NCBI GenBank assembly: GCA_012728655.1 | Contig: JAAYEQ010000012.1 | Coordinates: 18,641-82,640, forward strand | Length of the DNA: 64,000 bases | Source: Syntrophomonadaceae bacterium | GTDB taxonomy: Bacteria; Bacillota; Syntrophomonadia; Syntrophomonadales; DTU052 | Direction: 5' to 3' | Shown: one piece after another, positions 1 to 64,000 of the stretch | How the letters are laid out: each line of letters opens with the position of its first letter | Position numbering within the stretch: the stretch's first letter is position 1 | Notes under the pieces: generated by a model | The model's database searches: none | What the model saw: only the letters and a program-made list of their open reading frames with translations | Told to the model about the DNA's origin: nothing | Translations under genes and position numbers: made by a program

Positions 1-165
<165 letters not shown>

Positions 166-714
166 CTAGCTGATCTTTACTTTCTTGAGGCTTGATTTAA
201 GCATGTCAAGTTTCTTTACAACGCTGGCGTCAATTACCCTGTCTCCTATCCGAACCTTAACCCCGCCTATCAATGATGGATCTACAGTCAGCGTTACCCT
301 TACCTTCTTGCCGGTCGCCTGGGAAAGGGTCTTTTCAAGTTCCGCAATATCCTGTTCGCTTACATCTTTGGCTGATGTTACTTCAGCCTTGATGATACCT
401 TTGCTTTCATCGGCCATTGCCCGATACTCAGCAAACATTACTTCCAGGTGATCAACCCTTCTCTTGTCGATAACCAGGTTCAAGAAATTAAGCGTAGTCG
501 GCGAAACCCGGTCGTCAAACAACCGGGACAGGATATCCTTCTTCTCCTGAGGCGGTATAAGCACATGGAACATGAACGCTTTGAGATCCTCATTGGACAT
601 GATGACATCCACCACGTCCCCCAACTCTTTCTCGAACTCGTCAATCTTGTTTTGTTCTTGGGCAATGGCAAAAAAGGCCTCTGCATAGCGCCTACCGACA
701 CTCTTGTTTAACAT
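166..714 (-). CDS. atpH: ATP synthase F1 subunit delta
   Basis: ORF 182 aa, OSCP/delta family pattern, position in atp operon. Confidence 0.96.
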   Translation of the reverse strand: MLNKSVGRRYAEAFFAIAQEQNKIDEFEKELGDVVDVIMSNEDLKAFMFHVLIPPQEKKDILSRLFDDRVSPTTLNFLNLVIDKRRVDHLEVMFAEYRAMADESKGIIKAEVTSAKDVSEQDIAELEKTLSQATGKKVRVTLTVDPSLIGGVKVRIGDRVIDASVVKKLDMLKSSLKKVKIS

Positions 715-1316
715 AACAGATCCCCTGCATCCTTAATGAATTCTCTGACCATCACTTGATGGTCCTCATCAGTCAGTGCCCTGCCCAAGACTTTTTCTGC
801 CGCCATAATAGCCAGCGTAGCTGCGGTATCACGCAGCTCCGAGAGAGCCTGTTCCTTTTCTGCCTGAATCTCGGCGATCGCTTTGTTTTTCAAACTTGTT
901 GCTTCTGCCTCGGCCCTGGAGATAATCTCATTCTTGGTTTCCTCCGCAATCTGAGTCGCCCGGGCCACTATTTCCTGAGCTTCCCTGCGAGCTTCAGCCA
1001 ATTCATTGGCCGAGTCCTTTCTCATCTGTTCGACCTCAACCAGCAATTCCTCGGCATGCCTCAGTGAACTCTCGATGGTGTTGGTGCGTTCCTCCAACAT
1101 ATTGCTCACAGGATTGAATCCGAATTTATATAGTATGGCTAGCAACAGAAAAAAGTTGACTGCGGTCCAACCTATCTTTGCAATATCGGGAAAAGGTGGT
1201 ACTCCTTCCTCCGACGCGAAACAGGAGGTTGCCAGCCCCATCACGATAATCATGCTCAGGAGTAGAACCGCCAGGGCTAACCATTTTCTACTTCTCACAG
1301 GCACGTCTACCTCCAT
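708..1316 (-). CDS. atpF: ATP synthase F0 subunit b
   Basis: TM segment then long charged helix; operon position. Confidence 0.95.
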   Translation of the reverse strand: MEVDVPVRSRKWLALAVLLLSMIIVMGLATSCFASEEGVPPFPDIAKIGWTAVNFFLLLAILYKFGFNPVSNMLEERTNTIESSLRHAEELLVEVEQMRKDSANELAEARREAQEIVARATQIAEETKNEIISRAEAEATSLKNKAIAEIQAEKEQALSELRDTAATLAIMAAEKVLGRALTDEDHQVMVREFIKDAGDLLC

Positions 1317-1410
1317 TCGTTACGGTAAAAATAGTTTTGTGGGCGATGAGCCCTCACCAACGACCTCTCATCGCCCAAACTACGCGTTAGATCCCTACTT
1401 CCCTGCGATA

Positions 1411-1638
1411 TTAGCCAATCTTGCCGACTAGCATGAACGCGATGAGCAGGCCGTAAATAGTTAAGGTCTCAATAAATGCCAGTGTGATGAACAGCAGGGT
1501 TCTAACCTGGTCTGCGATTTCGGGCTGCCGGGCAATACTCTCCAGAGCTTTTCCCCCGACGATACCTTGACCGATACCACCGCCCAGAGCTCCAACGGCT
1601 ACGGCGAGGCCGGCACCAATTGCAAACATCCCTTCCAT
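1411..1638 (-). CDS. atpE: ATP synthase F0 subunit c
   Basis: 75 aa two-TM hairpin with GIGQG, ARQPE and the FIETLTIYG carboxylate site. Confidence 0.97.
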   Translation of the reverse strand: MEGMFAIGAGLAVAVGALGGGIGQGIVGGKALESIARQPEIADQVRTLLFITLAFIETLTIYGLLIAFMLVGKIG

Positions 1639-1726
1639 TGATTTCCCTCCTTTCTTGCTTCAGTGAATGTTGCATTTCTTTTCTTCACTGATACGAAAGA
1701 CAACCTTAACCCTTAATAACATAAGT

Positions 1727-2419
1727 TTAGTGGCCTTCTCCGGTAGCTCCTGCGATATAACTCGATGCCAGGATGGTAAACACAATCGCCTGGATTGCCC
1801 CGGTCAGCAGCCCCAGGGCCATCATCGGCATCGGTATCAGGAATGGTGCCATCATCAGCAGAAAGCCAATTATCATTTCTTCCCCAAAAACATTACCAAA
1901 AAGACGGAGCGTCAGAGACAACGGACGAGCAACTTCTTCAATGATGTTCAACGGCAGCATCAACGGACTCGGTTGTATGAAATGACCGAAATAATGCATC
2001 TTGTGCTCTCTAAACCCGGCTATATGAACCGAGAAGAACACAATAATTGCCAGCGTGGCTGTAACGTTCCAGTCACTGGTCGGCGCTTTAAAACCATCGA
2101 TATAAGCTGCCCCTGGAAGCAAACCACTGTAGTTTGATATCAGGATAAACAGGAAAAACGTGGACAGTATTGGCGTCCATTTCTTGGCCACCGACTCGCC
2201 CAGCATCTGCCCAAAGAAATCGAAAGTCCACTGAACAACCATTTCAAAAGCATTCTGTAAGCCCCGGGGGACCCTTTCCATTTTTCGCGTGGCCATATAC
2301 GCAAATAGTCCAATGATAAGTATTATGGCCCATTCGGTTACAACCAGTTCTGGCACTGGCAATTTGTCCGCGATTGTGAACAGTGGTTCCTGCATAGGCA
2401 GCTCCAACGCGAAGATCAA
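1727..2419 (-). CDS. atpB: ATP synthase F0 subunit a
   Basis: ORF with RLFGNVFGEE motif. Confidence 0.97.
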   Translation of the reverse strand: MIFALELPMQEPLFTIADKLPVPELVVTEWAIILIIGLFAYMATRKMERVPRGLQNAFEMVVQWTFDFFGQMLGESVAKKWTPILSTFFLFILISNYSGLLPGAAYIDGFKAPTSDWNVTATLAIIVFFSVHIAGFREHKMHYFGHFIQPSPLMLPLNIIEEVARPLSLTLRLFGNVFGEEMIIGFLLMMAPFLIPMPMMALGLLTGAIQAIVFTILASSYIAGATGEGH

Positions 2420-2450
2420 GTCCTTACCCCCCTTTCTTTCTAGGATTTGC

Positions 2451-2777
2451 TTATTGGCTCAACCGTCCTCCAGGTCCGTTAACCAAACGTTCAAAGAATG
2501 ACCACTCACTTCGAGTTGCGACCAAAAAGACCAGACTGCCAAGGAACATGCCCCATAGAATCCCAATTATTATATCCAATCCCGCCAGCCAGGCAAGCAA
2601 CCCCAACAATACGGTTAGCGCCGCGATTCTGCCCATGTACCTGACGCTAATCTGTTTGGCGGCTTCCCGGGGCGGCATCTTCTCGGCCGTTTTCAATACC
2701 TTCAGGTTTAACCAAACCGATATACCGAATAATACCAGCCCGACTGCCAGTCCTATCGGCACTGTTATATTATACAT
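2451..2777 (-). CDS. ATP synthase subunit I-like membrane protein
   Basis: 108 aa four-TM protein directly upstream of atpB. Confidence 0.7.
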   Translation of the reverse strand: MYNITVPIGLAVGLVLFGISVWLNLKVLKTAEKMPPREAAKQISVRYMGRIAALTVLLGLLAWLAGLDIIIGILWGMFLGSLVFLVATRSEWSFFERLVNGPGGRLSQ

Positions 2778-2821
2778 CTTGCAGCATCCTCTTGGTTATA
2801 TTAAATTTATTGCTTTAAATA

Positions 2822-3187
2822 TTAATCTTTGGATTCAGGTTCTGATTTGTCCAACTCTGCCAGCTTTTTTTTGGCCTCGTCCAACGCCGCAATTATCTCT
2901 TTGCTGGGCCGGTACTTCTCTGATTTCGTCTTTTCTTCCTCGAAACTGCTGTCGCCTCTTTTCCCGAATGCCTGTTCATACATTATTTTCAGCCCGGTCG
3001 CCACTCCCAACAGCAACAGGATCAGCATCAGATAGGGTGCAGTCCCCAGGCGGGAGTCCAGATAACTGCCGGCAAAGTAACCCAACGCCACCGAAGCCGC
3101 AAAGCTGGCAGCCATGGATACAGCGTTACCCAGCGACTTGGCCCAATTGCCTCTTCTCTTTTCCATATTTCTCCTTATTTCCTTCAC
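2822..3187 (-). CDS. AtpZ/AtpI family protein
   Basis: Two-TM protein with GYFAGSYLDSRLGTAPY...G motif, head of atp operon; inner Met (MEKRRGN) is the likelier start. Confidence 0.75.
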   Translation of the reverse strand: MKEIRRNMEKRRGNWAKSLGNAVSMAASFAASVALGYFAGSYLDSRLGTAPYLMLILLLLGVATGLKIMYEQAFGKRGDSSFEEEKTKSEKYRPSKEIIAALDEAKKKLAELDKSEPESKD

Positions 3188-3298
3188 GAGTCATTATTGA
3201 CCCAAATTTGATTTCTCTACGCCGCGCCAAATTCCTCTTTTTTTCATGTTTTGAATAGTCTGAACTTTCCCAAGTCCTGCCGCGCTGTTCCTTCCCCT

Positions 3299-3640
3299 TT
3301 AACAAAACTCCTCTCCCCGGCTGCTTTCATACTTTGCCAGATAGCCCTTACGGCACAGTTTATTGATATGTTTCTCCATCGCTTCTTCAATGTTAACGTT
3401 GTAGTTTTCTTCCAGCACAAACATCATTGATACTGCAGTCTGAGCCACATCCAACAATTCGCTCATGATGATGGCAACGGTTTCCTCCTCGTCGGCCTTA
3501 AACGCTTCCCCGCTTAAGCCCCGGAGTTTGCCAATAGCCTCTGCCAGTTCGCCGGCTTCCTCCATCAGTTTTAAGGCGGTAGATTCCAGGGTCGGTGTCA
3601 ATCGGTTTAATCGGGGAAGGCTGATGGTTTTGGTCCTCAT
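3299..3640 (-). CDS. MazG-like nucleotide pyrophosphohydrolase family protein
   Basis: KLMEEAGELAEAIGK...EEETVAIIMSELLDVAQ pattern. Confidence 0.75.
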   Translation of the reverse strand: MRTKTISLPRLNRLTPTLESTALKLMEEAGELAEAIGKLRGLSGEAFKADEEETVAIIMSELLDVAQTAVSMMFVLEENYNVNIEEAMEKHINKLCRKGYLAKYESSRGEEFC

Positions 3641-3655
3641 CCCTTTTCTCCTCCC

Positions 3656-4108
3656 TTAAACCCGAATTTCCGTAACCTCAATTCCTGCTTCCTCAAGAAT
3701 CCTGAGCGCGAACTCGTCAATAAAATCACCCTGGTGGACAACCCTGATGACCCCCGCATTAACCAGCATGCGCGAACATAACATGCAGGGCTGGTGGGTG
3801 CAGTATAGAACGGAATCAATAGTGGATACCCCGTATCGGGCCGCATTGATAATGGCGTTCTGTTCCGCATGCACTCCCCGGCACAGCTCATAACGGTAAC
3901 CCGAAGGGATTCCCTTTTCCTCCCGCAGGCAACCGACGTCCAAACAGTGTGCAATTCCCTGTGGAGCACCATTATAACCGGTAGCGACAATCCGTTCTCC
4001 CTTGACCAGCAGAGCACCAACTTTGCGCCGTATGCAGGTAGAACGGCTGGCTACCATCCGGGCCAGTTGGGAAAAGTACTCGTCCCATGAAGGCCTTTCC
4101 TGTGACAT
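3656..4108 (-). CDS. dCMP/cytidine deaminase (ComEB family)
   Basis: HAEQNAI and CTHQPCMLCSRM zinc-site motifs. Confidence 0.9.
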   Translation of the reverse strand: MSQERPSWDEYFSQLARMVASRSTCIRRKVGALLVKGERIVATGYNGAPQGIAHCLDVGCLREEKGIPSGYRYELCRGVHAEQNAIINAARYGVSTIDSVLYCTHQPCMLCSRMLVNAGVIRVVHQGDFIDEFALRILEEAGIEVTEIRV

Positions 4109-4126
4109 CTCATTACCTCCCCCTTA

Positions 4127-4195
4127 CCAAATAAAAAAGAGCAAGCCCGGTATCGGCACTTGTGTTCACGCAACGCCCTCTAGGTCTTGCTCCGC
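4127..4195 (-). terminator. Intrinsic terminator downstream of glyA
   Basis: Minus strand GAGCAAG ... CTTGCTC followed by TTTTTT. Confidence 0.6.
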
Positions 4196-4221
4196 CAGTC
4201 ATCAAATCTCGGGTTCCTCGG

Positions 4222-5469
4222 TTAATCCCCGTACAAGGGGTATTTCTCGCAAAGCCGATCAACGATGGCTTTGGCTTTGGTCTTGCTTGATTCATCCCGG
4301 TCAATCAAAGCCCAGGCAATGGCTTGCGCCACCTCCACCATGTCTTCTTTCTTCAGCCCCCTGGAGGTAACGGCCGGGGTTCCAATCCTGATCCCACTGG
4401 TTATGGTCGGCTTCTCGGGATCAAAAGGAATGGCGTTCTTGTTAACGGTTATATTTACCTCTTCCAGCAACTGCTCGGCCTGTTTACCGGTCAATCCCTG
4501 CCGGCGGACATCAACCAGCATCAAATGAGTATCCGTACCTCCGGAAACCAGCCGGAACCCATGCTTTTTAAGTTCATCCGCCAGAACCGAAGCATTCTCA
4601 ACCACTTGTTTCTGATAGGCCACGAACTCATCCGTCATGGCTTCTTTCAAACATACCGCCTTGGCGGCAATCACATGCATCAAGGGCCCCCCCTGGATAC
4701 CCGGGAAGACGGCTTTGTCAATTTTGGCCGCCCATTCCGGAGTGCAGAATATCATTCCTCCCCGGGGACCCCTTAAGGTCTTATGCGTGGTGGTGGTCAC
4801 GAAGTCGGCATAGGGAACCGGGTTGGGATGCAGCCCGGCGGCTACCAATCCTGCGATATGCGCCATGTCCACCATCAGCAGGGCCGAAACCGAATCCGCG
4901 ATCTCCTTGAAAGCCTGATAATCGATGGTGCGCGGATAGGCGCTGGCCCCGACCACGATCATCTTCGGTTTGGCTTGCTGAGCAATCTCTTTTACCTGCT
5001 GGTAGTCAATAATCTCCTTCTCGGCGTCCACACCGTAGCTGACAATGTTGAAATATGTTCCCGATATGTTAACCGGGCTGCCATGGGTCAGGTGCCCCCC
5101 ATGGGCCAGATTCATGCCCATTATAGTATCTCCGGGTTTCAAAGCGGCGAAATACACCGCGGTGTTGGCCTGGGCCCCGGAATGCGGCTGAACATTAACG
5201 TGAGCGGCGCCAAAGATCTTCTTGGCCCTTTCCCGGGCCAGTTCCTCGACCACGTCAACGTACTCGCACCCGCCGTAATAACGCTTGCCGGGATAACCTT
5301 CGGCGTATTTGTTGGTCATAACCCCGCCCTGAGCGGCCATCACTGCACGGGAAACAAAGTTCTCCGAAGCAATGAGCTCCAGCTTCCGGGACTGCCGCTC
5401 CTCTTCCTGGTTAATAGCCCGGGCAACCTCGGGGTCAACCGGCAGCACGTACTTATTAATATAGTCCAT
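4222..5469 (-). CDS. glyA: Serine hydroxymethyltransferase
   Basis: 415 aa; [17 protein letters not shown] lysine motif. Confidence 0.98.
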
Positions 5470-5940
5470 TCACTTCTCCCCCTGTTTCAGATATTTACTC
5501 TCAATAGCCTTAATCAGATCCAGGCGTCGCTGGTGACGCCCTCCGGCATAGGTTGATTCCAGAAAACCCCTTACAATTGATTCGGCAACTCCGGAACCAA
5601 CCACCCGCGCACCCAGTGTCAGTATGTTGGCATCGTTATGCTCACGGGCAGCCCGGGCTGAAAACTCGTCGTTGCATACAGCCGCCCTTATCCCGGGGAC
5701 CTTGTTGGCAGCCATGGCCATGCCCTGACCGGTGCCGCAAATAAGCAGTCCCAGATCAGCCTGTCCGCCCTTTATGCCCAAAACCACCTTTTCCGCGATC
5801 TCCGGGTAATCAACCGGTTCTTCGCTGAAGCAGCCGGCATCGTCCACCTGGTGACCCCAGGCGGCGAGAACTTTTTTCAGGTGCTCTTTAAGGGCGTATC
5901 CGGCATGATCGCTTCCAACTAACAAACGCAATCCTACCAC
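5470..5940 (-). CDS. rpiB: Ribose-5-phosphate isomerase B
   Basis: GSDHAGYALK, CGTGQGMAMAANK motifs. Confidence 0.96.
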   Translation of the reverse strand: MVGLRLLVGSDHAGYALKEHLKKVLAAWGHQVDDAGCFSEEPVDYPEIAEKVVLGIKGGQADLGLLICGTGQGMAMAANKVPGIRAAVCNDEFSARAAREHNDANILTLGARVVGSGVAESIVRGFLESTYAGGRHQRRLDLIKAIESKYLKQGEK

Positions 5941-6063
5941 CTCATAGCTTTCAACCAGACCGGTACCATTCCTTTAACAGAACGATACGGCATTAAATGC
6001 GAAGCGCCTCCGCTTTCGGGCTGCGGGGCTGGTATTTCGCCCTCCCCGTATTTTAATAATAAT

Positions 6064-6531
6064 TTATAATAACTCATTTTCCAGCTTGTCCACCAGCATT
6101 TCCAACAATTGCCGGAGTTCGTCCCGGCAGGCACGATATGTATCCGTATCTCCCCCGTAGGGATCGAGCACGTCCCCGTCCTGTCCCAGGAACTCATGCA
6201 GGGAGTGTATCTTATCGTTCTGACCATATATCCGGGTAAGGTAATCGCGATGAGCCCCGGTCATAGTAAGTATCAAATCAGCCGCTTCCAGCATCTCTTC
6301 AGTCACCGGTCGGGCTCGATGATCCGAAATATCAATCCCGATCTCCTCCATTACCTCCCGGGCACCGGGTGAGGCCGTATCCCCGGGATTGGGATAGGTA
6401 CCTGCGGTTATCACCTCTATTTTGTCCTTTAACTCGGGACTCCGTTCCTCCAGTTGTTTTATGAAAAGGCCCTTGGCCATCGGACTCCTGCAGGTGTTGC
6501 CGGAACAGATAAACAATACGAGCTTCTTCAT
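6064..6531 (-). CDS. ywlE: Low-molecular-weight protein tyrosine (arginine) phosphatase
   Basis: FICSGNTCRSPMA catalytic loop. Confidence 0.9.
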   Translation of the reverse strand: MKKLVLFICSGNTCRSPMAKGLFIKQLEERSPELKDKIEVITAGTYPNPGDTASPGAREVMEEIGIDISDHRARPVTEEMLEAADLILTMTGAHRDYLTRIYGQNDKIHSLHEFLGQDGDVLDPYGGDTDTYRACRDELRQLLEMLVDKLENELL

Positions 6532-6540
6532 GGCCCCCTC

Positions 6541-7146
6541 CTACATAAGCATTTTAATCGCCATCAGGATCAGGAGAATCCCGCCTGCGGCCTGTGCTCT
6601 CTTCCCCACCAGATCGCTGAAATATTTGCCGCCCATCCAGCCTGCACCCGTCATGACTCCGGCTACGATCCCGGTCGTTACGACCGTGTAAAGTATGGGA
6701 ACCCGGGCGGTCCCCAGACCAAACCCAACTGCCAGGGCGTCAATACTGACTGAAAACCCCAAAACCAGGATTGATGCCCACCCCCCCAGGGTGGTCTCCG
6801 GTTCTTTTAGCAACAGCTTTTCCCGGGCCTCGGAAATTCTGACTGCGGTTTGAAATTCTCTCAGGCCTTCTCTTATCATCTGAAAACCAATATAGGCCAA
6901 AACTACGGCTCCGGCAATAGCAGCCCATTTCCCCATAAAAGTACCCGCAGCCAGTCCCAGGTACAGTCCCAGAAGGGGCATGGCTACGTGGAGCAACGCT
7001 ACGGTGCCGATAAACCGCGTCCGATAATAACGGGAAACCCCTGACAATCCCAACCCCATTGCCACCGAAAAGGCATCAAGTCCGAGCGCTACCGCAACAG
7101 CAAAAACCTCGATCATGCTGTTCAAATCCCTGATTGCTCCCTTCAC
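6541..7146 (-). CDS. mntP: Manganese efflux pump MntP
   Basis: Duplicated GLDAFSVAMGLG / SIDALAVGFGLG motifs; likely start at inner Met ~7116. Confidence 0.92.
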   Translation of the reverse strand: MKGAIRDLNSMIEVFAVAVALGLDAFSVAMGLGLSGVSRYYRTRFIGTVALLHVAMPLLGLYLGLAAGTFMGKWAAIAGAVVLAYIGFQMIREGLREFQTAVRISEAREKLLLKEPETTLGGWASILVLGFSVSIDALAVGFGLGTARVPILYTVVTTGIVAGVMTGAGWMGGKYFSDLVGKRAQAAGGILLILMAIKMLM

Positions 7147-7200
7147 GTATTGTGGACCGACGTGTGCAACGTTCCAGGACTAAACACTCTCAAATAACAT

Positions 7201-7215
7201 TCAGGTTTGACCTGA
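7201..7215. promoter_or_regulatory. Candidate DtxR/MntR-type operator upstream of mntP
   Basis: TCAGGTTTGACCTGA inverted repeat (TCAGGT-TTG-ACCTGA). Confidence 0.45.
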
Positions 7216-7289
7216 TTTTATCGTTTATTATTCCTGCAGCTCGGACAGTATAAGCCTCCCGCCGGCAAATCGGTGCATGGGTAATGGTC

Positions 7290-8288
7290 TTACCGGCGGG
7301 CGGCTTCATATATGCGATCGGCAACCGCTACCCCCAGTCCCGTTTCTTCGGGTATCTCCATAAACAGGTATTCAATCTTTCTGCTGTCGGCCAGGCGAAA
7401 GATTTCATAAAGGCGGCGGCCATATTCGGCTGAACCGCCATTGATTACCACCACCAAATCGACCAGGGTGGGTAGTTCCTGATCACCAACGACAACAACA
7501 CCTACCCGTTTCCCCCTGGCGGCTTCAGCCTGAGCCAACTGGGCCAGGTTTTCCCCCGGTTTAACCGGTATGACCCGGGCATCGGGTCGATAGTGGGCCG
7601 CCCGCAGCCGGCTTCGCTCTTCCGCCCCCGGCTTGGTCGCTGCGATCAGGCCGGGGAGCACCTCTTCCAGGCGTTCCCGGGAAACCGCTCCCGGGCGCAG
7701 GATGGTAAAGGGGGGGCGGGTAATATCCAGTATGGTTGATTCAATCCCCCACCCGGTACTCCCGGCATCGAGAACGCCCGCTATCCGGCCGTTTAGATCC
7801 TTCAATACGTGCCGGGCGGAAGTTGAGCTGGGGCGCCCGGAGAGATTGGCACTGGTGGCCGCCACCGGCACCCCGGCTGCCTTGATGAGATCCAGGGCCA
7901 CCCGGTGGTCGGGCATTCTCAAGCCTACAGTCGGCAACCCTGCGGTTACCAGCGGCGGCACTTTATCGTTTGCCCTGGCCACCAGGGTAAGCGGCCCCGG
8001 CCAGAATCGGTTTACCAGCAGCAGAACCTCTTCGGAAATGTCGGTTACCAGCGATGAAGCCTGTTCCCAACTCATTACATGCATCAACAAGGGATTGTTC
8101 AGGGGACGGCCTTTGGCCTTGAATACGTTTCGTACCGCTTTTTCATCCAACCCGTTGGCTCCAACCCCGTACACGGTTTCGGTGGGGAACGCCACCGTTT
8201 CGCCTTCCCGGATCAGAGCCGCTGCAATTTCGATAATCTTGGGATTGGGGTTGTCGGGATCAACCTTGAGGTGTAAAGTCTGCATCAT
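7290..8288 (-). CDS. ywlC: L-threonylcarbamoyladenylate synthase (Sua5/YwlC, two-domain)
   Basis: FPTETVYGVGANG; C-terminal Sua5 domain. Confidence 0.93.
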   Translation of the reverse strand: MMQTLHLKVDPDNPNPKIIEIAAALIREGETVAFPTETVYGVGANGLDEKAVRNVFKAKGRPLNNPLLMHVMSWEQASSLVTDISEEVLLLVNRFWPGPLTLVARANDKVPPLVTAGLPTVGLRMPDHRVALDLIKAAGVPVAATSANLSGRPSSTSARHVLKDLNGRIAGVLDAGSTGWGIESTILDITRPPFTILRPGAVSRERLEEVLPGLIAATKPGAEERSRLRAAHYRPDARVIPVKPGENLAQLAQAEAARGKRVGVVVVGDQELPTLVDLVVVINGGSAEYGRRLYEIFRLADSRKIEYLFMEIPEETGLGVAVADRIYEAARR

Positions 8289-9150
8289 GCTTTCCCTTCT
8301 TCAGAACCAGGACCCGGTCCCTTTGACCCAGGTCCTTTAAAATATAATAACCCGACCAGGCCTCACCGGCATACCGTTTGAGCTCCTCCGCCTGGCCGGC
8401 ATCCCCCACCTCCAGCAGCAGGAAACCCGGCACGCCCAGATGCCGCCAGGCTTGAGGAAGCAGCCGCCTGTAAACGGCCAGCCCGTCAGGCCCGCCATCC
8501 AGAGCTTGCTGCGGTTCATATTCACGAACTTCCGGAGGGAGGTCTTTCATCTTTTCCGAGGGTATATAGGGCAGGTTGGCGGCAATCAAGTGGAAGGTCC
8601 CGAAGTCTGCTGAATCCAAAAGATCGCTTTGACAGAAGAATACCCGGTCTGCGACCCCGTTCAGAAGGGCGTTGGCCTTGGCCACCTCGAGCGCCGCTTC
8701 GCTTATATCCACCCCGTAAACCAGGGCGTGAGGAAGGTACCGGGCGATGCTGATGGCTATGGCCCCGCAGCCGGTTCCAACATCCAGAACCCTAACCTCT
8801 CCTTTATACCCTCTTAACAAACGTATACTCTCTTCGACCAGGATTTCGGTGTCCGGGCGTGGTATCAGTACCCGCCGGTCGACCTGGAACGGCAGGGACA
8901 TGAATTCCTTATGCCCGGTGATATAAGCAGCAGGTTCTCCCTTTACCCTTCTTCTGATCATCTCTCGGAAAGACGCCCGTTCTTCCTGGTTGACCGGCCG
9001 GTCATACTGGACGTAGAGTCCAATGCGGTCGAGATTCAAAGCATGAGCCAAAAGAACCTCGGCTTCAAGTCGAGGTTCCGCGATTCCAAGACCCGCAAAG
9101 CGACTCTTGGTCCAGTTCAGAAGATCCTGTACCGTCCAGTCCCTGCTCAA
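8260..9150 (-). CDS. prmC: Release factor glutamine methyltransferase
   Basis: NLPYIPS (NPPY-type) motif, adjacent to prfA. Confidence 0.95.
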   Translation of the reverse strand: MSRDWTVQDLLNWTKSRFAGLGIAEPRLEAEVLLAHALNLDRIGLYVQYDRPVNQEERASFREMIRRRVKGEPAAYITGHKEFMSLPFQVDRRVLIPRPDTEILVEESIRLLRGYKGEVRVLDVGTGCGAIAISIARYLPHALVYGVDISEAALEVAKANALLNGVADRVFFCQSDLLDSADFGTFHLIAANLPYIPSEKMKDLPPEVREYEPQQALDGGPDGLAVYRRLLPQAWRHLGVPGFLLLEVGDAGQAEELKRYAGEAWSGYYILKDLGQRDRVLVLKKGKHDADFTPQG

Positions 9151-9152
9151 TC

Positions 9153-10226
9153 TTAATCCACCTGTTTCAGTTTCTCCGCCTGATCATGGGTAATCAAGGC
9201 GTTGATGATCTCTTCCAGGTCACCTTCCAGCACGGCATCCAGTTTGTGCAGGGTCAGTCCGATGCGGTGGTCGGTAACCCGGCCCTGGGGGTAGTTGTAG
9301 GTCCTGATTCTCTCGCTCCGGTCTCCGGTCCCGACCATCCCCCTGCGGGCATCTGCGATCTCGGCCTCTTTTTCCGCCTTGGTCATCTCCAGAAGGCGGG
9401 ATCTTAAGACCCGCATAGCCTTCTCTTTGTTTTTGTGCTGCGACTTCTCATCCTGACAGGTTACGACCAATCCGCTCGGGATATGAGTTATCCGTACCGC
9501 CGATTGGGTGGTATTCACCGACTGTCCTCCCGGTCCGCTGGAACAATAAAGGTCTATGCGCAGATCGTTGGGGTTGATTTCCACCTCAACCTCTTCCGCC
9601 TCCGGCAGGACTGCAACCGTAGCCGCCGAGGTGTGGATCCTTCCTCCGGACTCGGTTACCGGTATCCGCTGGACCCGGTGGACTCCCGATTCGTACTTTA
9701 ACCGGCTGTAGGCACCCTTGCCCTCAATCACAAAGATGATCTCTTTAAATCCGTTAAGATCGGAATAACTGACATCCATTATATCCGTCTTCCAACCCTG
9801 CTTTTCTGCGTAACGGGAATACATCCTAAAAAGTGTGGCCGCAAATAAAGCCGCCTCTTCACCGCCAGTCCCGGCGCGGATCTCCATGATAACATTCTTG
9901 TCATCATTAGGATCCTTTGGCAGCAGCAGCAGCTGAAGCGTCCTTTCCAACTCCGCTTTCCGCTCCCGGTTTTCATCAAGCTCCTGCTCCACCAACTCCC
10001 GGAAATCCGACTCGAGGCTCTCCCCCAGAAGGCTCTCGGCTTCTTCGATGTTGTTCAGGACCTGTTTGTAGTCGCGATAGGTGTTAACGATATCGGTTAA
10101 ATCGGACAATGCCTTGCTCAGTTTCTGGTACCGGGAAAGATCCGCTACCGTTTCCGGCTGCGACAGCATTTCGGAAAGTTCTTGATACTTTTCTTCCAGA
10201 CCCTTTAGTTTTTCAAACATGGTCAT
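9153..10226 (-). CDS. prfA: Peptide chain release factor 1
   Basis: GGQ motif [10 protein letters not shown]; 357 aa. Confidence 0.97.
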
Positions 10227-10239
10227 CCCTCGTCCATTA

Positions 10240-11103
10240 CTAATCGGTAGTAGGTACGACTGCCTTTAAGGCCTCCAGGGCCACTTCCATCTGCGCCTCG
10301 TCAGGCTCGGCGGTGGTAAGCTTTTGTAACCACAAGCCCGGCGTCATCAGGCATATTGCCCAGGGCCGGTCTGCGTGGCGGCTGGTCAACTTAATCAATT
10401 CATAACCGAGGCCCGCAACCACCGGCAATACCGCCAACCGCGACAGCACGCGCCACCAGAGTGAGCCCTCCCCCAACGCTGCGAATACAATAATGGACAA
10501 GATCATAACCAGCAGCAAAAAACTCGTTCCACAGCGCGGGTGCAGGATGGATTGATCCCTGGCGTTTTCTACACTGAGCGGGTACCCGGCTTCCAGGGTG
10601 TGAATGACCTTGTGCTCGGCCCCGTGATACATGAATACCCTCTTTATATCCTCAATATAGGATATGGCTATTATATAACCCAGGAATATAAGTATCCGGA
10701 GTATGCCCTCAACCAGGTTCTGAGCCCAAACCCCGCCGATTATATCCCGGGTGTAATGCACCACCCCGGTGGGTACAACCAGAAACAATACTATAGCCAG
10801 CACCGCAGCTATGACACCGGTCCAAAATATCTCGGCATCGGTAAGCGGTTCCTCTTCTTCCGTCAAAACTGCCGACCGGTTCAGGCTTCTAACCCCGATT
10901 ATCAGCGAGTCGATAAGCACCACTGTGCCGCGTATAAATGGCAAACTCAGGAATCGGTTTCTCTTCCACGGGGGGTCTTGGGGCTGAGTCTCGACTACGA
11001 TCTCCCCGTCCGGCTTGCGCACCGCCACTGCCACCGAACTGGGCCCCCTCATCATCACTCCCTCGATAACGGCCTGGCCTCCATACTGGAAATTGGACCC
11101 CAT
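10240..11103 (-). CDS. DUF1385 membrane protein (YqhQ-like)
   Basis: [38 protein letters not shown] motifs. Confidence 0.9.
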
Positions 11104-11118
11104 ACACTTTCTCCTAAG

Positions 11119-11148
11119 AAAAATAGCAGAGTTAACTCTGCTATTTTT
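11119..11148 (-). terminator. 30-bp perfect palindrome, terminator of rpmE
   Basis: AAAAATAGCAGAGTT|AACTCTGCTATTTTT, abuts the rpmE stop codon. Confidence 0.8.
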
Positions 11149-11359
11149 ATTTCATCCCGTACTTTCTCTTGAATGTCTCCACCCTGCCGCCTTTGTCTAC
11201 TATTCTCGTCCTGCTTCCGGTATAAAACGGGTGACACTTTGAACAGACCTCGACCCTAAGATTCTCCTTGGTAGACCCGGTTTCAAAGCTGTTGCCGCAT
11301 GCGCAGGTCACCGTCGTCCGAAAGTATGGGGGATGTATATTATCTTTCACGGTTCTCAC
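11147..11359 (-). CDS. rpmE: 50S ribosomal protein L31 (Cys4 zinc form)
   Basis: [13 protein letters not shown]...[13 protein letters not shown] at fourth codon may be the true start. Confidence 0.95.
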
Positions 11360-11555
11360 CTCTTCCTATCCTCAAATTGCCGCGAGGATTATTATATCAA
11401 TTTGCCGCTTAAAAAACAATAATTATGAAAAAGCACGATATTTAGCTTCCTCTTTCAGCGTTACGGTGAAAGGTCCCGGAACAAACTCATCTGGAGCCCT
11501 CATTATTCCGCTTTAAGGTACTGAACAGACTTAAGATATACCACCCCCGCCATGC

Positions 11556-12854
11556 TCAGGCGGTCGTGCCGTCGATCAGGCCTTTTCCCCGGCGGGCCGG
11601 GTGGGTATAGGAAGCCACCCGGATTCCCTCCTGTTGAAAGATGTCTATCATCCGCCGGATTCCCAGCGTTTCTGAACGAAGGGGTATCCGTTCAAAGAAT
11701 AAGTCGGGGTCAATATTGAGGTTTCGCAGTTGGATCATATGAACCCCGGTATTGTGAACCAACCGGATAACCGCCTCCACCTGTTCTTCCGAATCGGTAA
11801 ACCCGGGGATGGCAAGGAGGTTGAGCGATGCATAAACCCCGTTGTCCCGAGCATAGGACAGGGAACGCTCAACATCGCGAAAACGGTACCCTGTTGGCCG
11901 GTGATAGGCCAGATAGTCTTCTTCCCGGGCTGACAGGAGGGTAACCCGGATGGCATCCAGCCCGGCGTCCACCAGCTTTTTAATCCCCTCGGTGTAACCC
12001 GCATTGGTGTTGATGTTGATGCAACCCCGGTCGGTAATCCCCCTCACCCTTTGGATGGCCGCAGCAATCAGGTCGGCATTAAGCGCCGGTTCGCCCTCAC
12101 AGCCCTGGCCAAAACTGATAATAGCTTCCGGAGCCGCTTCCAGATGATAACCGGCCACCTCCACCACCTCTTCCACGGTCGGCGTGAATTTCAACCTTTC
12201 CTGGGGTGAGGAAACCGAGGTATGTCCGCGCGAAATACACCCCAGGCAACGGGCATTGCACCGGGGGGTAGTCGGTATTCCGCCCTCCCAGCGCCGATAA
12301 AAAATATTCTGGGCGGTGAAACATGAATAGTGCAGACTGCAGTAGGCCAACTGGCGCAGGATGCGGTTGTGGGGAAACTGTTCCAGCCGGGACTCAACCG
12401 TCTGCTCCAAGTCCGGGGTGTTATACTGCTCGGGATGCCATTTGCGGTGTTCGTCGGTCGGTATCGCCGCCGCCATCACCCTGTTTTTCATCCCCGCCAC
12501 CGCCGTGTAACCTAGAATCGGGACCTCGGCCGTGTCCCGGGGAGAAACGGTGGCCGGCAGGAGAGTCCGGGTGAACCCCTGGGGCAGGAGACAGGCCAAA
12601 GCTACCGCCGGAGCTCCCCGCGGGGTCTTTTCTCGGCAGTTCACCTTATTATCACGGTCTATTCCCACCGGATAGTGTCCGGGAACCATAACTAAAGAAC
12701 CGCCTGCAGGCAACGGTATCAGGTCTTCCGCTTCCGCTTCCACCCATTGCCGCCCGCTTCGCCCCAGGAAGACCAGGTCCTTGTCCTCCCATATCCTGCC
12801 GTTCCGGTCCGAATACAGAGTACTGAACATTACCATGGCTCTATAATACAACAA
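11556..12854 (-). CDS. Radical SAM protein
   Basis: CNARCLGC (CxxxCxxC) and GQGCEGEP motifs. Confidence 0.85.
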   Translation of the reverse strand: MLYYRAMVMFSTLYSDRNGRIWEDKDLVFLGRSGRQWVEAEAEDLIPLPAGGSLVMVPGHYPVGIDRDNKVNCREKTPRGAPAVALACLLPQGFTRTLLPATVSPRDTAEVPILGYTAVAGMKNRVMAAAIPTDEHRKWHPEQYNTPDLEQTVESRLEQFPHNRILRQLAYCSLHYSCFTAQNIFYRRWEGGIPTTPRCNARCLGCISRGHTSVSSPQERLKFTPTVEEVVEVAGYHLEAAPEAIISFGQGCEGEPALNADLIAAAIQRVRGITDRGCININTNAGYTEGIKKLVDAGLDAIRVTLLSAREEDYLAYHRPTGYRFRDVERSLSYARDNGVYASLNLLAIPGFTDSEEQVEAVIRLVHNTGVHMIQLRNLNIDPDLFFERIPLRSETLGIRRMIDIFQQEGIRVASYTHPARRGKGLIDGTTA

Positions 12855-12903
12855 GTCCCCCGGTCAGGAAAACCACGGGACCTGCTGGACCATAGGACGG
12901 TGG

Positions 12904-13779
12904 TTACCGCAAGTATTCAATGGGGTTCAACGTTTCCCCGTTGTAGTTGATCTGGAAATGCAGGTGCGGTCCGGTAGTGCGCCCGGTTACTCCGACCAGG
13001 GCAATGACCTGCCCCTTCTTGACCTCCTGCCCCGCTTTTACCATGTTCTTTGAGTTGTGGGCATACAGGGTCTCCATGCCGTTGGTATGCCGGATGATTA
13101 CCGTCTTGCCATAAACCGATTTGCTGCCGGAAAAGACCACAACCCCGGCCTGGGCCGCCCGGACAGGGGTTCCAACCGAACAGGCAATATCCAATCCATG
13201 ATGAAACTCACCCTTCCTCCAACCGTATCCGGAAGTGATTTTTCCAAATACCGGCCAGGCAAAAAGACCGCGAAAACCTCGAGAAGGTTGAGCCATCGCT
13301 GGAGTTGTCAGACCGGAAGGGGAGGGAATCTTTATCATTTCGCCTACTCGCAATAAAGAGGGATTCTTGATCTGTGTATTGGCGGCAATCAGTTGATCGA
13401 GGCTAACCTGGTACATGCGTGCGATTTTCCACATGCTTTCTCCGGCCTTTACCCGGTGCAGCCTCTGCCGGTCTCCCGGTATATCCAGATACTGTCCCTC
13501 CAGTATGACGCTGTCGGCTTCCAGGTTGTTCATGGCCATGATCATGCCTGCGTCCAAACCCATGGACCGGGCTATCTCCGACAGCGTGTCACCTTTCTGC
13601 ACCAGGTACCTTCGAACCAGGCTATCGCTGGTAACTGACAGCATGCTGGGCACAAAACTGTCTTCAGACCATCCTGCAATTACCGACGACGGCCAGGTGG
13701 TCAGAACAAACGCCGCCAGTATTACCAGCAACATGGTCCTTTTCGCCATTATTACCACCTTCAGCAAAATTAGGGTCAA
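12904..13779 (-). CDS. LysM + M23 peptidase (murein endopeptidase)
   Basis: Two LysM repeats (YLVQKGDTLSEIARSMG; HRVKAGESMWKIARMYQ) plus HHGLDIA...GRTTGPHLHFQI. Confidence 0.93.
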   Translation of the reverse strand: MTLILLKVVIMAKRTMLLVILAAFVLTTWPSSVIAGWSEDSFVPSMLSVTSDSLVRRYLVQKGDTLSEIARSMGLDAGMIMAMNNLEADSVILEGQYLDIPGDRQRLHRVKAGESMWKIARMYQVSLDQLIAANTQIKNPSLLRVGEMIKIPSPSGLTTPAMAQPSRGFRGLFAWPVFGKITSGYGWRKGEFHHGLDIACSVGTPVRAAQAGVVVFSGSKSVYGKTVIIRHTNGMETLYAHNSKNMVKAGQEVKKGQVIALVGVTGRTTGPHLHFQINYNGETLNPIEYLR

Positions 13780-13832
13780 TCAGCCCTATTTTTGCCAAGG
13801 TTGGTTCCTTTTATTCTCTTTTCTTCGGGTCA

Positions 13833-15086
13833 TTACTCAGAAAATATAATAGGTGCCACCCGCAGCAGGTCTCCGTTTGACTTGGTCTTGCGAAGGGTTT
13901 CGATCATAACTTCCATCGTCTCTACCGTCCCATAGTTTGCAAACATCCGGCGCAGGTTCCAGTTCAACTCCAATTCCTCTTTGGTCATCAGCAGTTCTTC
14001 CTTCCTGGTCCCGGAACGTTTAAGATCTATCGCCGGAAACAGCCTTCTCTCAGCCAGCCGGCGATCCAGAACCAGTTCCCAGTTGCCGGTACCCTTAAAT
14101 TCTTCAAATATCACCTCATCCATCCGGGAGCCGGTTTCAACCAGGGCGGTGGCCAGAATGGTGAGGCTTCCCCCTTCTTCGATGTTGCGAGCGGCTCCGA
14201 AAAACCTTTTTGGTTTATGGAGGGCGGCCGGATCCAGTCCACCCGACAAGGTTCGGCCGCTCTGCGGCACTACCAAATTGTGAGCCCGAGCCAGCCGGGT
14301 CAAGCTGTCCAGCAGGATGACCACATCCTGTTTGTGTTCCACCAGCCGTTTGGCCCTCTCCAGAACCATATCCGCGACCTTGACATGGTTTTCCGGCGGC
14401 TCGTCGAAGGTGGAACCGGTAACCTCGGCATTGACTGAACGCTGCATATCGGTTACCTCTTCCGGACGCTCGTCAATGAGCAGGATCATCAATTCCACCT
14501 CGGGATGGTTCGCGGTTATGGCATTGGCAATCTTCTGCAGCAAAACCGTCTTTCCGGCCTTGGGCGGTGCAACAATCAGGCCTCGCTGGCCTTTGCCCAC
14601 CGGACAGACCAGATCGATCATACGGGTGCCCAGTTCGCTGGACTCTGTCTCCAGGCGGATCCTCTCGTTGGGGTGCAGGGGAGTCAGGGCATCAAAATAA
14701 ATCCGCTTCGAAGCTTCATCCGGCGTGAAGCCGTTAACCGATTCCACCTTGAGCAAAGCAAAAAACCGTTCATTATCTTTGGGCGGTCTCACCTGGCCGG
14801 CTACTTTGTCTCCTGTTTTTAAGTCAAACTTGCGGATCTGGGAAGGTGAAACATAGATGTCATCCTGGCTGGGAACATAGCCAAAGGGCCTTAGAAATCC
14901 ATAGCCGTCCGGTAATACCTCTAAAATTCCCGATGCCTCCAACAGTTCGTTGGAGTGGGTAAGGGCTTTCATGATTTCGAAAACCAACTCTTTTTTGCGG
15001 AGCTTGTAAAAACCGACCAGGTTCAACTCCTTGGCGATCTGGTACAGCTCCACCATGGTTTTGTTCTCCAGGTCTGCAAGGTTCAA
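13833..15086 (-). CDS. rho: Transcription termination factor Rho
   Basis: [27 protein letters not shown] motifs. Confidence 0.98.
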
Positions 15087-15541
15087 GCAAGTTTCCTCCT
15101 CTCTTGGGTACGGTTATTTTCGAGTCTGTTATATCTGTCGGCTTTGACCTGCGGTACAGCGCCGATATCCAGAGTCGACCACACGGTTACACATTAACCC
15201 CTCCCTGAACCGAAGCGGTATCGGTTTTGGAATCCGATGCCAAAATACACCCTGATTATCCAATTCCTTTCTTTTGGGGCAATTACAGAATGAGGTTATC
15301 GCATAATCGGCACCGATAGATTTCGATAGGATCGTGGCAACTCAGAATAGATTCTCACCAACAATACTCCCTGCTATACTCGGTTACAAAGGCAAGAGGG
15401 CTCACCGTAAAGGTATGCCAAAACCACAGGTCGGAGATAAGATTGTAAAATGAGAACCGGGGCGGAAACCCCGAAGGATTTCCGCTGCAGGAATAAATGG
15501 CGTTTCTACGCCGACTGATTTCTCCTTTGCCGTTATTTGTT

Positions 15542-16534
15542 TTAAATGCGAATCTTTATCTTATTATCCTTGAAAAGAGGCTTTTTATCAAGGTGGTGTA
15601 TGGCCCGGATATACCTTATCGTTCCCGAAAGGCCCCTCATTACCAGGGTGTGGGTTTCTGCCCGGCCCGCAAAATACCGGACCCCACGCAGAAGATCGCC
15701 ATCGGTTATCCCGGTGGCGGAAAAGAAAACATCCTCCGATTTAATCAAGTCATCGATGGTCAGTATTTGGTTGATGTCGTTTATGCCCATGGATTTTGCA
15801 CGCTCAATCTCGCTTTCATCTTCGGGCCAGAGTCTCCCCTGAAAATCTCCGCCCATACAGCGCAGGGCGGCTGCCGATATAACGCCTTCCGGTGCACCTC
15901 CGATTCCCATCAGGATATCGACGCCTGAATCCTCATAAGCCGCGGCCACGGCCGGAGATACGTCCCCGTCGGATATGAGCTTGATCCGGCTGCCCGTACT
16001 CCGCACTTCTTCTATCAGCTGCTGATGCCGGGGCCGGTCCAGAATAACCACGGTCACTTCACGGATGGACTTCCCCAGGGCTTTGGCCACTTCGTGAAGG
16101 TTCTCCCTGACCGGTGCCTCCAGGCTGACCCTGCCCTTGCACCGCGGACCGACAGCAATCTTTTCCATATACATATCGGGGGCGTGCAGCAGAGCCCCCC
16201 GGGGAGCCACCGCCAAAACCGACAGGGCCCCGGTTCCGCCTTTGGCCACGATATTGGTTCCCTCCAGGGGATCAACCGCCACATCCACCAAAGGAGGCAC
16301 TCCCATGCCTACTTTTTCTCCGATGTAGAGCATGGGGGCTTCATCCATTTCCCCTTCCCCAATAACTACAATTCCGTCAAACTGAACCGTGTCAAACATG
16401 ACGCGCATGGCGGTAACCGCGGCATCATCCGCGGCTTCCTTGTCTCCGCGTCCCAACCAGCGGGCTGCAGCCAGTGCAGCCGCTTCGGTAACTCGAGCCA
16501 ATTCTAATGCCAATTCCCTCTCCACCAAACACAC
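15542..16534 (-). CDS. glpX: Fructose-1,6-bisphosphatase class II
   Basis: VIGEGEMDEAPMLYIGE, DPLEGTN motifs. Confidence 0.97.
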   Translation of the reverse strand: MCLVERELALELARVTEAAALAAARWLGRGDKEAADDAAVTAMRVMFDTVQFDGIVVIGEGEMDEAPMLYIGEKVGMGVPPLVDVAVDPLEGTNIVAKGGTGALSVLAVAPRGALLHAPDMYMEKIAVGPRCKGRVSLEAPVRENLHEVAKALGKSIREVTVVILDRPRHQQLIEEVRSTGSRIKLISDGDVSPAVAAAYEDSGVDILMGIGGAPEGVISAAALRCMGGDFQGRLWPEDESEIERAKSMGINDINQILTIDDLIKSEDVFFSATGITDGDLLRGVRYFAGRAETHTLVMRGLSGTIRYIRAIHHLDKKPLFKDNKIKIRI

Positions 16535-16546
16535 TCCTATCAGATC

Positions 16547-17191
16547 TTAACCTAACAGCTTCTTCCCATCCTCAACAAACTTTTCTATCCCCAAATCGGT
16601 CAGGGGATGCCTGATCATGGCTTTAATAACCTTATAAGGTATGGTGGCAATGTGAGCCCCAATTTTGGCCGCTTCGACAACGTGCATCGGGTGCCTGATG
16701 CTGGCGGCAATAACCTCGGTATCCACTGCATACTGATCGAGGATGTTCACTATCTCCGCCAAAACATGGAGGCCATCGTTTCCGGCATCATCAAGCCTCC
16801 CCACAAAAGGACTGATATAGCTGGCTCCGGCTCTGACCGCCAGCAGGGCCTGATTGGCGGAGAACACCAGAGTGGCATTGGTCCTGATTCCCCTCTGGGA
16901 CAGGTATTTTATCGCTCTCAAACCGTCTTCACACAACGGGATTTTTACCACCACATTGGGATGAATGCCGGCCAAGGCCTCGCCTTCATTAATCATTTCA
17001 TTGTAAGTTACCCCCAGGGGTTCGGCATTAACCGGGCCGTCAACAATTTCACAGATCTGCCGCACCATCTGGTGAAAATCGCCCTTCTCCTTGGCCACCA
17101 GGGTGGGATTGGTGGTAACCCCGGCTAAAAACCCCAGATCGTTGATTTCACGAATCTCTTCAATGTTGGCCGAATCGATGAATATCTTCAT
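16547..17191 (-). CDS. fsa: Fructose-6-phosphate aldolase / transaldolase (MipB/TalC-like)
   Basis: MKIFIDSANIEEI start; VVVKIP motif; ORF track extends to 17209. Confidence 0.93.
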   Translation of the reverse strand: MKIFIDSANIEEIREINDLGFLAGVTTNPTLVAKEKGDFHQMVRQICEIVDGPVNAEPLGVTYNEMINEGEALAGIHPNVVVKIPLCEDGLRAIKYLSQRGIRTNATLVFSANQALLAVRAGASYISPFVGRLDDAGNDGLHVLAEIVNILDQYAVDTEVIAASIRHPMHVVEAAKIGAHIATIPYKVIKAMIRHPLTDLGIEKFVEDGKKLLG

Positions 17192-17318
17192 AGTATCCTC
17201 CTGCTGCATGTTTAATGATCTTGTGACGGGAACAAAGGTTTAATAAAACGGGTGCTGTTGGCGACGGTATGCTGCAGGCAACCACGTCCGGCGGATTGAA
17301 CCCCGCCTTCTGTTGGGG

Positions 17319-18167
17319 CTAAGCCTTTCCGGAGCTGCCAAACAGCCTTATCTTCTCACGAATGAGCTCAACCGCAGCCTCCCTGGCCGGTCCCAACAGC
17401 TTGCGCGGGTCAATTTCGGCGGGATTTTTGTCCATCTCCTGTTTTAGCCGGGCGACAAAGGCCTCTCTAATATTGGTGTCAATATTGACCTTTCGTACCC
17501 CCAGACTGATGGCTTTGGTAATCGACTCATCCGGCACCCCGGAAGATCCGTGCAGAACAATAGGTATATTCACCAATGACCGGATCTTCTCCAGGCGTTC
17601 AAAATCCAGTTTGGGCTCGCCTTTATACTGTCCGTGAGCGGTGCCTATAGCCACCGCCAGGGCATCCACTCCGGTTTCTCTCACAAAAATCTCGGCTTCA
17701 TAGGGATCGGTAAAAAGGCTTTCTTTGACACTGATATCATCTTCGGTACCCCCGATCTTGCCCAGTTCGGCTTCTACCGATACATTGATGGGGCGGGCGA
17801 TTTCAACCACCTTTTTGGTTATGGCAATATTCTCTTCCAGGGGTAATTGGGAACCGTCAAACATTACCGAACTAAAGCCCCCCCGGATGCACCTCACCAC
17901 CTGTTCAAAACTGGTCCCGTGGTCCAGGTGAAGCGCAATAGGAACCCGCGCATTCTCAGCGGCTATTCTTACCATACCGATTATGTAATCCAAACCGGCG
18001 TACTTTATCGCCCCCTGGCTGGCCTGCATTATAACCGGAGCCTGTTCTTTCTCCGCAGCTATGGCAATCGCCTGTACTATTTCCATGTTGTTGGCGTTGA
18101 AAGCCCCTACAGCGTATTTTCCTTCCTCCGCTTTAGCCAACAGTTCCTTCATCGGTACCAGTGCCAT
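17319..18167 (-). CDS. fba: Fructose-bisphosphate aldolase class II
   Basis: HLDHGTSFE, VLHGSSGVPDE motifs; ORF track extends to 18185, MALVPMKELL start preferred. Confidence 0.97.
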   Translation of the reverse strand: MALVPMKELLAKAEEGKYAVGAFNANNMEIVQAIAIAAEKEQAPVIMQASQGAIKYAGLDYIIGMVRIAAENARVPIALHLDHGTSFEQVVRCIRGGFSSVMFDGSQLPLEENIAITKKVVEIARPINVSVEAELGKIGGTEDDISVKESLFTDPYEAEIFVRETGVDALAVAIGTAHGQYKGEPKLDFERLEKIRSLVNIPIVLHGSSGVPDESITKAISLGVRKVNIDTNIREAFVARLKQEMDKNPAEIDPRKLLGPAREAAVELIREKIRLFGSSGKA

Positions 18168-18339
18168 GGTTTTCCTCCTTTTCACCCCAGTTGCTGAATA
18201 TTTAAATGCCGGCCGTCAATCCGAGCATCTTGGCCCTGCTGCCATTATTGCCCTTTCGGACTCCTTGCTGCGCCCTTAAATCTATTTTACCAGGTCGTTT
18301 TTATGATAACCATAATTAAATCCCGGTTTTGGGACTTGT

Positions 18340-18714
18340 TTACTCAACCGTGTTTTGCTCCAGTACCTCCCGCACCAGGTTCCTTAAATCTATTATGTCA
18401 AACGGCTTGATAATATACTTTTTAACCCCGACTTTCAAGGCCTTTTGTACAATCTCCATCTCCCCGTAAGCAGTCATCATTATAATCGGTATGTTGCGGT
18501 CATACTTCATGATTTCCTCCGATGCCTCCAGACCATTCATATTGGGCATCTTCATATCCATGAGCACAACATCAGGGGTATTGGCCTTCACCTTCTCGAT
18601 GCTGTCACGGCCGTCAACCGCCACATTAACCTCGTAACCCTCTTTTTTGAACAACTCTTCCAACAGGCGCCGGACTCCTTTTTGATCATCGACCACCAGT
18701 ACCCTGTACCCCAT
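18340..18714 (-). CDS. spo0F: Response regulator, Spo0F
   Basis: Receiver domain with VVDDQ, LMDMKMP, TAYGE, KPFD; SD GGAGG before ATG 18714; ORF track start 18759 is an over-extension. Confidence 0.9.
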   Translation of the reverse strand: MGYRVLVVDDQKGVRRLLEELFKKEGYEVNVAVDGRDSIEKVKANTPDVVLMDMKMPNMNGLEASEEIMKYDRNIPIIMMTAYGEMEIVQKALKVGVKKYIIKPFDIIDLRNLVREVLEQNTVE

Positions 18715-18824
18715 TCCTTCATACCTCCAGCAGCATTGGTGATACTCTAACAGATTCAATAATTGTATTTAATTTCCTTCTCTGCCGGTAAAATTATTTG
18801 ACGCCGTTGCATGGTCGCTTTCGG

Positions 18825-20021
18825 TTATTCAATAAAGCCCGGCTCCGATACCGGCAACACATTATCATCCTCTGCCCGCCCCCGTCCCTCTCGCAGGTAA
18901 TAACGTGGAACCGCCAGGGACGCCATTGTTCTCTTAACCGGCAGCTCCACCACATCCCCGGGTTCGACCTCCAACTGAGGAGGAATCTCAGCCAGGCAGA
19001 ACTGCATAAATACCTTGCCGCGTATATATACAGTCCTTCCGTTAACAGTGGCCGTCAGGGAGGTTCGGTTAAGATTAAGGAAAGACGCCAACAATTTAAC
19101 CCCCATCTTCAAGAGGTCAATAATGCCGGCAGGTTTGGGTACTGCTTCAACCCCGAAGCCGTCGACCAACCCTACGGGGATCACGGCTACCCGGCTGTCA
19201 CGCGGCAGGCGGTAGGTGCGGTAATACCCCAGATAGCTGCCCCGCTTGAAATCGCGAACCGCCGTTATCCGGGACTTAAAACGGAAGCATTCTCTCAGGT
19301 GTACTTTCGGCATAACCTTCCCCGCCGGGAACTGACCGTATAATACGGTACCCAGTCTCACCATATCGAGATGCATATGCGGGTGCCGCAAAAAAGAACT
19401 GCTGCTGCAGCAATGTCGCAAGGGTATGCTAATGCCCTGCTTTTCAAGGCTGTCCAGTAAAGAACGAAAGCGGTTAAACTGTTTGACGGTATAGGCATCA
19501 TCAACCCCGGCGGCAAAATGAGTGTAAATGCCCTCCAGCTCGATCGCTTCACTGGCACAGGTATCCCTGACCACCGGTTCCGCTTCGTCGATATCAAGGC
19601 CGAATCTTCCCAGGCCGGTATCAATTTTTATATGAACTCGCGCTTTCTTGCCGATCTGAGCTGCGGCCTTTTCCACCAGGGATAAATCCCGAGCCGACCC
19701 GACCGACACTATTATATTATGGTCAATCGCCGTCAGGTATTCTTGGTACAGCAGCGGTGAAAAAACCATAATATCTTCATCTATCCCGTTGTATCTTAAC
19801 TGCAGGGCCTCCCGTAAGAAAGTAACCCCCAGCAGGTCCGCTCCGAGCTTTATCAGTTCCCGGGCCACCGGTACTGCTCCCAATCCATAGGCATTGGCCT
19901 TGACCACGGCCATAAGCCGGGTCCCGGGCTGCATCATCCGCCTTATCTCCTGCAGGTTGTGTCCGATGGCCTCCAAATCAACCTCTATCCACTTGTCCGT
20001 TTCCGTCGGCCATTCAGTCAT
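18825..20021 (-). CDS. alr: Alanine racemase family (PLP fold III) protein
   Basis: AVVKANAYGLG PLP motif; overlaps FemAB gene by 8 nt. Confidence 0.88.
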   Translation of the reverse strand: MTEWPTETDKWIEVDLEAIGHNLQEIRRMMQPGTRLMAVVKANAYGLGAVPVARELIKLGADLLGVTFLREALQLRYNGIDEDIMVFSPLLYQEYLTAIDHNIIVSVGSARDLSLVEKAAAQIGKKARVHIKIDTGLGRFGLDIDEAEPVVRDTCASEAIELEGIYTHFAAGVDDAYTVKQFNRFRSLLDSLEKQGISIPLRHCCSSSSFLRHPHMHLDMVRLGTVLYGQFPAGKVMPKVHLRECFRFKSRITAVRDFKRGSYLGYYRTYRLPRDSRVAVIPVGLVDGFGVEAVPKPAGIIDLLKMGVKLLASFLNLNRTSLTATVNGRTVYIRGKVFMQFCLAEIPPQLEVEPGDVVELPVKRTMASLAVPRYYLREGRGRAEDDNVLPVSEPGFIE

Positions 20022-21102
20022 GGTTCAGCTTCTTCCTCCAACGTATGATCCGCCTGACGGTCTTATAGTAGACTGGCAGCACCTGCGTCCATAACCAGTA
20101 AAAAAGGGGAGAATAAACCTGATCCCACTCCCCGATAAACTCGGTAAAGGTGGCGGCAAACCCCTTTTTGAAGCGGTAGAGCCCGTACAGGGGGTTGTCC
20201 TCCGACAGGTCACCGGAAACCCCCCGAAAATCGTAGAGGGTACACCCATTTTCCCGGGCCCATTTGATCATGGTCCACTGCAAGAGGTAATTGGGCATTA
20301 CATTGCGGTGTTCGTTGCTGGATGCGCCATAGATGTACCAGGCCTTGTCTCCCAGGATAAACGCCAGAGTGCCGGCAATGTACCGCCCCTGATACTCGGC
20401 CATAAACAGCCGGGCCTTGCCCCGCTCCACCAGGTGCTCCCAGATCTCCTCGAAATAGCTGTAATCACGGATAAGAAACCGGTCTCTTTCCGCGGTTTCC
20501 TGCAGAATCCGGTAAAACTCTTCCAAATCCCGCTTATCGCCGGCCTGGCGTACAAACACTCCTTTTCTCGCCGCCAGCCGAATGTTGTATCGGGTTTTTG
20601 ACGCCATCTGTTCGAGGAGCCGCTCCTCATCGGGGGTAATGTCCAGGCGAAAGACATAGGTGGGCTGGACTCCCTCAAACCCCTCGGCGGTGGTGGTTTT
20701 CCTGAAACCCCGGGATATGAGGTAGTCCCTGAAGGCCTGATGGGAACTTTCAATATCCGGGTCAATCTTGAGAAAAATCGCCCCGTGCGCCCGGGCCAGG
20801 CTGCGCACCCCCTCAAACAGGCGGTCCAGCAGGTCATGATCATCGATATCCGCTACCGGTCCCCGTGGGGCATAAAAGATCGATTTATTCATTCCGGGCA
20901 AAGGCAGCCTGCGCTTGAGAACAAGTATGGCACCCCTGATGCGTCCGTCTTCATACAACGCCACCGGCAGTGGTACCCACCCCATGCTCCGCTTGACCTC
21001 ACCCCATTCTCGGCTTTGGAGTATATGCCCTTTGGGATGGCCGGATACAAACCGATCGTATTCATCTGCCTGGGACGGTTCAACCACCTTAACAATAGCC
21101 AT
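20014..21102 (-). CDS. FemAB/FemX-family peptidoglycan bridge aminoacyltransferase
   Basis: HILQSREWGEVK, YNIRLAARKGV, YDFRGVSGD motifs. Confidence 0.88.
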   Translation of the reverse strand: MAIVKVVEPSQADEYDRFVSGHPKGHILQSREWGEVKRSMGWVPLPVALYEDGRIRGAILVLKRRLPLPGMNKSIFYAPRGPVADIDDHDLLDRLFEGVRSLARAHGAIFLKIDPDIESSHQAFRDYLISRGFRKTTTAEGFEGVQPTYVFRLDITPDEERLLEQMASKTRYNIRLAARKGVFVRQAGDKRDLEEFYRILQETAERDRFLIRDYSYFEEIWEHLVERGKARLFMAEYQGRYIAGTLAFILGDKAWYIYGASSNEHRNVMPNYLLQWTMIKWARENGCTLYDFRGVSGDLSEDNPLYGLYRFKKGFAATFTEFIGEWDQVYSPLFYWLWTQVLPVYYKTVRRIIRWRKKLNHD

Positions 21103-21448
21103 AGCATCCTTCGCTTTCCATAAAAACTTTCCAACCCCAATCTTAGAATTATTATACCTTGGTTGACCCTGACAAAAACAATTCCATTAACGGAAAATTG
21201 CTGCAGGAAATGTCCTCCCTGAGTCGAATAGTTCTATACGCTGGTCGCCGGTAACCGAAACAGCCGCAGCAATAACAACGATTTCAACTCTTCATCGTAT
21301 GGCCTCAAATGCAACCTGCCTCATGCGACCTCGGAAACGTCGATATCTCTTACCCTTCGGAACCGAAATACGTGCATCCGCAGGCGGGAGGTGATTATTC
21401 GGCCAGTTTCAATTATACCCGATCATACAGATCAGAGGAGGTAAAAGG

Positions 21449-22627
21449 ATGAGAGAAGTTGTTATCTTAAGCGGTGTCAGAACTGCAATCGGCGATTATA
21501 TGGGAAGTCTCAGCAGTTTCAGCGCGGTCGAGCTGGGCATAGCTGCCGGCAAAGCGGCCATTGAAAGAGCCGGTATCAAACCCGATCAGATTGAGGAAGT
21601 AGCGGCCGGCCATGTTTACCAGGGGGGTAATAAAGGCAATACCGGACGGCAGGTGTGTCTGGGAGTAGGATGTCCGGTTGAAACCGTGGCCCTTACCATC
21701 AACCAGCAGTGCCCTTCATCAATGCGGGCCACAGAAATCATCTGCCAGCAGATCCTGCTGAACAAAATCGATGTGGGCATGGTGGTCGGTATTGAAAGCA
21801 TGAGCAACTGCGTTTATATGATCCAGAAAGCCCGCCAGGGGCTCAGAATGGGAGACGCCAAACTGCTGGATCAGTTGCTCTATGACGGACTTATCGATGC
21901 TTTCAACGATTATCATATGGGGATAACAGCGGAAAATCTGGCGGAGATGTATAACATCAGCCGTGAAGAACAGGATGAATGGGCGTTAATGAGCCACCAG
22001 CGCGCCTGCGCCGCCATTGCGGAAGGCCGGTTCAAAGAAGAAATCGTGCCGGTTGAGGTTAAAACCAAAAAGGGAACCGTGATATTTGAGGTCGACGAAC
22101 ACCCCCGGGCCGATACCAATATGGAGAGTTTATCGAAACTGAAGCCGGCCTTCAAAAAAGATGGGACGGTAACCGCCGGCAACGCTTCCGGGCTTAACGA
22201 CGGGGGTGCCGCCATGATCCTGACCCACCGCGAAAAGGCGGCGGAGATGGGGCTCAAACCGCTGGCGAAAATCGTGAGCACGGCTTCGGCCGCAGTTGAC
22301 CCCAAAATCATGGGCATCGGGGTAGTACCGGCGGTGCACAAAGCCCTGAAGTACGCCGGGCTGACCAAAGAGGATATCGGGTTGTGGGAGCTGAACGAAG
22401 CCTTTGCCGCTCAGGTTATAGCCTGCAACCGGGAATTGAAGATCGACAAGAGCATCATCAACGTCAACGGCTCCGGGGTTTCATTGGGACATCCGGTAGG
22501 GCAGACGGGTGTGCGCCTGATAATAACCCTGGTCCATGAAATGAGAAGACGGGGCGTCAAATACGGAGTAGCCTCGCTCTGCGCCGGCGGCGGTCCCGCC
22601 TGTGCCACCGTGGTGGAGCTCATTTAA
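21449..22627 (+). CDS. Acetyl-CoA acetyltransferase (thiolase)
   Basis: NQQCPSSMRATE, NVNGSGVSLGHPVGQTG, CAGGGPACA motifs; SD gaggagg upstream. Confidence 0.95.
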   Translation: MREVVILSGVRTAIGDYMGSLSSFSAVELGIAAGKAAIERAGIKPDQIEEVAAGHVYQGGNKGNTGRQVCLGVGCPVETVALTINQQCPSSMRATEIICQQILLNKIDVGMVVGIESMSNCVYMIQKARQGLRMGDAKLLDQLLYDGLIDAFNDYHMGITAENLAEMYNISREEQDEWALMSHQRACAAIAEGRFKEEIVPVEVKTKKGTVIFEVDEHPRADTNMESLSKLKPAFKKDGTVTAGNASGLNDGGAAMILTHREKAAEMGLKPLAKIVSTASAAVDPKIMGIGVVPAVHKALKYAGLTKEDIGLWELNEAFAAQVIACNRELKIDKSIINVNGSGVSLGHPVGQTGVRLIITLVHEMRRRGVKYGVASLCAGGGPACATVVELI

Positions 22628-22693
22628 CCGCCATAACCACCGGGTGAAAAAGACCATAATCAGCCGGGTTGACAGCCTGGTCGGGAAAATTAA

Positions 22694-22732
22694 AGGGGTT
22701 CGGTTAAACGGCGGCCGAACCCCTGTTATTGT
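22694..22732 (+). terminator. Hairpin terminator after thiolase
   Basis: AGGGGTTCGG ttaaacggcg CCGAACCCCT then T-rich stretch. Confidence 0.65.
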
Positions 22733-22748
22733 CGTCTTGCTTCAGGCT

Positions 22749-24410
<1,662 letters not shown>

Positions 24411-24417
24411 TCAGCGG

Positions 24418-25053
24418 TCAAATATAAGAATAGTCCAGAACAACCACCTCGGGCAGTGAAGCCATTCCTTCCCTCGCTATTTCCAAATACGGCAGTTTGG
24501 CAACCCGTTCATAGTGCCGGGTAAAATCCTCCAACGGCGCCACGTTAATATTACAGGGCGGGGCTTTAAAGTGCATGGGAACGGTAACTCGCGGTTTCAT
24601 GGCGGCCACAAGCTTTACCGCTTCGTCGGCGGTTATGGTGTAGGTCCCTCCCACCGGAACGAGAAGAACATCCACCTCGCCTATTGCCTCCACCTGCTCG
24701 GGTTCGAGCAGGTGTCCCAGGTCTCCGAGGTGGCATACCGTCAAGCCCTCTGCTTTTATCACAAAAATAGTATTTCTCCCTCTAAGCCGGCCCTTCTCCT
24801 TGTCATGAAAACTGGGAACCCCAAGAATCTCTACTTCCCGGAAGCGGGTTTCTCCGGGAGAGGACACAATCCGGGGTTCTCCCGCAACCCAATCCACCGC
24901 ATTATGATCATAGTGATCATGGCTTACTGTGACCAGGTCGGCTGAAACACTGGGAATACGATACCCGGTGCTTTCATCAAACGGGTCGGTGATGATGCGG
25001 GTCGCTCCGGTTTCTATCAGGAAAGAAGCGTGCCCCAACCAAATAATCTTCAT
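24418..25053 (-). CDS. Metal-dependent hydrolase (MBL, UlaG/UPF0173-like)
   Basis: SHDHYDHNAVDW; HLGDLGHLL. Confidence 0.85.
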   Translation of the reverse strand: MKIIWLGHASFLIETGATRIITDPFDESTGYRIPSVSADLVTVSHDHYDHNAVDWVAGEPRIVSSPGETRFREVEILGVPSFHDKEKGRLRGRNTIFVIKAEGLTVCHLGDLGHLLEPEQVEAIGEVDVLLVPVGGTYTITADEAVKLVAAMKPRVTVPMHFKAPPCNINVAPLEDFTRHYERVAKLPYLEIAREGMASLPEVVVLDYSYI

Positions 25054-25080
25054 TAAAATCCAACCTCCTGTTCCATACTT

Positions 25081-25293
25081 TTATTCTTCTCTCAGAACCC
25101 AGTAGCCCTCGCCAATATGGTTAAGCCGATGATCAACATTGATCCTGGTATAAATCGAAGCCATAGTTTTTGGATCCTTGGATAAATTCATGCGTTCAAT
25201 AATCTCTTCGACCAGGTCCCGGTAAAAAACCGGTCCCCCTTTTTCCGCGATGATAGCGTAGGCACAATCAGCCTCATTCTTTTTTTCCATCAA
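25081..25293 (-). CDS. rpoE: DNA-directed RNA polymerase delta subunit, HARE-HTH domain only (70 aa)
   Basis: Winged-helix FYRDLVEEIIERMNLSKD...YTRINVDHRLNHIGEGYWVLRE; argS-rpoE-pyrG synteny; no acidic tail. Confidence 0.75.
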   Translation of the reverse strand: MMEKKNEADCAYAIIAEKGGPVFYRDLVEEIIERMNLSKDPKTMASIYTRINVDHRLNHIGEGYWVLREE

Positions 25294-25397
25294 CCATCGC
25301 CTCCTCCAAACATGGACGTCATATCCCTTTGATCCAGAATTATATCCCTTCTCCAGGAGCTACGCACAGGGTTCTGTACCTCAGCCTGAGGTCGGGT

Positions 25398-27080
25398 TTA
25401 CATCCTCTCCGGAGCATTCACCCCAATCATGTTCAGGGCATTCTTTATGGTTATTTTCACCGCCTGCATCAGAATCAACCTGGCATCCCGAAGCTTTTTA
25501 TCATCGGTTATAACCCGGTGATGGTTGTAAAAGCTGTGCAAAAGACCCGCCAGGTCAAGTACATAGTGGGGGATCCTCTGCGGTGCCAGGGTCCGGCCGG
25601 CGATTCTTACCTCCTCGGGAAACTCGGCCAGTTTCCGCAAAAGCTCGAGTTCTTCCGGTTCTTTTAAGACATGGAGGTCGGTATCCTCCACCCGGGGGAA
25701 TTCGATGTCCTGGGCCCTGCTCTGACGCAGGATGCTGCATATCCTGGCATGGGCGTACTGGGCATAATAAACCGGGTTCTCCTGCCCCTCCTTTTTGGCC
25801 AGATCCAGATCAAAATCCAGATGGCTGTCGGGGCTGCGCATAACAAAAAAGAAGCGGGCGGCATCCTTGCCTACCTCGTCAATCAGTTCATCCAGGGTAA
25901 CCAGGGTTCCGGTTCGCTTTGACATCCTGACAATCTCTCCGCCTCGGTACAGCCTGACCAACTGCATGAGCACCACATCCAAGCGATCCGGATCGTAACC
26001 CAGAGCTTCCATAGCCCCCTTCATGCGGGCTACATGCCCGTGGTGATCGGCGCCCCATACGTTGATCACCCAGTCGAATCCCCGCTGGAACTTGTTGCGG
26101 TGATAGGCTATATCCGCAGCAAAATAGGTGGGGACCCCGTTGTTTCGTATAACAACCTCGTCCTTTTCATCCTTGAAGAGCGTTGACTTAAACCATTTGG
26201 CCCCATCCATTTCATAAATATACCCTTTGTCGGCCAGTTCCTTTATAACCGCTTCAACCTCGCCGGATTCATGGAGGGTACTTTCGGCGAACCAAACATC
26301 GTACTCAATCCCAAAACGGTTCAAGGTCTTTCTGATATACTCGATCCTTCGGTCCAGGGCAAACCCCGTAAGCTTCCGCCTTCTGTCCTCGGAATTGAGT
26401 TCCAGGAGACAGTCCCCGAATTCGTCTATGGCTTCCTTTACGGTATCGATAACATCCTGCCCCATATAGCCGGATTCAGGCATGCTGAACGGCTCGCCCA
26501 GCAGTTCCAGGTAGCGGGCCTCCAGCGAAGCCCCGAACAGTTCAATCTGGTTTCCGGCATCATTGATATAAAATTCCCGCTCCACCTCATATCCGCAGGC
26601 GTCAAGGATGTTGGCCAGTGTATCCCCGATGGCACCGCCCCGGGCATTGCCCATATGCAAGTCACCGGTGGGATTGGCGCTCACGAATTCCACCTGTACC
26701 TTCTTGCCGTTTTTTTGAGCCGCCCGGCCGAAGTCATCACCCATGGAAAGGATAACCGGCGGCACTGAATAAACCCAGTCCGGATTGAGGTAAAAGTTGA
26801 TAAACCCGGCGCCCGCCACCTCAACCTTTCGAACCAGCGAGGGTTTAAGCGACAGATGCTCCGTAATCAATTCGGCGATCTTGCGGGGAGCCATTCTGGC
26901 CTCCCGAGCCATTATCATGGCCACGTTGGCGGCAAAGTCCCCGTGATTCCTTTCCCGGGGTACTTCAATAACATAGTCGGGAATAGCTGAGAAGACCAGT
27001 TTCTCATTGTTTCGAAGCGTCTTCAGGGCCTCATCAATCGCTTCCCGTAACTGACCCTTAATGTCCTCAATAAAATTCAC
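25398..27080 (-). CDS. argS: Arginyl-tRNA synthetase
   Basis: [22 protein letters not shown] (HIGH-type) and RMSKRTG. Confidence 0.98.
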
Positions 27081-27376
27081 ATATAATACCTCCTAGTTCC
27101 CAGACTCCCCTGACCGGGTCCACCGGCACCCGGGTTCAACTTCGGCCTCTGCTCTGTATCTTGCGATGAGGTTGCCGGACAACCCGGCCTGAAATTTGCG
27201 CTTGATATGATTTTTCCCCCGGAAATGAGGGCAAATTATTCGTAAAGCCGTCAATATCAATATTTCACTGCTGCCGGCCGGTTCAAACCGACGACGGCTA
27301 CCGATGCCTTTATCCGGGGACTTTCCTGAACCCAATCGTCAGTCAGAATCAATCGCCATACAATCAAGGGGGGAAA

Positions 27377-27718
27377 ATGATGCATCTTGCTCCCGGCCAA
27401 CGAGCTATCCTGTCCTACTACAGCAGTTTGACGCAGGCGGAGCAGGCGGCTCGAGAACTGAGAAAAGCCGGTTTCCGCTCAATAGAAATCGAGAAAATAC
27501 CCAAACAGAGCTTCCCCGGTGACGATTCACTGCGGTCTTACGCCGCCGGCGTTGCTCAACTGATGCATTCAGTTGCCGACATGGAGGTCCAGCCCACCGG
27601 ATGGCCGGTCACCGAACCTCTGGAGAGTCATGCCTACATGATCACGCTGGTAGTCGACCGGCAAAACGCAAACCAAGCTTTATCCATCGTAAGAAAATAT
27701 GCCTCCATTGTCAATTAG
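27377..27718 (+). CDS. Hypothetical protein, 113 aa
   Basis: SD ggggg before ATG; amphipathic, low-conservation-looking ORF. Confidence 0.6.
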   Translation: MMHLAPGQRAILSYYSSLTQAEQAARELRKAGFRSIEIEKIPKQSFPGDDSLRSYAAGVAQLMHSVADMEVQPTGWPVTEPLESHAYMITLVVDRQNANQALSIVRKYASIVN

Positions 27719-27745
27719 GCCTTGCCGGTTCAATAACCACATCAC

Positions 27746-29206
27746 CTAATGGGTTTTAAACCATTTTTCAAAAAAGGATTCCATTGAGGTCCGGGAATGC
27801 TGGGAGATGATCCGGCACAGGTCTTCGGTGGTGGCGGTTTTGAATTTATAGGTTGCCAGATAGCTCCGAAGTATCTTCAGGACCTGCCCCTCTCCCAACT
27901 CCTCCTCCAACTGTAACCAGAAACTCTCTCCTCCCTGATAGGCGGTGTCCAGGTAAGTGTCCTTGGAATGGATTTCAGTCAGGGCCTGTTCCAGATTAAC
28001 CAGCTTCTTCCCCGATCGCCCCTGAACCGAACGGTATTCAACCTCCTCCAGGTACTTGCGGGCCGACCAGTTGGCCAACCCTTCATCCAGCCAGGGCTCC
28101 TGCAGCTGGTTGTTGCCCACCATGTCATACCACCACTGGTGTGCTATCTCATGAGCCACCAAATAGGCCCGGCGCTGTTCATTAAATCTGGGGTTGAACA
28201 CCTCGTCGGTGAAAAAGATCAGCCCCGAATACTCCATGCCCTGGAAGCCTTCCATCGGTCCCTGTACCAGAAACAACTGGGGACGGGCATAAGATCCAAA
28301 GGTGCGGTTGTAAAACTTGACAACGGCTACCGCCTGTTCCAAAACAGCTTTCTCCACCTCCGGGAAGCGGCCGTTAAAGAACCCGACGATATTGATGTCG
28401 TCCGCTTTAACATGATACATCTTATAGTTGTACGCAGCGGCCAGAGCAAAATCCCGTACACGTTCGGCCTTGATCAGCATGGTCTGCCAGCCTGTATCCT
28501 CGGCTTCGATAGAGAGGATGTCTCCCGAGGCTGCGATCTGATAAGCTTCCGGCACCCAAAGCCTGACGGTGTAGTCCGCACACTGCGTGTAAAACGGGTC
28601 CCCAAACTTCGTATTAATCGAAGTATGCCAGCCTCGGTCATCCTTCACGTTCAGCACCGGATAAAAATTCCCCATGAGAATAACCCCGTCTTTACTGCCG
28701 TAGCGATAGGCGGCCTGCGGAATCCGGGCTTTCCATTCCAGCTTCAGGGTCACCTCTTCCCCGACCTTGATCGGTTCCGGGAGATGAATGCGGTAGGAGA
28801 TGCCCAAATCCTCTCCGGCTGCTGTTGCACCGTTTACCGTCACCGAAGAAATGGTGAGCCACCCGGGGTCAAATCCGGAATAGTAGGCCGACATCGGCGC
28901 GGGAGTTGTGGCCCTGTCTTTCATGACATTGGGGTAGGTAGTCAGCCACAACTCCGTAAGTTCGGCATCTGTTGTGTTGCGAGAAGTGATGACGGAGCGT
29001 CCGTGAAGCTCCAGTTTAATCGGATCGAGCCGCAATTCCATATGGTACGAAGTATGATGGGGAGCCGGGAACAGATTATCTTCAGAGAGAGGCGCTGTTT
29101 GGCTGGTAATAACACTCTTGGTTGTTCCATAGATCCCTTTTATCCATACCACGCAAACAAGCGCCACAATCAGGGTCAACCATAACCAGGTATTGCTCTT
29201 CCTCAA
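27746..29206 (-). CDS. M1-family (gluzincin) metallopeptidase, secreted or membrane-anchored
   Basis: N-terminal TM; HEIAHQWWYDMVGNNQLQEPWLDEGLA (HExxH-x18-E). Confidence 0.92.
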   Translation of the reverse strand: MRKSNTWLWLTLIVALVCVVWIKGIYGTTKSVITSQTAPLSEDNLFPAPHHTSYHMELRLDPIKLELHGRSVITSRNTTDAELTELWLTTYPNVMKDRATTPAPMSAYYSGFDPGWLTISSVTVNGATAAGEDLGISYRIHLPEPIKVGEEVTLKLEWKARIPQAAYRYGSKDGVILMGNFYPVLNVKDDRGWHTSINTKFGDPFYTQCADYTVRLWVPEAYQIAASGDILSIEAEDTGWQTMLIKAERVRDFALAAAYNYKMYHVKADDINIVGFFNGRFPEVEKAVLEQAVAVVKFYNRTFGSYARPQLFLVQGPMEGFQGMEYSGLIFFTDEVFNPRFNEQRRAYLVAHEIAHQWWYDMVGNNQLQEPWLDEGLANWSARKYLEEVEYRSVQGRSGKKLVNLEQALTEIHSKDTYLDTAYQGGESFWLQLEEELGEGQVLKILRSYLATYKFKTATTEDLCRIISQHSRTSMESFFEKWFKTH

Positions 29207-29260
29207 TTCAACTAACCGCCTATCTTAAGATGCTATCCCCGCTTCATCCGGCCAATCCGG

Positions 29261-30787
29261 CTATGACGAGAACTGGTAGACGCGTTCCCGGTCCTTGCGG
29301 AAATCCTGGTTGAGATAGATGCGGAATTGATCCAGCAGGCTGGCGGCTTCGGCACGGGTCACAATGTCCAACGGACGGAACAAGCGGTTTCCGCCCACCA
29401 GATCTCCCTTAATCAAACCATAGTAAGTGGCAACATAGACTGCGTCCTTGGCCCATAGGGGTATCTGCGCATCATCGTAATACCCGGTGGTGTAATAGGG
29501 GGTCGGTGCCAAATTCTCCAGTCCCATGGCCTTCACCAGGATGGATATGGCTTCAGCACGGGTCAGATTTGAGTTGGGCAGGAAGACGGCCCCGTTGCCC
29601 TGAACAAGTCCTTTCCGGTAAGCAGCCTGTATGTACTTAAAATATGGATGCTCCCTGTCAACGTCCAGGAAATAAGGTTCCTCAACCGGTGTTTTCTTTC
29701 CTCGGGCCGTGGTGGCGGGTTCCGCTTCATCCACCGCCTCGCCAACCACCATCATGGCCTTGATAAACTCGCCGCGCCTGATGGCCACGCCGGGTTGGAA
29801 GTAGTCTCCTTGAACATCGAAAGCGCCCAGACCGCAGAGAGCCTCGATAGCCTGCCGTGCCCAATGCCCGCGGAGGTCTTTGCACTCTTTTACAAAGAGC
29901 CGCTTAACCTCCGGCGGCGAGGTGAAAGCCAGGGTTTCTTCCCCCCGGTTCCGGACTCCGTCCATTATGCCATCATCAGTTACTGTGGGCAGGTCATAGA
30001 TAATCTTCAGGGTCTGGTCCTCCCGCTTGTTCTCCACAAATCCTCCCGCAAAACTGATGAGTTCAGGACTGCTCTCGCTATAATAGAGGGTTCGCGAAAG
30101 GGAACGGTTCATCACCGCCCGCAGCGATCCCTGCCAGCGGGAAACAGCCGGGGAATCGTCATCATCGGAGACGATCTCCCCCTGCAGAGATACCTGGACC
30201 GTCCTGGTCTCGCCCTCTCCCCAGGCATTGCGGTAACCGTCGGATTCACCGCTGATCTCTACAGTTACTCTGCCTTCACCGCGTCCTACCTCATAAGACT
30301 TCTTTATATACCAGTTGCCAACGAGATAGTCGATGACCGCCTGGCGATCGACAACCCTGGAACCATTAAAGAAAACCGAGTCTTTTACCAGTTTGTACTG
30401 TTTACCGCCTATATTGATGGTTTCAGTCAGGCTGTCCAGGGTGGTGACATGCACCTCCTGGTTGTTTCTCTTTTCAATACTGGTGGTTAGTTTGATGGTC
30501 CGGCTCAGTTTATCTTTGCTGCCGTTTAAGCCTTCCAGCTTGTAGGTAAGGGTTGTCTGCTCGGTATTATCCCGGGTGCGGGTTGTTTCTTTTACGGTTC
30601 CCCTGAATACCGTCGGTTTGCCGGAAACAAACACGATCTCCTGGTATTCCTTGTTATCAGTCAATCCCAGATCATACCCGGTAAACCCCAATACCGGGGG
30701 ACATGGAGACAGCAAGAAGCAAACCGTCGCGATCACAAAAACCGCCGCTATGATACCCGTTCTCTTCATGACCGATCCCTCACTCAA
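29261..30787 (-). CDS. SLH-domain surface protein (C-terminal SLH repeats)
   Basis: Signal peptide; three C-terminal SLH-like repeats (LRGHWARQAIEALCGLGAF..., YFKYIQAAYRKGLVQG..., LWAKDAVYVATYYGLIKG...). Confidence 0.88.
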   Translation of the reverse strand: MSEGSVMKRTGIIAAVFVIATVCFLLSPCPPVLGFTGYDLGLTDNKEYQEIVFVSGKPTVFRGTVKETTRTRDNTEQTTLTYKLEGLNGSKDKLSRTIKLTTSIEKRNNQEVHVTTLDSLTETINIGGKQYKLVKDSVFFNGSRVVDRQAVIDYLVGNWYIKKSYEVGRGEGRVTVEISGESDGYRNAWGEGETRTVQVSLQGEIVSDDDDSPAVSRWQGSLRAVMNRSLSRTLYYSESSPELISFAGGFVENKREDQTLKIIYDLPTVTDDGIMDGVRNRGEETLAFTSPPEVKRLFVKECKDLRGHWARQAIEALCGLGAFDVQGDYFQPGVAIRRGEFIKAMMVVGEAVDEAEPATTARGKKTPVEEPYFLDVDREHPYFKYIQAAYRKGLVQGNGAVFLPNSNLTRAEAISILVKAMGLENLAPTPYYTTGYYDDAQIPLWAKDAVYVATYYGLIKGDLVGGNRLFRPLDIVTRAEAASLLDQFRIYLNQDFRKDRERVYQFSS

Positions 30788-33269
30788 CCAGTATCAGAGT
30801 AGCATACACATCGGTTCCATCACCAACGGAAGCACGCAAGAGGTAAACCGGATCCCCGACTCTCAGCGCCGAAGGATCTTTTCCTTCACCGTTCCTGGCT
30901 GCCACCGCATACTTCAGCTTAAGCGTCAAATCACCGGTTTGCATCTGCCAGGATTCGGTATACGACGACCAGTTGCTGTAGCTGCCGATCGATACTTCTT
31001 CGCTGCTGACCGCGGTGACGGTTCCCCGGCTGATAACCTCCGAGCGGAATTCCATGTCATCCAGGATTATCACCGCCAGGGCTTTATCCCCTTCGGCGAT
31101 CACATAAACGTCGAGGTCCTCCAGTTCCTCATCCCGGTTATAGAAGTTGTAGTCACCAAACCTTTCCACTACATCCCCGTCGGTATACAGGAACGTGGTC
31201 TGGTAATCGTAGTAGAACTGGGTGTAACTATAACCACCCCGCCACTTGTGGTCCTCCATCCTGCTGGTCGAACCGATTTCGAAGCGGCTGCGGTCCATAA
31301 TTGCTCTGATATATCCCCGGTATAGTGTGTACCTGGACTCGCTCTCGGGGGTGTTTACCATGATCAGCCGGGCTCGAATCGAGTTGTCGCTCTCGCGCTC
31401 GGCGAATATCACCACATCATCCCCGGAATTGATGGCATCGCCGTCAATCAAGCGATTATCCTTGATGACAATGGTTCCGCTGTCATAGTAGATGCGGTCC
31501 GGCTCGTACTTGACGGCCAGGCTGTTTAAGGTGCCGTTAATCTCCTGTACCTTGCCGGTCACCTTCCGCGCCGTGCTCTCGCGCACCACCAGCTTCACCA
31601 CCCTCTCCTGATCACCGCGGCGGGCGGTTACGAAGTAAGCATAATTGCCGCGGTATTTTTCCAGTTCGAGGAGACTCAGTTTTCTGCTGCCGCTGTAGGC
31701 TTCAATATCGCTGGCGGCCGACAGTACCAGGCTGTCGCCCTGGAAGGCCATATCTCCGGCTTGATAAATGGCCACATTGTCAAACCTGATTTGTCCAAAA
31801 ACGCTGTTTATATCATACATCCGGGCCAGGTAGACCTTGTACCCGGCGTCGTCCCTTCTCACATCCACCCGCACAATTCTGCGATTGCTGTCCAGGGTAA
31901 GCTTGACATAATCCCCGGTCTTCAAGTCGTAATAATCGGCCGACAGACCGTTTACGTAGTAGCGGGTACTGCTGGTAAGCGTATAGGTATAAGGCCGTCC
32001 GTTATCATCTCTGATGCTGAGTTCATCATAACTCTTGCGGAACAGGTAGCCGTAAGCGGAATTGACATCCCGCGGCAGAGCCCCGGAGGAGGCGTAATTG
32101 ACGGTACTCTTGATTTCCGAAACCTGGGTTCCACTCAAAAAGAGCGAAACCTGCTGCCCTGCCACCAGGTCAGTCAGGTTGGCAGGATATCCGCTTAAGG
32201 TTACCCGGCACAGAGGACTCAAGGGGTAGATATAGGTCTTGCCGTCCCAACCGGTAAGATAAAGTCGGTTGCGGGTAATATCCAAATAATCAAGGACCCC
32301 TTCCAGAACCGCCTGGGCTCCGTAAGCCGCTTCCACCAGAAGAATCTCATTTTGCGGTCCGACCAGGACCTTTACGCTGTCACCGGTGTTGAGTAATCCG
32401 CTCCTGCCCAGATTATTGTTCTTATAAACCAGGAAGTCCCGCTCGGAATCGACTACCATAAAGAAGCTCTGTCCGTCGTCCTGGACCACCTGGTAATAAT
32501 TGCGCTCCACGCTGGGACCGGTTAAAAAACTGGAATTGCCTATGGTTCCCTGCAGGGTCTTGTAACCCCTGGTGGTCAGGTATACCTGACAGGCCTTGTC
32601 CAAAACTGCAGCCAATTCGGCCCGGGTAATTGCTTTCTGGGGATTGAAGCGGTTCCCGGTTCCGGTCATTATCTTGGCCGCGATAATGGCTTCACAGTAA
32701 GGCAAGCGGGCTTTGGAAAAGGATTGCCAGTCGTCAAACTGGTAAATCGCTTGCTGGGCCTGGCCATAGACCGGAAGATAGTTCAAGATCCGCGCCATCC
32801 AGTATGCGGTTTCCTCCCGGGTAGCCGCGCCCCGCCAATTGGTGTTCCGGCGTTCCTCCTCGGTGATTATACCCATGGACTGGGCCAGGGTGACATAGTT
32901 GGCCCCCCAGTAATTAAGGTGTGCCGTTTCCTGGTCCGGGTCGACATTGATTCTCTGAGCCTGTCCTTCCAGACCGGCCAGGCGGATCAGCATTCCCAGG
33001 ACATCCTCTCTGCTGGCGGTGCTGTTCGGACGGAATTTGCCGCCTTCTCCGCGCACAATCCCCAGAGCGGTTACCCGGTAAATGGAGGCCTGGGCCCAGT
33101 GACCGGAAACATCCTGGTAAGAAGCGTTCTTCAACAACGAATCCCAGTAGGATACCCCGGAGTAGGTCTCCGCTCCCAGCGCAACCGGTAACCCCCCGGT
33201 GAACAGAAACGTCAGTGTCAGCAAAACGGCCAGTGATCGAGCCAGGGTTCTCTTTTTTCTCATCTTCAA
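30780..33269 (-). CDS. SLH-domain surface protein (N-terminal SLH repeats)
   Basis: Signal peptide; QDVSGHWAQASIYRVTALGIVRGEGGKFRPN..., further SLH-like repeats; 829 aa. Confidence 0.9.
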   Translation of the reverse strand: MKMRKKRTLARSLAVLLTLTFLFTGGLPVALGAETYSGVSYWDSLLKNASYQDVSGHWAQASIYRVTALGIVRGEGGKFRPNSTASREDVLGMLIRLAGLEGQAQRINVDPDQETAHLNYWGANYVTLAQSMGIITEEERRNTNWRGAATREETAYWMARILNYLPVYGQAQQAIYQFDDWQSFSKARLPYCEAIIAAKIMTGTGNRFNPQKAITRAELAAVLDKACQVYLTTRGYKTLQGTIGNSSFLTGPSVERNYYQVVQDDGQSFFMVVDSERDFLVYKNNNLGRSGLLNTGDSVKVLVGPQNEILLVEAAYGAQAVLEGVLDYLDITRNRLYLTGWDGKTYIYPLSPLCRVTLSGYPANLTDLVAGQQVSLFLSGTQVSEIKSTVNYASSGALPRDVNSAYGYLFRKSYDELSIRDDNGRPYTYTLTSSTRYYVNGLSADYYDLKTGDYVKLTLDSNRRIVRVDVRRDDAGYKVYLARMYDINSVFGQIRFDNVAIYQAGDMAFQGDSLVLSAASDIEAYSGSRKLSLLELEKYRGNYAYFVTARRGDQERVVKLVVRESTARKVTGKVQEINGTLNSLAVKYEPDRIYYDSGTIVIKDNRLIDGDAINSGDDVVIFAERESDNSIRARLIMVNTPESESRYTLYRGYIRAIMDRSRFEIGSTSRMEDHKWRGGYSYTQFYYDYQTTFLYTDGDVVERFGDYNFYNRDEELEDLDVYVIAEGDKALAVIILDDMEFRSEVISRGTVTAVSSEEVSIGSYSNWSSYTESWQMQTGDLTLKLKYAVAARNGEGKDPSALRVGDPVYLLRASVGDGTDVYATLILVE

Positions 33270-33275
33270 TCACCT

Positions 33276-36200
33276 TCACCTGCAGATTATATAGGTGCCG
33301 GGACGGCCGACTCTCGCCGTCACCTGACCGGTAGAGTTAACCAAAGCAGTCACATCGCTCCATCTGCGGCTGTAACTATCGTAACCATAGGCCCGCAGCG
33401 AGGTCAACAACGGCGTCTGTTGATATTTGGAATAGGTTATATTCATGTCGCCGGCAAAAAGGTTCATCTCAGCCATCCTAAAGGGCGACTCCATGGAAGC
33501 CATTACGGTAAACCCGCCTGCGATCCGATATCCCGGTAGGTTAAGGGCCAACGCTTCCAGATAAGAAGCCGGAGCGGGAGTCAGGCGCACGATTACATAA
33601 AAATCTGCATTGTAGCGACGGAACTCCTGGTATTCCATGGTGTACAGAGCCTTCACCGGCAATGCTATGCGGAAATAGTTGCCGGCTACCTGGATGGTGG
33701 TGACCGAGTTCTTGTCAATCCCTTCACTGGGAATATGCAGTTCTACCACTTCCGCACTGCGCTGGTTGGCATCCAGATATACCTCATAGGTGGGGTAGTG
33801 CCAGAATGCCAAATCCCGTCCGACGATGATTTTCAGAACCCCGTCAGCCAATTCCATCTGAGTATTCACCGTATCCACCGACGCCGTAGGCGGACGATTG
33901 GTAATGTCCGATGACGACACATATATGGGATTGGATTTGCAAGGGGTAAACTGGGAAGCCCCATCGCGGTTGATGGTGCGCAGCCAGAAGTAATAACTCC
34001 TACCCGCTTCAATATCCTCAAACATGTATTCGGTCCCGTCAGTCGAGCCCAGGTATTCGGCGGATTCCGGATCGGAAGAGTGCCCCACATATATCTCGTA
34101 ACGGCTGGGAACCGAGGAAGCCGTCCAATAAAGCTTGATGGCCCTTCTGTTCCATATCCGTCCGTCAAAATCGGTGGGAACCGGCGCCACCGTTTCTTCA
34201 TAGGTAAAACCGTTTTCCAGGATGGCCTCCGAATAATCCGGCGCCGGATTGCGCACCGCTACGTCCACACTGCCTTTGGGATGCGGCGGGGTAACCACTG
34301 TCAACCGCGTAGGACCCTCATATGTAACCGCAGCCGCCTTGGCGGTCCCAAAGAAGACCTCGCAGCCATTGCGGAAATTCTCTCCGGTGATCACCACTTT
34401 TGTTCCTCCGAGGGTTGTTCCCCGGTCGGGGCTGATTCCCAGGATAACCGGTTCCCCTTCCACCCGCAGGTAGGTAAACCCGTTGCGCAGGAAGGCGCTG
34501 CCGTAATCGGTCAGATTGATCACCTGGACGTCGACCGTACGCCGGTCCTCCATCGTCGCCAGGGTTATTCCCGGGGTCCGTACCACCAGCCGGGTTTCAG
34601 ATTTTTCGAGTATCGCAGCCATCTGGCCGCCAAAGTAGACTTCAACCCGGTCGGCAAAACCGGTTCCGGTTATGGTGACGTTGGTGCCGCCTTTGTAACT
34701 GCCCTGCGCCGGCTCCACGCTGCTAATCACCGGTTGAACAACCGGAGACACATACTCGATGGTGTACTCCGCCTGCCCGCCATCCGGGTTCACTATGCGC
34801 AGGATGCGGAACCCGGTTCTCTCCGCAGGGGGCATTATAATCCTGATCTGGGAGTCGCTCAGCACCTCGATGTTATCGTAGATTACCCCGTCCATAGTGG
34901 TCTGTCCGGCCAGCGACTTGAAGAAAGCTCCCTGCCAGTCGCTCAGCAGCACATCCGTTCCGGGGATGGTAATCATTCGGTCCGGATTATTGGGGTCAGG
35001 TTCCGTCCTCGGTTTTATGAACTGGCTCCCTACTATTAATCCCCAACTGCTTTGATGCCGGGAGAACTTGTCCGGAATAACCCGGTCAATCTTGGGGGCC
35101 GAAGCGATATAAGTAAAAGCTCCTATCTTGGTGTAGGTCCCGGTATCGGGGTTGGTAATGGTAACATCTACCTTCCCGCCTCCGGGATAGGCCGGGGTGA
35201 TAACCCGGAGCTGGCGACCCTGGGTCCTGGTTATGGTATCGTCCTTAATTATGGTGGCCTGGTAACCGCCGAAGGTGACGGTTGGCCAGGCAATAATGTT
35301 GTTTTCACTATCCCGCTTTACCTGAAAGTCGCTGCCCGTAATAAGCACTTCCGTGTTCCCGGTGGAAGGCCCCTGGGCCGGCTGCACGCTGGTTATCACC
35401 GGTTTGCTGGAGGGCATCACATAGGTAAACGCCCCCTCGGCAATAGCCGTACCTCCGTCCGGGTTGACCACCATCACGTCCACCGGACCCGGTTCCAATC
35501 CCGGCGCCAATGGAGGAGTTTTGGCCCGTATGAGGCAGCGTGTCCAAACTCCGATCACCGGGTCGTACTCTATCAGTTCCACCTGAACCCCGGTGGCCGG
35601 CCGTCCTCCGATGTACAGCTCCAGCCCTTCCTTGTGAAAATCGTAACCCTCGACAAAGATGTCCACGCCGCCGTGTACCGATCCCTCGGCGGGGCGGATG
35701 GCAATACCATCTCCGTCGATGTCCTGGATCCGGGGACGGCTGGCGGGAATCTGCAGTTCAAACTTTTGAGCGGCTGTTGCGGTACCGGTATCAGGGTTCC
35801 TGACTTTTATCTCATACAGCCCGGGAGGCAGGGGGTTACCCGCCGCGTCATTGGCCGGCACCGGGAAGGTGATGATCTCGCTGTTGATCACCTTTACCCC
35901 GTGCTGCGCCTGGGTAAGAACCTGGTCCCCGAAGATCACCTGGGTCCCGGAGTCAATGAAGAAGTACTTTCCGAAAATGGTGACCAGGGTACCGCTTTGC
36001 CCGTGTTTGGGGAAGAAATCGGTTATCTCAGGGAGGGTCAATACCCGGTGGTACATAAACCCCTGGGGTATTACATCCATACGGATGCCTTCCGGCGATA
36101 TATTCAAAACCTCCACCGGGGTCCACACATCCACGCGGGTGCCCGGGGGGGTGATTATGGTCAGCTTGCGATTGCCGTCGGATATGGCTTTAATAGTTGC

Positions 36201-38927
36201 CACCGCACCATCTATGGTCACGATGACTCCGTAGCCGGTGGCCGGGTCATAGACCTGCGGCAGGAAACTGTTGTTGGTGACGGTGATTACGGCTTCTTCG
36301 CCTCCCTCAATATCGCCTTCATTGGGCTGTATGGCGATTTGGGCCGGGGTACCGGTGGCGTTCCGGTACTGGAATCCTTCCGGCAAGGAGGTCCACCCCT
36401 TGTCGATATTGATCACATAGACATCCTTCCTCCCGGCAACGTCCCCTTCCGGCACCTCAAAGATTATTTTTACCCCTTCCGGTTGGGTGCTGTGTGAACC
36501 CAGCTCGTTGCCGTCAGCTCCGATCACCCGATAGTCGGGATCAACAACCAGCTCCAGGGTCAGGTCACTCCCGAATACTGTCTGCCTAAAATCGTCATCG
36601 TTCAGCAGTTCAAGCACGTTCAAACGGTTTTCCTCACTGCATATGACTTTATTGCCGATCACCACCGCCGAGCCGAACATAAACTGCTGACCGGTCACGG
36701 TAACGTGGTTGCCGCCGGTAAGCGGTGCCAGGTTGGGGGTAACTGCCGATATCACCGGGCTGCTGACATAGGTATACTTGGCAGTGTCGAATTTGCCGTC
36801 GGTGTTCCTTACCACCACATCGACTTCGCCCCGTTCCGGCGTGGTCGGGGTCGCAACCCTCAGGGTTATTAAAATCCCCTGCTGGGAGGCTTTCCTCTCA
36901 ATGGCTAGGATGGTGGCCCGCCGTCCCCCGAAGGTTACTTCAACCCCTTCGTAAAAGTGGTAACCCTGAATAAGCACCTCCTGGGAGCGGAGGTTCGGAC
37001 CCCAGTTCGGGGTAATAGACTCTATCACCGGTGCCGGATAAACGCGGGTTATGGTGAGGGCGTCGGGCAGGGTGTCAACCTCCTGCAGCGGGAAATACTC
37101 CTCGTCGACACAGGGTTTCCACTCGCCATTATCCTTATAATAGGTGCTCTCACTGATGTTGACTTCCACATTGACCTTTTCACTGATCTTGTCTCCCAGG
37201 GGATAAAACCCGGTTTTCGCCTTGATAGTCTGCATGTTTCCATCCGTTGTCACGGCCTCAATGGCAGCGGGCACTCCCCCTGTTGTCACCTGGATTATCC
37301 TCTCAATACGAAAGTCCTTGCCGTTGTAGTAGCCGGGTATCTCTTCTATGACCTTAAGGCTTTTAACTCCGGGTGTACTCAGGCTTATGATATAATTACC
37401 ATCTTGATCGAATTCGATTTCCCCCTCATCTCCGTTTGGCAGTTCATACTTTTTGGCGGAGTCCTCCTCCCGGAAATAGATGAAGTACTGGCCTTGAAGA
37501 TAGATGTCAGTGGGCTGGTCAAACGGTACCTCATTCGGGAAAACTGACTGCAGGTATAGGTACTTGCCGGCGGTGGAGTAAAAGTACAGATTCGGTTTCT
37601 GGTCATACACGATTTCCGGCTGTCTGGCGTCCACGATCTTGACGATTGCGGCTCCCTGCAGCTTCTGATAGGAAGCAGGAACTATTACCCTGAAGGCGGT
37701 TTTGCCTTCGGGCAGGTAGGCCGGGGGCTCGATGGTCTCGCAGCTGGTGGCCACGGTGGTATGTCCCCCGATCTCAAAGGCGACCGTCATGGTCTGGTCA
37801 AATTTTTCCCCCACCACGATTACCTCGTTGCCGCCATCCGGCGGTCCATAATTGGGCAAGACCTGTTCGACGACAATTCCGGTTGGTAAAACTTTAACCG
37901 TGAGCGCATTTTTATAGATCGCCACTCCCCGACGGACCAGTTTGCCGCCGGCATTGTCCCAAACCTCGATCTTCAGGTCCCGGTTTCCGGGCTGGGGGTT
38001 GGGGACCCTGACTTTAATGTAATCGGAGTGATCGTCGGACCTCACCGTAATCTTCTCTGCCTCAACCCCGCCTATGTAAACCCGGGTGTTGGTCGCTTCG
38101 TCGTTATTAAAGAAATTGGCCCCGCTCAATTCCAGGGCAGCCCCTACATATATGGGGTTTGGATTGGGATAAAAGGTGGTCACATAGGGACCGGGCACAT
38201 TGTAATAGATGGACTCGCTCCACGGACTTGAATTATTTCCTATGTTCTCGACCTTAACCTCGACGTCCTTGCCTCGCAGTACATTGGTTACCTCGATATA
38301 GATTCCGCCATCGGCAGCATCCTTGTACACTGGACCGACTGCATCCGAGAAATTGCCGAACTTTATCGCAGAGCCATCCTCGCTGCCTTTTTCTTTCAGG
38401 TAAACCTTGTCCACCCAATCAAGATACCCGCCTTCAATCTTGAGGTATGTCTTCTTATCCGCTTCGTCCTGTGACGGATTACCGTTGGCATCGTATTTCT
38501 CCACTGTGGTGAACGGGTAACTGTGGGTAATGGTCGGAGTTCCCATATATTTGAACGGGTTTAGCCAACTTTTGGAGGAACCGCCGCTGTTGCTCACCAC
38601 CAGGCTGTCCACCTGCTTGATCCCGGTAGCATCGACTGGTTGGGCCGGCACCTTGACGATGAGCAGGTTCTGAGTAGCCAGTTTTATTTCACTGCCCTCA
38701 TGATCCGGGATAATGATTATTTGCGAACCAATCTGCAGGATGACCTTTAAAGCCGTGGGATCCGTCCCCAACAGATCGTCCCCTTGGATCATTATCTGCC
38801 CGCCCTCGGCGGGAACGATGGATGGGCTTACTCCCGTTATTACCGGCCCCGCTGCCTGAGCCGGCGGGCAGGGAAACAGGGTGATAAGCATCACAGCCAG
38901 CAGCACAAACGATAGGTGTCGTCGCAT
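33276..38927 (-). CDS. Giant secreted IPT/TIG-repeat protein with FN3-like domain (1883 aa)
   Basis: Signal peptide; about 13-14 repeats of P-x-I-xx-hxPxxGxxxGGxxVxIxGxxF; FN3-like segment near residue 1570. Confidence 0.9.
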   Translation of the reverse strand: MRRHLSFVLLAVMLITLFPCPPAQAAGPVITGVSPSIVPAEGGQIMIQGDDLLGTDPTALKVILQIGSQIIIIPDHEGSEIKLATQNLLIVKVPAQPVDATGIKQVDSLVVSNSGGSSKSWLNPFKYMGTPTITHSYPFTTVEKYDANGNPSQDEADKKTYLKIEGGYLDWVDKVYLKEKGSEDGSAIKFGNFSDAVGPVYKDAADGGIYIEVTNVLRGKDVEVKVENIGNNSSPWSESIYYNVPGPYVTTFYPNPNPIYVGAALELSGANFFNNDEATNTRVYIGGVEAEKITVRSDDHSDYIKVRVPNPQPGNRDLKIEVWDNAGGKLVRRGVAIYKNALTVKVLPTGIVVEQVLPNYGPPDGGNEVIVVGEKFDQTMTVAFEIGGHTTVATSCETIEPPAYLPEGKTAFRVIVPASYQKLQGAAIVKIVDARQPEIVYDQKPNLYFYSTAGKYLYLQSVFPNEVPFDQPTDIYLQGQYFIYFREEDSAKKYELPNGDEGEIEFDQDGNYIISLSTPGVKSLKVIEEIPGYYNGKDFRIERIIQVTTGGVPAAIEAVTTDGNMQTIKAKTGFYPLGDKISEKVNVEVNISESTYYKDNGEWKPCVDEEYFPLQEVDTLPDALTITRVYPAPVIESITPNWGPNLRSQEVLIQGYHFYEGVEVTFGGRRATILAIERKASQQGILITLRVATPTTPERGEVDVVVRNTDGKFDTAKYTYVSSPVISAVTPNLAPLTGGNHVTVTGQQFMFGSAVVIGNKVICSEENRLNVLELLNDDDFRQTVFGSDLTLELVVDPDYRVIGADGNELGSHSTQPEGVKIIFEVPEGDVAGRKDVYVINIDKGWTSLPEGFQYRNATGTPAQIAIQPNEGDIEGGEEAVITVTNNSFLPQVYDPATGYGVIVTIDGAVATIKAISDGNRKLTIITPPGTRVDVWTPVEVLNISPEGIRMDVIPQGFMYHRVLTLPEITDFFPKHGQSGTLVTIFGKYFFIDSGTQVIFGDQVLTQAQHGVKVINSEIITFPVPANDAAGNPLPPGLYEIKVRNPDTGTATAAQKFELQIPASRPRIQDIDGDGIAIRPAEGSVHGGVDIFVEGYDFHKEGLELYIGGRPATGVQVELIEYDPVIGVWTRCLIRAKTPPLAPGLEPGPVDVMVVNPDGGTAIAEGAFTYVMPSSKPVITSVQPAQGPSTGNTEVLITGSDFQVKRDSENNIIAWPTVTFGGYQATIIKDDTITRTQGRQLRVITPAYPGGGKVDVTITNPDTGTYTKIGAFTYIASAPKIDRVIPDKFSRHQSSWGLIVGSQFIKPRTEPDPNNPDRMITIPGTDVLLSDWQGAFFKSLAGQTTMDGVIYDNIEVLSDSQIRIIMPPAERTGFRILRIVNPDGGQAEYTIEYVSPVVQPVISSVEPAQGSYKGGTNVTITGTGFADRVEVYFGGQMAAILEKSETRLVVRTPGITLATMEDRRTVDVQVINLTDYGSAFLRNGFTYLRVEGEPVILGISPDRGTTLGGTKVVITGENFRNGCEVFFGTAKAAAVTYEGPTRLTVVTPPHPKGSVDVAVRNPAPDYSEAILENGFTYEETVAPVPTDFDGRIWNRRAIKLYWTASSVPSRYEIYVGHSSDPESAEYLGSTDGTEYMFEDIEAGRSYYFWLRTINRDGASQFTPCKSNPIYVSSSDITNRPPTASVDTVNTQMELADGVLKIIVGRDLAFWHYPTYEVYLDANQRSAEVVELHIPSEGIDKNSVTTIQVAGNYFRIALPVKALYTMEYQEFRRYNADFYVIVRLTPAPASYLEALALNLPGYRIAGGFTVMASMESPFRMAEMNLFAGDMNITYSKYQQTPLLTSLRAYGYDSYSRRWSDVTALVNSTGQVTARVGRPGTYIICR

Positions 38928-39188
38928 ACTCGGGCAGCCCTCCCCAAATAAATGTCAACAGGATATCAAGAGATGTATCGAGAACTTGGCGGGTGAAGTT
39001 TAGCTCCCAACCAAATTCATTACCGGCATTTCCCCATTTCCTTGAGCTTCTCCTCTTTTTTTCTTCTCATTTCAGCTATTTCAATTAATTAAAGGTCTTT
39101 TGCCTCAAACTGGCAGCCGGTGCTGAAATCCATTCTCAATCGGGTATAATTTTTAAAAAATCCAGCCCAGTTATCAGGGAGGATCTCC

Positions 39189-40196
39189 ATGCGTTATCGG
39201 CAACTGGGAAAAACCGGCCTGTGGGTTTCGGTAATCGGCTTTGGGGGCATACCAATCCAACGGGTTGATGACCAAACCGCGATGCAGTTGGTTAACCGGG
39301 CGTTGAACCTGGGCATAAACTTCTTCGATACCGCTCGGGGATACACCGACAGCGAAGCCAAGCTGGGATTGGTCTTGCGGGAAAGACAGCAGGAAGCTAT
39401 CATCGCCACCAAGTCAATGGCCCGGACCCGGGAAGAGATGGCCAGGGACATCGAAAAAAGCCTGCGTGCCCTGGGAACCGAGTATATCGATCTCTATCAG
39501 GTTCATAACGTGCAACACCCTTCCGAACTGGAACAGGTGCTCAAACCGGGTGGAGCGATCGAGGCTCTCCTTGAAGCCAAAAAAAGCGGGATCATAAAAC
39601 ACATCGGGATCACCAGCCATATCAAAGAACTTTTCAAAGATGCGCTGAAAACCGGGTTCTTTGAAACCATTCAGCTCCCCTTCAACCCGATTGAATCTGA
39701 CGGCATCCCGGAAATTCTTGACCTGGCGGCTGCACACGGCGCGGGAGTTATCATTATGAAACCCTTGGCGGGCGGATCCATTAAAAACGCCGCCCTGGCT
39801 CTGAAATACATTTTGGAATACCCGGTATCAACGATTATCCCCGGGATGGACTCGCTGCAGCAGGTGGAAGAGAATGCGTCGATCGGATCCTGGTCGGATA
39901 ATCTAACCCCGGCGGAGAGGGAGATGCTCAACCGGGAAATAAAGGAAATTGGAATAACCTTCTGTCGCCGGTGCGGCTATTGCCGGCCGTGTCCCCAGGG
40001 CATTGATATTCCCCTGGTTTTTCTCCTGGACGGGTATTACACCCGTTATGGCCTGACCGAATGGGCAAAAGAGCGCTATCGGGGAATGAAAGTCCAACCC
40101 GATGCCTGCACGGAGTGCAAAGAGTGTGAGGACAAATGTCCCTACAACCTGCCGATTCACCGGATGCTGGTCGAAGCCAGGGCCCGGTTGCAATAA
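39189..40196 (+). CDS. Aldo/keto reductase with C-terminal ferredoxin-like Fe-S domain
   Basis: AKR motifs; CRRCGYCRPCPQGIDI and CTECKECEDKCPYNLP. Confidence 0.92.
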   Translation: MRYRQLGKTGLWVSVIGFGGIPIQRVDDQTAMQLVNRALNLGINFFDTARGYTDSEAKLGLVLRERQQEAIIATKSMARTREEMARDIEKSLRALGTEYIDLYQVHNVQHPSELEQVLKPGGAIEALLEAKKSGIIKHIGITSHIKELFKDALKTGFFETIQLPFNPIESDGIPEILDLAAAHGAGVIIMKPLAGGSIKNAALALKYILEYPVSTIIPGMDSLQQVEENASIGSWSDNLTPAEREMLNREIKEIGITFCRRCGYCRPCPQGIDIPLVFLLDGYYTRYGLTEWAKERYRGMKVQPDACTECKECEDKCPYNLPIHRMLVEARARLQ

Positions 40197-40379
40197 ACCG
40201 CCTCGGGTCTCGGTTTTCGATCGGCTCCAGGGGGCTACATCCCGGGCCTTATCCTGCGTACGCAATCTCCTCACCCGGTCTTGAAGTTCGAGCCGTACCC
40301 CCCGGGGCGTAATCCTGCGTAAATAGTTTCCTTACCCTTTCCTCTTGACCCAGGGAACGCTTGTAGGGAAGCTTTTCTG

Positions 40380-40408
40380 TTGACAACTCATTTTCGTAAT
40401 ATTAGGAT
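40380..40408 (+). promoter_or_regulatory. Sigma-A-like promoter upstream of molybdopterin oxidoreductase
   Basis: TTGACA - 17 nt - TAGGAT. Confidence 0.55.
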
Positions 40409-40443
40409 ACAAATAAAGATGCAGGAACCGAGGGGGAATAGAT

Positions 40444-42681
40444 GTGGGCGAATGGCATAAAACCGGTTGTGTACTGTGTGCCCAGAACTGCGGCCTGGAG
40501 ATCCTGGTCGAGAACAATCGCATGGTCAAGGTAAGACCGGATAAAGATAACTTGCGCAGCGAAGGGTATGTCTGCCGCAAAGGGCTGAACGTTCCTTTTC
40601 ACCAGCACCACGCCGATCGATTAACCCACCCATTGAAGAAAGTAAACGGTGAATTCCAAGTCATCTCCTGGGAGCAGGCGATTGACGAGATAGCGGAGAA
40701 ACTGCGCAAGATACTGGATACCTATGGCCCCCGTTCGCTGGCCTACATGGGAGCCGGAGGTCAGGGGTGCCATTTTGAGGCAGGTTTTGGAGTACGGCTC
40801 TTGAGGGCATTAGGGTCGAAATGGACTTATGGTCCCGCCGCCCAGGAATTCGGCGGGGTTCAGTGGGTGGCCGGAAGAAGTTTCGGCCGCCAGTACATGT
40901 TTACCGGGACCGACCACCATGAGAGTGATTTGCTTCTGGCCGTTGGCTGGAATGGCTGGATGAGCCATCAGATCCCCCAGACCCGCCGGGTTCTCACCGA
41001 GTTTTCCCGCAATCCGAATAAGCTCCTGGTAGTCATTGACCCGCGCAGGTCGGAGACGGCGGAGCGGGCCGATATCCATCTGGCAATCAGGCCGGGAACC
41101 GATGCCCTCCTGACCCGGGCCATGATCGCCATCATTCTGCAGGAAGGTTGGCAAAACCAGGATTACATCGATAAATACGTCAACGGCTTCGAACTTATCA
41201 AACCCTGGTTCCAGGATTTTGATACCCGTTCGGCAGTGGAGTTCTGTGAACTGGACTATGAGCAGGTGCGTGAGGTCTGCCGCTTGATCGCTACCCGCAA
41301 GACGTCTATGCACCCGGATCTCGGTATTTTCATGAACCGTCACAGTACCCTGACCAGCTACCTGCACATGATTCTGCTGGCCATCTGCGGGCGCTGGTTC
41401 GTACGCGGAGGAAATGTACTGCCCGGTTGGCTGATGCCTCTGGGTTCCCATTCCGACGAGCGTGATCCCAAAGCCTGGCGAACATTGGCCACTAATTTTC
41501 CCGCTGTTTTGGGATCCTACCCCCCCAATGTCATGCCGGAAGAAATCATGAGCGACCACCCGGAGCGCCTGCGCGCAGTCTTAATCTGCGGCGCCAATCC
41601 GCTGCGCTCGTATGCCGATACCACCGCCTACGAGCAGGCTTTCAGCCGGCTTGACCTCCTGGTCACCGTCGAACTGGCGATGACCGAAACTGCGGTATTG
41701 TCCCATTATGTCCTTCCCGCCCGGTCAGCCTATGAATCGTGGGACGGGACCTTCTTCCATCATACCTTCCCGGAGGTCTTCTTCCAGATGCGCCGCCCGA
41801 TAATCAAGCCTGAAGGGGAACCGATTGAAGCGGGCGAGGTCTGGGTACGGCTGGCCGATCGAATGGGATTGATTCCGCCTATTCCCGATGAACTGCACGA
41901 GGCGGCATCCCGAAGTCGGCTGGAGTTTGGCCAGGCCTTGATGAAATACGTGCAGGCCAATCCGAAAGCGGCCGGTATGATGCCCTTTATCCTGGCCAAA
42001 ACCCTGGGACGGGTGTTGGGTTCCGTTCATCTGGCTGCCCTGTGGGGCATACTGCAGACCATGCCCAAATCAGGCCGGGAAAATGCAGCCCGGGTTGGCT
42101 TTAAGCCGGGCCCAACGATGGGCGAGGAGATCTTCCAGGCCATACTGGATCACCCGGAAGGATTATGGATAGGTCGGGTTGACCCAGATAAAAACATGGA
42201 AGAGCTGAAGACGGACGACGGCAAGATCCATGTTTACATCCCGGAGATGAAAGATTGGCTGCTGTCTATAACTCCTGAGAATGAAAAGAAGGCCCTGGAA
42301 CCAAATCCGGAGTACCCTCTGATTCTCCAGGCGGGACGCCACATGGATATGAACGCCAACACCCTTATGCGCAATCCGGAGTGGAACCGGGGGCGGAGAG
42401 CCTGCACCCTGGCCATGAATCCACAGGATGCAGAAGAGCTGGGGTTTGTGGATGGTCAGATGGTGAGGGTGGTCACGGAAGCCGGTTCGGAGGAGATTGA
42501 ACTGGAGGTTACGGATGCCACCCGTAAAGGGCAGGTCATAATGCCGCACGGCTTCGGATTGGTGTACAAGGGGAAAAAGTACGGGGCCAACGCCAATCGC
42601 CTGACCAAGAACACGCACCGGGATCGCTTTGCTGCTACTCCGCTGCACCGCTATGTCCCCTGCCGGGTGGAAGCGCTGTAG
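40444..42681 (+). CDS. Molybdopterin-dependent oxidoreductase (DMSO reductase superfamily) with N-terminal [4Fe-4S] site
   Basis: GTG start; C-x2-C-x3-C-x26-C motif CVLCAQNCG...GYVCRKG; molydop-binding C-terminal domain. Confidence 0.92.
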   Translation: MGEWHKTGCVLCAQNCGLEILVENNRMVKVRPDKDNLRSEGYVCRKGLNVPFHQHHADRLTHPLKKVNGEFQVISWEQAIDEIAEKLRKILDTYGPRSLAYMGAGGQGCHFEAGFGVRLLRALGSKWTYGPAAQEFGGVQWVAGRSFGRQYMFTGTDHHESDLLLAVGWNGWMSHQIPQTRRVLTEFSRNPNKLLVVIDPRRSETAERADIHLAIRPGTDALLTRAMIAIILQEGWQNQDYIDKYVNGFELIKPWFQDFDTRSAVEFCELDYEQVREVCRLIATRKTSMHPDLGIFMNRHSTLTSYLHMILLAICGRWFVRGGNVLPGWLMPLGSHSDERDPKAWRTLATNFPAVLGSYPPNVMPEEIMSDHPERLRAVLICGANPLRSYADTTAYEQAFSRLDLLVTVELAMTETAVLSHYVLPARSAYESWDGTFFHHTFPEVFFQMRRPIIKPEGEPIEAGEVWVRLADRMGLIPPIPDELHEAASRSRLEFGQALMKYVQANPKAAGMMPFILAKTLGRVLGSVHLAALWGILQTMPKSGRENAARVGFKPGPTMGEEIFQAILDHPEGLWIGRVDPDKNMEELKTDDGKIHVYIPEMKDWLLSITPENEKKALEPNPEYPLILQAGRHMDMNANTLMRNPEWNRGRRACTLAMNPQDAEELGFVDGQMVRVVTEAGSEEIELEVTDATRKGQVIMPHGFGLVYKGKKYGANANRLTKNTHRDRFAATPLHRYVPCRVEAL

Positions 42682-42711
42682 CATCATCCCCGGTAAACGA
42701 AGGAGGAACAT

Positions 42712-43737
42712 ATGCGCAAGATACCGACAATCGAGGCAGTGGGACTAACCCTGTGTCATGATATAACCGAGATTGTCCCGGGGCAGGTGAAGCGAAGAGC
42801 CTTCAAACGCGGACATGTGATCCGGTCCGAAGACATATCGGTTTTGCTCGACCTGGGAAAGGAATACATCTACTGCTGGCAGGATGACGAGCAGCTAATC
42901 CATGAGGACGAGGCGGCTTTGGCCCTGGCGAAATCTGCGGCCGGGGAGGGCCTGATTTTCACTGAACCCAACCAGGGTAAGGTTAACATCGTTGCCGATA
43001 TGGACGGCCTTTTGCAGGTGCGGGCGGATTCCCTTAACCGCATAAACGATATTGACGGCATAATTCTCGCCACACTGCATAACAACCGCGTAATTAAGCG
43101 CGGTATGGTGGCAGCCGGAACCAGGATCATTCCCCTGACCATAGAAAAAGAAAAGCTCGCCCTGGCCGAAAAGGTTTGTGCCGACGAAGGGCCCGTGCTG
43201 AACATCAAGCCTTTTCGACCACTCCGGGTCGGTATGGTAACCACCGGGAACGAGGTTTACAAGGGACGCATCAAAGACGGGTTCTGCTCGGTGATAAGCC
43301 AAAAAATTGCCGATTTTGGAGGGTCTCTGATTCGTCAGGTAATAGTGCCCGACAGTTCGGAGGCAATCTCCAACGAGATAATACAACTGATTGCCGATGG
43401 AGCCGAACTGGTCCTGGTTACCGGAGGGATGTCGGTGGACCCCGATGATGTAACCCCCAGCGGAATCCGCAAGTCGGGAGCCGAGGTAGTATTCTATGGG
43501 GTACCGGTTCTGCCGGGTTCGATGTTTATGCTGGCTTATCACGGGGATATCGCGGTCTGTGGGATTCCGGGGTGTGTGATGTTTAACGGTATAACCAGTC
43601 TGGATCTTATTCTTCCCCTCCTGTTCGCCGGCGAGAGGTTGAATCGCTCATGGGCCGTCGGCCTCGGACACGGCGGTCTGTGCCTGGAATGCCCGGAATG
43701 CCATTACCCCGTCTGTGCGTTCGGCAAGGGTTCGTAA
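42712..43737 (+). CDS. Molybdopterin-binding (MoeA/MogA-like) protein with Cys-rich C-terminus
   Basis: GMVTTGNEVYKGRIKDG, LVTGGMSVDPDDVTP; C-terminal CLECPECHYPVCAFGKG. Confidence 0.85.
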   Translation: MRKIPTIEAVGLTLCHDITEIVPGQVKRRAFKRGHVIRSEDISVLLDLGKEYIYCWQDDEQLIHEDEAALALAKSAAGEGLIFTEPNQGKVNIVADMDGLLQVRADSLNRINDIDGIILATLHNNRVIKRGMVAAGTRIIPLTIEKEKLALAEKVCADEGPVLNIKPFRPLRVGMVTTGNEVYKGRIKDGFCSVISQKIADFGGSLIRQVIVPDSSEAISNEIIQLIADGAELVLVTGGMSVDPDDVTPSGIRKSGAEVVFYGVPVLPGSMFMLAYHGDIAVCGIPGCVMFNGITSLDLILPLLFAGERLNRSWAVGLGHGGLCLECPECHYPVCAFGKGS

Positions 43738-43751
43738 GAGGTTAAAAGCTG

Positions 43752-44924
43752 ATGCTGATCAACGTTGATTACCAAACCGCCCAGCGTCTCCTCCTCCAGC
43801 AGGCCACCCCGCTGGCCGTCGAGGAGATTCCACTGATAAACGCTTACGACCGTGTACCCTACCAGGGGTTGAGGGCTCCGCTGTCCATTCCCTCCGGTCC
43901 CTGTTCGGCAGTGGACGGCTATGCCCTCCACCCGGCTGATCTTGACGCTGCAGGTCCCCTCCGGGTTGTTAACCTGAGTTTTCTTGATATTGCTCAATAC
44001 CGACTGCAAAAAGGGGAAACTGCTCCTGTAAACACCGGTTTCCCCGTTCCCCGGAATACGGCAGCAGTGATCCCTCATGAAGGGGTCGAGATGGAGAGAG
44101 GGTACCTATTGGCCGGAAAACCTGTAAAAGCGGGCAGCAATATAAGATTGCCGGGCGAAGACTTTCAGCCCGGCGAACTGCTGTTTCCGGCGAACAAACG
44201 CCTGACAGCCGGAATGATCGCCGCCGCAGCCGCCTGCGGGACAACCAGTATTCACGTGTACCGGAAACCCCGGGTTGGCATTCTGAACCTCAGCCCCTAC
44301 CACACTATAAGGCCGATAACCTATTTCGCCGATCTGCTTCCCGACAGCAACGGCCCGCTGCTGGCATCCCTGGTGACCCGTGACCGGGGAGAGGTGGCGT
44401 GGGTTTCCGACCAGTTTGACCAAAACCTTTCGGAGATCGACCTGCTGCTTACTACCGGCGGTACTTACGCCAGAGGAAAAAGTGAGGCGCAGTCGCTGCT
44501 GGAAACACTGGGGGCCACCATACTGTTCTGGGGAACCAGCATACAACCGGGCGGTCACAATGGAGCCGGCGTCATCGGTTCAACGCCGGCTGTCTGTCTG
44601 TCGGGAAACCCGGCGGCCTGTGCGGTCGGTTATGAATTACTGGTATCACCGGTCCTGCGCCGGTTGCAGGGAATGGAGCCCGACCTGCTGCGCCTCATGG
44701 CTACCTGCGTAAATGACGTTTCGGTAACCGCGCGCAGAACACCGCGCTTCTTAAGAGGCAGAGCCCGCTGCTGCCGTAATGGATGGGAAGTAGAGGTTCT
44801 TCCCGGACAAAAAGCCAGCATGATTCGCTCTCTCCTGGATTATAACGCGCTGATCGAGATCCCCGGAGGGATATCTCAAGTAACAGCAGGCACCGAGATC
44901 GAAATAATAATGGTTGGGCAGTGA
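43752..44924 (+). CDS. Divergent MoeA-like molybdopterin molybdenumtransferase
   Basis: MoeA N-terminal signature SAVDGYALHPAD, LTTGGTYARG, LSGNPAACAVGYELL. Confidence 0.85.
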   Translation: MLINVDYQTAQRLLLQQATPLAVEEIPLINAYDRVPYQGLRAPLSIPSGPCSAVDGYALHPADLDAAGPLRVVNLSFLDIAQYRLQKGETAPVNTGFPVPRNTAAVIPHEGVEMERGYLLAGKPVKAGSNIRLPGEDFQPGELLFPANKRLTAGMIAAAAACGTTSIHVYRKPRVGILNLSPYHTIRPITYFADLLPDSNGPLLASLVTRDRGEVAWVSDQFDQNLSEIDLLLTTGGTYARGKSEAQSLLETLGATILFWGTSIQPGGHNGAGVIGSTPAVCLSGNPAACAVGYELLVSPVLRRLQGMEPDLLRLMATCVNDVSVTARRTPRFLRGRARCCRNGWEVEVLPGQKASMIRSLLDYNALIEIPGGISQVTAGTEIEIIMVGQ

Positions 44925-45184
44925 AGTAATCCCAACAAGGCAGCAACCACGAAAGTGCCGGACAACCAAAGTAATAATGGTAGGACAAAAACGTGATCCG
45001 GATGCCGTGTCCTCAACACCGGATAATATAAAGCGGCGGCACAAATGAAAAACCGGATGCGGGTTTAATTAATTACGCCGCCATTATGATGGCAGGCTGC
45101 AAAACACGAGCAGGCGAAACAGCACCGGTCGGGGCGCATTGGAACCGAGTACGGCCAAGGTTTAATCTCTTCCTTCCCGCAGGT

Positions 45185-47074
45185 TCAGACCACGATCTGC
45201 AGTTGCTGCAGTTTTTGGGTGGTAGGCTGCCCGGCTTTATCCCATCCCCTGATCTTGTAATACAACGGCAGCATTGAAGAGAGGTCTACCTTGGTGTCAG
45301 CGCGAGCCGGATCTATGGTCTCACTGGTAAGCCGAAGGGGCAAAGTATCCTCCGCGCCGTTCAGCCCCTCCCGGATATTAAACACCCGCTCCATGTTAAA
45401 AGAACGCTCGCCCAGCTGCAGGAACTTACCGGTGGTCATCTTAATCCCGGTAGCCAGCCGTACAGCCTGAGCCTGAGGAAAGAGGTAAAGGCTGTTGAAG
45501 GGCAGGAGGCACGGCAGAAGTCCTCCTGTTCTTTCCAGCAGGAAGCGGCTGCCAATCATCGATTTCCCCAAAAGCCTGAGTACCGCTCCGCCGGGATTCA
45601 TTTTGTAAATCAAATCGGGTACCAGGGTAAATGATGTAAACAGACAGGAGCCGGCGGCTGATATGGCCTCCATCCCGTTCTGAAAGAGTACGGTCAGGGC
45701 CGGTTTGCCTTTATCGGTCAGCGCGTCAATAAACAGCGGTCCCAGGGCTTCCAGGAACACCAGGTAACCTCCGTTCAGATGACACCCGCCCCGGTTGGCG
45801 GTGGCATAACCCAAACCCATACCTACCGCCTTGCGGGGATCATAAGCCGCGAGTTCCAGCCCCTTACTGTGAATGGCAAATTCCCGTCCCCCGTACTTGT
45901 CGGCCATGGCCTTGACTCCATCAGCCAGATCGCTGTACTCACCCTCCCGGTAGGCTATCTTGTTTATGACTTCGGCGATCCCGGCAGTCTCCCCGAAACG
46001 CAGGCCGAAATCCTTAATGCCCCGTTCCTGCAGTTCCATGGCAAAACCAAGAACACTCCCCAGTGATATGGTGTCAAGCCCTAAAAGATCGGCCTGGTGA
46101 TTCCATAGCTTTATCATTTCCAGATCCGAATTTTCCAGATTGGAACCCAGCATCCCCAGGGTTTCATACTCCGGTCCCTTGACTTCCTTATCCCCCAACA
46201 TCACCCTGCGCTCACAGCGGATGGGACAGCCGGGGCACCCTGAGTTTCGGACCAGATGCTTTTCCGCCAGGTATTCACCGGAAATCTTGTCCGCTTGCTC
46301 AAACTTTCCCCGCTGGTAGTTCCGGGTGGGCAAAATCCCCGCCCGGTTCATTTTCAGGACAAAGTTGGCGGTACCGTAGCGGGGCAGGATTTCTCCCGTA
46401 CTCGTATGCGCCTGCAGGAGCTTGACCCACCTGCGGCTGAACTCCCTGAAAGCTTCGGGTTCAGCCAATGGGATTTTCTTTTTCCCGGATGCAACCACCG
46501 CTTTTAAGTTTTTGCTGCCCATCACGGCTCCGACTCCACAGCGCCCGATCACCCGCTCCCCCGATACGGCACAGGCATACCTGACCTGATTCTCCCCGGC
46601 GGGGCCAATCACCAGGGTCCCATATTCCCGGCCAAAGCGCAACCGTGTCTCTTCGGTATTCAGCCCCCACAGGTCCAACGCATCCCTGATTCTGATTTGG
46701 CCGTCGACTACCTCGATAAAGGAAGGGCTCGGAGCCCGGCCGCGGATTATAAGTCCTTCATAGCCGGCCCGGCGAAGCCTCACCCCCAAAGCTCCCCCAC
46801 AGTTGGAAGAAGCAATCCCTCCCGTCAGCACATTCTTGGTGGTCACGTTAAAACGACCGGAAGAGGGTGCTCCGGTTCCGGTAAGCGGTCCGGTGTTGAT
46901 TATCAAGACGTTCTCAGGCGACAGGGGAGAAACTCCGGGTGGGAGCACATCATAGAGTATCCTGGCCGCCAGAGCCTTCCCGCCAAGATAACGCTCAAAG
47001 TAATCCCTGGATATCGGGTAATCCTTTACCTCCCCGGTTGACAAATCAACCTCAGCATAGCGTGGCAGCTCCAT
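45185..47074 (-). CDS. aor: Aldehyde ferredoxin oxidoreductase (tungsten enzyme)
   Basis: GGKALAARILYD, RFNVTTKNVLTGGIASSNCGG, CPGCPIRC Fe-S motif and downstream AAGSCLF. Confidence 0.93.
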   Translation of the reverse strand: MELPRYAEVDLSTGEVKDYPISRDYFERYLGGKALAARILYDVLPPGVSPLSPENVLIINTGPLTGTGAPSSGRFNVTTKNVLTGGIASSNCGGALGVRLRRAGYEGLIIRGRAPSPSFIEVVDGQIRIRDALDLWGLNTEETRLRFGREYGTLVIGPAGENQVRYACAVSGERVIGRCGVGAVMGSKNLKAVVASGKKKIPLAEPEAFREFSRRWVKLLQAHTSTGEILPRYGTANFVLKMNRAGILPTRNYQRGKFEQADKISGEYLAEKHLVRNSGCPGCPIRCERRVMLGDKEVKGPEYETLGMLGSNLENSDLEMIKLWNHQADLLGLDTISLGSVLGFAMELQERGIKDFGLRFGETAGIAEVINKIAYREGEYSDLADGVKAMADKYGGREFAIHSKGLELAAYDPRKAVGMGLGYATANRGGCHLNGGYLVFLEALGPLFIDALTDKGKPALTVLFQNGMEAISAAGSCLFTSFTLVPDLIYKMNPGGAVLRLLGKSMIGSRFLLERTGGLLPCLLPFNSLYLFPQAQAVRLATGIKMTTGKFLQLGERSFNMERVFNIREGLNGAEDTLPLRLTSETIDPARADTKVDLSSMLPLYYKIRGWDKAGQPTTQKLQQLQIVV

Positions 47075-47232
47075 CCCATCACCTTCCTTCTCTCCCCTAA
47101 ATGAGAAAATGACCGCTTAACTAGAGGTTAATAGTATGAGATTGCTGCTGTCAATATATGGCATCAAGGACGAGAAACTGTAATACGGAGTGAAAAACCG
47201 GCCGCCAAATATTAAGCAAGCTGAAAATGGAG

Positions 47233-47330
47233 GCCTTCCTGCGGTCGGTAACGATTTGTTTAATTTGATTGGTATTCTGATTACTGCTAAGGGAGGGGCC
47301 CTTCCTGCAGTTGGTAACGGGTTGCTTTAA
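47233..47330. repeat. Imperfect ~31-bp direct repeat, 67-bp spacing
   Basis: CTTCCTGCGGTCGGTAACGATTTGTTTAA vs CTTCCTGCAGTTGGTAACGGGTTGCTTTAA. Confidence 0.5.
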
Positions 47331-47353
47331 TACGGGGCCCATGTGGTCCGCAC

Positions 47354-47800
47354 TTACGTATTGGTAAAGGTTTCGGCGATAATCCTCAAAAGGCAGGCTT
47401 CAAAACGCTTATCATCTTCACCGGTTCTCTTTTTCGGCCCTCTGGTTCGGCCTCCCGCGCGGCGAATTTTTGCTTTGGCCTCCCGCTCCTCGAGCAGGAA
47501 ATCAATGCGGTCCGGGCGATATTCACGGCCGTTCGGGGTTAAACAGCGGGCACCTTTGCTGAGAACCATGGCCGCCAGTCCCCAGTCCTGGGTTACCACC
47601 ACGTCGCCGGCCTCAGTCAGGTTGATCACCTTGATATCAACCTCCTGGGGATCGTCGCCCACCACCACATGGTGGTCCGAGATGATATTATGATTAAAAC
47701 TGGCCACCGTCCACACGGGAATCCCGAATCTTTGTCCCACCGACCTGCAGATCTGCAGCACGGACCTGGGGCAGGCGTCAGCGTCTACCAGGATCTTCAA
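47354..47800 (-). CDS. YaiI/YqxD (DUF188) family protein
   Basis: [22 protein letters not shown] then TTG start at 47800; ORF track extends upstream to 47953. Confidence 0.88.
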
Positions 47801-47953
47801 TTTATGCCCTCCGTATCGCTCAGGTAGTCTTGGCTTCGCCATGCAAAGAGCGAAATCCTTGCCATCCTCCGGATCACTCCTTCGTAAAATACGGCCAGTT
47901 ATCCCATGGTGCCCGGCACCCAGCGGGACCGGGGCCGCTTCTAACGCAGGCAC

Positions 47954-49309
47954 TTATTCCCCGCAATGTTCCGCATCCGCGGCTGCAGGCGGATCATTCG
48001 GATCCGGGGTTCGGGAGTTGCTCCGGGGAAGTACCACATGCTCCATGAATAACGCTGCCGCCAACCCGATTATAAAACCATTCCCCAGCAGCGGTCTTAT
48101 GGCAGCCGGGAAAGTGCCGACTACCTCTGCGGGCAAAAAGGCGATAACGGTGCCAAGCATGAGCGGCAGTCCTATCACCAGCAAACTTTCGAGATCCGAA
48201 CTCTCCATGGAGTCAACAGCCACCAGCAATCCGGTTGCCAGCTGCACCGACATGATATAGATCAGGATCACGGCGACCACCACCGAAGGGATAATGCTTA
48301 TAATCGCCATGAAAGCCGGAATGAAGGCAGCCGCCACCAGACCCAGAGCGGCAGGAATCAGGGTGAAGCGGGAGGCACAACTGGTGGAGACTATCACTCC
48401 CGGGCTCCCCGAAAAATTTACCGGGCCGATAACCCCCATGAGCCCGGATATGATATTCCCGAAACCGGTGACAGACAGCCCCCGAGTGATCCTTCTCTTA
48501 AGCCCCGGAGGCTTGATTATTTCTCCCACCGCCTGCATTGAGCCCAGGTCGTTAATTGAAAGAGCCAGGAAACAGATGAGAAAAGCAGTAAATACCGGCG
48601 TATCGAAAGTAAAACGAATCTCCGGATACCCGGGATAATTTACCCCCGATTCAATACCGGTTAAAAGGTTATTCGGCAGGCCGAAAATGGCTGTATATAC
48701 CACCCATCCGGCGATGAGGGACCAGAGCATCAAGGCGGACTTCCAAAAACCCGATAAAAACCGGTGGGCCAAAAAAGTAGCGGTGAGCATCACCAGAGCA
48801 AAAACCAGGTTGGTCAGTGTGGATGTTTCCGTACCCTCACCGATGATAAGATTCATAATAGTCGGCACCAAGGTTACCGCAACCAGCGAGAGGATGACGG
48901 CAATTACCCGGGGAGTAAAGAACCGAACCAGCTTCCCAAACAAACCGGTTACGGTCAGCAGTACGAGAAATACACCTCCCAATAGAATAGAGGAGTAGAT
49001 GGCATCGATGCCGCGAGTTTGACTGGCTATCATCCCCACCAGCAATACGGAGGAAGGTCCGAGAATCAACGGCAGCCGGTGTCCCCACAGGATCTGCACC
49101 ATCAGGGTCAGCCCGGTCACCAGTGACAGCCGCTGCAGGTACAGGATCTCGGCCTCAACATTGGCAGACTGCAGGCCGGCAACCACCTTGCCCATAATGA
49201 TGAGCGGAGGAACCGCCAATATAAACCACTGCAGTCCAAAGGCCAGCCATTGCCCCCAGGGAGGCATCTCATCCAGTCCATATCGAAATCTCATAGCCGG
49301 AAACCTCAC
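47954..49309 (-). CDS. NCS2-family xanthine/uracil permease-like transporter
   Basis: Multi-TM; NCS2-like GPVNFSGSPGVIVSTSCASR region. Confidence 0.82.
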   Translation of the reverse strand: MRFPAMRFRYGLDEMPPWGQWLAFGLQWFILAVPPLIIMGKVVAGLQSANVEAEILYLQRLSLVTGLTLMVQILWGHRLPLILGPSSVLLVGMIASQTRGIDAIYSSILLGGVFLVLLTVTGLFGKLVRFFTPRVIAVILSLVAVTLVPTIMNLIIGEGTETSTLTNLVFALVMLTATFLAHRFLSGFWKSALMLWSLIAGWVVYTAIFGLPNNLLTGIESGVNYPGYPEIRFTFDTPVFTAFLICFLALSINDLGSMQAVGEIIKPPGLKRRITRGLSVTGFGNIISGLMGVIGPVNFSGSPGVIVSTSCASRFTLIPAALGLVAAAFIPAFMAIISIIPSVVVAVILIYIMSVQLATGLLVAVDSMESSDLESLLVIGLPLMLGTVIAFLPAEVVGTFPAAIRPLLGNGFIIGLAAALFMEHVVLPRSNSRTPDPNDPPAAADAEHCGE

Positions 49310-49390
49310 TCAATCTCATACCGCACAGCATTACGGGCCAAGATGACTCGTGCAGCAACCCCATCCCCGCGACGACACACCACAGCGCTT

Positions 49391-50662
49391 CTAGGTCCAG
49401 TAAAACAGGTAGAGGTAAACCATGGCCATCAAAATCGTAAGCAGCATGATGGGAAAGCCAATCTTCAGAAAGTCAATAAATCTTATGGGATTCCCGTACC
49501 GTTCAGCTATCCCGGCCACAATGACGTTGGCGGCTGCTCCGACCAGGGTCCCGTTTCCACCCAGGCAGGCTCCCAGGGCCAGGGTCCACCATAACGGCTC
49601 CACCGGCATACTGGACATGGTTTCCATGGCCTGTATCAAAGGGATCATGGTAGCAACGAACGGAATGTTATCCACAAAAGAGGAGGCGATAGCCGACAGC
49701 CACAGCACCAGCATACCGGTGTGGAGCAGGTTCCCACCGGTCAGTTCCAGCGCTTTCTCCGCTACAACCTCAATAACCCCTCTGACTTCCAATCCCCCTA
49801 CTATAATGAATAAGCCGGCAAAGAAGAAAATAGTCGGCCACTCCACCGTCAGCAAAGTTTCTTCAGGATCCTCGCCCGCTATTAGCATCAGGAGAGAAGC
49901 TCCCAGCAGGGCTATCGTTGCCGATTCCAGGTGTAAAGCCTGGTGCAGCAGGAATCCGACCATGGTTAAGCCCAGGACCGCCAGCGAACTCTTAAGAAGT
50001 TTCCAGTCCTTGATGTATTCCCTTTCTTCCAGGCTCATCAGCTGGTTAATGTTTTCCTCGCTGGCATCCAAATCCTTCCTAAAAACGAAGATCAGTATGG
50101 CAGTAATGACAACAAATATTACGATAACTGGCGGGGCCAGGTTGACCAGAAAATCCATAAAACCCAGGCCGGTGGCCCCACCAATCATGATATTGGGCGG
50201 GTCACCGATTAAGGTTGCAGTCCCGCCAATGTTGCAGGCCAGAATTTCAGTAAACAGGTAAGGAACCGGCGAGACGTCCAGGCGGTCGGCAATGGCAAAG
50301 GTAACCGGAACAATCAGCAGCACGGTAGTAACATTATCCAGCAACGCGGAAGCAACTGCAGTTATTACGGCCAATGCGGCCAGAATTGCCAACGGCTTTC
50401 CCCGCGCCACTTTGGCGGCTTTAATGGCCAGGTACTCGAAAACCCCGCTCTGCCTGGTTATACCTACAATGATCATCATACCTATCAACAGCCCGATGGT
50501 GTTGAAGTCAATGGCGTTCACCGCTTGTTCCTGGGATATTACGCCCAGGGCAATAGCAATCGCCGCCCCGACCAAGGCGATGATGGTACGGTGAATCTTT
50601 TCCACCACGATGAATATGTAGGCAACAGCAAAAATTCCGATTGACAGCCAGAACATCAACAA
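49391..50662 (-). CDS. ArsB/NhaD/SLC13-like ion transporter
   Basis: Multi-TM; ACNIGGTATLIGDPPNIMIG and GNGTLVGAAANVI repeats. Confidence 0.88.
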   Translation of the reverse strand: MLMFWLSIGIFAVAYIFIVVEKIHRTIIALVGAAIAIALGVISQEQAVNAIDFNTIGLLIGMMIIVGITRQSGVFEYLAIKAAKVARGKPLAILAALAVITAVASALLDNVTTVLLIVPVTFAIADRLDVSPVPYLFTEILACNIGGTATLIGDPPNIMIGGATGLGFMDFLVNLAPPVIVIFVVITAILIFVFRKDLDASEENINQLMSLEEREYIKDWKLLKSSLAVLGLTMVGFLLHQALHLESATIALLGASLLMLIAGEDPEETLLTVEWPTIFFFAGLFIIVGGLEVRGVIEVVAEKALELTGGNLLHTGMLVLWLSAIASSFVDNIPFVATMIPLIQAMETMSSMPVEPLWWTLALGACLGGNGTLVGAAANVIVAGIAERYGNPIRFIDFLKIGFPIMLLTILMAMVYLYLFYWT

Positions 50663-50765
50663 ACCAACAACTCCTTCTTCCTCAGTTTACAAAAAGAAAA
50701 GCCAATTAACAAAAAGTGCTTACATTAGTCAACAGCCCCACCTGGGTCCATGCGGCGGGCAGGGC

Positions 50766-50812
50766 AAAAAAGAAGGCCCCCTCCAGTTATCTGGTAGTAG
50801 GGTCTTCCTTAT
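50766..50812 (-). terminator. Intrinsic terminator downstream of aminomutase gene
   Basis: Minus strand GGAAGACCCT ... AGGGGGCCTTCTTTTTT. Confidence 0.6.
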
Positions 50813-50879
50813 CCCACCTCATTATAAATCAAATCTTGTATTAGAGTCTTGTTTACTGTTGGCGCCGTACCTTGAGCGA

Positions 50880-52178
50880 TCAGCCGGTCATCTCATCCTG
50901 ACCCGGTACTAACTCCTCTTCGTTGCCGGGCGGTTCATTGTAAACCTCAAAAACTCTCCCTTCCCAGGTCCTGAGGGTGACCACGTCTTCCTGCATATCC
51001 AGGATATAATTGGGCATTACCGGTATTTTTCCGTAACCGCCCGGCGCATTCAGGATATAAGTGGGAACTGCCAATCCTGAAGTATGGCCGCGCAGGGACT
51101 CCATTATACTCAACCCGGTACAGATGCTGGTCTGCCAGTGTCGGGTACCCCGAACATCCTTGGCATGAAAGATGTAATACGGCCGAACCCGAATGCGCAG
51201 CAGCTCATGATTCAGTTTCCTCATTATCGTGGGCGAATCGTTTATGCCCTTCAGCAGCACCGCCTGATTCCCCAGGACTACCCCGGCCTCCGCCAGCCGG
51301 CTGCATGCGTCACGTGCTTCCGGAGTAACCTCTAAGGGATGGTTAAACTGGGTATTGATATATATGGGCGGATAGCGACGGAGCACCTCGCATAATTCGG
51401 GCGTCACCCGTTGGGGAAGGGTCACCGGTGTCCTGGTGCCTATCCTCTTGATTTCCACATGGGGGATCCGGTGCAGTTCACCAAGTATCCAATCCAGGTA
51501 CTGGTCACTCAGCAGCAGTGCGTCCCCTCCGGTAATTAATACATCCCTTATCTCGCGATTCTCCGCAACATAGGCTATGGCTTCCGATATATCGCTGCTC
51601 TTTGCATGGTGGTCTTTCTCGCCGATATTGCGCCTCCGCTGGCAGTGCCGGCAGAACATGGCGCACTGGTTGGTAACATTTATTATCAATCGGTCAGGAT
51701 AGCGCCTGGTTACGCAAGGCGCAGGCGAAGTCATGGCTTCGTTCATGGGATCCAAGCTTCCCCCTTCATCCAGTTCCCGTATATCGGGAACCGCCTGGCG
51801 GAAGATGGGATTATCATGGTAATCGTCCGGCACCAGGCTCAGGTAGTAGGGAGATATGGCCCAGCGAAACAGCTTGCCAACTTTTTCTACCCGCTTCTTT
51901 TCCACTTCTCCCATACCCAGGATATCAGCAAGTACCCCGGCATCTTTAATCCGGTTCTTTAGCTGCCAACGCCAGTCATCCCAATCCTGAAGGCTGCCGC
52001 CCAAATAATCCAGAATCTGCTGCTTGCGGACTTCTGCTCTTTCATAAGTTGTCAAGCCGGTTTCCACAGCTTCTGCTTCCCTCATATACGACAGTGCATC
52101 CCGGCTCAATTGTTCAGCTCTTATCAAAGCCTGCTGCCTGATATCATCAACAGCCTTTTTCTCTCTCATGCGCATCAC
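50880..52178 (-). CDS. eam: Lysine 2,3-aminomutase family; predicted glutamate 2,3-aminomutase (radical SAM, PLP)
   Basis: CAMFCRHCQRRR radical SAM motif; PYYIFHAKDVRGTRH and YILNAPGGYGKIPVMPNY carry K and N where lysine aminomutase has the two substrate-binding Asp. Confidence 0.85.
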   Translation of the reverse strand: MMRMREKKAVDDIRQQALIRAEQLSRDALSYMREAEAVETGLTTYERAEVRKQQILDYLGGSLQDWDDWRWQLKNRIKDAGVLADILGMGEVEKKRVEKVGKLFRWAISPYYLSLVPDDYHDNPIFRQAVPDIRELDEGGSLDPMNEAMTSPAPCVTRRYPDRLIINVTNQCAMFCRHCQRRRNIGEKDHHAKSSDISEAIAYVAENREIRDVLITGGDALLLSDQYLDWILGELHRIPHVEIKRIGTRTPVTLPQRVTPELCEVLRRYPPIYINTQFNHPLEVTPEARDACSRLAEAGVVLGNQAVLLKGINDSPTIMRKLNHELLRIRVRPYYIFHAKDVRGTRHWQTSICTGLSIMESLRGHTSGLAVPTYILNAPGGYGKIPVMPNYILDMQEDVVTLRTWEGRVFEVYNEPPGNEEELVPGQDEMTG

Positions 52179-52310
52179 TCTCTTTCTCTATCTTTCTCTC
52201 TATGTAACTTTTGTTGCCCAAGGAAGATTACATTAGAAAGGCCCGATAGTCAGTAGATTCGGTTAGCAGTTGGCCGGAGGACTGATGATAAAATGATGAT
52301 AATTATGGAG

Positions 52311-52340
52311 AAAAAATTAACCAAAGAGCACCTTTGGTTA
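52311..52340 (-). terminator. Riboswitch expression-platform terminator
   Basis: Minus strand AACCAAAG-GTGCT-CTTTGGTT followed by AATTTTTT, between aptamer and coding region. Confidence 0.85.
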
Positions 52341-52367
52341 GTTAATGCCATGACTCAGGTCTCCCTT

Positions 52368-52488
52368 CCAACGCTTACGAGGTTAGCTGACGGGTTCGGG
52401 CCCAGGGCTAGCCCTACCGGAAAACCGGATTCACCCCTATTTGTTTGGGTCCCCCGCTCCCTGTTTCCAGGAATTCAGCGGTTTTGAC
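52368..52488 (-). ncRNA. c-di-AMP riboswitch (ydaO/yuaA class)
   Basis: Minus strand contains GGGAGCGGGGGACCCA, AGGGGTGAATCC, and CCGAACCCGTCAGCTAACCTCGTAAGCG, the hallmark ydaO consensus blocks in correct order. Confidence 0.93.
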
Positions 52489-52826
52489 ATAAAGTCATTA
52501 TTAGATTGTCAGCCGAGATAATTCATTGCATCTTTTTTGCAGACATTACATGGTGTTCCTGATATAGATAATATAATATTCCGGAATGTGATTAAACAAT
52601 ACCATACAAATCCGCAATCAGTCAAGAATTAAGCCGGTTTCGGGCCGCAAACGGCGATATTTCCACAGCATACCCTTGCAGGGTTATTCTTCCAATACGG
52701 CGGCATACCGCCTCAGAATCAGGTGGTTTTTTAACAGAAAAGTTGATCCGGTTAAAGGTCATATCATCCCAACATTCGGTATCAGGAGGGGAACCGACCC
52801 GCACATGATGCAGGCGGAATGGAAAT

Positions 52827-52850
52827 AAAAAGAGCGGATATCCCGCTCTC
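52827..52850 (-). terminator. Intrinsic terminator of GerMN gene
   Basis: Minus strand AGAGCGG gatat CCGCTCT TTTT. Confidence 0.75.
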
Positions 52851-52881
52851 CAGTATAACCTGTAGGGTTGGAAGTACAGCT

Positions 52882-53418
52882 CTACTTTTCCACCAGATTG
52901 AAATCGGGTTCAATGGGCACCGTGGTATCCATATGTCCCAGTATGGACTCGTGTTTTTCTCCTTCCAGCAGGAACTGGACTTTTTCCACTCCCGGGAGTC
53001 CGGTTAAGGTATTGACAACGGAATATATGGTCATTATTTCTCCCGCCGACCCTCCTGGGTGTTCGGTCTGAAACTCTTTGGAGAAATCCACATAGGCCAC
53101 GTCATCAACAACCGTCACCGACAGCACCCTGGTGCCCTCGGGAATAGTAGGAACCGAACCTTCCTTCTGCGGTCCCTTGAGCAGTTCTTCAATTACCGCC
53201 GCCTCCAGAGACCTGTCTTTTTTGTCCACGGTTCTGGTCTCCGGAACCAGGTACATGGCGTCTTTATCTCCAAAGTAGAGGGTTACTGTGTCTTTCCCTG
53301 CGGACGAATCAGATTTTCGGTCACACCCGGTTAAACCCAACCCGATGACTAGCACCGTTGCCAGTGCCACCGCGATTGTACCCAGCCAGCCTCGTTTCCC
53401 CTTTCTGCCTTGATTCAC
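52882..53418 (-). CDS. GerMN-domain lipoprotein
   Basis: Lipobox GLTGC; LTLYFGDKDAMYLVPETR-type GerMN pattern, VAYVDFSKEF. Confidence 0.85.
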   Translation of the reverse strand: MNQGRKGKRGWLGTIAVALATVLVIGLGLTGCDRKSDSSAGKDTVTLYFGDKDAMYLVPETRTVDKKDRSLEAAVIEELLKGPQKEGSVPTIPEGTRVLSVTVVDDVAYVDFSKEFQTEHPGGSAGEIMTIYSVVNTLTGLPGVEKVQFLLEGEKHESILGHMDTTVPIEPDFNLVEK

Positions 53419-53563
53419 AGGTAAAACCTCCCCACAATTTGATTACCCGCAGCAAAAAAGCTTGTTTTAATCCTGGGAGCGCAGATTTTCTTTCTCATTT
53501 TGAACTCCAGTCGGAGGAACCTCCCTGGTGAATATTAAATCCCCGTATCTAAATTTAGCATAA

Positions 53564-53836
53564 TTATCTCATTTCCGGTAAACCCGGCAGGGTGCCTTCT
53601 TGAAACTGAAAGGTGAAACCCAGGGTGGTTGTGGGATTGATAAAGATGGTAAGCTGTGCCGAAGAGGCTGTTCTTTGGGTGCCGGGGGAAAATTCCAGGT
53701 CAAAAGGGACTCCGGCTTTGATCAGCAGAGCTATGGTGGTGTTAAGTCGGCTGATTTCTATGGTATTGGCTCGGATTAAAGTCTTAATAATATCCAAGGC
53801 TAGAATTGATTCCAGCGTTCTCTTGGAACTATGCAC
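53564..53836 (-). CDS. Hypothetical protein, 90 aa
   Basis: GTG start with G-rich upstream sequence; beta-rich C-terminal half. Confidence 0.45.
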   Translation of the reverse strand: MHSSKRTLESILALDIIKTLIRANTIEISRLNTTIALLIKAGVPFDLEFSPGTQRTASSAQLTIFINPTTTLGFTFQFQEGTLPGLPEMR

Positions 53837-54069
53837 TCGGATCCCCCCAACTACATTCTATGTCAACGCTCAGGCAATGGTTTGTGTTACGGATTATACA
53901 CTGCAGCATGCGGTATCTCTTCCTGGGAAATGCAAAATAACCAATAAAAAGCACGGTTTCCATGTAACCCTTTACACCGACCGGTTTTTCCAGTATAATC
54001 CATTTTGGGCTGTTGACGCCAACCGGAGTTATGATAAACTAACCTGTATCAGGAAATCACGAAGGGAAG

Positions 54070-54495
54070 ATGTACTTGGAAGACTTCACTACTTTTGTCT
54101 GCTTCAAATTAAAAGCCACCAACAAGAAGGTGGAACGATACCTGACCTCCGAGTACGGAGAATTCGGAATAAATTTACCTCAATCCTTTATTATCCTGAG
54201 CCTGCTGTTAAAGGACGGCTCAACCCTGACCGAGATTGGAAACCGGGCGCAGATTGAGAACTCGTCGCTTACCACTATGGTTGACAAGCTCGAGGCTATG
54301 GAACTGGTCAAGAGGCAGCTCGATCGCGAGGATCGCCGGGTTATTCGAGTTTTCTTGACCAGCAAAGGTCGTGAGCTGGCGGAAAGGGTGCTCGATGCCG
54401 GGACCAAGTTTAACCAAATGATCAAAGAGGCCATCGGCGACGAGGAGGAATCCTTGCTCAGGTCACTGGACATCATCAGCAAATGTCTGGAATAG
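54070..54495 (+). CDS. MarR-family transcriptional regulator
   Basis: LTEIGNRAQIENSSLTTMVDKLEAMELVKRQLDREDRRVIRVFLTSKG. Confidence 0.93.
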   Translation: MYLEDFTTFVCFKLKATNKKVERYLTSEYGEFGINLPQSFIILSLLLKDGSTLTEIGNRAQIENSSLTTMVDKLEAMELVKRQLDREDRRVIRVFLTSKGRELAERVLDAGTKFNQMIKEAIGDEEESLLRSLDIISKCLE

Positions 54496-54741
54496 TTTTT
54501 TGATCGTCGTCGCCGCAGGGGACAGCAAGAATTGACATACCATATCTGCAGTTGATTTTCCCGCAGTTAATCACGCCATTGCACCACCGCAGCGGGATCA
54601 TCAGGTTCACTCTTCTTGACTTGTTCACGGTTTATACTATGCATAATTTCCCAATTATCTCTCATAATACCACAGAGCGATAATGCCGGTGGCGGGAGCT
54701 ATGCCCTCCCGGTCCCGGCAGGCGGAAAGCGGAGGACTACG

Positions 54742-55401
54742 GTGAAAGTCGCCATTTTTGACTTTGACGGTACCCTGACTACCAGAGAAACACTGCCCTG
54801 CCTGGGCAAAGACTGGATCAGGCAAAAGCGCTCTCGCATCAGGTATTTCAGAACCCTGTTCTCAGTACTGCCTCATCTGGTACTCTGGAAAACGGGAAAG
54901 CTGTCTCGGGAACACATGAAAATGCGAGTTATGCACCGCTTCAATCGAATCTTTACAGGAATGACCGAAGAAGAGATAATGGCTTTTTTTGCTCATGCCT
55001 ACCCCAATCTCAAAAAATTTTTCAATCCGGCGGTAATCGAGGAGATTAAGGCCGCCAAAAATGAGGGCTTTTATACGGTTCTGCTGTCGGGAGCTCACGC
55101 CGGGTTGTTAAGATTTGTGGGTGAAGATCTGGGTTTTGATTGTGTTATCGGCGTAGAACTGCCCCTATGCAACGGAATTTTTGACCATAGCCGGCCGGTG
55201 GAATTCATTGACGGGCAGGCCAAAATCAACTTGATCAAGCAGCATTTCGCCGAACGGGAGATTGACTGGCAGGCCAGCCGGGCGTATGGGGACAGCTATG
55301 ACGATCTCAAAGTGCTGGAAATGGTGGGTACGCCGGTAGCAGTCAATCCGGAGTCGCGGCTGTTGGCGCACGCCCGGAATATGAACTGGCGAGTTCTGTA
55401 A
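54742..55401 (+). CDS. HAD-IB family hydrolase (SerB/PSP-like)
   Basis: VAIFDFDGTLTTRET; GGAGG 6 nt before GTG 54742 (ORF track over-extends to 54616). Confidence 0.88.
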   Translation: MKVAIFDFDGTLTTRETLPCLGKDWIRQKRSRIRYFRTLFSVLPHLVLWKTGKLSREHMKMRVMHRFNRIFTGMTEEEIMAFFAHAYPNLKKFFNPAVIEEIKAAKNEGFYTVLLSGAHAGLLRFVGEDLGFDCVIGVELPLCNGIFDHSRPVEFIDGQAKINLIKQHFAEREIDWQASRAYGDSYDDLKVLEMVGTPVAVNPESRLLAHARNMNWRVL

Positions 55402-55420
55402 CCGACGGTGACAGCTTTAT

Positions 55421-56308
55421 TCAAACAGCTTTAAATACACCTTCGTCGAGTTCTTCCGCCAATCCTAATTTAACCAAACGCTCCAGGTGGTTCCTAATCA
55501 TTGATTTCTCCCAGAACAAAACCGGCATTGAGGGGTGCTCGCGATATATCAGGTGTTTTTCCGCCAGTTGATCAATGGTCTGGGGGCTTTCCCTGAGCTG
55601 CTTGAGTATCCTCTGTTCCCGCTTCAGTATCCGGTCGCGGTATTCGCGTAATACCGGTCGGGGATTATCAACGATCTGATTCACATGACTGGTTACCACC
55701 GCCGCCGGATTTAATTCGATAATTCTATCAATAGAAGCGATTAACTCGCCCGGGTCGGTATGAGCCTCACCATACCAGGGACCAACCTTGGTCAAACAAA
55801 TATCTCCCAGAAAAGCCAAGTCCTCCTCAGGAAAATAAAACGCGCAGTGTCCTTTGGAATGGCCGGGCGTATGCAGGACCATGAACTTGGTAGAGCCGCA
55901 ATCAATTACCTGTCCGTCATTTATTTCTCCATCCACACGCCACTCTTCGGTAAGGCTGTTAGGTTCTACTCCCTCCTCCACTCTTTCCCGGTTGTACAGA
56001 TCCTGAGGCATGAGTTGATTCCAACCATCAATTGCCATCACTTTTTCAACCGATTTGATAGAAATGCGCTCTACAGGGTGTAATAGGATTTGGGCGCGGG
56101 TGAAAAACTTGTTGCCCCTCACATGATCATAATGGTGATGGGTATTAATCAGTATATCTACCTTTTCCGGCTGCACCTTGGCCAGTTCTCTTCCGGCCCC
56201 GCTATCGATAACCAATCGAATGTCATCATCAACAAGTATGCAGTTTCCATAGGTATAGCCTTCTTCATTAAAAACAATGAACAGCTTCTCTCCCCTTTTT
56301 AACAGCAT
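55421..56308 (-). CDS. MBL-fold metallo-hydrolase
   Basis: NTHHHYDHVRG, HTPGHSKGHCAF, LGDICL motifs. Confidence 0.92.
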   Translation of the reverse strand: MLLKRGEKLFIVFNEEGYTYGNCILVDDDIRLVIDSGAGRELAKVQPEKVDILINTHHHYDHVRGNKFFTRAQILLHPVERISIKSVEKVMAIDGWNQLMPQDLYNRERVEEGVEPNSLTEEWRVDGEINDGQVIDCGSTKFMVLHTPGHSKGHCAFYFPEEDLAFLGDICLTKVGPWYGEAHTDPGELIASIDRIIELNPAAVVTSHVNQIVDNPRPVLREYRDRILKREQRILKQLRESPQTIDQLAEKHLIYREHPSMPVLFWEKSMIRNHLERLVKLGLAEELDEGVFKAV

Positions 56309-56457
56309 TGGTATTACTCCCTGTGTGGAATATTTAATAATTTAATATTATCATGGTAATGCCATTCGACACCTAAACTAGTTTTCCTTTTATTGCAAAG
56401 ACGGGTGCGCCCCGGCCTCGGGATCAACCCTTCGGCTCAGCGACAGGCGGTCAAGCC

Positions 56458-56496
56458 AAAAAAAGAGGACCCGAGCAGGATTCCGGGCCCTCTTTC
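56458..56496 (-). terminator. Intrinsic terminator of LysM/3D gene
   Basis: Minus strand AAAGAGGGCCCGG ... CTCGGGTCCTCTTTTTTT. Confidence 0.75.
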
Positions 56497-56514
56497 CCAC
56501 AATGGGGGCAGTCT

Positions 56515-57120
56515 TTATTCCAAAATCCTTACCTTTACCGTTCTTCGTCCCCAGAGAATAGCCTGATCGCGACTGTCCATGAACAGGTCTATCCTGTATC
56601 CCTTGATCAGTCCGCCCGTATCTTCCGCTATATAAACGCCATTGATGCTCGGCCAGGTATCACAGGTTACGTATACCTTGGATCTGAGAGGGATCACCGA
56701 AGGATCGACCGCGATGGTCCGTCTCTCCTGGGGCCAGGTCATGGTTGCGGTACGGTTTCCGGTATGGGTATAGGCGGTAGCAATACATACCAATTCCCGG
56801 CCAACCAGGCCACGGCTGACAGCGGTTGAAGGACGAACCGCATCGGGATTGTCGAGCGGAACCTTGAGCTGCTGACCGGGGTAAATATACTTCCCGATCT
56901 CATTAAGTTTGTACATCTCATTTATTACTTCCCGCACATCCCGGTTGGGGCAATGCTTCCTGGCTATATTCCATAAGCAGTCTCCGCGTTTTACCACCAC
57001 GATTTTGTAAGGCGGATTAGCGGAGGGTTGAGCTGAAACGGCATCCGCGTTTATGGGCACCATTATTGCCATTAAAGACGCCAGCAGGAGCCCACAAACG
57101 GTTTTTCCAAGTTTACCCAT
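56515..57120 (-). CDS. LysM + 3D-domain (YabE-like) cell-wall protein
   Basis: Signal peptide, LysM VVKRGDCLWNIARKHCP, 3D domain with final DLFMDSRDQAILWGRRTVKVRIL. Confidence 0.92.
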   Translation of the reverse strand: MGKLGKTVCGLLLASLMAIMVPINADAVSAQPSANPPYKIVVVKRGDCLWNIARKHCPNRDVREVINEMYKLNEIGKYIYPGQQLKVPLDNPDAVRPSTAVSRGLVGRELVCIATAYTHTGNRTATMTWPQERRTIAVDPSVIPLRSKVYVTCDTWPSINGVYIAEDTGGLIKGYRIDLFMDSRDQAILWGRRTVKVRILE

Positions 57121-57310
57121 TGCTCACCCACCTCAGCATCTGCACCAACAGGTAAAGCAAACTCAGGCCCGCCACCCAGGAAACCGTAACGCTCAGGGCT
57201 TTACCGGCCCGGTTAAAGGCCTCCTCTGAATCGCTCGCAGCGATCACCCTCCTTTGTCTTGGTTTGGGTATTGAAACCCTCTCTTCAAGAGTCGCATTCA
57301 GAATCCGCAT
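57113..57310 (-). CDS. Small single-TM protein, 65 aa
   Basis: Overlaps LysM/3D gene start by 8 nt; single C-terminal TM helix. Confidence 0.55.
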   Translation of the reverse strand: MRILNATLEERVSIPKPRQRRVIAASDSEEAFNRAGKALSVTVSWVAGLSLLYLLVQMLRWVSNG

Positions 57311-57688
57311 TTTAAGAGTTACCCTCCCATATGGTAATTAATCTGAACCGGAATTTCCCGGTTCATGTAGTCAATTATTTCCAATTGTCTGCTTTTAAAA
57401 CATTTCCTGGGGTTGGCCAAGATGCTCGGGAAGGCAAGCCCTGCGATTGGTTTCGCGGGGACGTTTTGGCGGGGCAACGGGTTTGTTCAGGTTTCTAAAA
57501 ATGGGAATGTGTGCATAAAGATGTGGTGTACCCGGTTGCTGCTCACCTCTTGCAAAGGCCAAGCAGCAATGCTTACTTTTTCGGAACATTTCCCTTATGT
57601 CCGAGATTTGCTCTGCCGCTTTAATAGGCAGGCTGCCGCTATAATTCGGCATAATATTCGTAATTCGTATTATTTTTCATGTAATTTC

Positions 57689-57703
57689 AATGTTCAAAAT
57701 ATT
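57689..57703 (+). promoter_or_regulatory. 15-nt element AATGTTCAAAATATT (copy 1)
   Basis: Identical to copy at 59827-59841; 158 nt upstream of start codon. Confidence 0.5.
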
Positions 57704-57860
57704 TTAATTGTTTAGAAGGAATACCCACCCTTCGTCTAGAAATAGTACAGGCACAGAATCAGTGTATTGTTGATCAAATTATCGCGGGGAAAGGGGTGGT
57801 CAACGGAACCGATAGTCTTTGTCATCTACACAACCTATTGAGAAAAGGGGGGCAATTGGT

Positions 57861-59567
57861 TTGTTCATTCCTGATGAATTGTTAGCCAAAAGACCCTGGC
57901 TGCGCCACTATGACACGGATGTGTTGCCAACACTAAACTATCCAAGCTTTCCGGCCACGGAAATACTGCGCAACACGGCCAATGTTGAGGCAGACAAAGC
58001 GGCGACCTGGTTTTATGGTACGGAGATCACTTATTGGGATCTGCACCTCACAGTCATCCGCCTGGCAAACAAGCTGCTCGAACTGGGAGTAAAGAAGGGA
58101 GACCGGGTTGGAATTCATCTGCCCAACTCACCGCAGTTTGTTATTGCCTACTGGGCTTTGTTGGCCATAGGAGCAATCGTGGTCAACCTTAACCCCATGT
58201 ACACCAAAGATGAGCTGAAATTCTGTCTCGAAAACACCGGGACGACCGGACTGTTTACCTTCGACACCGTCCTTCCCGTAGTCAAGGCCCTTTGCGAAGA
58301 GTATCCAATTCCTCTGGTTATCGTTACCCGTATCACCGATTTTGTAGATGCCGCCCCAACCAGTACCAAGGAAGAACTGGGATTGCCAGAAAGCTGGTAT
58401 CATTTCTCCGAACTCCTGGAGCAGAGCACCAACATTATTCCGCCTCGGATTACCATTGTGCCTGAGGATCCGGCCATCATCCAGTTCACCGGAGGAACCA
58501 CCGGAACCCCCAAGGGTGCGGTTCTGACTCACCGCAACGTGGTCGCGGCCAGCTTCCAGTGCGATATGTGGGGTCAATCGGTAATTGGGCGCCTGCCGGT
58601 CTCCAGGAAACGCGTCCTCTGTACTCTGCCCTTCTTCCATGTTTACGGAGAAATAGTGGCCTTGTGTACCTCGGTGAAGAATGGTTCCACCATGGTGATC
58701 CTGCCGCGGTTTGACCCCGATGAGGTCGTAAATACCATAGCCGCATTTCCGGAGTTCTCCTTCTGGCCGGTGGTGCCTACCATGCTGGCAGCAGTTCTTA
58801 ACCATCCCCGGGCGCAAGAATTGAACCTGGCGAAGCGCTTCGCTCTGATTAACAGCGGCGCCGCTCCCTGTCCGGTTGAACTCATCGAGAAAGCCAGAGA
58901 TTTCAATATCTTCTTCAGCGAAGGATGGGGTATGAGCGAGACCACCTCTCTGGGGATCACCCAGCCCATTCAAGGGGTCAAGAAACCCTTGAGTATAGGC
59001 ATACCATATCCGGATACCGATGTTAAACTCGTTGACCTCAACACCGGCGAACCGGTTAAGCAGGGAGAAGTCGGCGAAATCTGGATCAAGTCGCCCCTGG
59101 TCATGAAAGAATACTGGAACAACCCCGAAGAAACAGCCGAACAATTAAAGGACGGCTGGCTCCGGACCGGCGACCTGGCTTATATGGACGAGGACTACTA
59201 CATCTTTATCGTCGACCGCTCCAAGGACATAATCATCTCCGGCGGATACAACATTTATCCCCGCGACATTGACGAGGTCCTTTTCAAACATCCCAAGGTT
59301 AAAGACGCCATTACCGTGGGTATACCGGACGAGTATCGCGGTGAAATTGTGAAAGCCTTCGTGCAGCCGGTTGAAGGCGCCGAAGTAACCGCAGAAGAAT
59401 TAATCGCCTATTGTCGCGAGCACCTGGCGCCTTACAAAGTTCCCAGGATGATAGAATTCCGCTCAGAACTCCCACGTTCCAACGTCGGGAAGGCGTTTAG
59501 GAGGAAACTGAGAGACGAAGAGATTGTCAAGATGAAAAAAGAAAAAGAACAACAAGAAAAAGCATAG
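57861..59567 (+). CDS. Long-chain acyl-CoA synthetase (AMP-binding) paralog 1
   Basis: IIQFTGGTTGTPKGAVLTHRN, SEGWGMSETTSLG, GWLRTGDLAYMDEDYY; TTG start 57861 preceded by GGGGGG; ORF track 57819. Confidence 0.95.
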   Translation: MFIPDELLAKRPWLRHYDTDVLPTLNYPSFPATEILRNTANVEADKAATWFYGTEITYWDLHLTVIRLANKLLELGVKKGDRVGIHLPNSPQFVIAYWALLAIGAIVVNLNPMYTKDELKFCLENTGTTGLFTFDTVLPVVKALCEEYPIPLVIVTRITDFVDAAPTSTKEELGLPESWYHFSELLEQSTNIIPPRITIVPEDPAIIQFTGGTTGTPKGAVLTHRNVVAASFQCDMWGQSVIGRLPVSRKRVLCTLPFFHVYGEIVALCTSVKNGSTMVILPRFDPDEVVNTIAAFPEFSFWPVVPTMLAAVLNHPRAQELNLAKRFALINSGAAPCPVELIEKARDFNIFFSEGWGMSETTSLGITQPIQGVKKPLSIGIPYPDTDVKLVDLNTGEPVKQGEVGEIWIKSPLVMKEYWNNPEETAEQLKDGWLRTGDLAYMDEDYYIFIVDRSKDIIISGGYNIYPRDIDEVLFKHPKVKDAITVGIPDEYRGEIVKAFVQPVEGAEVTAEELIAYCREHLAPYKVPRMIEFRSELPRSNVGKAFRRKLRDEEIVKMKKEKEQQEKA

Positions 59568-59656
59568 CAGCCGGCAACCACAATCAGGGAAACCGGACTG
59601 TAAAATTTAACATCAAGAGCAATCAATTAGACAAGAAATCGACACAGTCGATAGGA

Positions 59657-59686
59657 GGGGGAGTTAGGTGACTCCCTTCATTTTTT
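59657..59686 (+). terminator. Terminator after paralog 1
   Basis: GGGAGT taggtg ACTCCC TTCATTTTTT. Confidence 0.75.
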
Positions 59687-59826
59687 GGTGTCCTGCCAGC
59701 ATTGCGGCTTGCCTACGCGGTTCCTCTTTTCTTTCTCTTCCTCCCCGGAAAACCATTTGAAAAATTTGTATAAATGTAGCGAATTTTCGAAATTTGTTGC
59801 ATTTCTTTATAATTTGATCTTGTTCA

Positions 59827-59841
59827 AATGTTCAAAATATT
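59827..59841 (+). promoter_or_regulatory. 15-nt element AATGTTCAAAATATT (copy 2)
   Basis: Identical to copy at 57689-57703; 154 nt upstream of start codon. Confidence 0.5.
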
Positions 59842-59994
59842 GTTTTGGATTTTGGAGGAAATTGAATATCAGTAGAGAAATAATTCATAATGGTATGTTT
59901 TGTATTTAATGGATCCACTTATGAAAGGGGGGGTCTTGGTTAATCAGAGGTTGGCGTCTCTGCCATCAACAAAATAAGATTGGAGGTTGTTGAT

Positions 59995-61695
59995 TTGCCT
60001 ATTACGGAGGAGTTGTTAGCGAAAAGGCCTTGGCTGCGTTACTATGACCCTACAGTTCTTCCCAGTATTAATTATCCCCGATTCCCGGCCACGGACATAC
60101 TGCGCAACACGGCCAATGTGGAGGGGGACAAAGCGGCCACCTGGTTTTACGGTACGGAGATTACCTTTTGGGAACTGTATATGACCGTTATCCGCCTGGC
60201 AAATAAGCTGATCGAACTGGGGGTCAAGAAGGGTGATAGGGTTGGCATCTACCTGCCCAATTCACCGCAGTTTGTTATTGCCTACTGGGCGCTGCTCATG
60301 GTGGGAGCAATCGTGGTCAACCTTAATCCCATGTACACCAAGGACGAACTGCAATTCTGTGTGGAAAACACTGGAATAACCGGGTTGTTTGCCTTTGATA
60401 TGGTTCTCCCCAACGTTAAAGCCGTGTGCGAGATCGTTAATATTCCACTGGTGGTGATCACCAGGATCACCGACTTTGTAGATGCGGCTCCTACCAGCAC
60501 CAAGGAAGAACTGGGACTTCCGGATGCCTGGCATCATTTCTCCGAGCTCCTGGAACAGAGCACTAACACGGTTCCGCCTCGGATTCCCATTGTACCCGAG
60601 GATCCGGCCATCATTCAGTTTACCGGTGGAACTACCGGTATCCCCAAGGGTGCGGTCCTGACCCACCGCAACGTGGTAGCGGCTTGTTATATGGTTGAAA
60701 TGTGGGGTAGCGGGGTTATCGCGCGCATACCGACCTCAAGGCGGTTTGTACTGTGCACCCTGCCATATTTCCATGTTTATGGAGAAGTGGTGGCCATGTG
60801 TTACTCTATACAGAGCGGCTCCACCCAGGTTATCCTGCCGCGGTTTGAGATCGAAGAGGTCATGAACACCATCGCCGCATTTCCGGAGTTTTCCTTCTGG
60901 CCATGTGTACCGACAATGTTGCAGGCTGTGCTCAACCACCCCCGGGTGGAAGAACTGAACCTGGCGAAGCGCTTCGCTCTGATTAACAACGGGGCAGCAC
61001 CCTGCCCGTTGCAGCTCATTCAAAGAGCCAACGATCTTAACATCTTCCTCAGCGAAGGTTGGGGCATGAGCGAGACCACCTCTCTGGGGATCACCCAGCC
61101 CATTCAAGGGGTTAAGAAACCCTTGAGTATAGGCATACCCTACCCGGATACCGATGTTAAAATCGTTGATCTGGAAACCGGTGAGACGGTGAAGCAGGGC
61201 GAAGTCGGCGAAATCTGGATCAAGTCGCCTTTGGTTATGTCCTACTACTGGAATAACCCCGAAGAGACCGCCAACCAACTGAAGGACGGCTGGCTCCGAA
61301 CCGGCGACATGGCCTACATGGATGAGGACTACTACATCTTTATTGTCGACCGTTCCAAGGATATAATCATCGCCGGCGGATACAACATTTATCCTCGTGA
61401 AATAGACGAAGTCCTCTTCAAACATCCCAAGGTTAAAGACGCCATTACCATAGGTATACCGGACGAGTATCGTGGTGAAACCGTTAAAGCCTTCGTACAG
61501 CCGGTTGAAGGTGTGGAAGTAACCGCAGAAGAACTGATCGCATACTGTCGTGAGCACCTGGCGGCTTACAAAGTCCCGAGAATCATCGAATTCCGTTCGG
61601 AACTTCCGCGCTCCAATGTGGGCAAAGCACTCCGGAGAAAACTGAGAGAAGAAGAGATTGCCAAAATGAAGAAAGAAAAGGAAGCCCAGTCATAA
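59995..61695 (+). CDS. Long-chain acyl-CoA synthetase paralog 2
   Basis: Same motifs as paralog 1; TTG start 59995, 8 nt after GGAGG; ORF track 59980. Confidence 0.95.
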   Translation: MPITEELLAKRPWLRYYDPTVLPSINYPRFPATDILRNTANVEGDKAATWFYGTEITFWELYMTVIRLANKLIELGVKKGDRVGIYLPNSPQFVIAYWALLMVGAIVVNLNPMYTKDELQFCVENTGITGLFAFDMVLPNVKAVCEIVNIPLVVITRITDFVDAAPTSTKEELGLPDAWHHFSELLEQSTNTVPPRIPIVPEDPAIIQFTGGTTGIPKGAVLTHRNVVAACYMVEMWGSGVIARIPTSRRFVLCTLPYFHVYGEVVAMCYSIQSGSTQVILPRFEIEEVMNTIAAFPEFSFWPCVPTMLQAVLNHPRVEELNLAKRFALINNGAAPCPLQLIQRANDLNIFLSEGWGMSETTSLGITQPIQGVKKPLSIGIPYPDTDVKIVDLETGETVKQGEVGEIWIKSPLVMSYYWNNPEETANQLKDGWLRTGDMAYMDEDYYIFIVDRSKDIIIAGGYNIYPREIDEVLFKHPKVKDAITIGIPDEYRGETVKAFVQPVEGVEVTAEELIAYCREHLAAYKVPRIIEFRSELPRSNVGKALRRKLREEEIAKMKKEKEAQS

Positions 61696-61790
61696 TAACT
61701 TCGGTGTCAACCACAATCAGCAGTCGCCAATGCTGAGGCTGATACATCAGGGGAACATGATTAGACAAGAAAGAGATATAGCAGGTATGA

Positions 61791-61820
61791 AGGGGGAGTA
61801 TGGGAACTCCCTTTCTTTTT
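61791..61820 (+). terminator. Terminator after paralog 2
   Basis: GGGAGT atggga ACTCCC TTTCTTTTT. Confidence 0.75.
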
Positions 61821-62054
61821 CACCCTCATGCTGCCCGAGACGCCGATAACCTGCTTTGCTTACCAAGCTCATACCGGCTCTTAAGCGGCGCCTGTCATTA
61901 CTTCAACACTCATCCCATATACTTATACCAGTTTTATGGACTTGGCCCAAGACCTGCCGCGTTCATTTGTACAAGCAAGCCGCGCTGGGTAATGGGTTCT
62001 CAGGGCAGTGCCCTTCCCGTTATCAATAATGCCAGAGATCAGGAGGTGGTATTA

Positions 62055-63749
62055 ATGTATTTCATACCCGAGGAGATGCTGGCCAAACGGCCCTGGTTGC
62101 GGCAATACGATTACGATGCTCCCGTTACTATCAACTACCCCAGATATCCGGCCTTCGACATCCTCTATAACACGGCCAATTACACTCCTCACCGGGCAGC
62201 CACCTGGTTTTACGGCACCGAAATCAGCTTCTGGGAACTATACCTCACCACCATTAGGCTGGCTAATACCCTGATGAGTCTCGGAGTTGCGAAAGGCGAT
62301 CGCGTAGGAATACTCCTGCCCAACTGCCCGCAGTTTGTAATCAGCTACTGGGCACTGTTGGCCATAGGTGCCATAGTCGTCAACATAAATCCCCTGTACA
62401 CCCCGGACGAGCTCAAATTGGTTTTCAAGATGACGGGCTTGAAGGGACTCATTACTTTTGACATGGTTCTCCCCAACGTCCGGGCGGTGCTCAGTGAATT
62501 TGAAGTGCCGCTGGTTATTGTCACCAGAATCTTCGACTTTATAGACGGAGCCGGTGTGAGCACCAAATCAGACCTGGGATTGGAACCGGAGTGGCACCAC
62601 TTCTCGGAACTCCTGGCCAAGAGCACCAACACCGTAAGGCCCCGGGTTCCCATAAGACCCGAGGACCCGGCCCTAATCCAGCTAACCGGTGGCACAACCG
62701 GCACTCCAAAGGGAGCGACTCTTACTCACCACAACCTGGTTACCGCCACCCATCTGGTCGGACTCTGGGGGAGATCGGTGACCGAGAAGGTACCCATTGA
62801 GCGAAGAGTGGTTCTCTGTACCCTGCCATATTTCCATGTGTACGGTGAGATCTGCGCCATGAGCTATTCCATCTTCACCACCTCAACCCAGGTAATTTTA
62901 CCGCGCTGGGAAATTGAGGAGGTCATGAATACCATAGCGTCATTTCCGGAGTTTTCTTTCTGGCCCTGCGTACCCACCATGCTGCATGCGGTACTTAATC
63001 ATCCCCGGGCTGAGGAGCTTAACCTGGCGGTCAGGTTTGATTTTGTCAACACCGGCGCCGCTCCCTGTCCGGTTGAGTTGATTGAGAAAGCCAAAGATAT
63101 GAACATCTATATGAGCGAAGGATGGGGCATGAGCGAAACTACCTCTCTGGGAATCGCCAATCCGGTGACCAATCTAAAAAAGGTGGGAAGCATCGGCATA
63201 CCGTATCCCGATGTTGACATCAGGATTGTCGATATTCACACCGGTGAGGATCTGCCGGTCGGTGAGCGTGGGGAACTGGTTATCAAATCGCCCCTGGTGA
63301 TGAGGGAGTACTGGAATAATCCTGAAGAAACCGCCATGCAGTTGCAGGACGGTTGGTTGCGCACCGGAGACATGGCTTATATGGATGAGGATGGATATGT
63401 GTTTATCGTTGACCGAACCAAGGACATGATTATTGCCGGGGGTTACAACATCTACCCCCAGGAGATTGACGAAGTCATTTTCAAGCACCCCAAGGTTAAG
63501 GACGTTATAACGGTAGGCATTCCGGATGAATACCGCGGCGAGACCGTAAAAGCATTTGTTCAGCCGGTAGAAGGAGTGGAAATAACCGAAGAGGAGATCA
63601 TCGCCTACTGCCGGGAGAAACTCGCTGCATACAAGGTTCCCCGCAGTGTAGAGTTCCGAAAAGAACTGCCCCGTTCCATGGTCGGCAAAGCTTTAAGGAG
63701 GATACTGCGTGACGAAGAGATCGCGAAGATGAAAGCGAATCGAACCTAG
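62055..63749 (+). CDS. Long-chain acyl-CoA synthetase paralog 3
   Basis: MYFIPEEMLAKRPWLRQYD..., LIQLTGGTTGTPKGATLTH; AGGAGG before ATG 62055; ORF track 61800 over-extends across the terminator. Confidence 0.95.
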   Translation: MYFIPEEMLAKRPWLRQYDYDAPVTINYPRYPAFDILYNTANYTPHRAATWFYGTEISFWELYLTTIRLANTLMSLGVAKGDRVGILLPNCPQFVISYWALLAIGAIVVNINPLYTPDELKLVFKMTGLKGLITFDMVLPNVRAVLSEFEVPLVIVTRIFDFIDGAGVSTKSDLGLEPEWHHFSELLAKSTNTVRPRVPIRPEDPALIQLTGGTTGTPKGATLTHHNLVTATHLVGLWGRSVTEKVPIERRVVLCTLPYFHVYGEICAMSYSIFTTSTQVILPRWEIEEVMNTIASFPEFSFWPCVPTMLHAVLNHPRAEELNLAVRFDFVNTGAAPCPVELIEKAKDMNIYMSEGWGMSETTSLGIANPVTNLKKVGSIGIPYPDVDIRIVDIHTGEDLPVGERGELVIKSPLVMREYWNNPEETAMQLQDGWLRTGDMAYMDEDGYVFIVDRTKDMIIAGGYNIYPQEIDEVIFKHPKVKDVITVGIPDEYRGETVKAFVQPVEGVEITEEEIIAYCREKLAAYKVPRSVEFRKELPRSMVGKALRRILRDEEIAKMKANRT

Positions 63750-63872
63750 TCTTGCCGACCGCCCCCTGTTTACGGAATGGCTGACGGCGAAAACCGGTGC
63801 AGGGTGAGTTGGAAGTGGATGTTCCACCGAGAAAAGAGGGATAGGCTTTACGCCATCCCTCTCAGCCTGTTG

Positions 63873-63906
63873 ACAAAGTCAGTGGTCAACAGGCTTTTAA
63901 TTTTTT
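63873..63906 (+). terminator. Strong intrinsic terminator after paralog 3
   Basis: AGCCTGTTGAC aaagtcagtg GTCAACAGGCT TTTAATTTTTT. Confidence 0.9.
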
Positions 63907-64000
63907 AAATGTGCCTAAATCCAGGCCTTAAGGGGCATTAAACTGGTAAAATAGGAGGAGAACAAGCAATAGGCGGTGATTGTAGTTGCTAATGCGCAAG

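Follow-up and report, generated by a model that had tools for sequence, protein, structure and literature searches.

An RNA of the c-di-AMP-binding ydaO/yuaA class had been predicted to lie in front of an aminomutase gene of a Syntrophomonadaceae bacterium, and the question raised by this locus was whether the second messenger governs the synthesis of an osmolyte there. We have analyzed the locus within its window, that is, the whole stretch of 64,000 nucleotides under study, together with the rest of the genome and with related loci. The features found (Table 1) make it very likely that a transcription-terminating riboswitch of the Rfam family RF00379 controls a single gene, eam, whose product would make the compatible solute L-beta-glutamate.

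Table 1. Features of the eam locus, in coordinates of the window.
Feature	Position	Strand	Basis
Candidate leader promoter: TTGTTT 52599-52594, 18-nt spacer, TATATT 52575-52570	52570..52599	-	by eye
c-di-AMP riboswitch aptamer (ydaO/yuaA, RF00379), complete	52357..52490	-	cmscan, 103.4 bits
Intrinsic terminator: 10-bp stem TAACCAAAGG/TCTTTGGTTA and U-tract	52311..52340	-	pattern scan and fold
eam, predicted glutamate 2,3-aminomutase, KamA-family radical SAM/PLP enzyme, 432 aa from GTG 52178	50880..52178	-	TIGR04368
Hairpin and U-tract 3' of eam	50767..50810	-	pattern scan (stem 50784-50772)

The aptamer was matched over the full length of the covariance model (positions 1-134 of 134; E = 1.7e-23), with a score far above the gathering score of the family (38 bits). 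The consensus blocks quoted in the original prediction were found on the minus strand, and the check with RF00379 that it had proposed was clearly significant. No other Rfam family matched in the window, and a scan of the leader at permissive thresholds gave no further credible match beside RF00379. Many of the eam-linked aptamers in other genomes exceeded the consensus by 50-100 nt, which points to an insertion in one stem-loop; matches of 186-238 nt were obtained in L045, L059, L063, L066, L072, L075, L084, L087, L093, and others. The candidate promoter of the leader overlaps with an alternative (TTGACT 52625 / TATTGT 52601-52596), and a similar arrangement (TTGTTT-18-TATTAT) was present in a Syntrophothermus relative (L041); the consensus scan found two promoters vs. 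3.4 expected, hence the basis for this candidate is weak. A gene for a GerMN (Germane) domain lipoprotein (52882-53418, minus strand) lies upstream of the leader and carries its own terminator-like hairpin (52851-52829).

The strong terminator expected downstream of the aptamer was present as well, its 10 pairs (52340-52318) being followed by ATTTTTT, with a folding energy of -10.0 kcal/mol. An expression platform thus separates aptamer and gene, and it is kept in relatives: a terminator was found in this interval in 43 of 52 related leaders, as compared to 64 of 520 shuffled spacers (12%). The possible start codons of eam (GTG 52178, ATG 52175, and ATG 52169) lie 133-142 nt past the U-tract, depending on the codon chosen, in agreement with the distance of about 130 nt previously estimated. 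A scan of the minus strand from the terminator to the ORF found no sigma-70-like promoter through which transcription could bypass the switch. Downstream of eam, a longer imperfect hairpin was also recognized by eye (GAAGACCC...GGGCCTTC). The hairpin with U-tract after eam and the hairpin after the upstream GerMN-domain gene indicate that eam is probably monocistronic. Just downstream, beyond the terminator-like hairpin, there is a gene for a transporter of the CitMHS/ArsB superfamily (49391-50662, minus strand), whose nearest named model, MamN, scored below its cut-off.

The gene product is predicted to be a glutamate 2,3-aminomutase, as had been proposed, which would convert L-glutamate into L-beta-glutamate. 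It scored 664.4 bits with the glutamate 2,3-aminomutase equivalog model (TIGR04368, curated cut-off 650), and remained under the cut-offs of the lysine (475.7 bits; cut-off 525.4) and arginine (359.4 bits; cut-off 600) aminomutase models. The radical-SAM motif CxxxCxxC appeared as CAMFCRHC from residue 172, and the PLP lysine is Lys384 within GGYGKIP, aligned to the GGGGKTP motif of the lysine 2,3-aminomutase structure 2A5H, the sole solved homologue found. Lys340 and Asn377 of the eam product align with Asp293 and Asp330 of that structure. The Lys/Asn pair was present in 111 of the 111 eam loci in which both positions could be aligned (a few of them being one gene obtained through two collections), whereas five ablA-type paralogs of the same class had Asp at both. 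The characterized glutamate enzyme of Clostridioides difficile is reportedly marked by the same replacement of Asp293/Asp330 by Lys/Asn (Ruzicka and Frey 2007), and it also shares with ours the NCBIfam equivalog name.

Conservation of the arrangement was studied in 63 genomes of the class to which the window belongs, taking as eam those genes with matches of at least 600 bits (n = 42). The survey of co-occurrence that had been suggested gave a clear result: RF00379 was found 67-440 nt upstream, on the same strand, in 37 of these 42 genes, or in 37 of 39 when three genes that lie at contig edges or are fragments are excluded (G003, at a contig end; G014, with only 152 nt upstream; and G052, an N-terminally truncated match). 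In G031 and G039, the riboswitch before eam seems to be truly absent. By simple arithmetic, around two riboswitches in a 2.4-Mb genome would lie next to eam by chance at about 2e-4 per gene. In a separate set of named eam loci scanned with Rfam, 71 had 500 nt or more of upstream sequence, and 49 of these carried the riboswitch; the count becomes 51 of 73 when two loci with around 480 nt are included, the gene of the window not being counted. The bearers comprised Syntrophomonadaceae, Desulfotomaculaceae, Moorella, Desulfosporosinus, Carboxydothermus, Carboxydocella, and others; the pairing is therefore kept across many syntrophic and sulfate-reducing Bacillota. On the eam tree the riboswitch label changed nine times vs. 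19 when shuffled, so that the loci bearing it group together, and whole blocks without it fall in Desulfallaceae and in parts of Desulfosporosinus. This fits an old association followed by repeated losses, although gains are possible too. Since Desulfallaceae (the clade of L095, L096, L103, L106, L108, and L112, in which no c-di-AMP riboswitch was detected) and several Desulfosporosinus carry eam without it, eam and the riboswitch are not necessarily coupled. In one case (L127:395-1543, G050:C1) the riboswitch was followed by an eam-like ORF that lacked about 80 residues (query 293-371), the Lys340 region included.

The genome of the window contains five copies of RF00379, each of them adjoining compatible-solute genes: apart from the copy before eam, two stand in front of glycine-betaine transport clusters of OpuA/ProU-like type, one stands in front of an OpuC/OsmF-like cluster, and the fifth lies inside an ectoine-type transporter cluster, between the genes for an ehuD-like permease and an ehuA-like ATPase (L007:505-2484, G000:C36). 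The gene for the diadenylate cyclase DisA was also present, adjoining an ORF that by eye resembles radA, and a search for AblB in this genome found none. In four relatives of the class, ablA-ablB, for the synthesis of N-acetyl-beta-lysine, stood behind RF00379 (G044, G016, G029, and G033; AblB was identified by NCBIfam in the first and by gene order in the other three). At L126:244-4136 (G027:C113), eam (K/N), ablA (D/D), and ablB stood one after the other behind a single c-di-AMP riboswitch and seem to form one cluster that serves two beta-amino-acid osmolytes. In Moorella thermoacetica exposed to blue light, eam rose 7.7-fold and a glycine betaine transporter 3.7-7.6-fold (PMC7835215), a joint increase that a shared regulator would predict; two further Moorella loci (L098 and L115), other than the gene of that study, carried eam with the riboswitch.

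The direction of the switch deserves separate consideration. A search by duplex energy for an antiterminator against the left terminator shoulder found none in the leader itself, where 82% of shuffles paired equally well, nor any signal over the related leaders (mean z +0.13), and in the pseudoknot-free minimum-energy fold the terminator formed with or without the aptamer fold. A candidate long-range pairing between the right shoulder and the aptamer segments UAACC and GGAAGGG (-7.5 kcal/mol) was given no weight. Because no antiterminator was found and the terminator folds regardless of the aptamer, the assignment as a probable OFF switch is based on homology to the riboswitch before ablA, of the same class and layout, for which c-di-AMP-dependent termination was described by White et al. 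2022 (PMC9337991). The missing competitor of the terminator could also be read as the sign of a real aptamer that turns expression ON or hardly affects it. We consider this very improbable, given that terminators are kept downstream of the aptamer in relatives and that an aptamer standing apart from its terminator is the layout tied by the same authors to OFF switches, and verified for ablA (PMC9337991). Misassignment of the gene, which would then encode a lysine (or other) 2,3-aminomutase, could be argued from the narrow margin over the TIGR04368 cut-off (only 14 bits) and from the fact that the one solved homologue is a lysine enzyme; nevertheless, the lysine and arginine scores fall short of their cut-offs, both lysine-binding Asp residues are replaced while the ablA paralogs of the class keep them, and the genome has no ablB. 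The lysine score together with Lys340/Asn377 led us to reject a lysine aminomutase, and misassignment in general appears extremely improbable.

A different objection accepts riboswitch and enzyme as proposed but concerns the product: beta-glutamate might serve as a precursor (of beta-glutamine, or of a cell-envelope or secondary metabolite) or as a counter-ion of K+, so that c-di-AMP would control charge balance or another pathway. K+ is the classical target of c-di-AMP control, eam is apparently monocistronic and without a dedicated partner, and AblB is lacking in this genome. In methanogens, moreover, the anionic beta-glutamate pairs with K+ (PMC1224877). Against this, the four remaining c-di-AMP riboswitches of the genome all adjoin uptake clusters for compatible solutes, ablA-ablB stands under the same riboswitch in relatives, and eam, ablA, and ablB form one row in L126. 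We thus regard a role as precursor or counter-ion as unlikely, and the genomic context as favoring a function of eam in osmolyte synthesis.

The closest known system is the tandem Na+/c-di-AMP riboswitch before ablA in Dehalobacter sp. CF, switched OFF by c-di-AMP in vitro (PMC9337991). Both loci combine a c-di-AMP aptamer with a terminator, and both genes encode KamA-family 2,3-aminomutases predicted to act in the synthesis of a beta-amino-acid osmolyte or its precursor; they differ in that the locus of the window lacks the Na+ riboswitch and its enzyme is of the glutamate and not of the lysine type. The Na+ riboswitch (RF03071) was not detected in the leader by Rfam scan, nor among the 63 genomes of the class. 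Na+ and c-di-AMP riboswitches in tandem (RF03071 and RF00379) occurred directly before eam in an Ammonifex sp. (L072:1504-1873) and a Pelotomaculum sp. (L084:1441-1842), as has been published for the ablA of Dehalobacter. As compared with the ydaO/yuaA riboswitches of Bacillus subtilis and others, the aptamer is likewise of full length, but its target is an enzyme of osmolyte synthesis instead of a K+ transporter or a cell-wall enzyme. White et al. 2022 named eam among the targets of Na+ riboswitches (PMC9337991), and in a 2020 review the targets of ydaO/c-di-AMP riboswitches include 'synthesis and transport of osmoprotectants' (PMC7288161). In the open-access literature, a scope outside which older primary papers fall, no description of a c-di-AMP riboswitch/eam pair was found. 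Of the original proposal that c-di-AMP controls osmolyte synthesis, the link between riboswitch and eam stood on sequence grounds and the osmolyte role drew support from genomic context; its novelty is smaller than proposed, since the principle was published for ablA in 2022, although eam under a c-di-AMP sensor alone is not part of that work.

In the mechanism that we propose, a high level of c-di-AMP would signal a cell replete in K+ and free of osmotic stress; two molecules of c-di-AMP would bind to the aptamer, the terminator would form, and no eam product would be made. Under hyperosmotic stress c-di-AMP would fall, transcription would read through, and beta-glutamate would be produced and accumulate. 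This compound is known mainly from methanogens, and from few bacteria, and early NMR work in methanogens ruled out the aminomutase route (PMC1224877). On a broader scale, we lean, with some reserve, to the view that syntrophic and sulfate-reducing Bacillota possess a regulon dedicated to compatible solutes and defined by the c-di-AMP riboswitch, in which uptake (OpuA, OpuC, and Ehu) and synthesis (eam and ablAB) are shut off together; beta-glutamate, produced by a radical-SAM aminomutase, would be the main home-made osmolyte of these anaerobes. If this were true, it would provide glutamate 2,3-aminomutase with a physiological role; membership in the regulon already suggests osmolyte synthesis as the likely role of this little-studied enzyme. 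The control of osmolyte synthesis by c-di-AMP appears to be widespread and not confined to one tandem case, and Moorella, Desulfosporosinus, and Syntrophomonas are genera where the control of eam could be examined.
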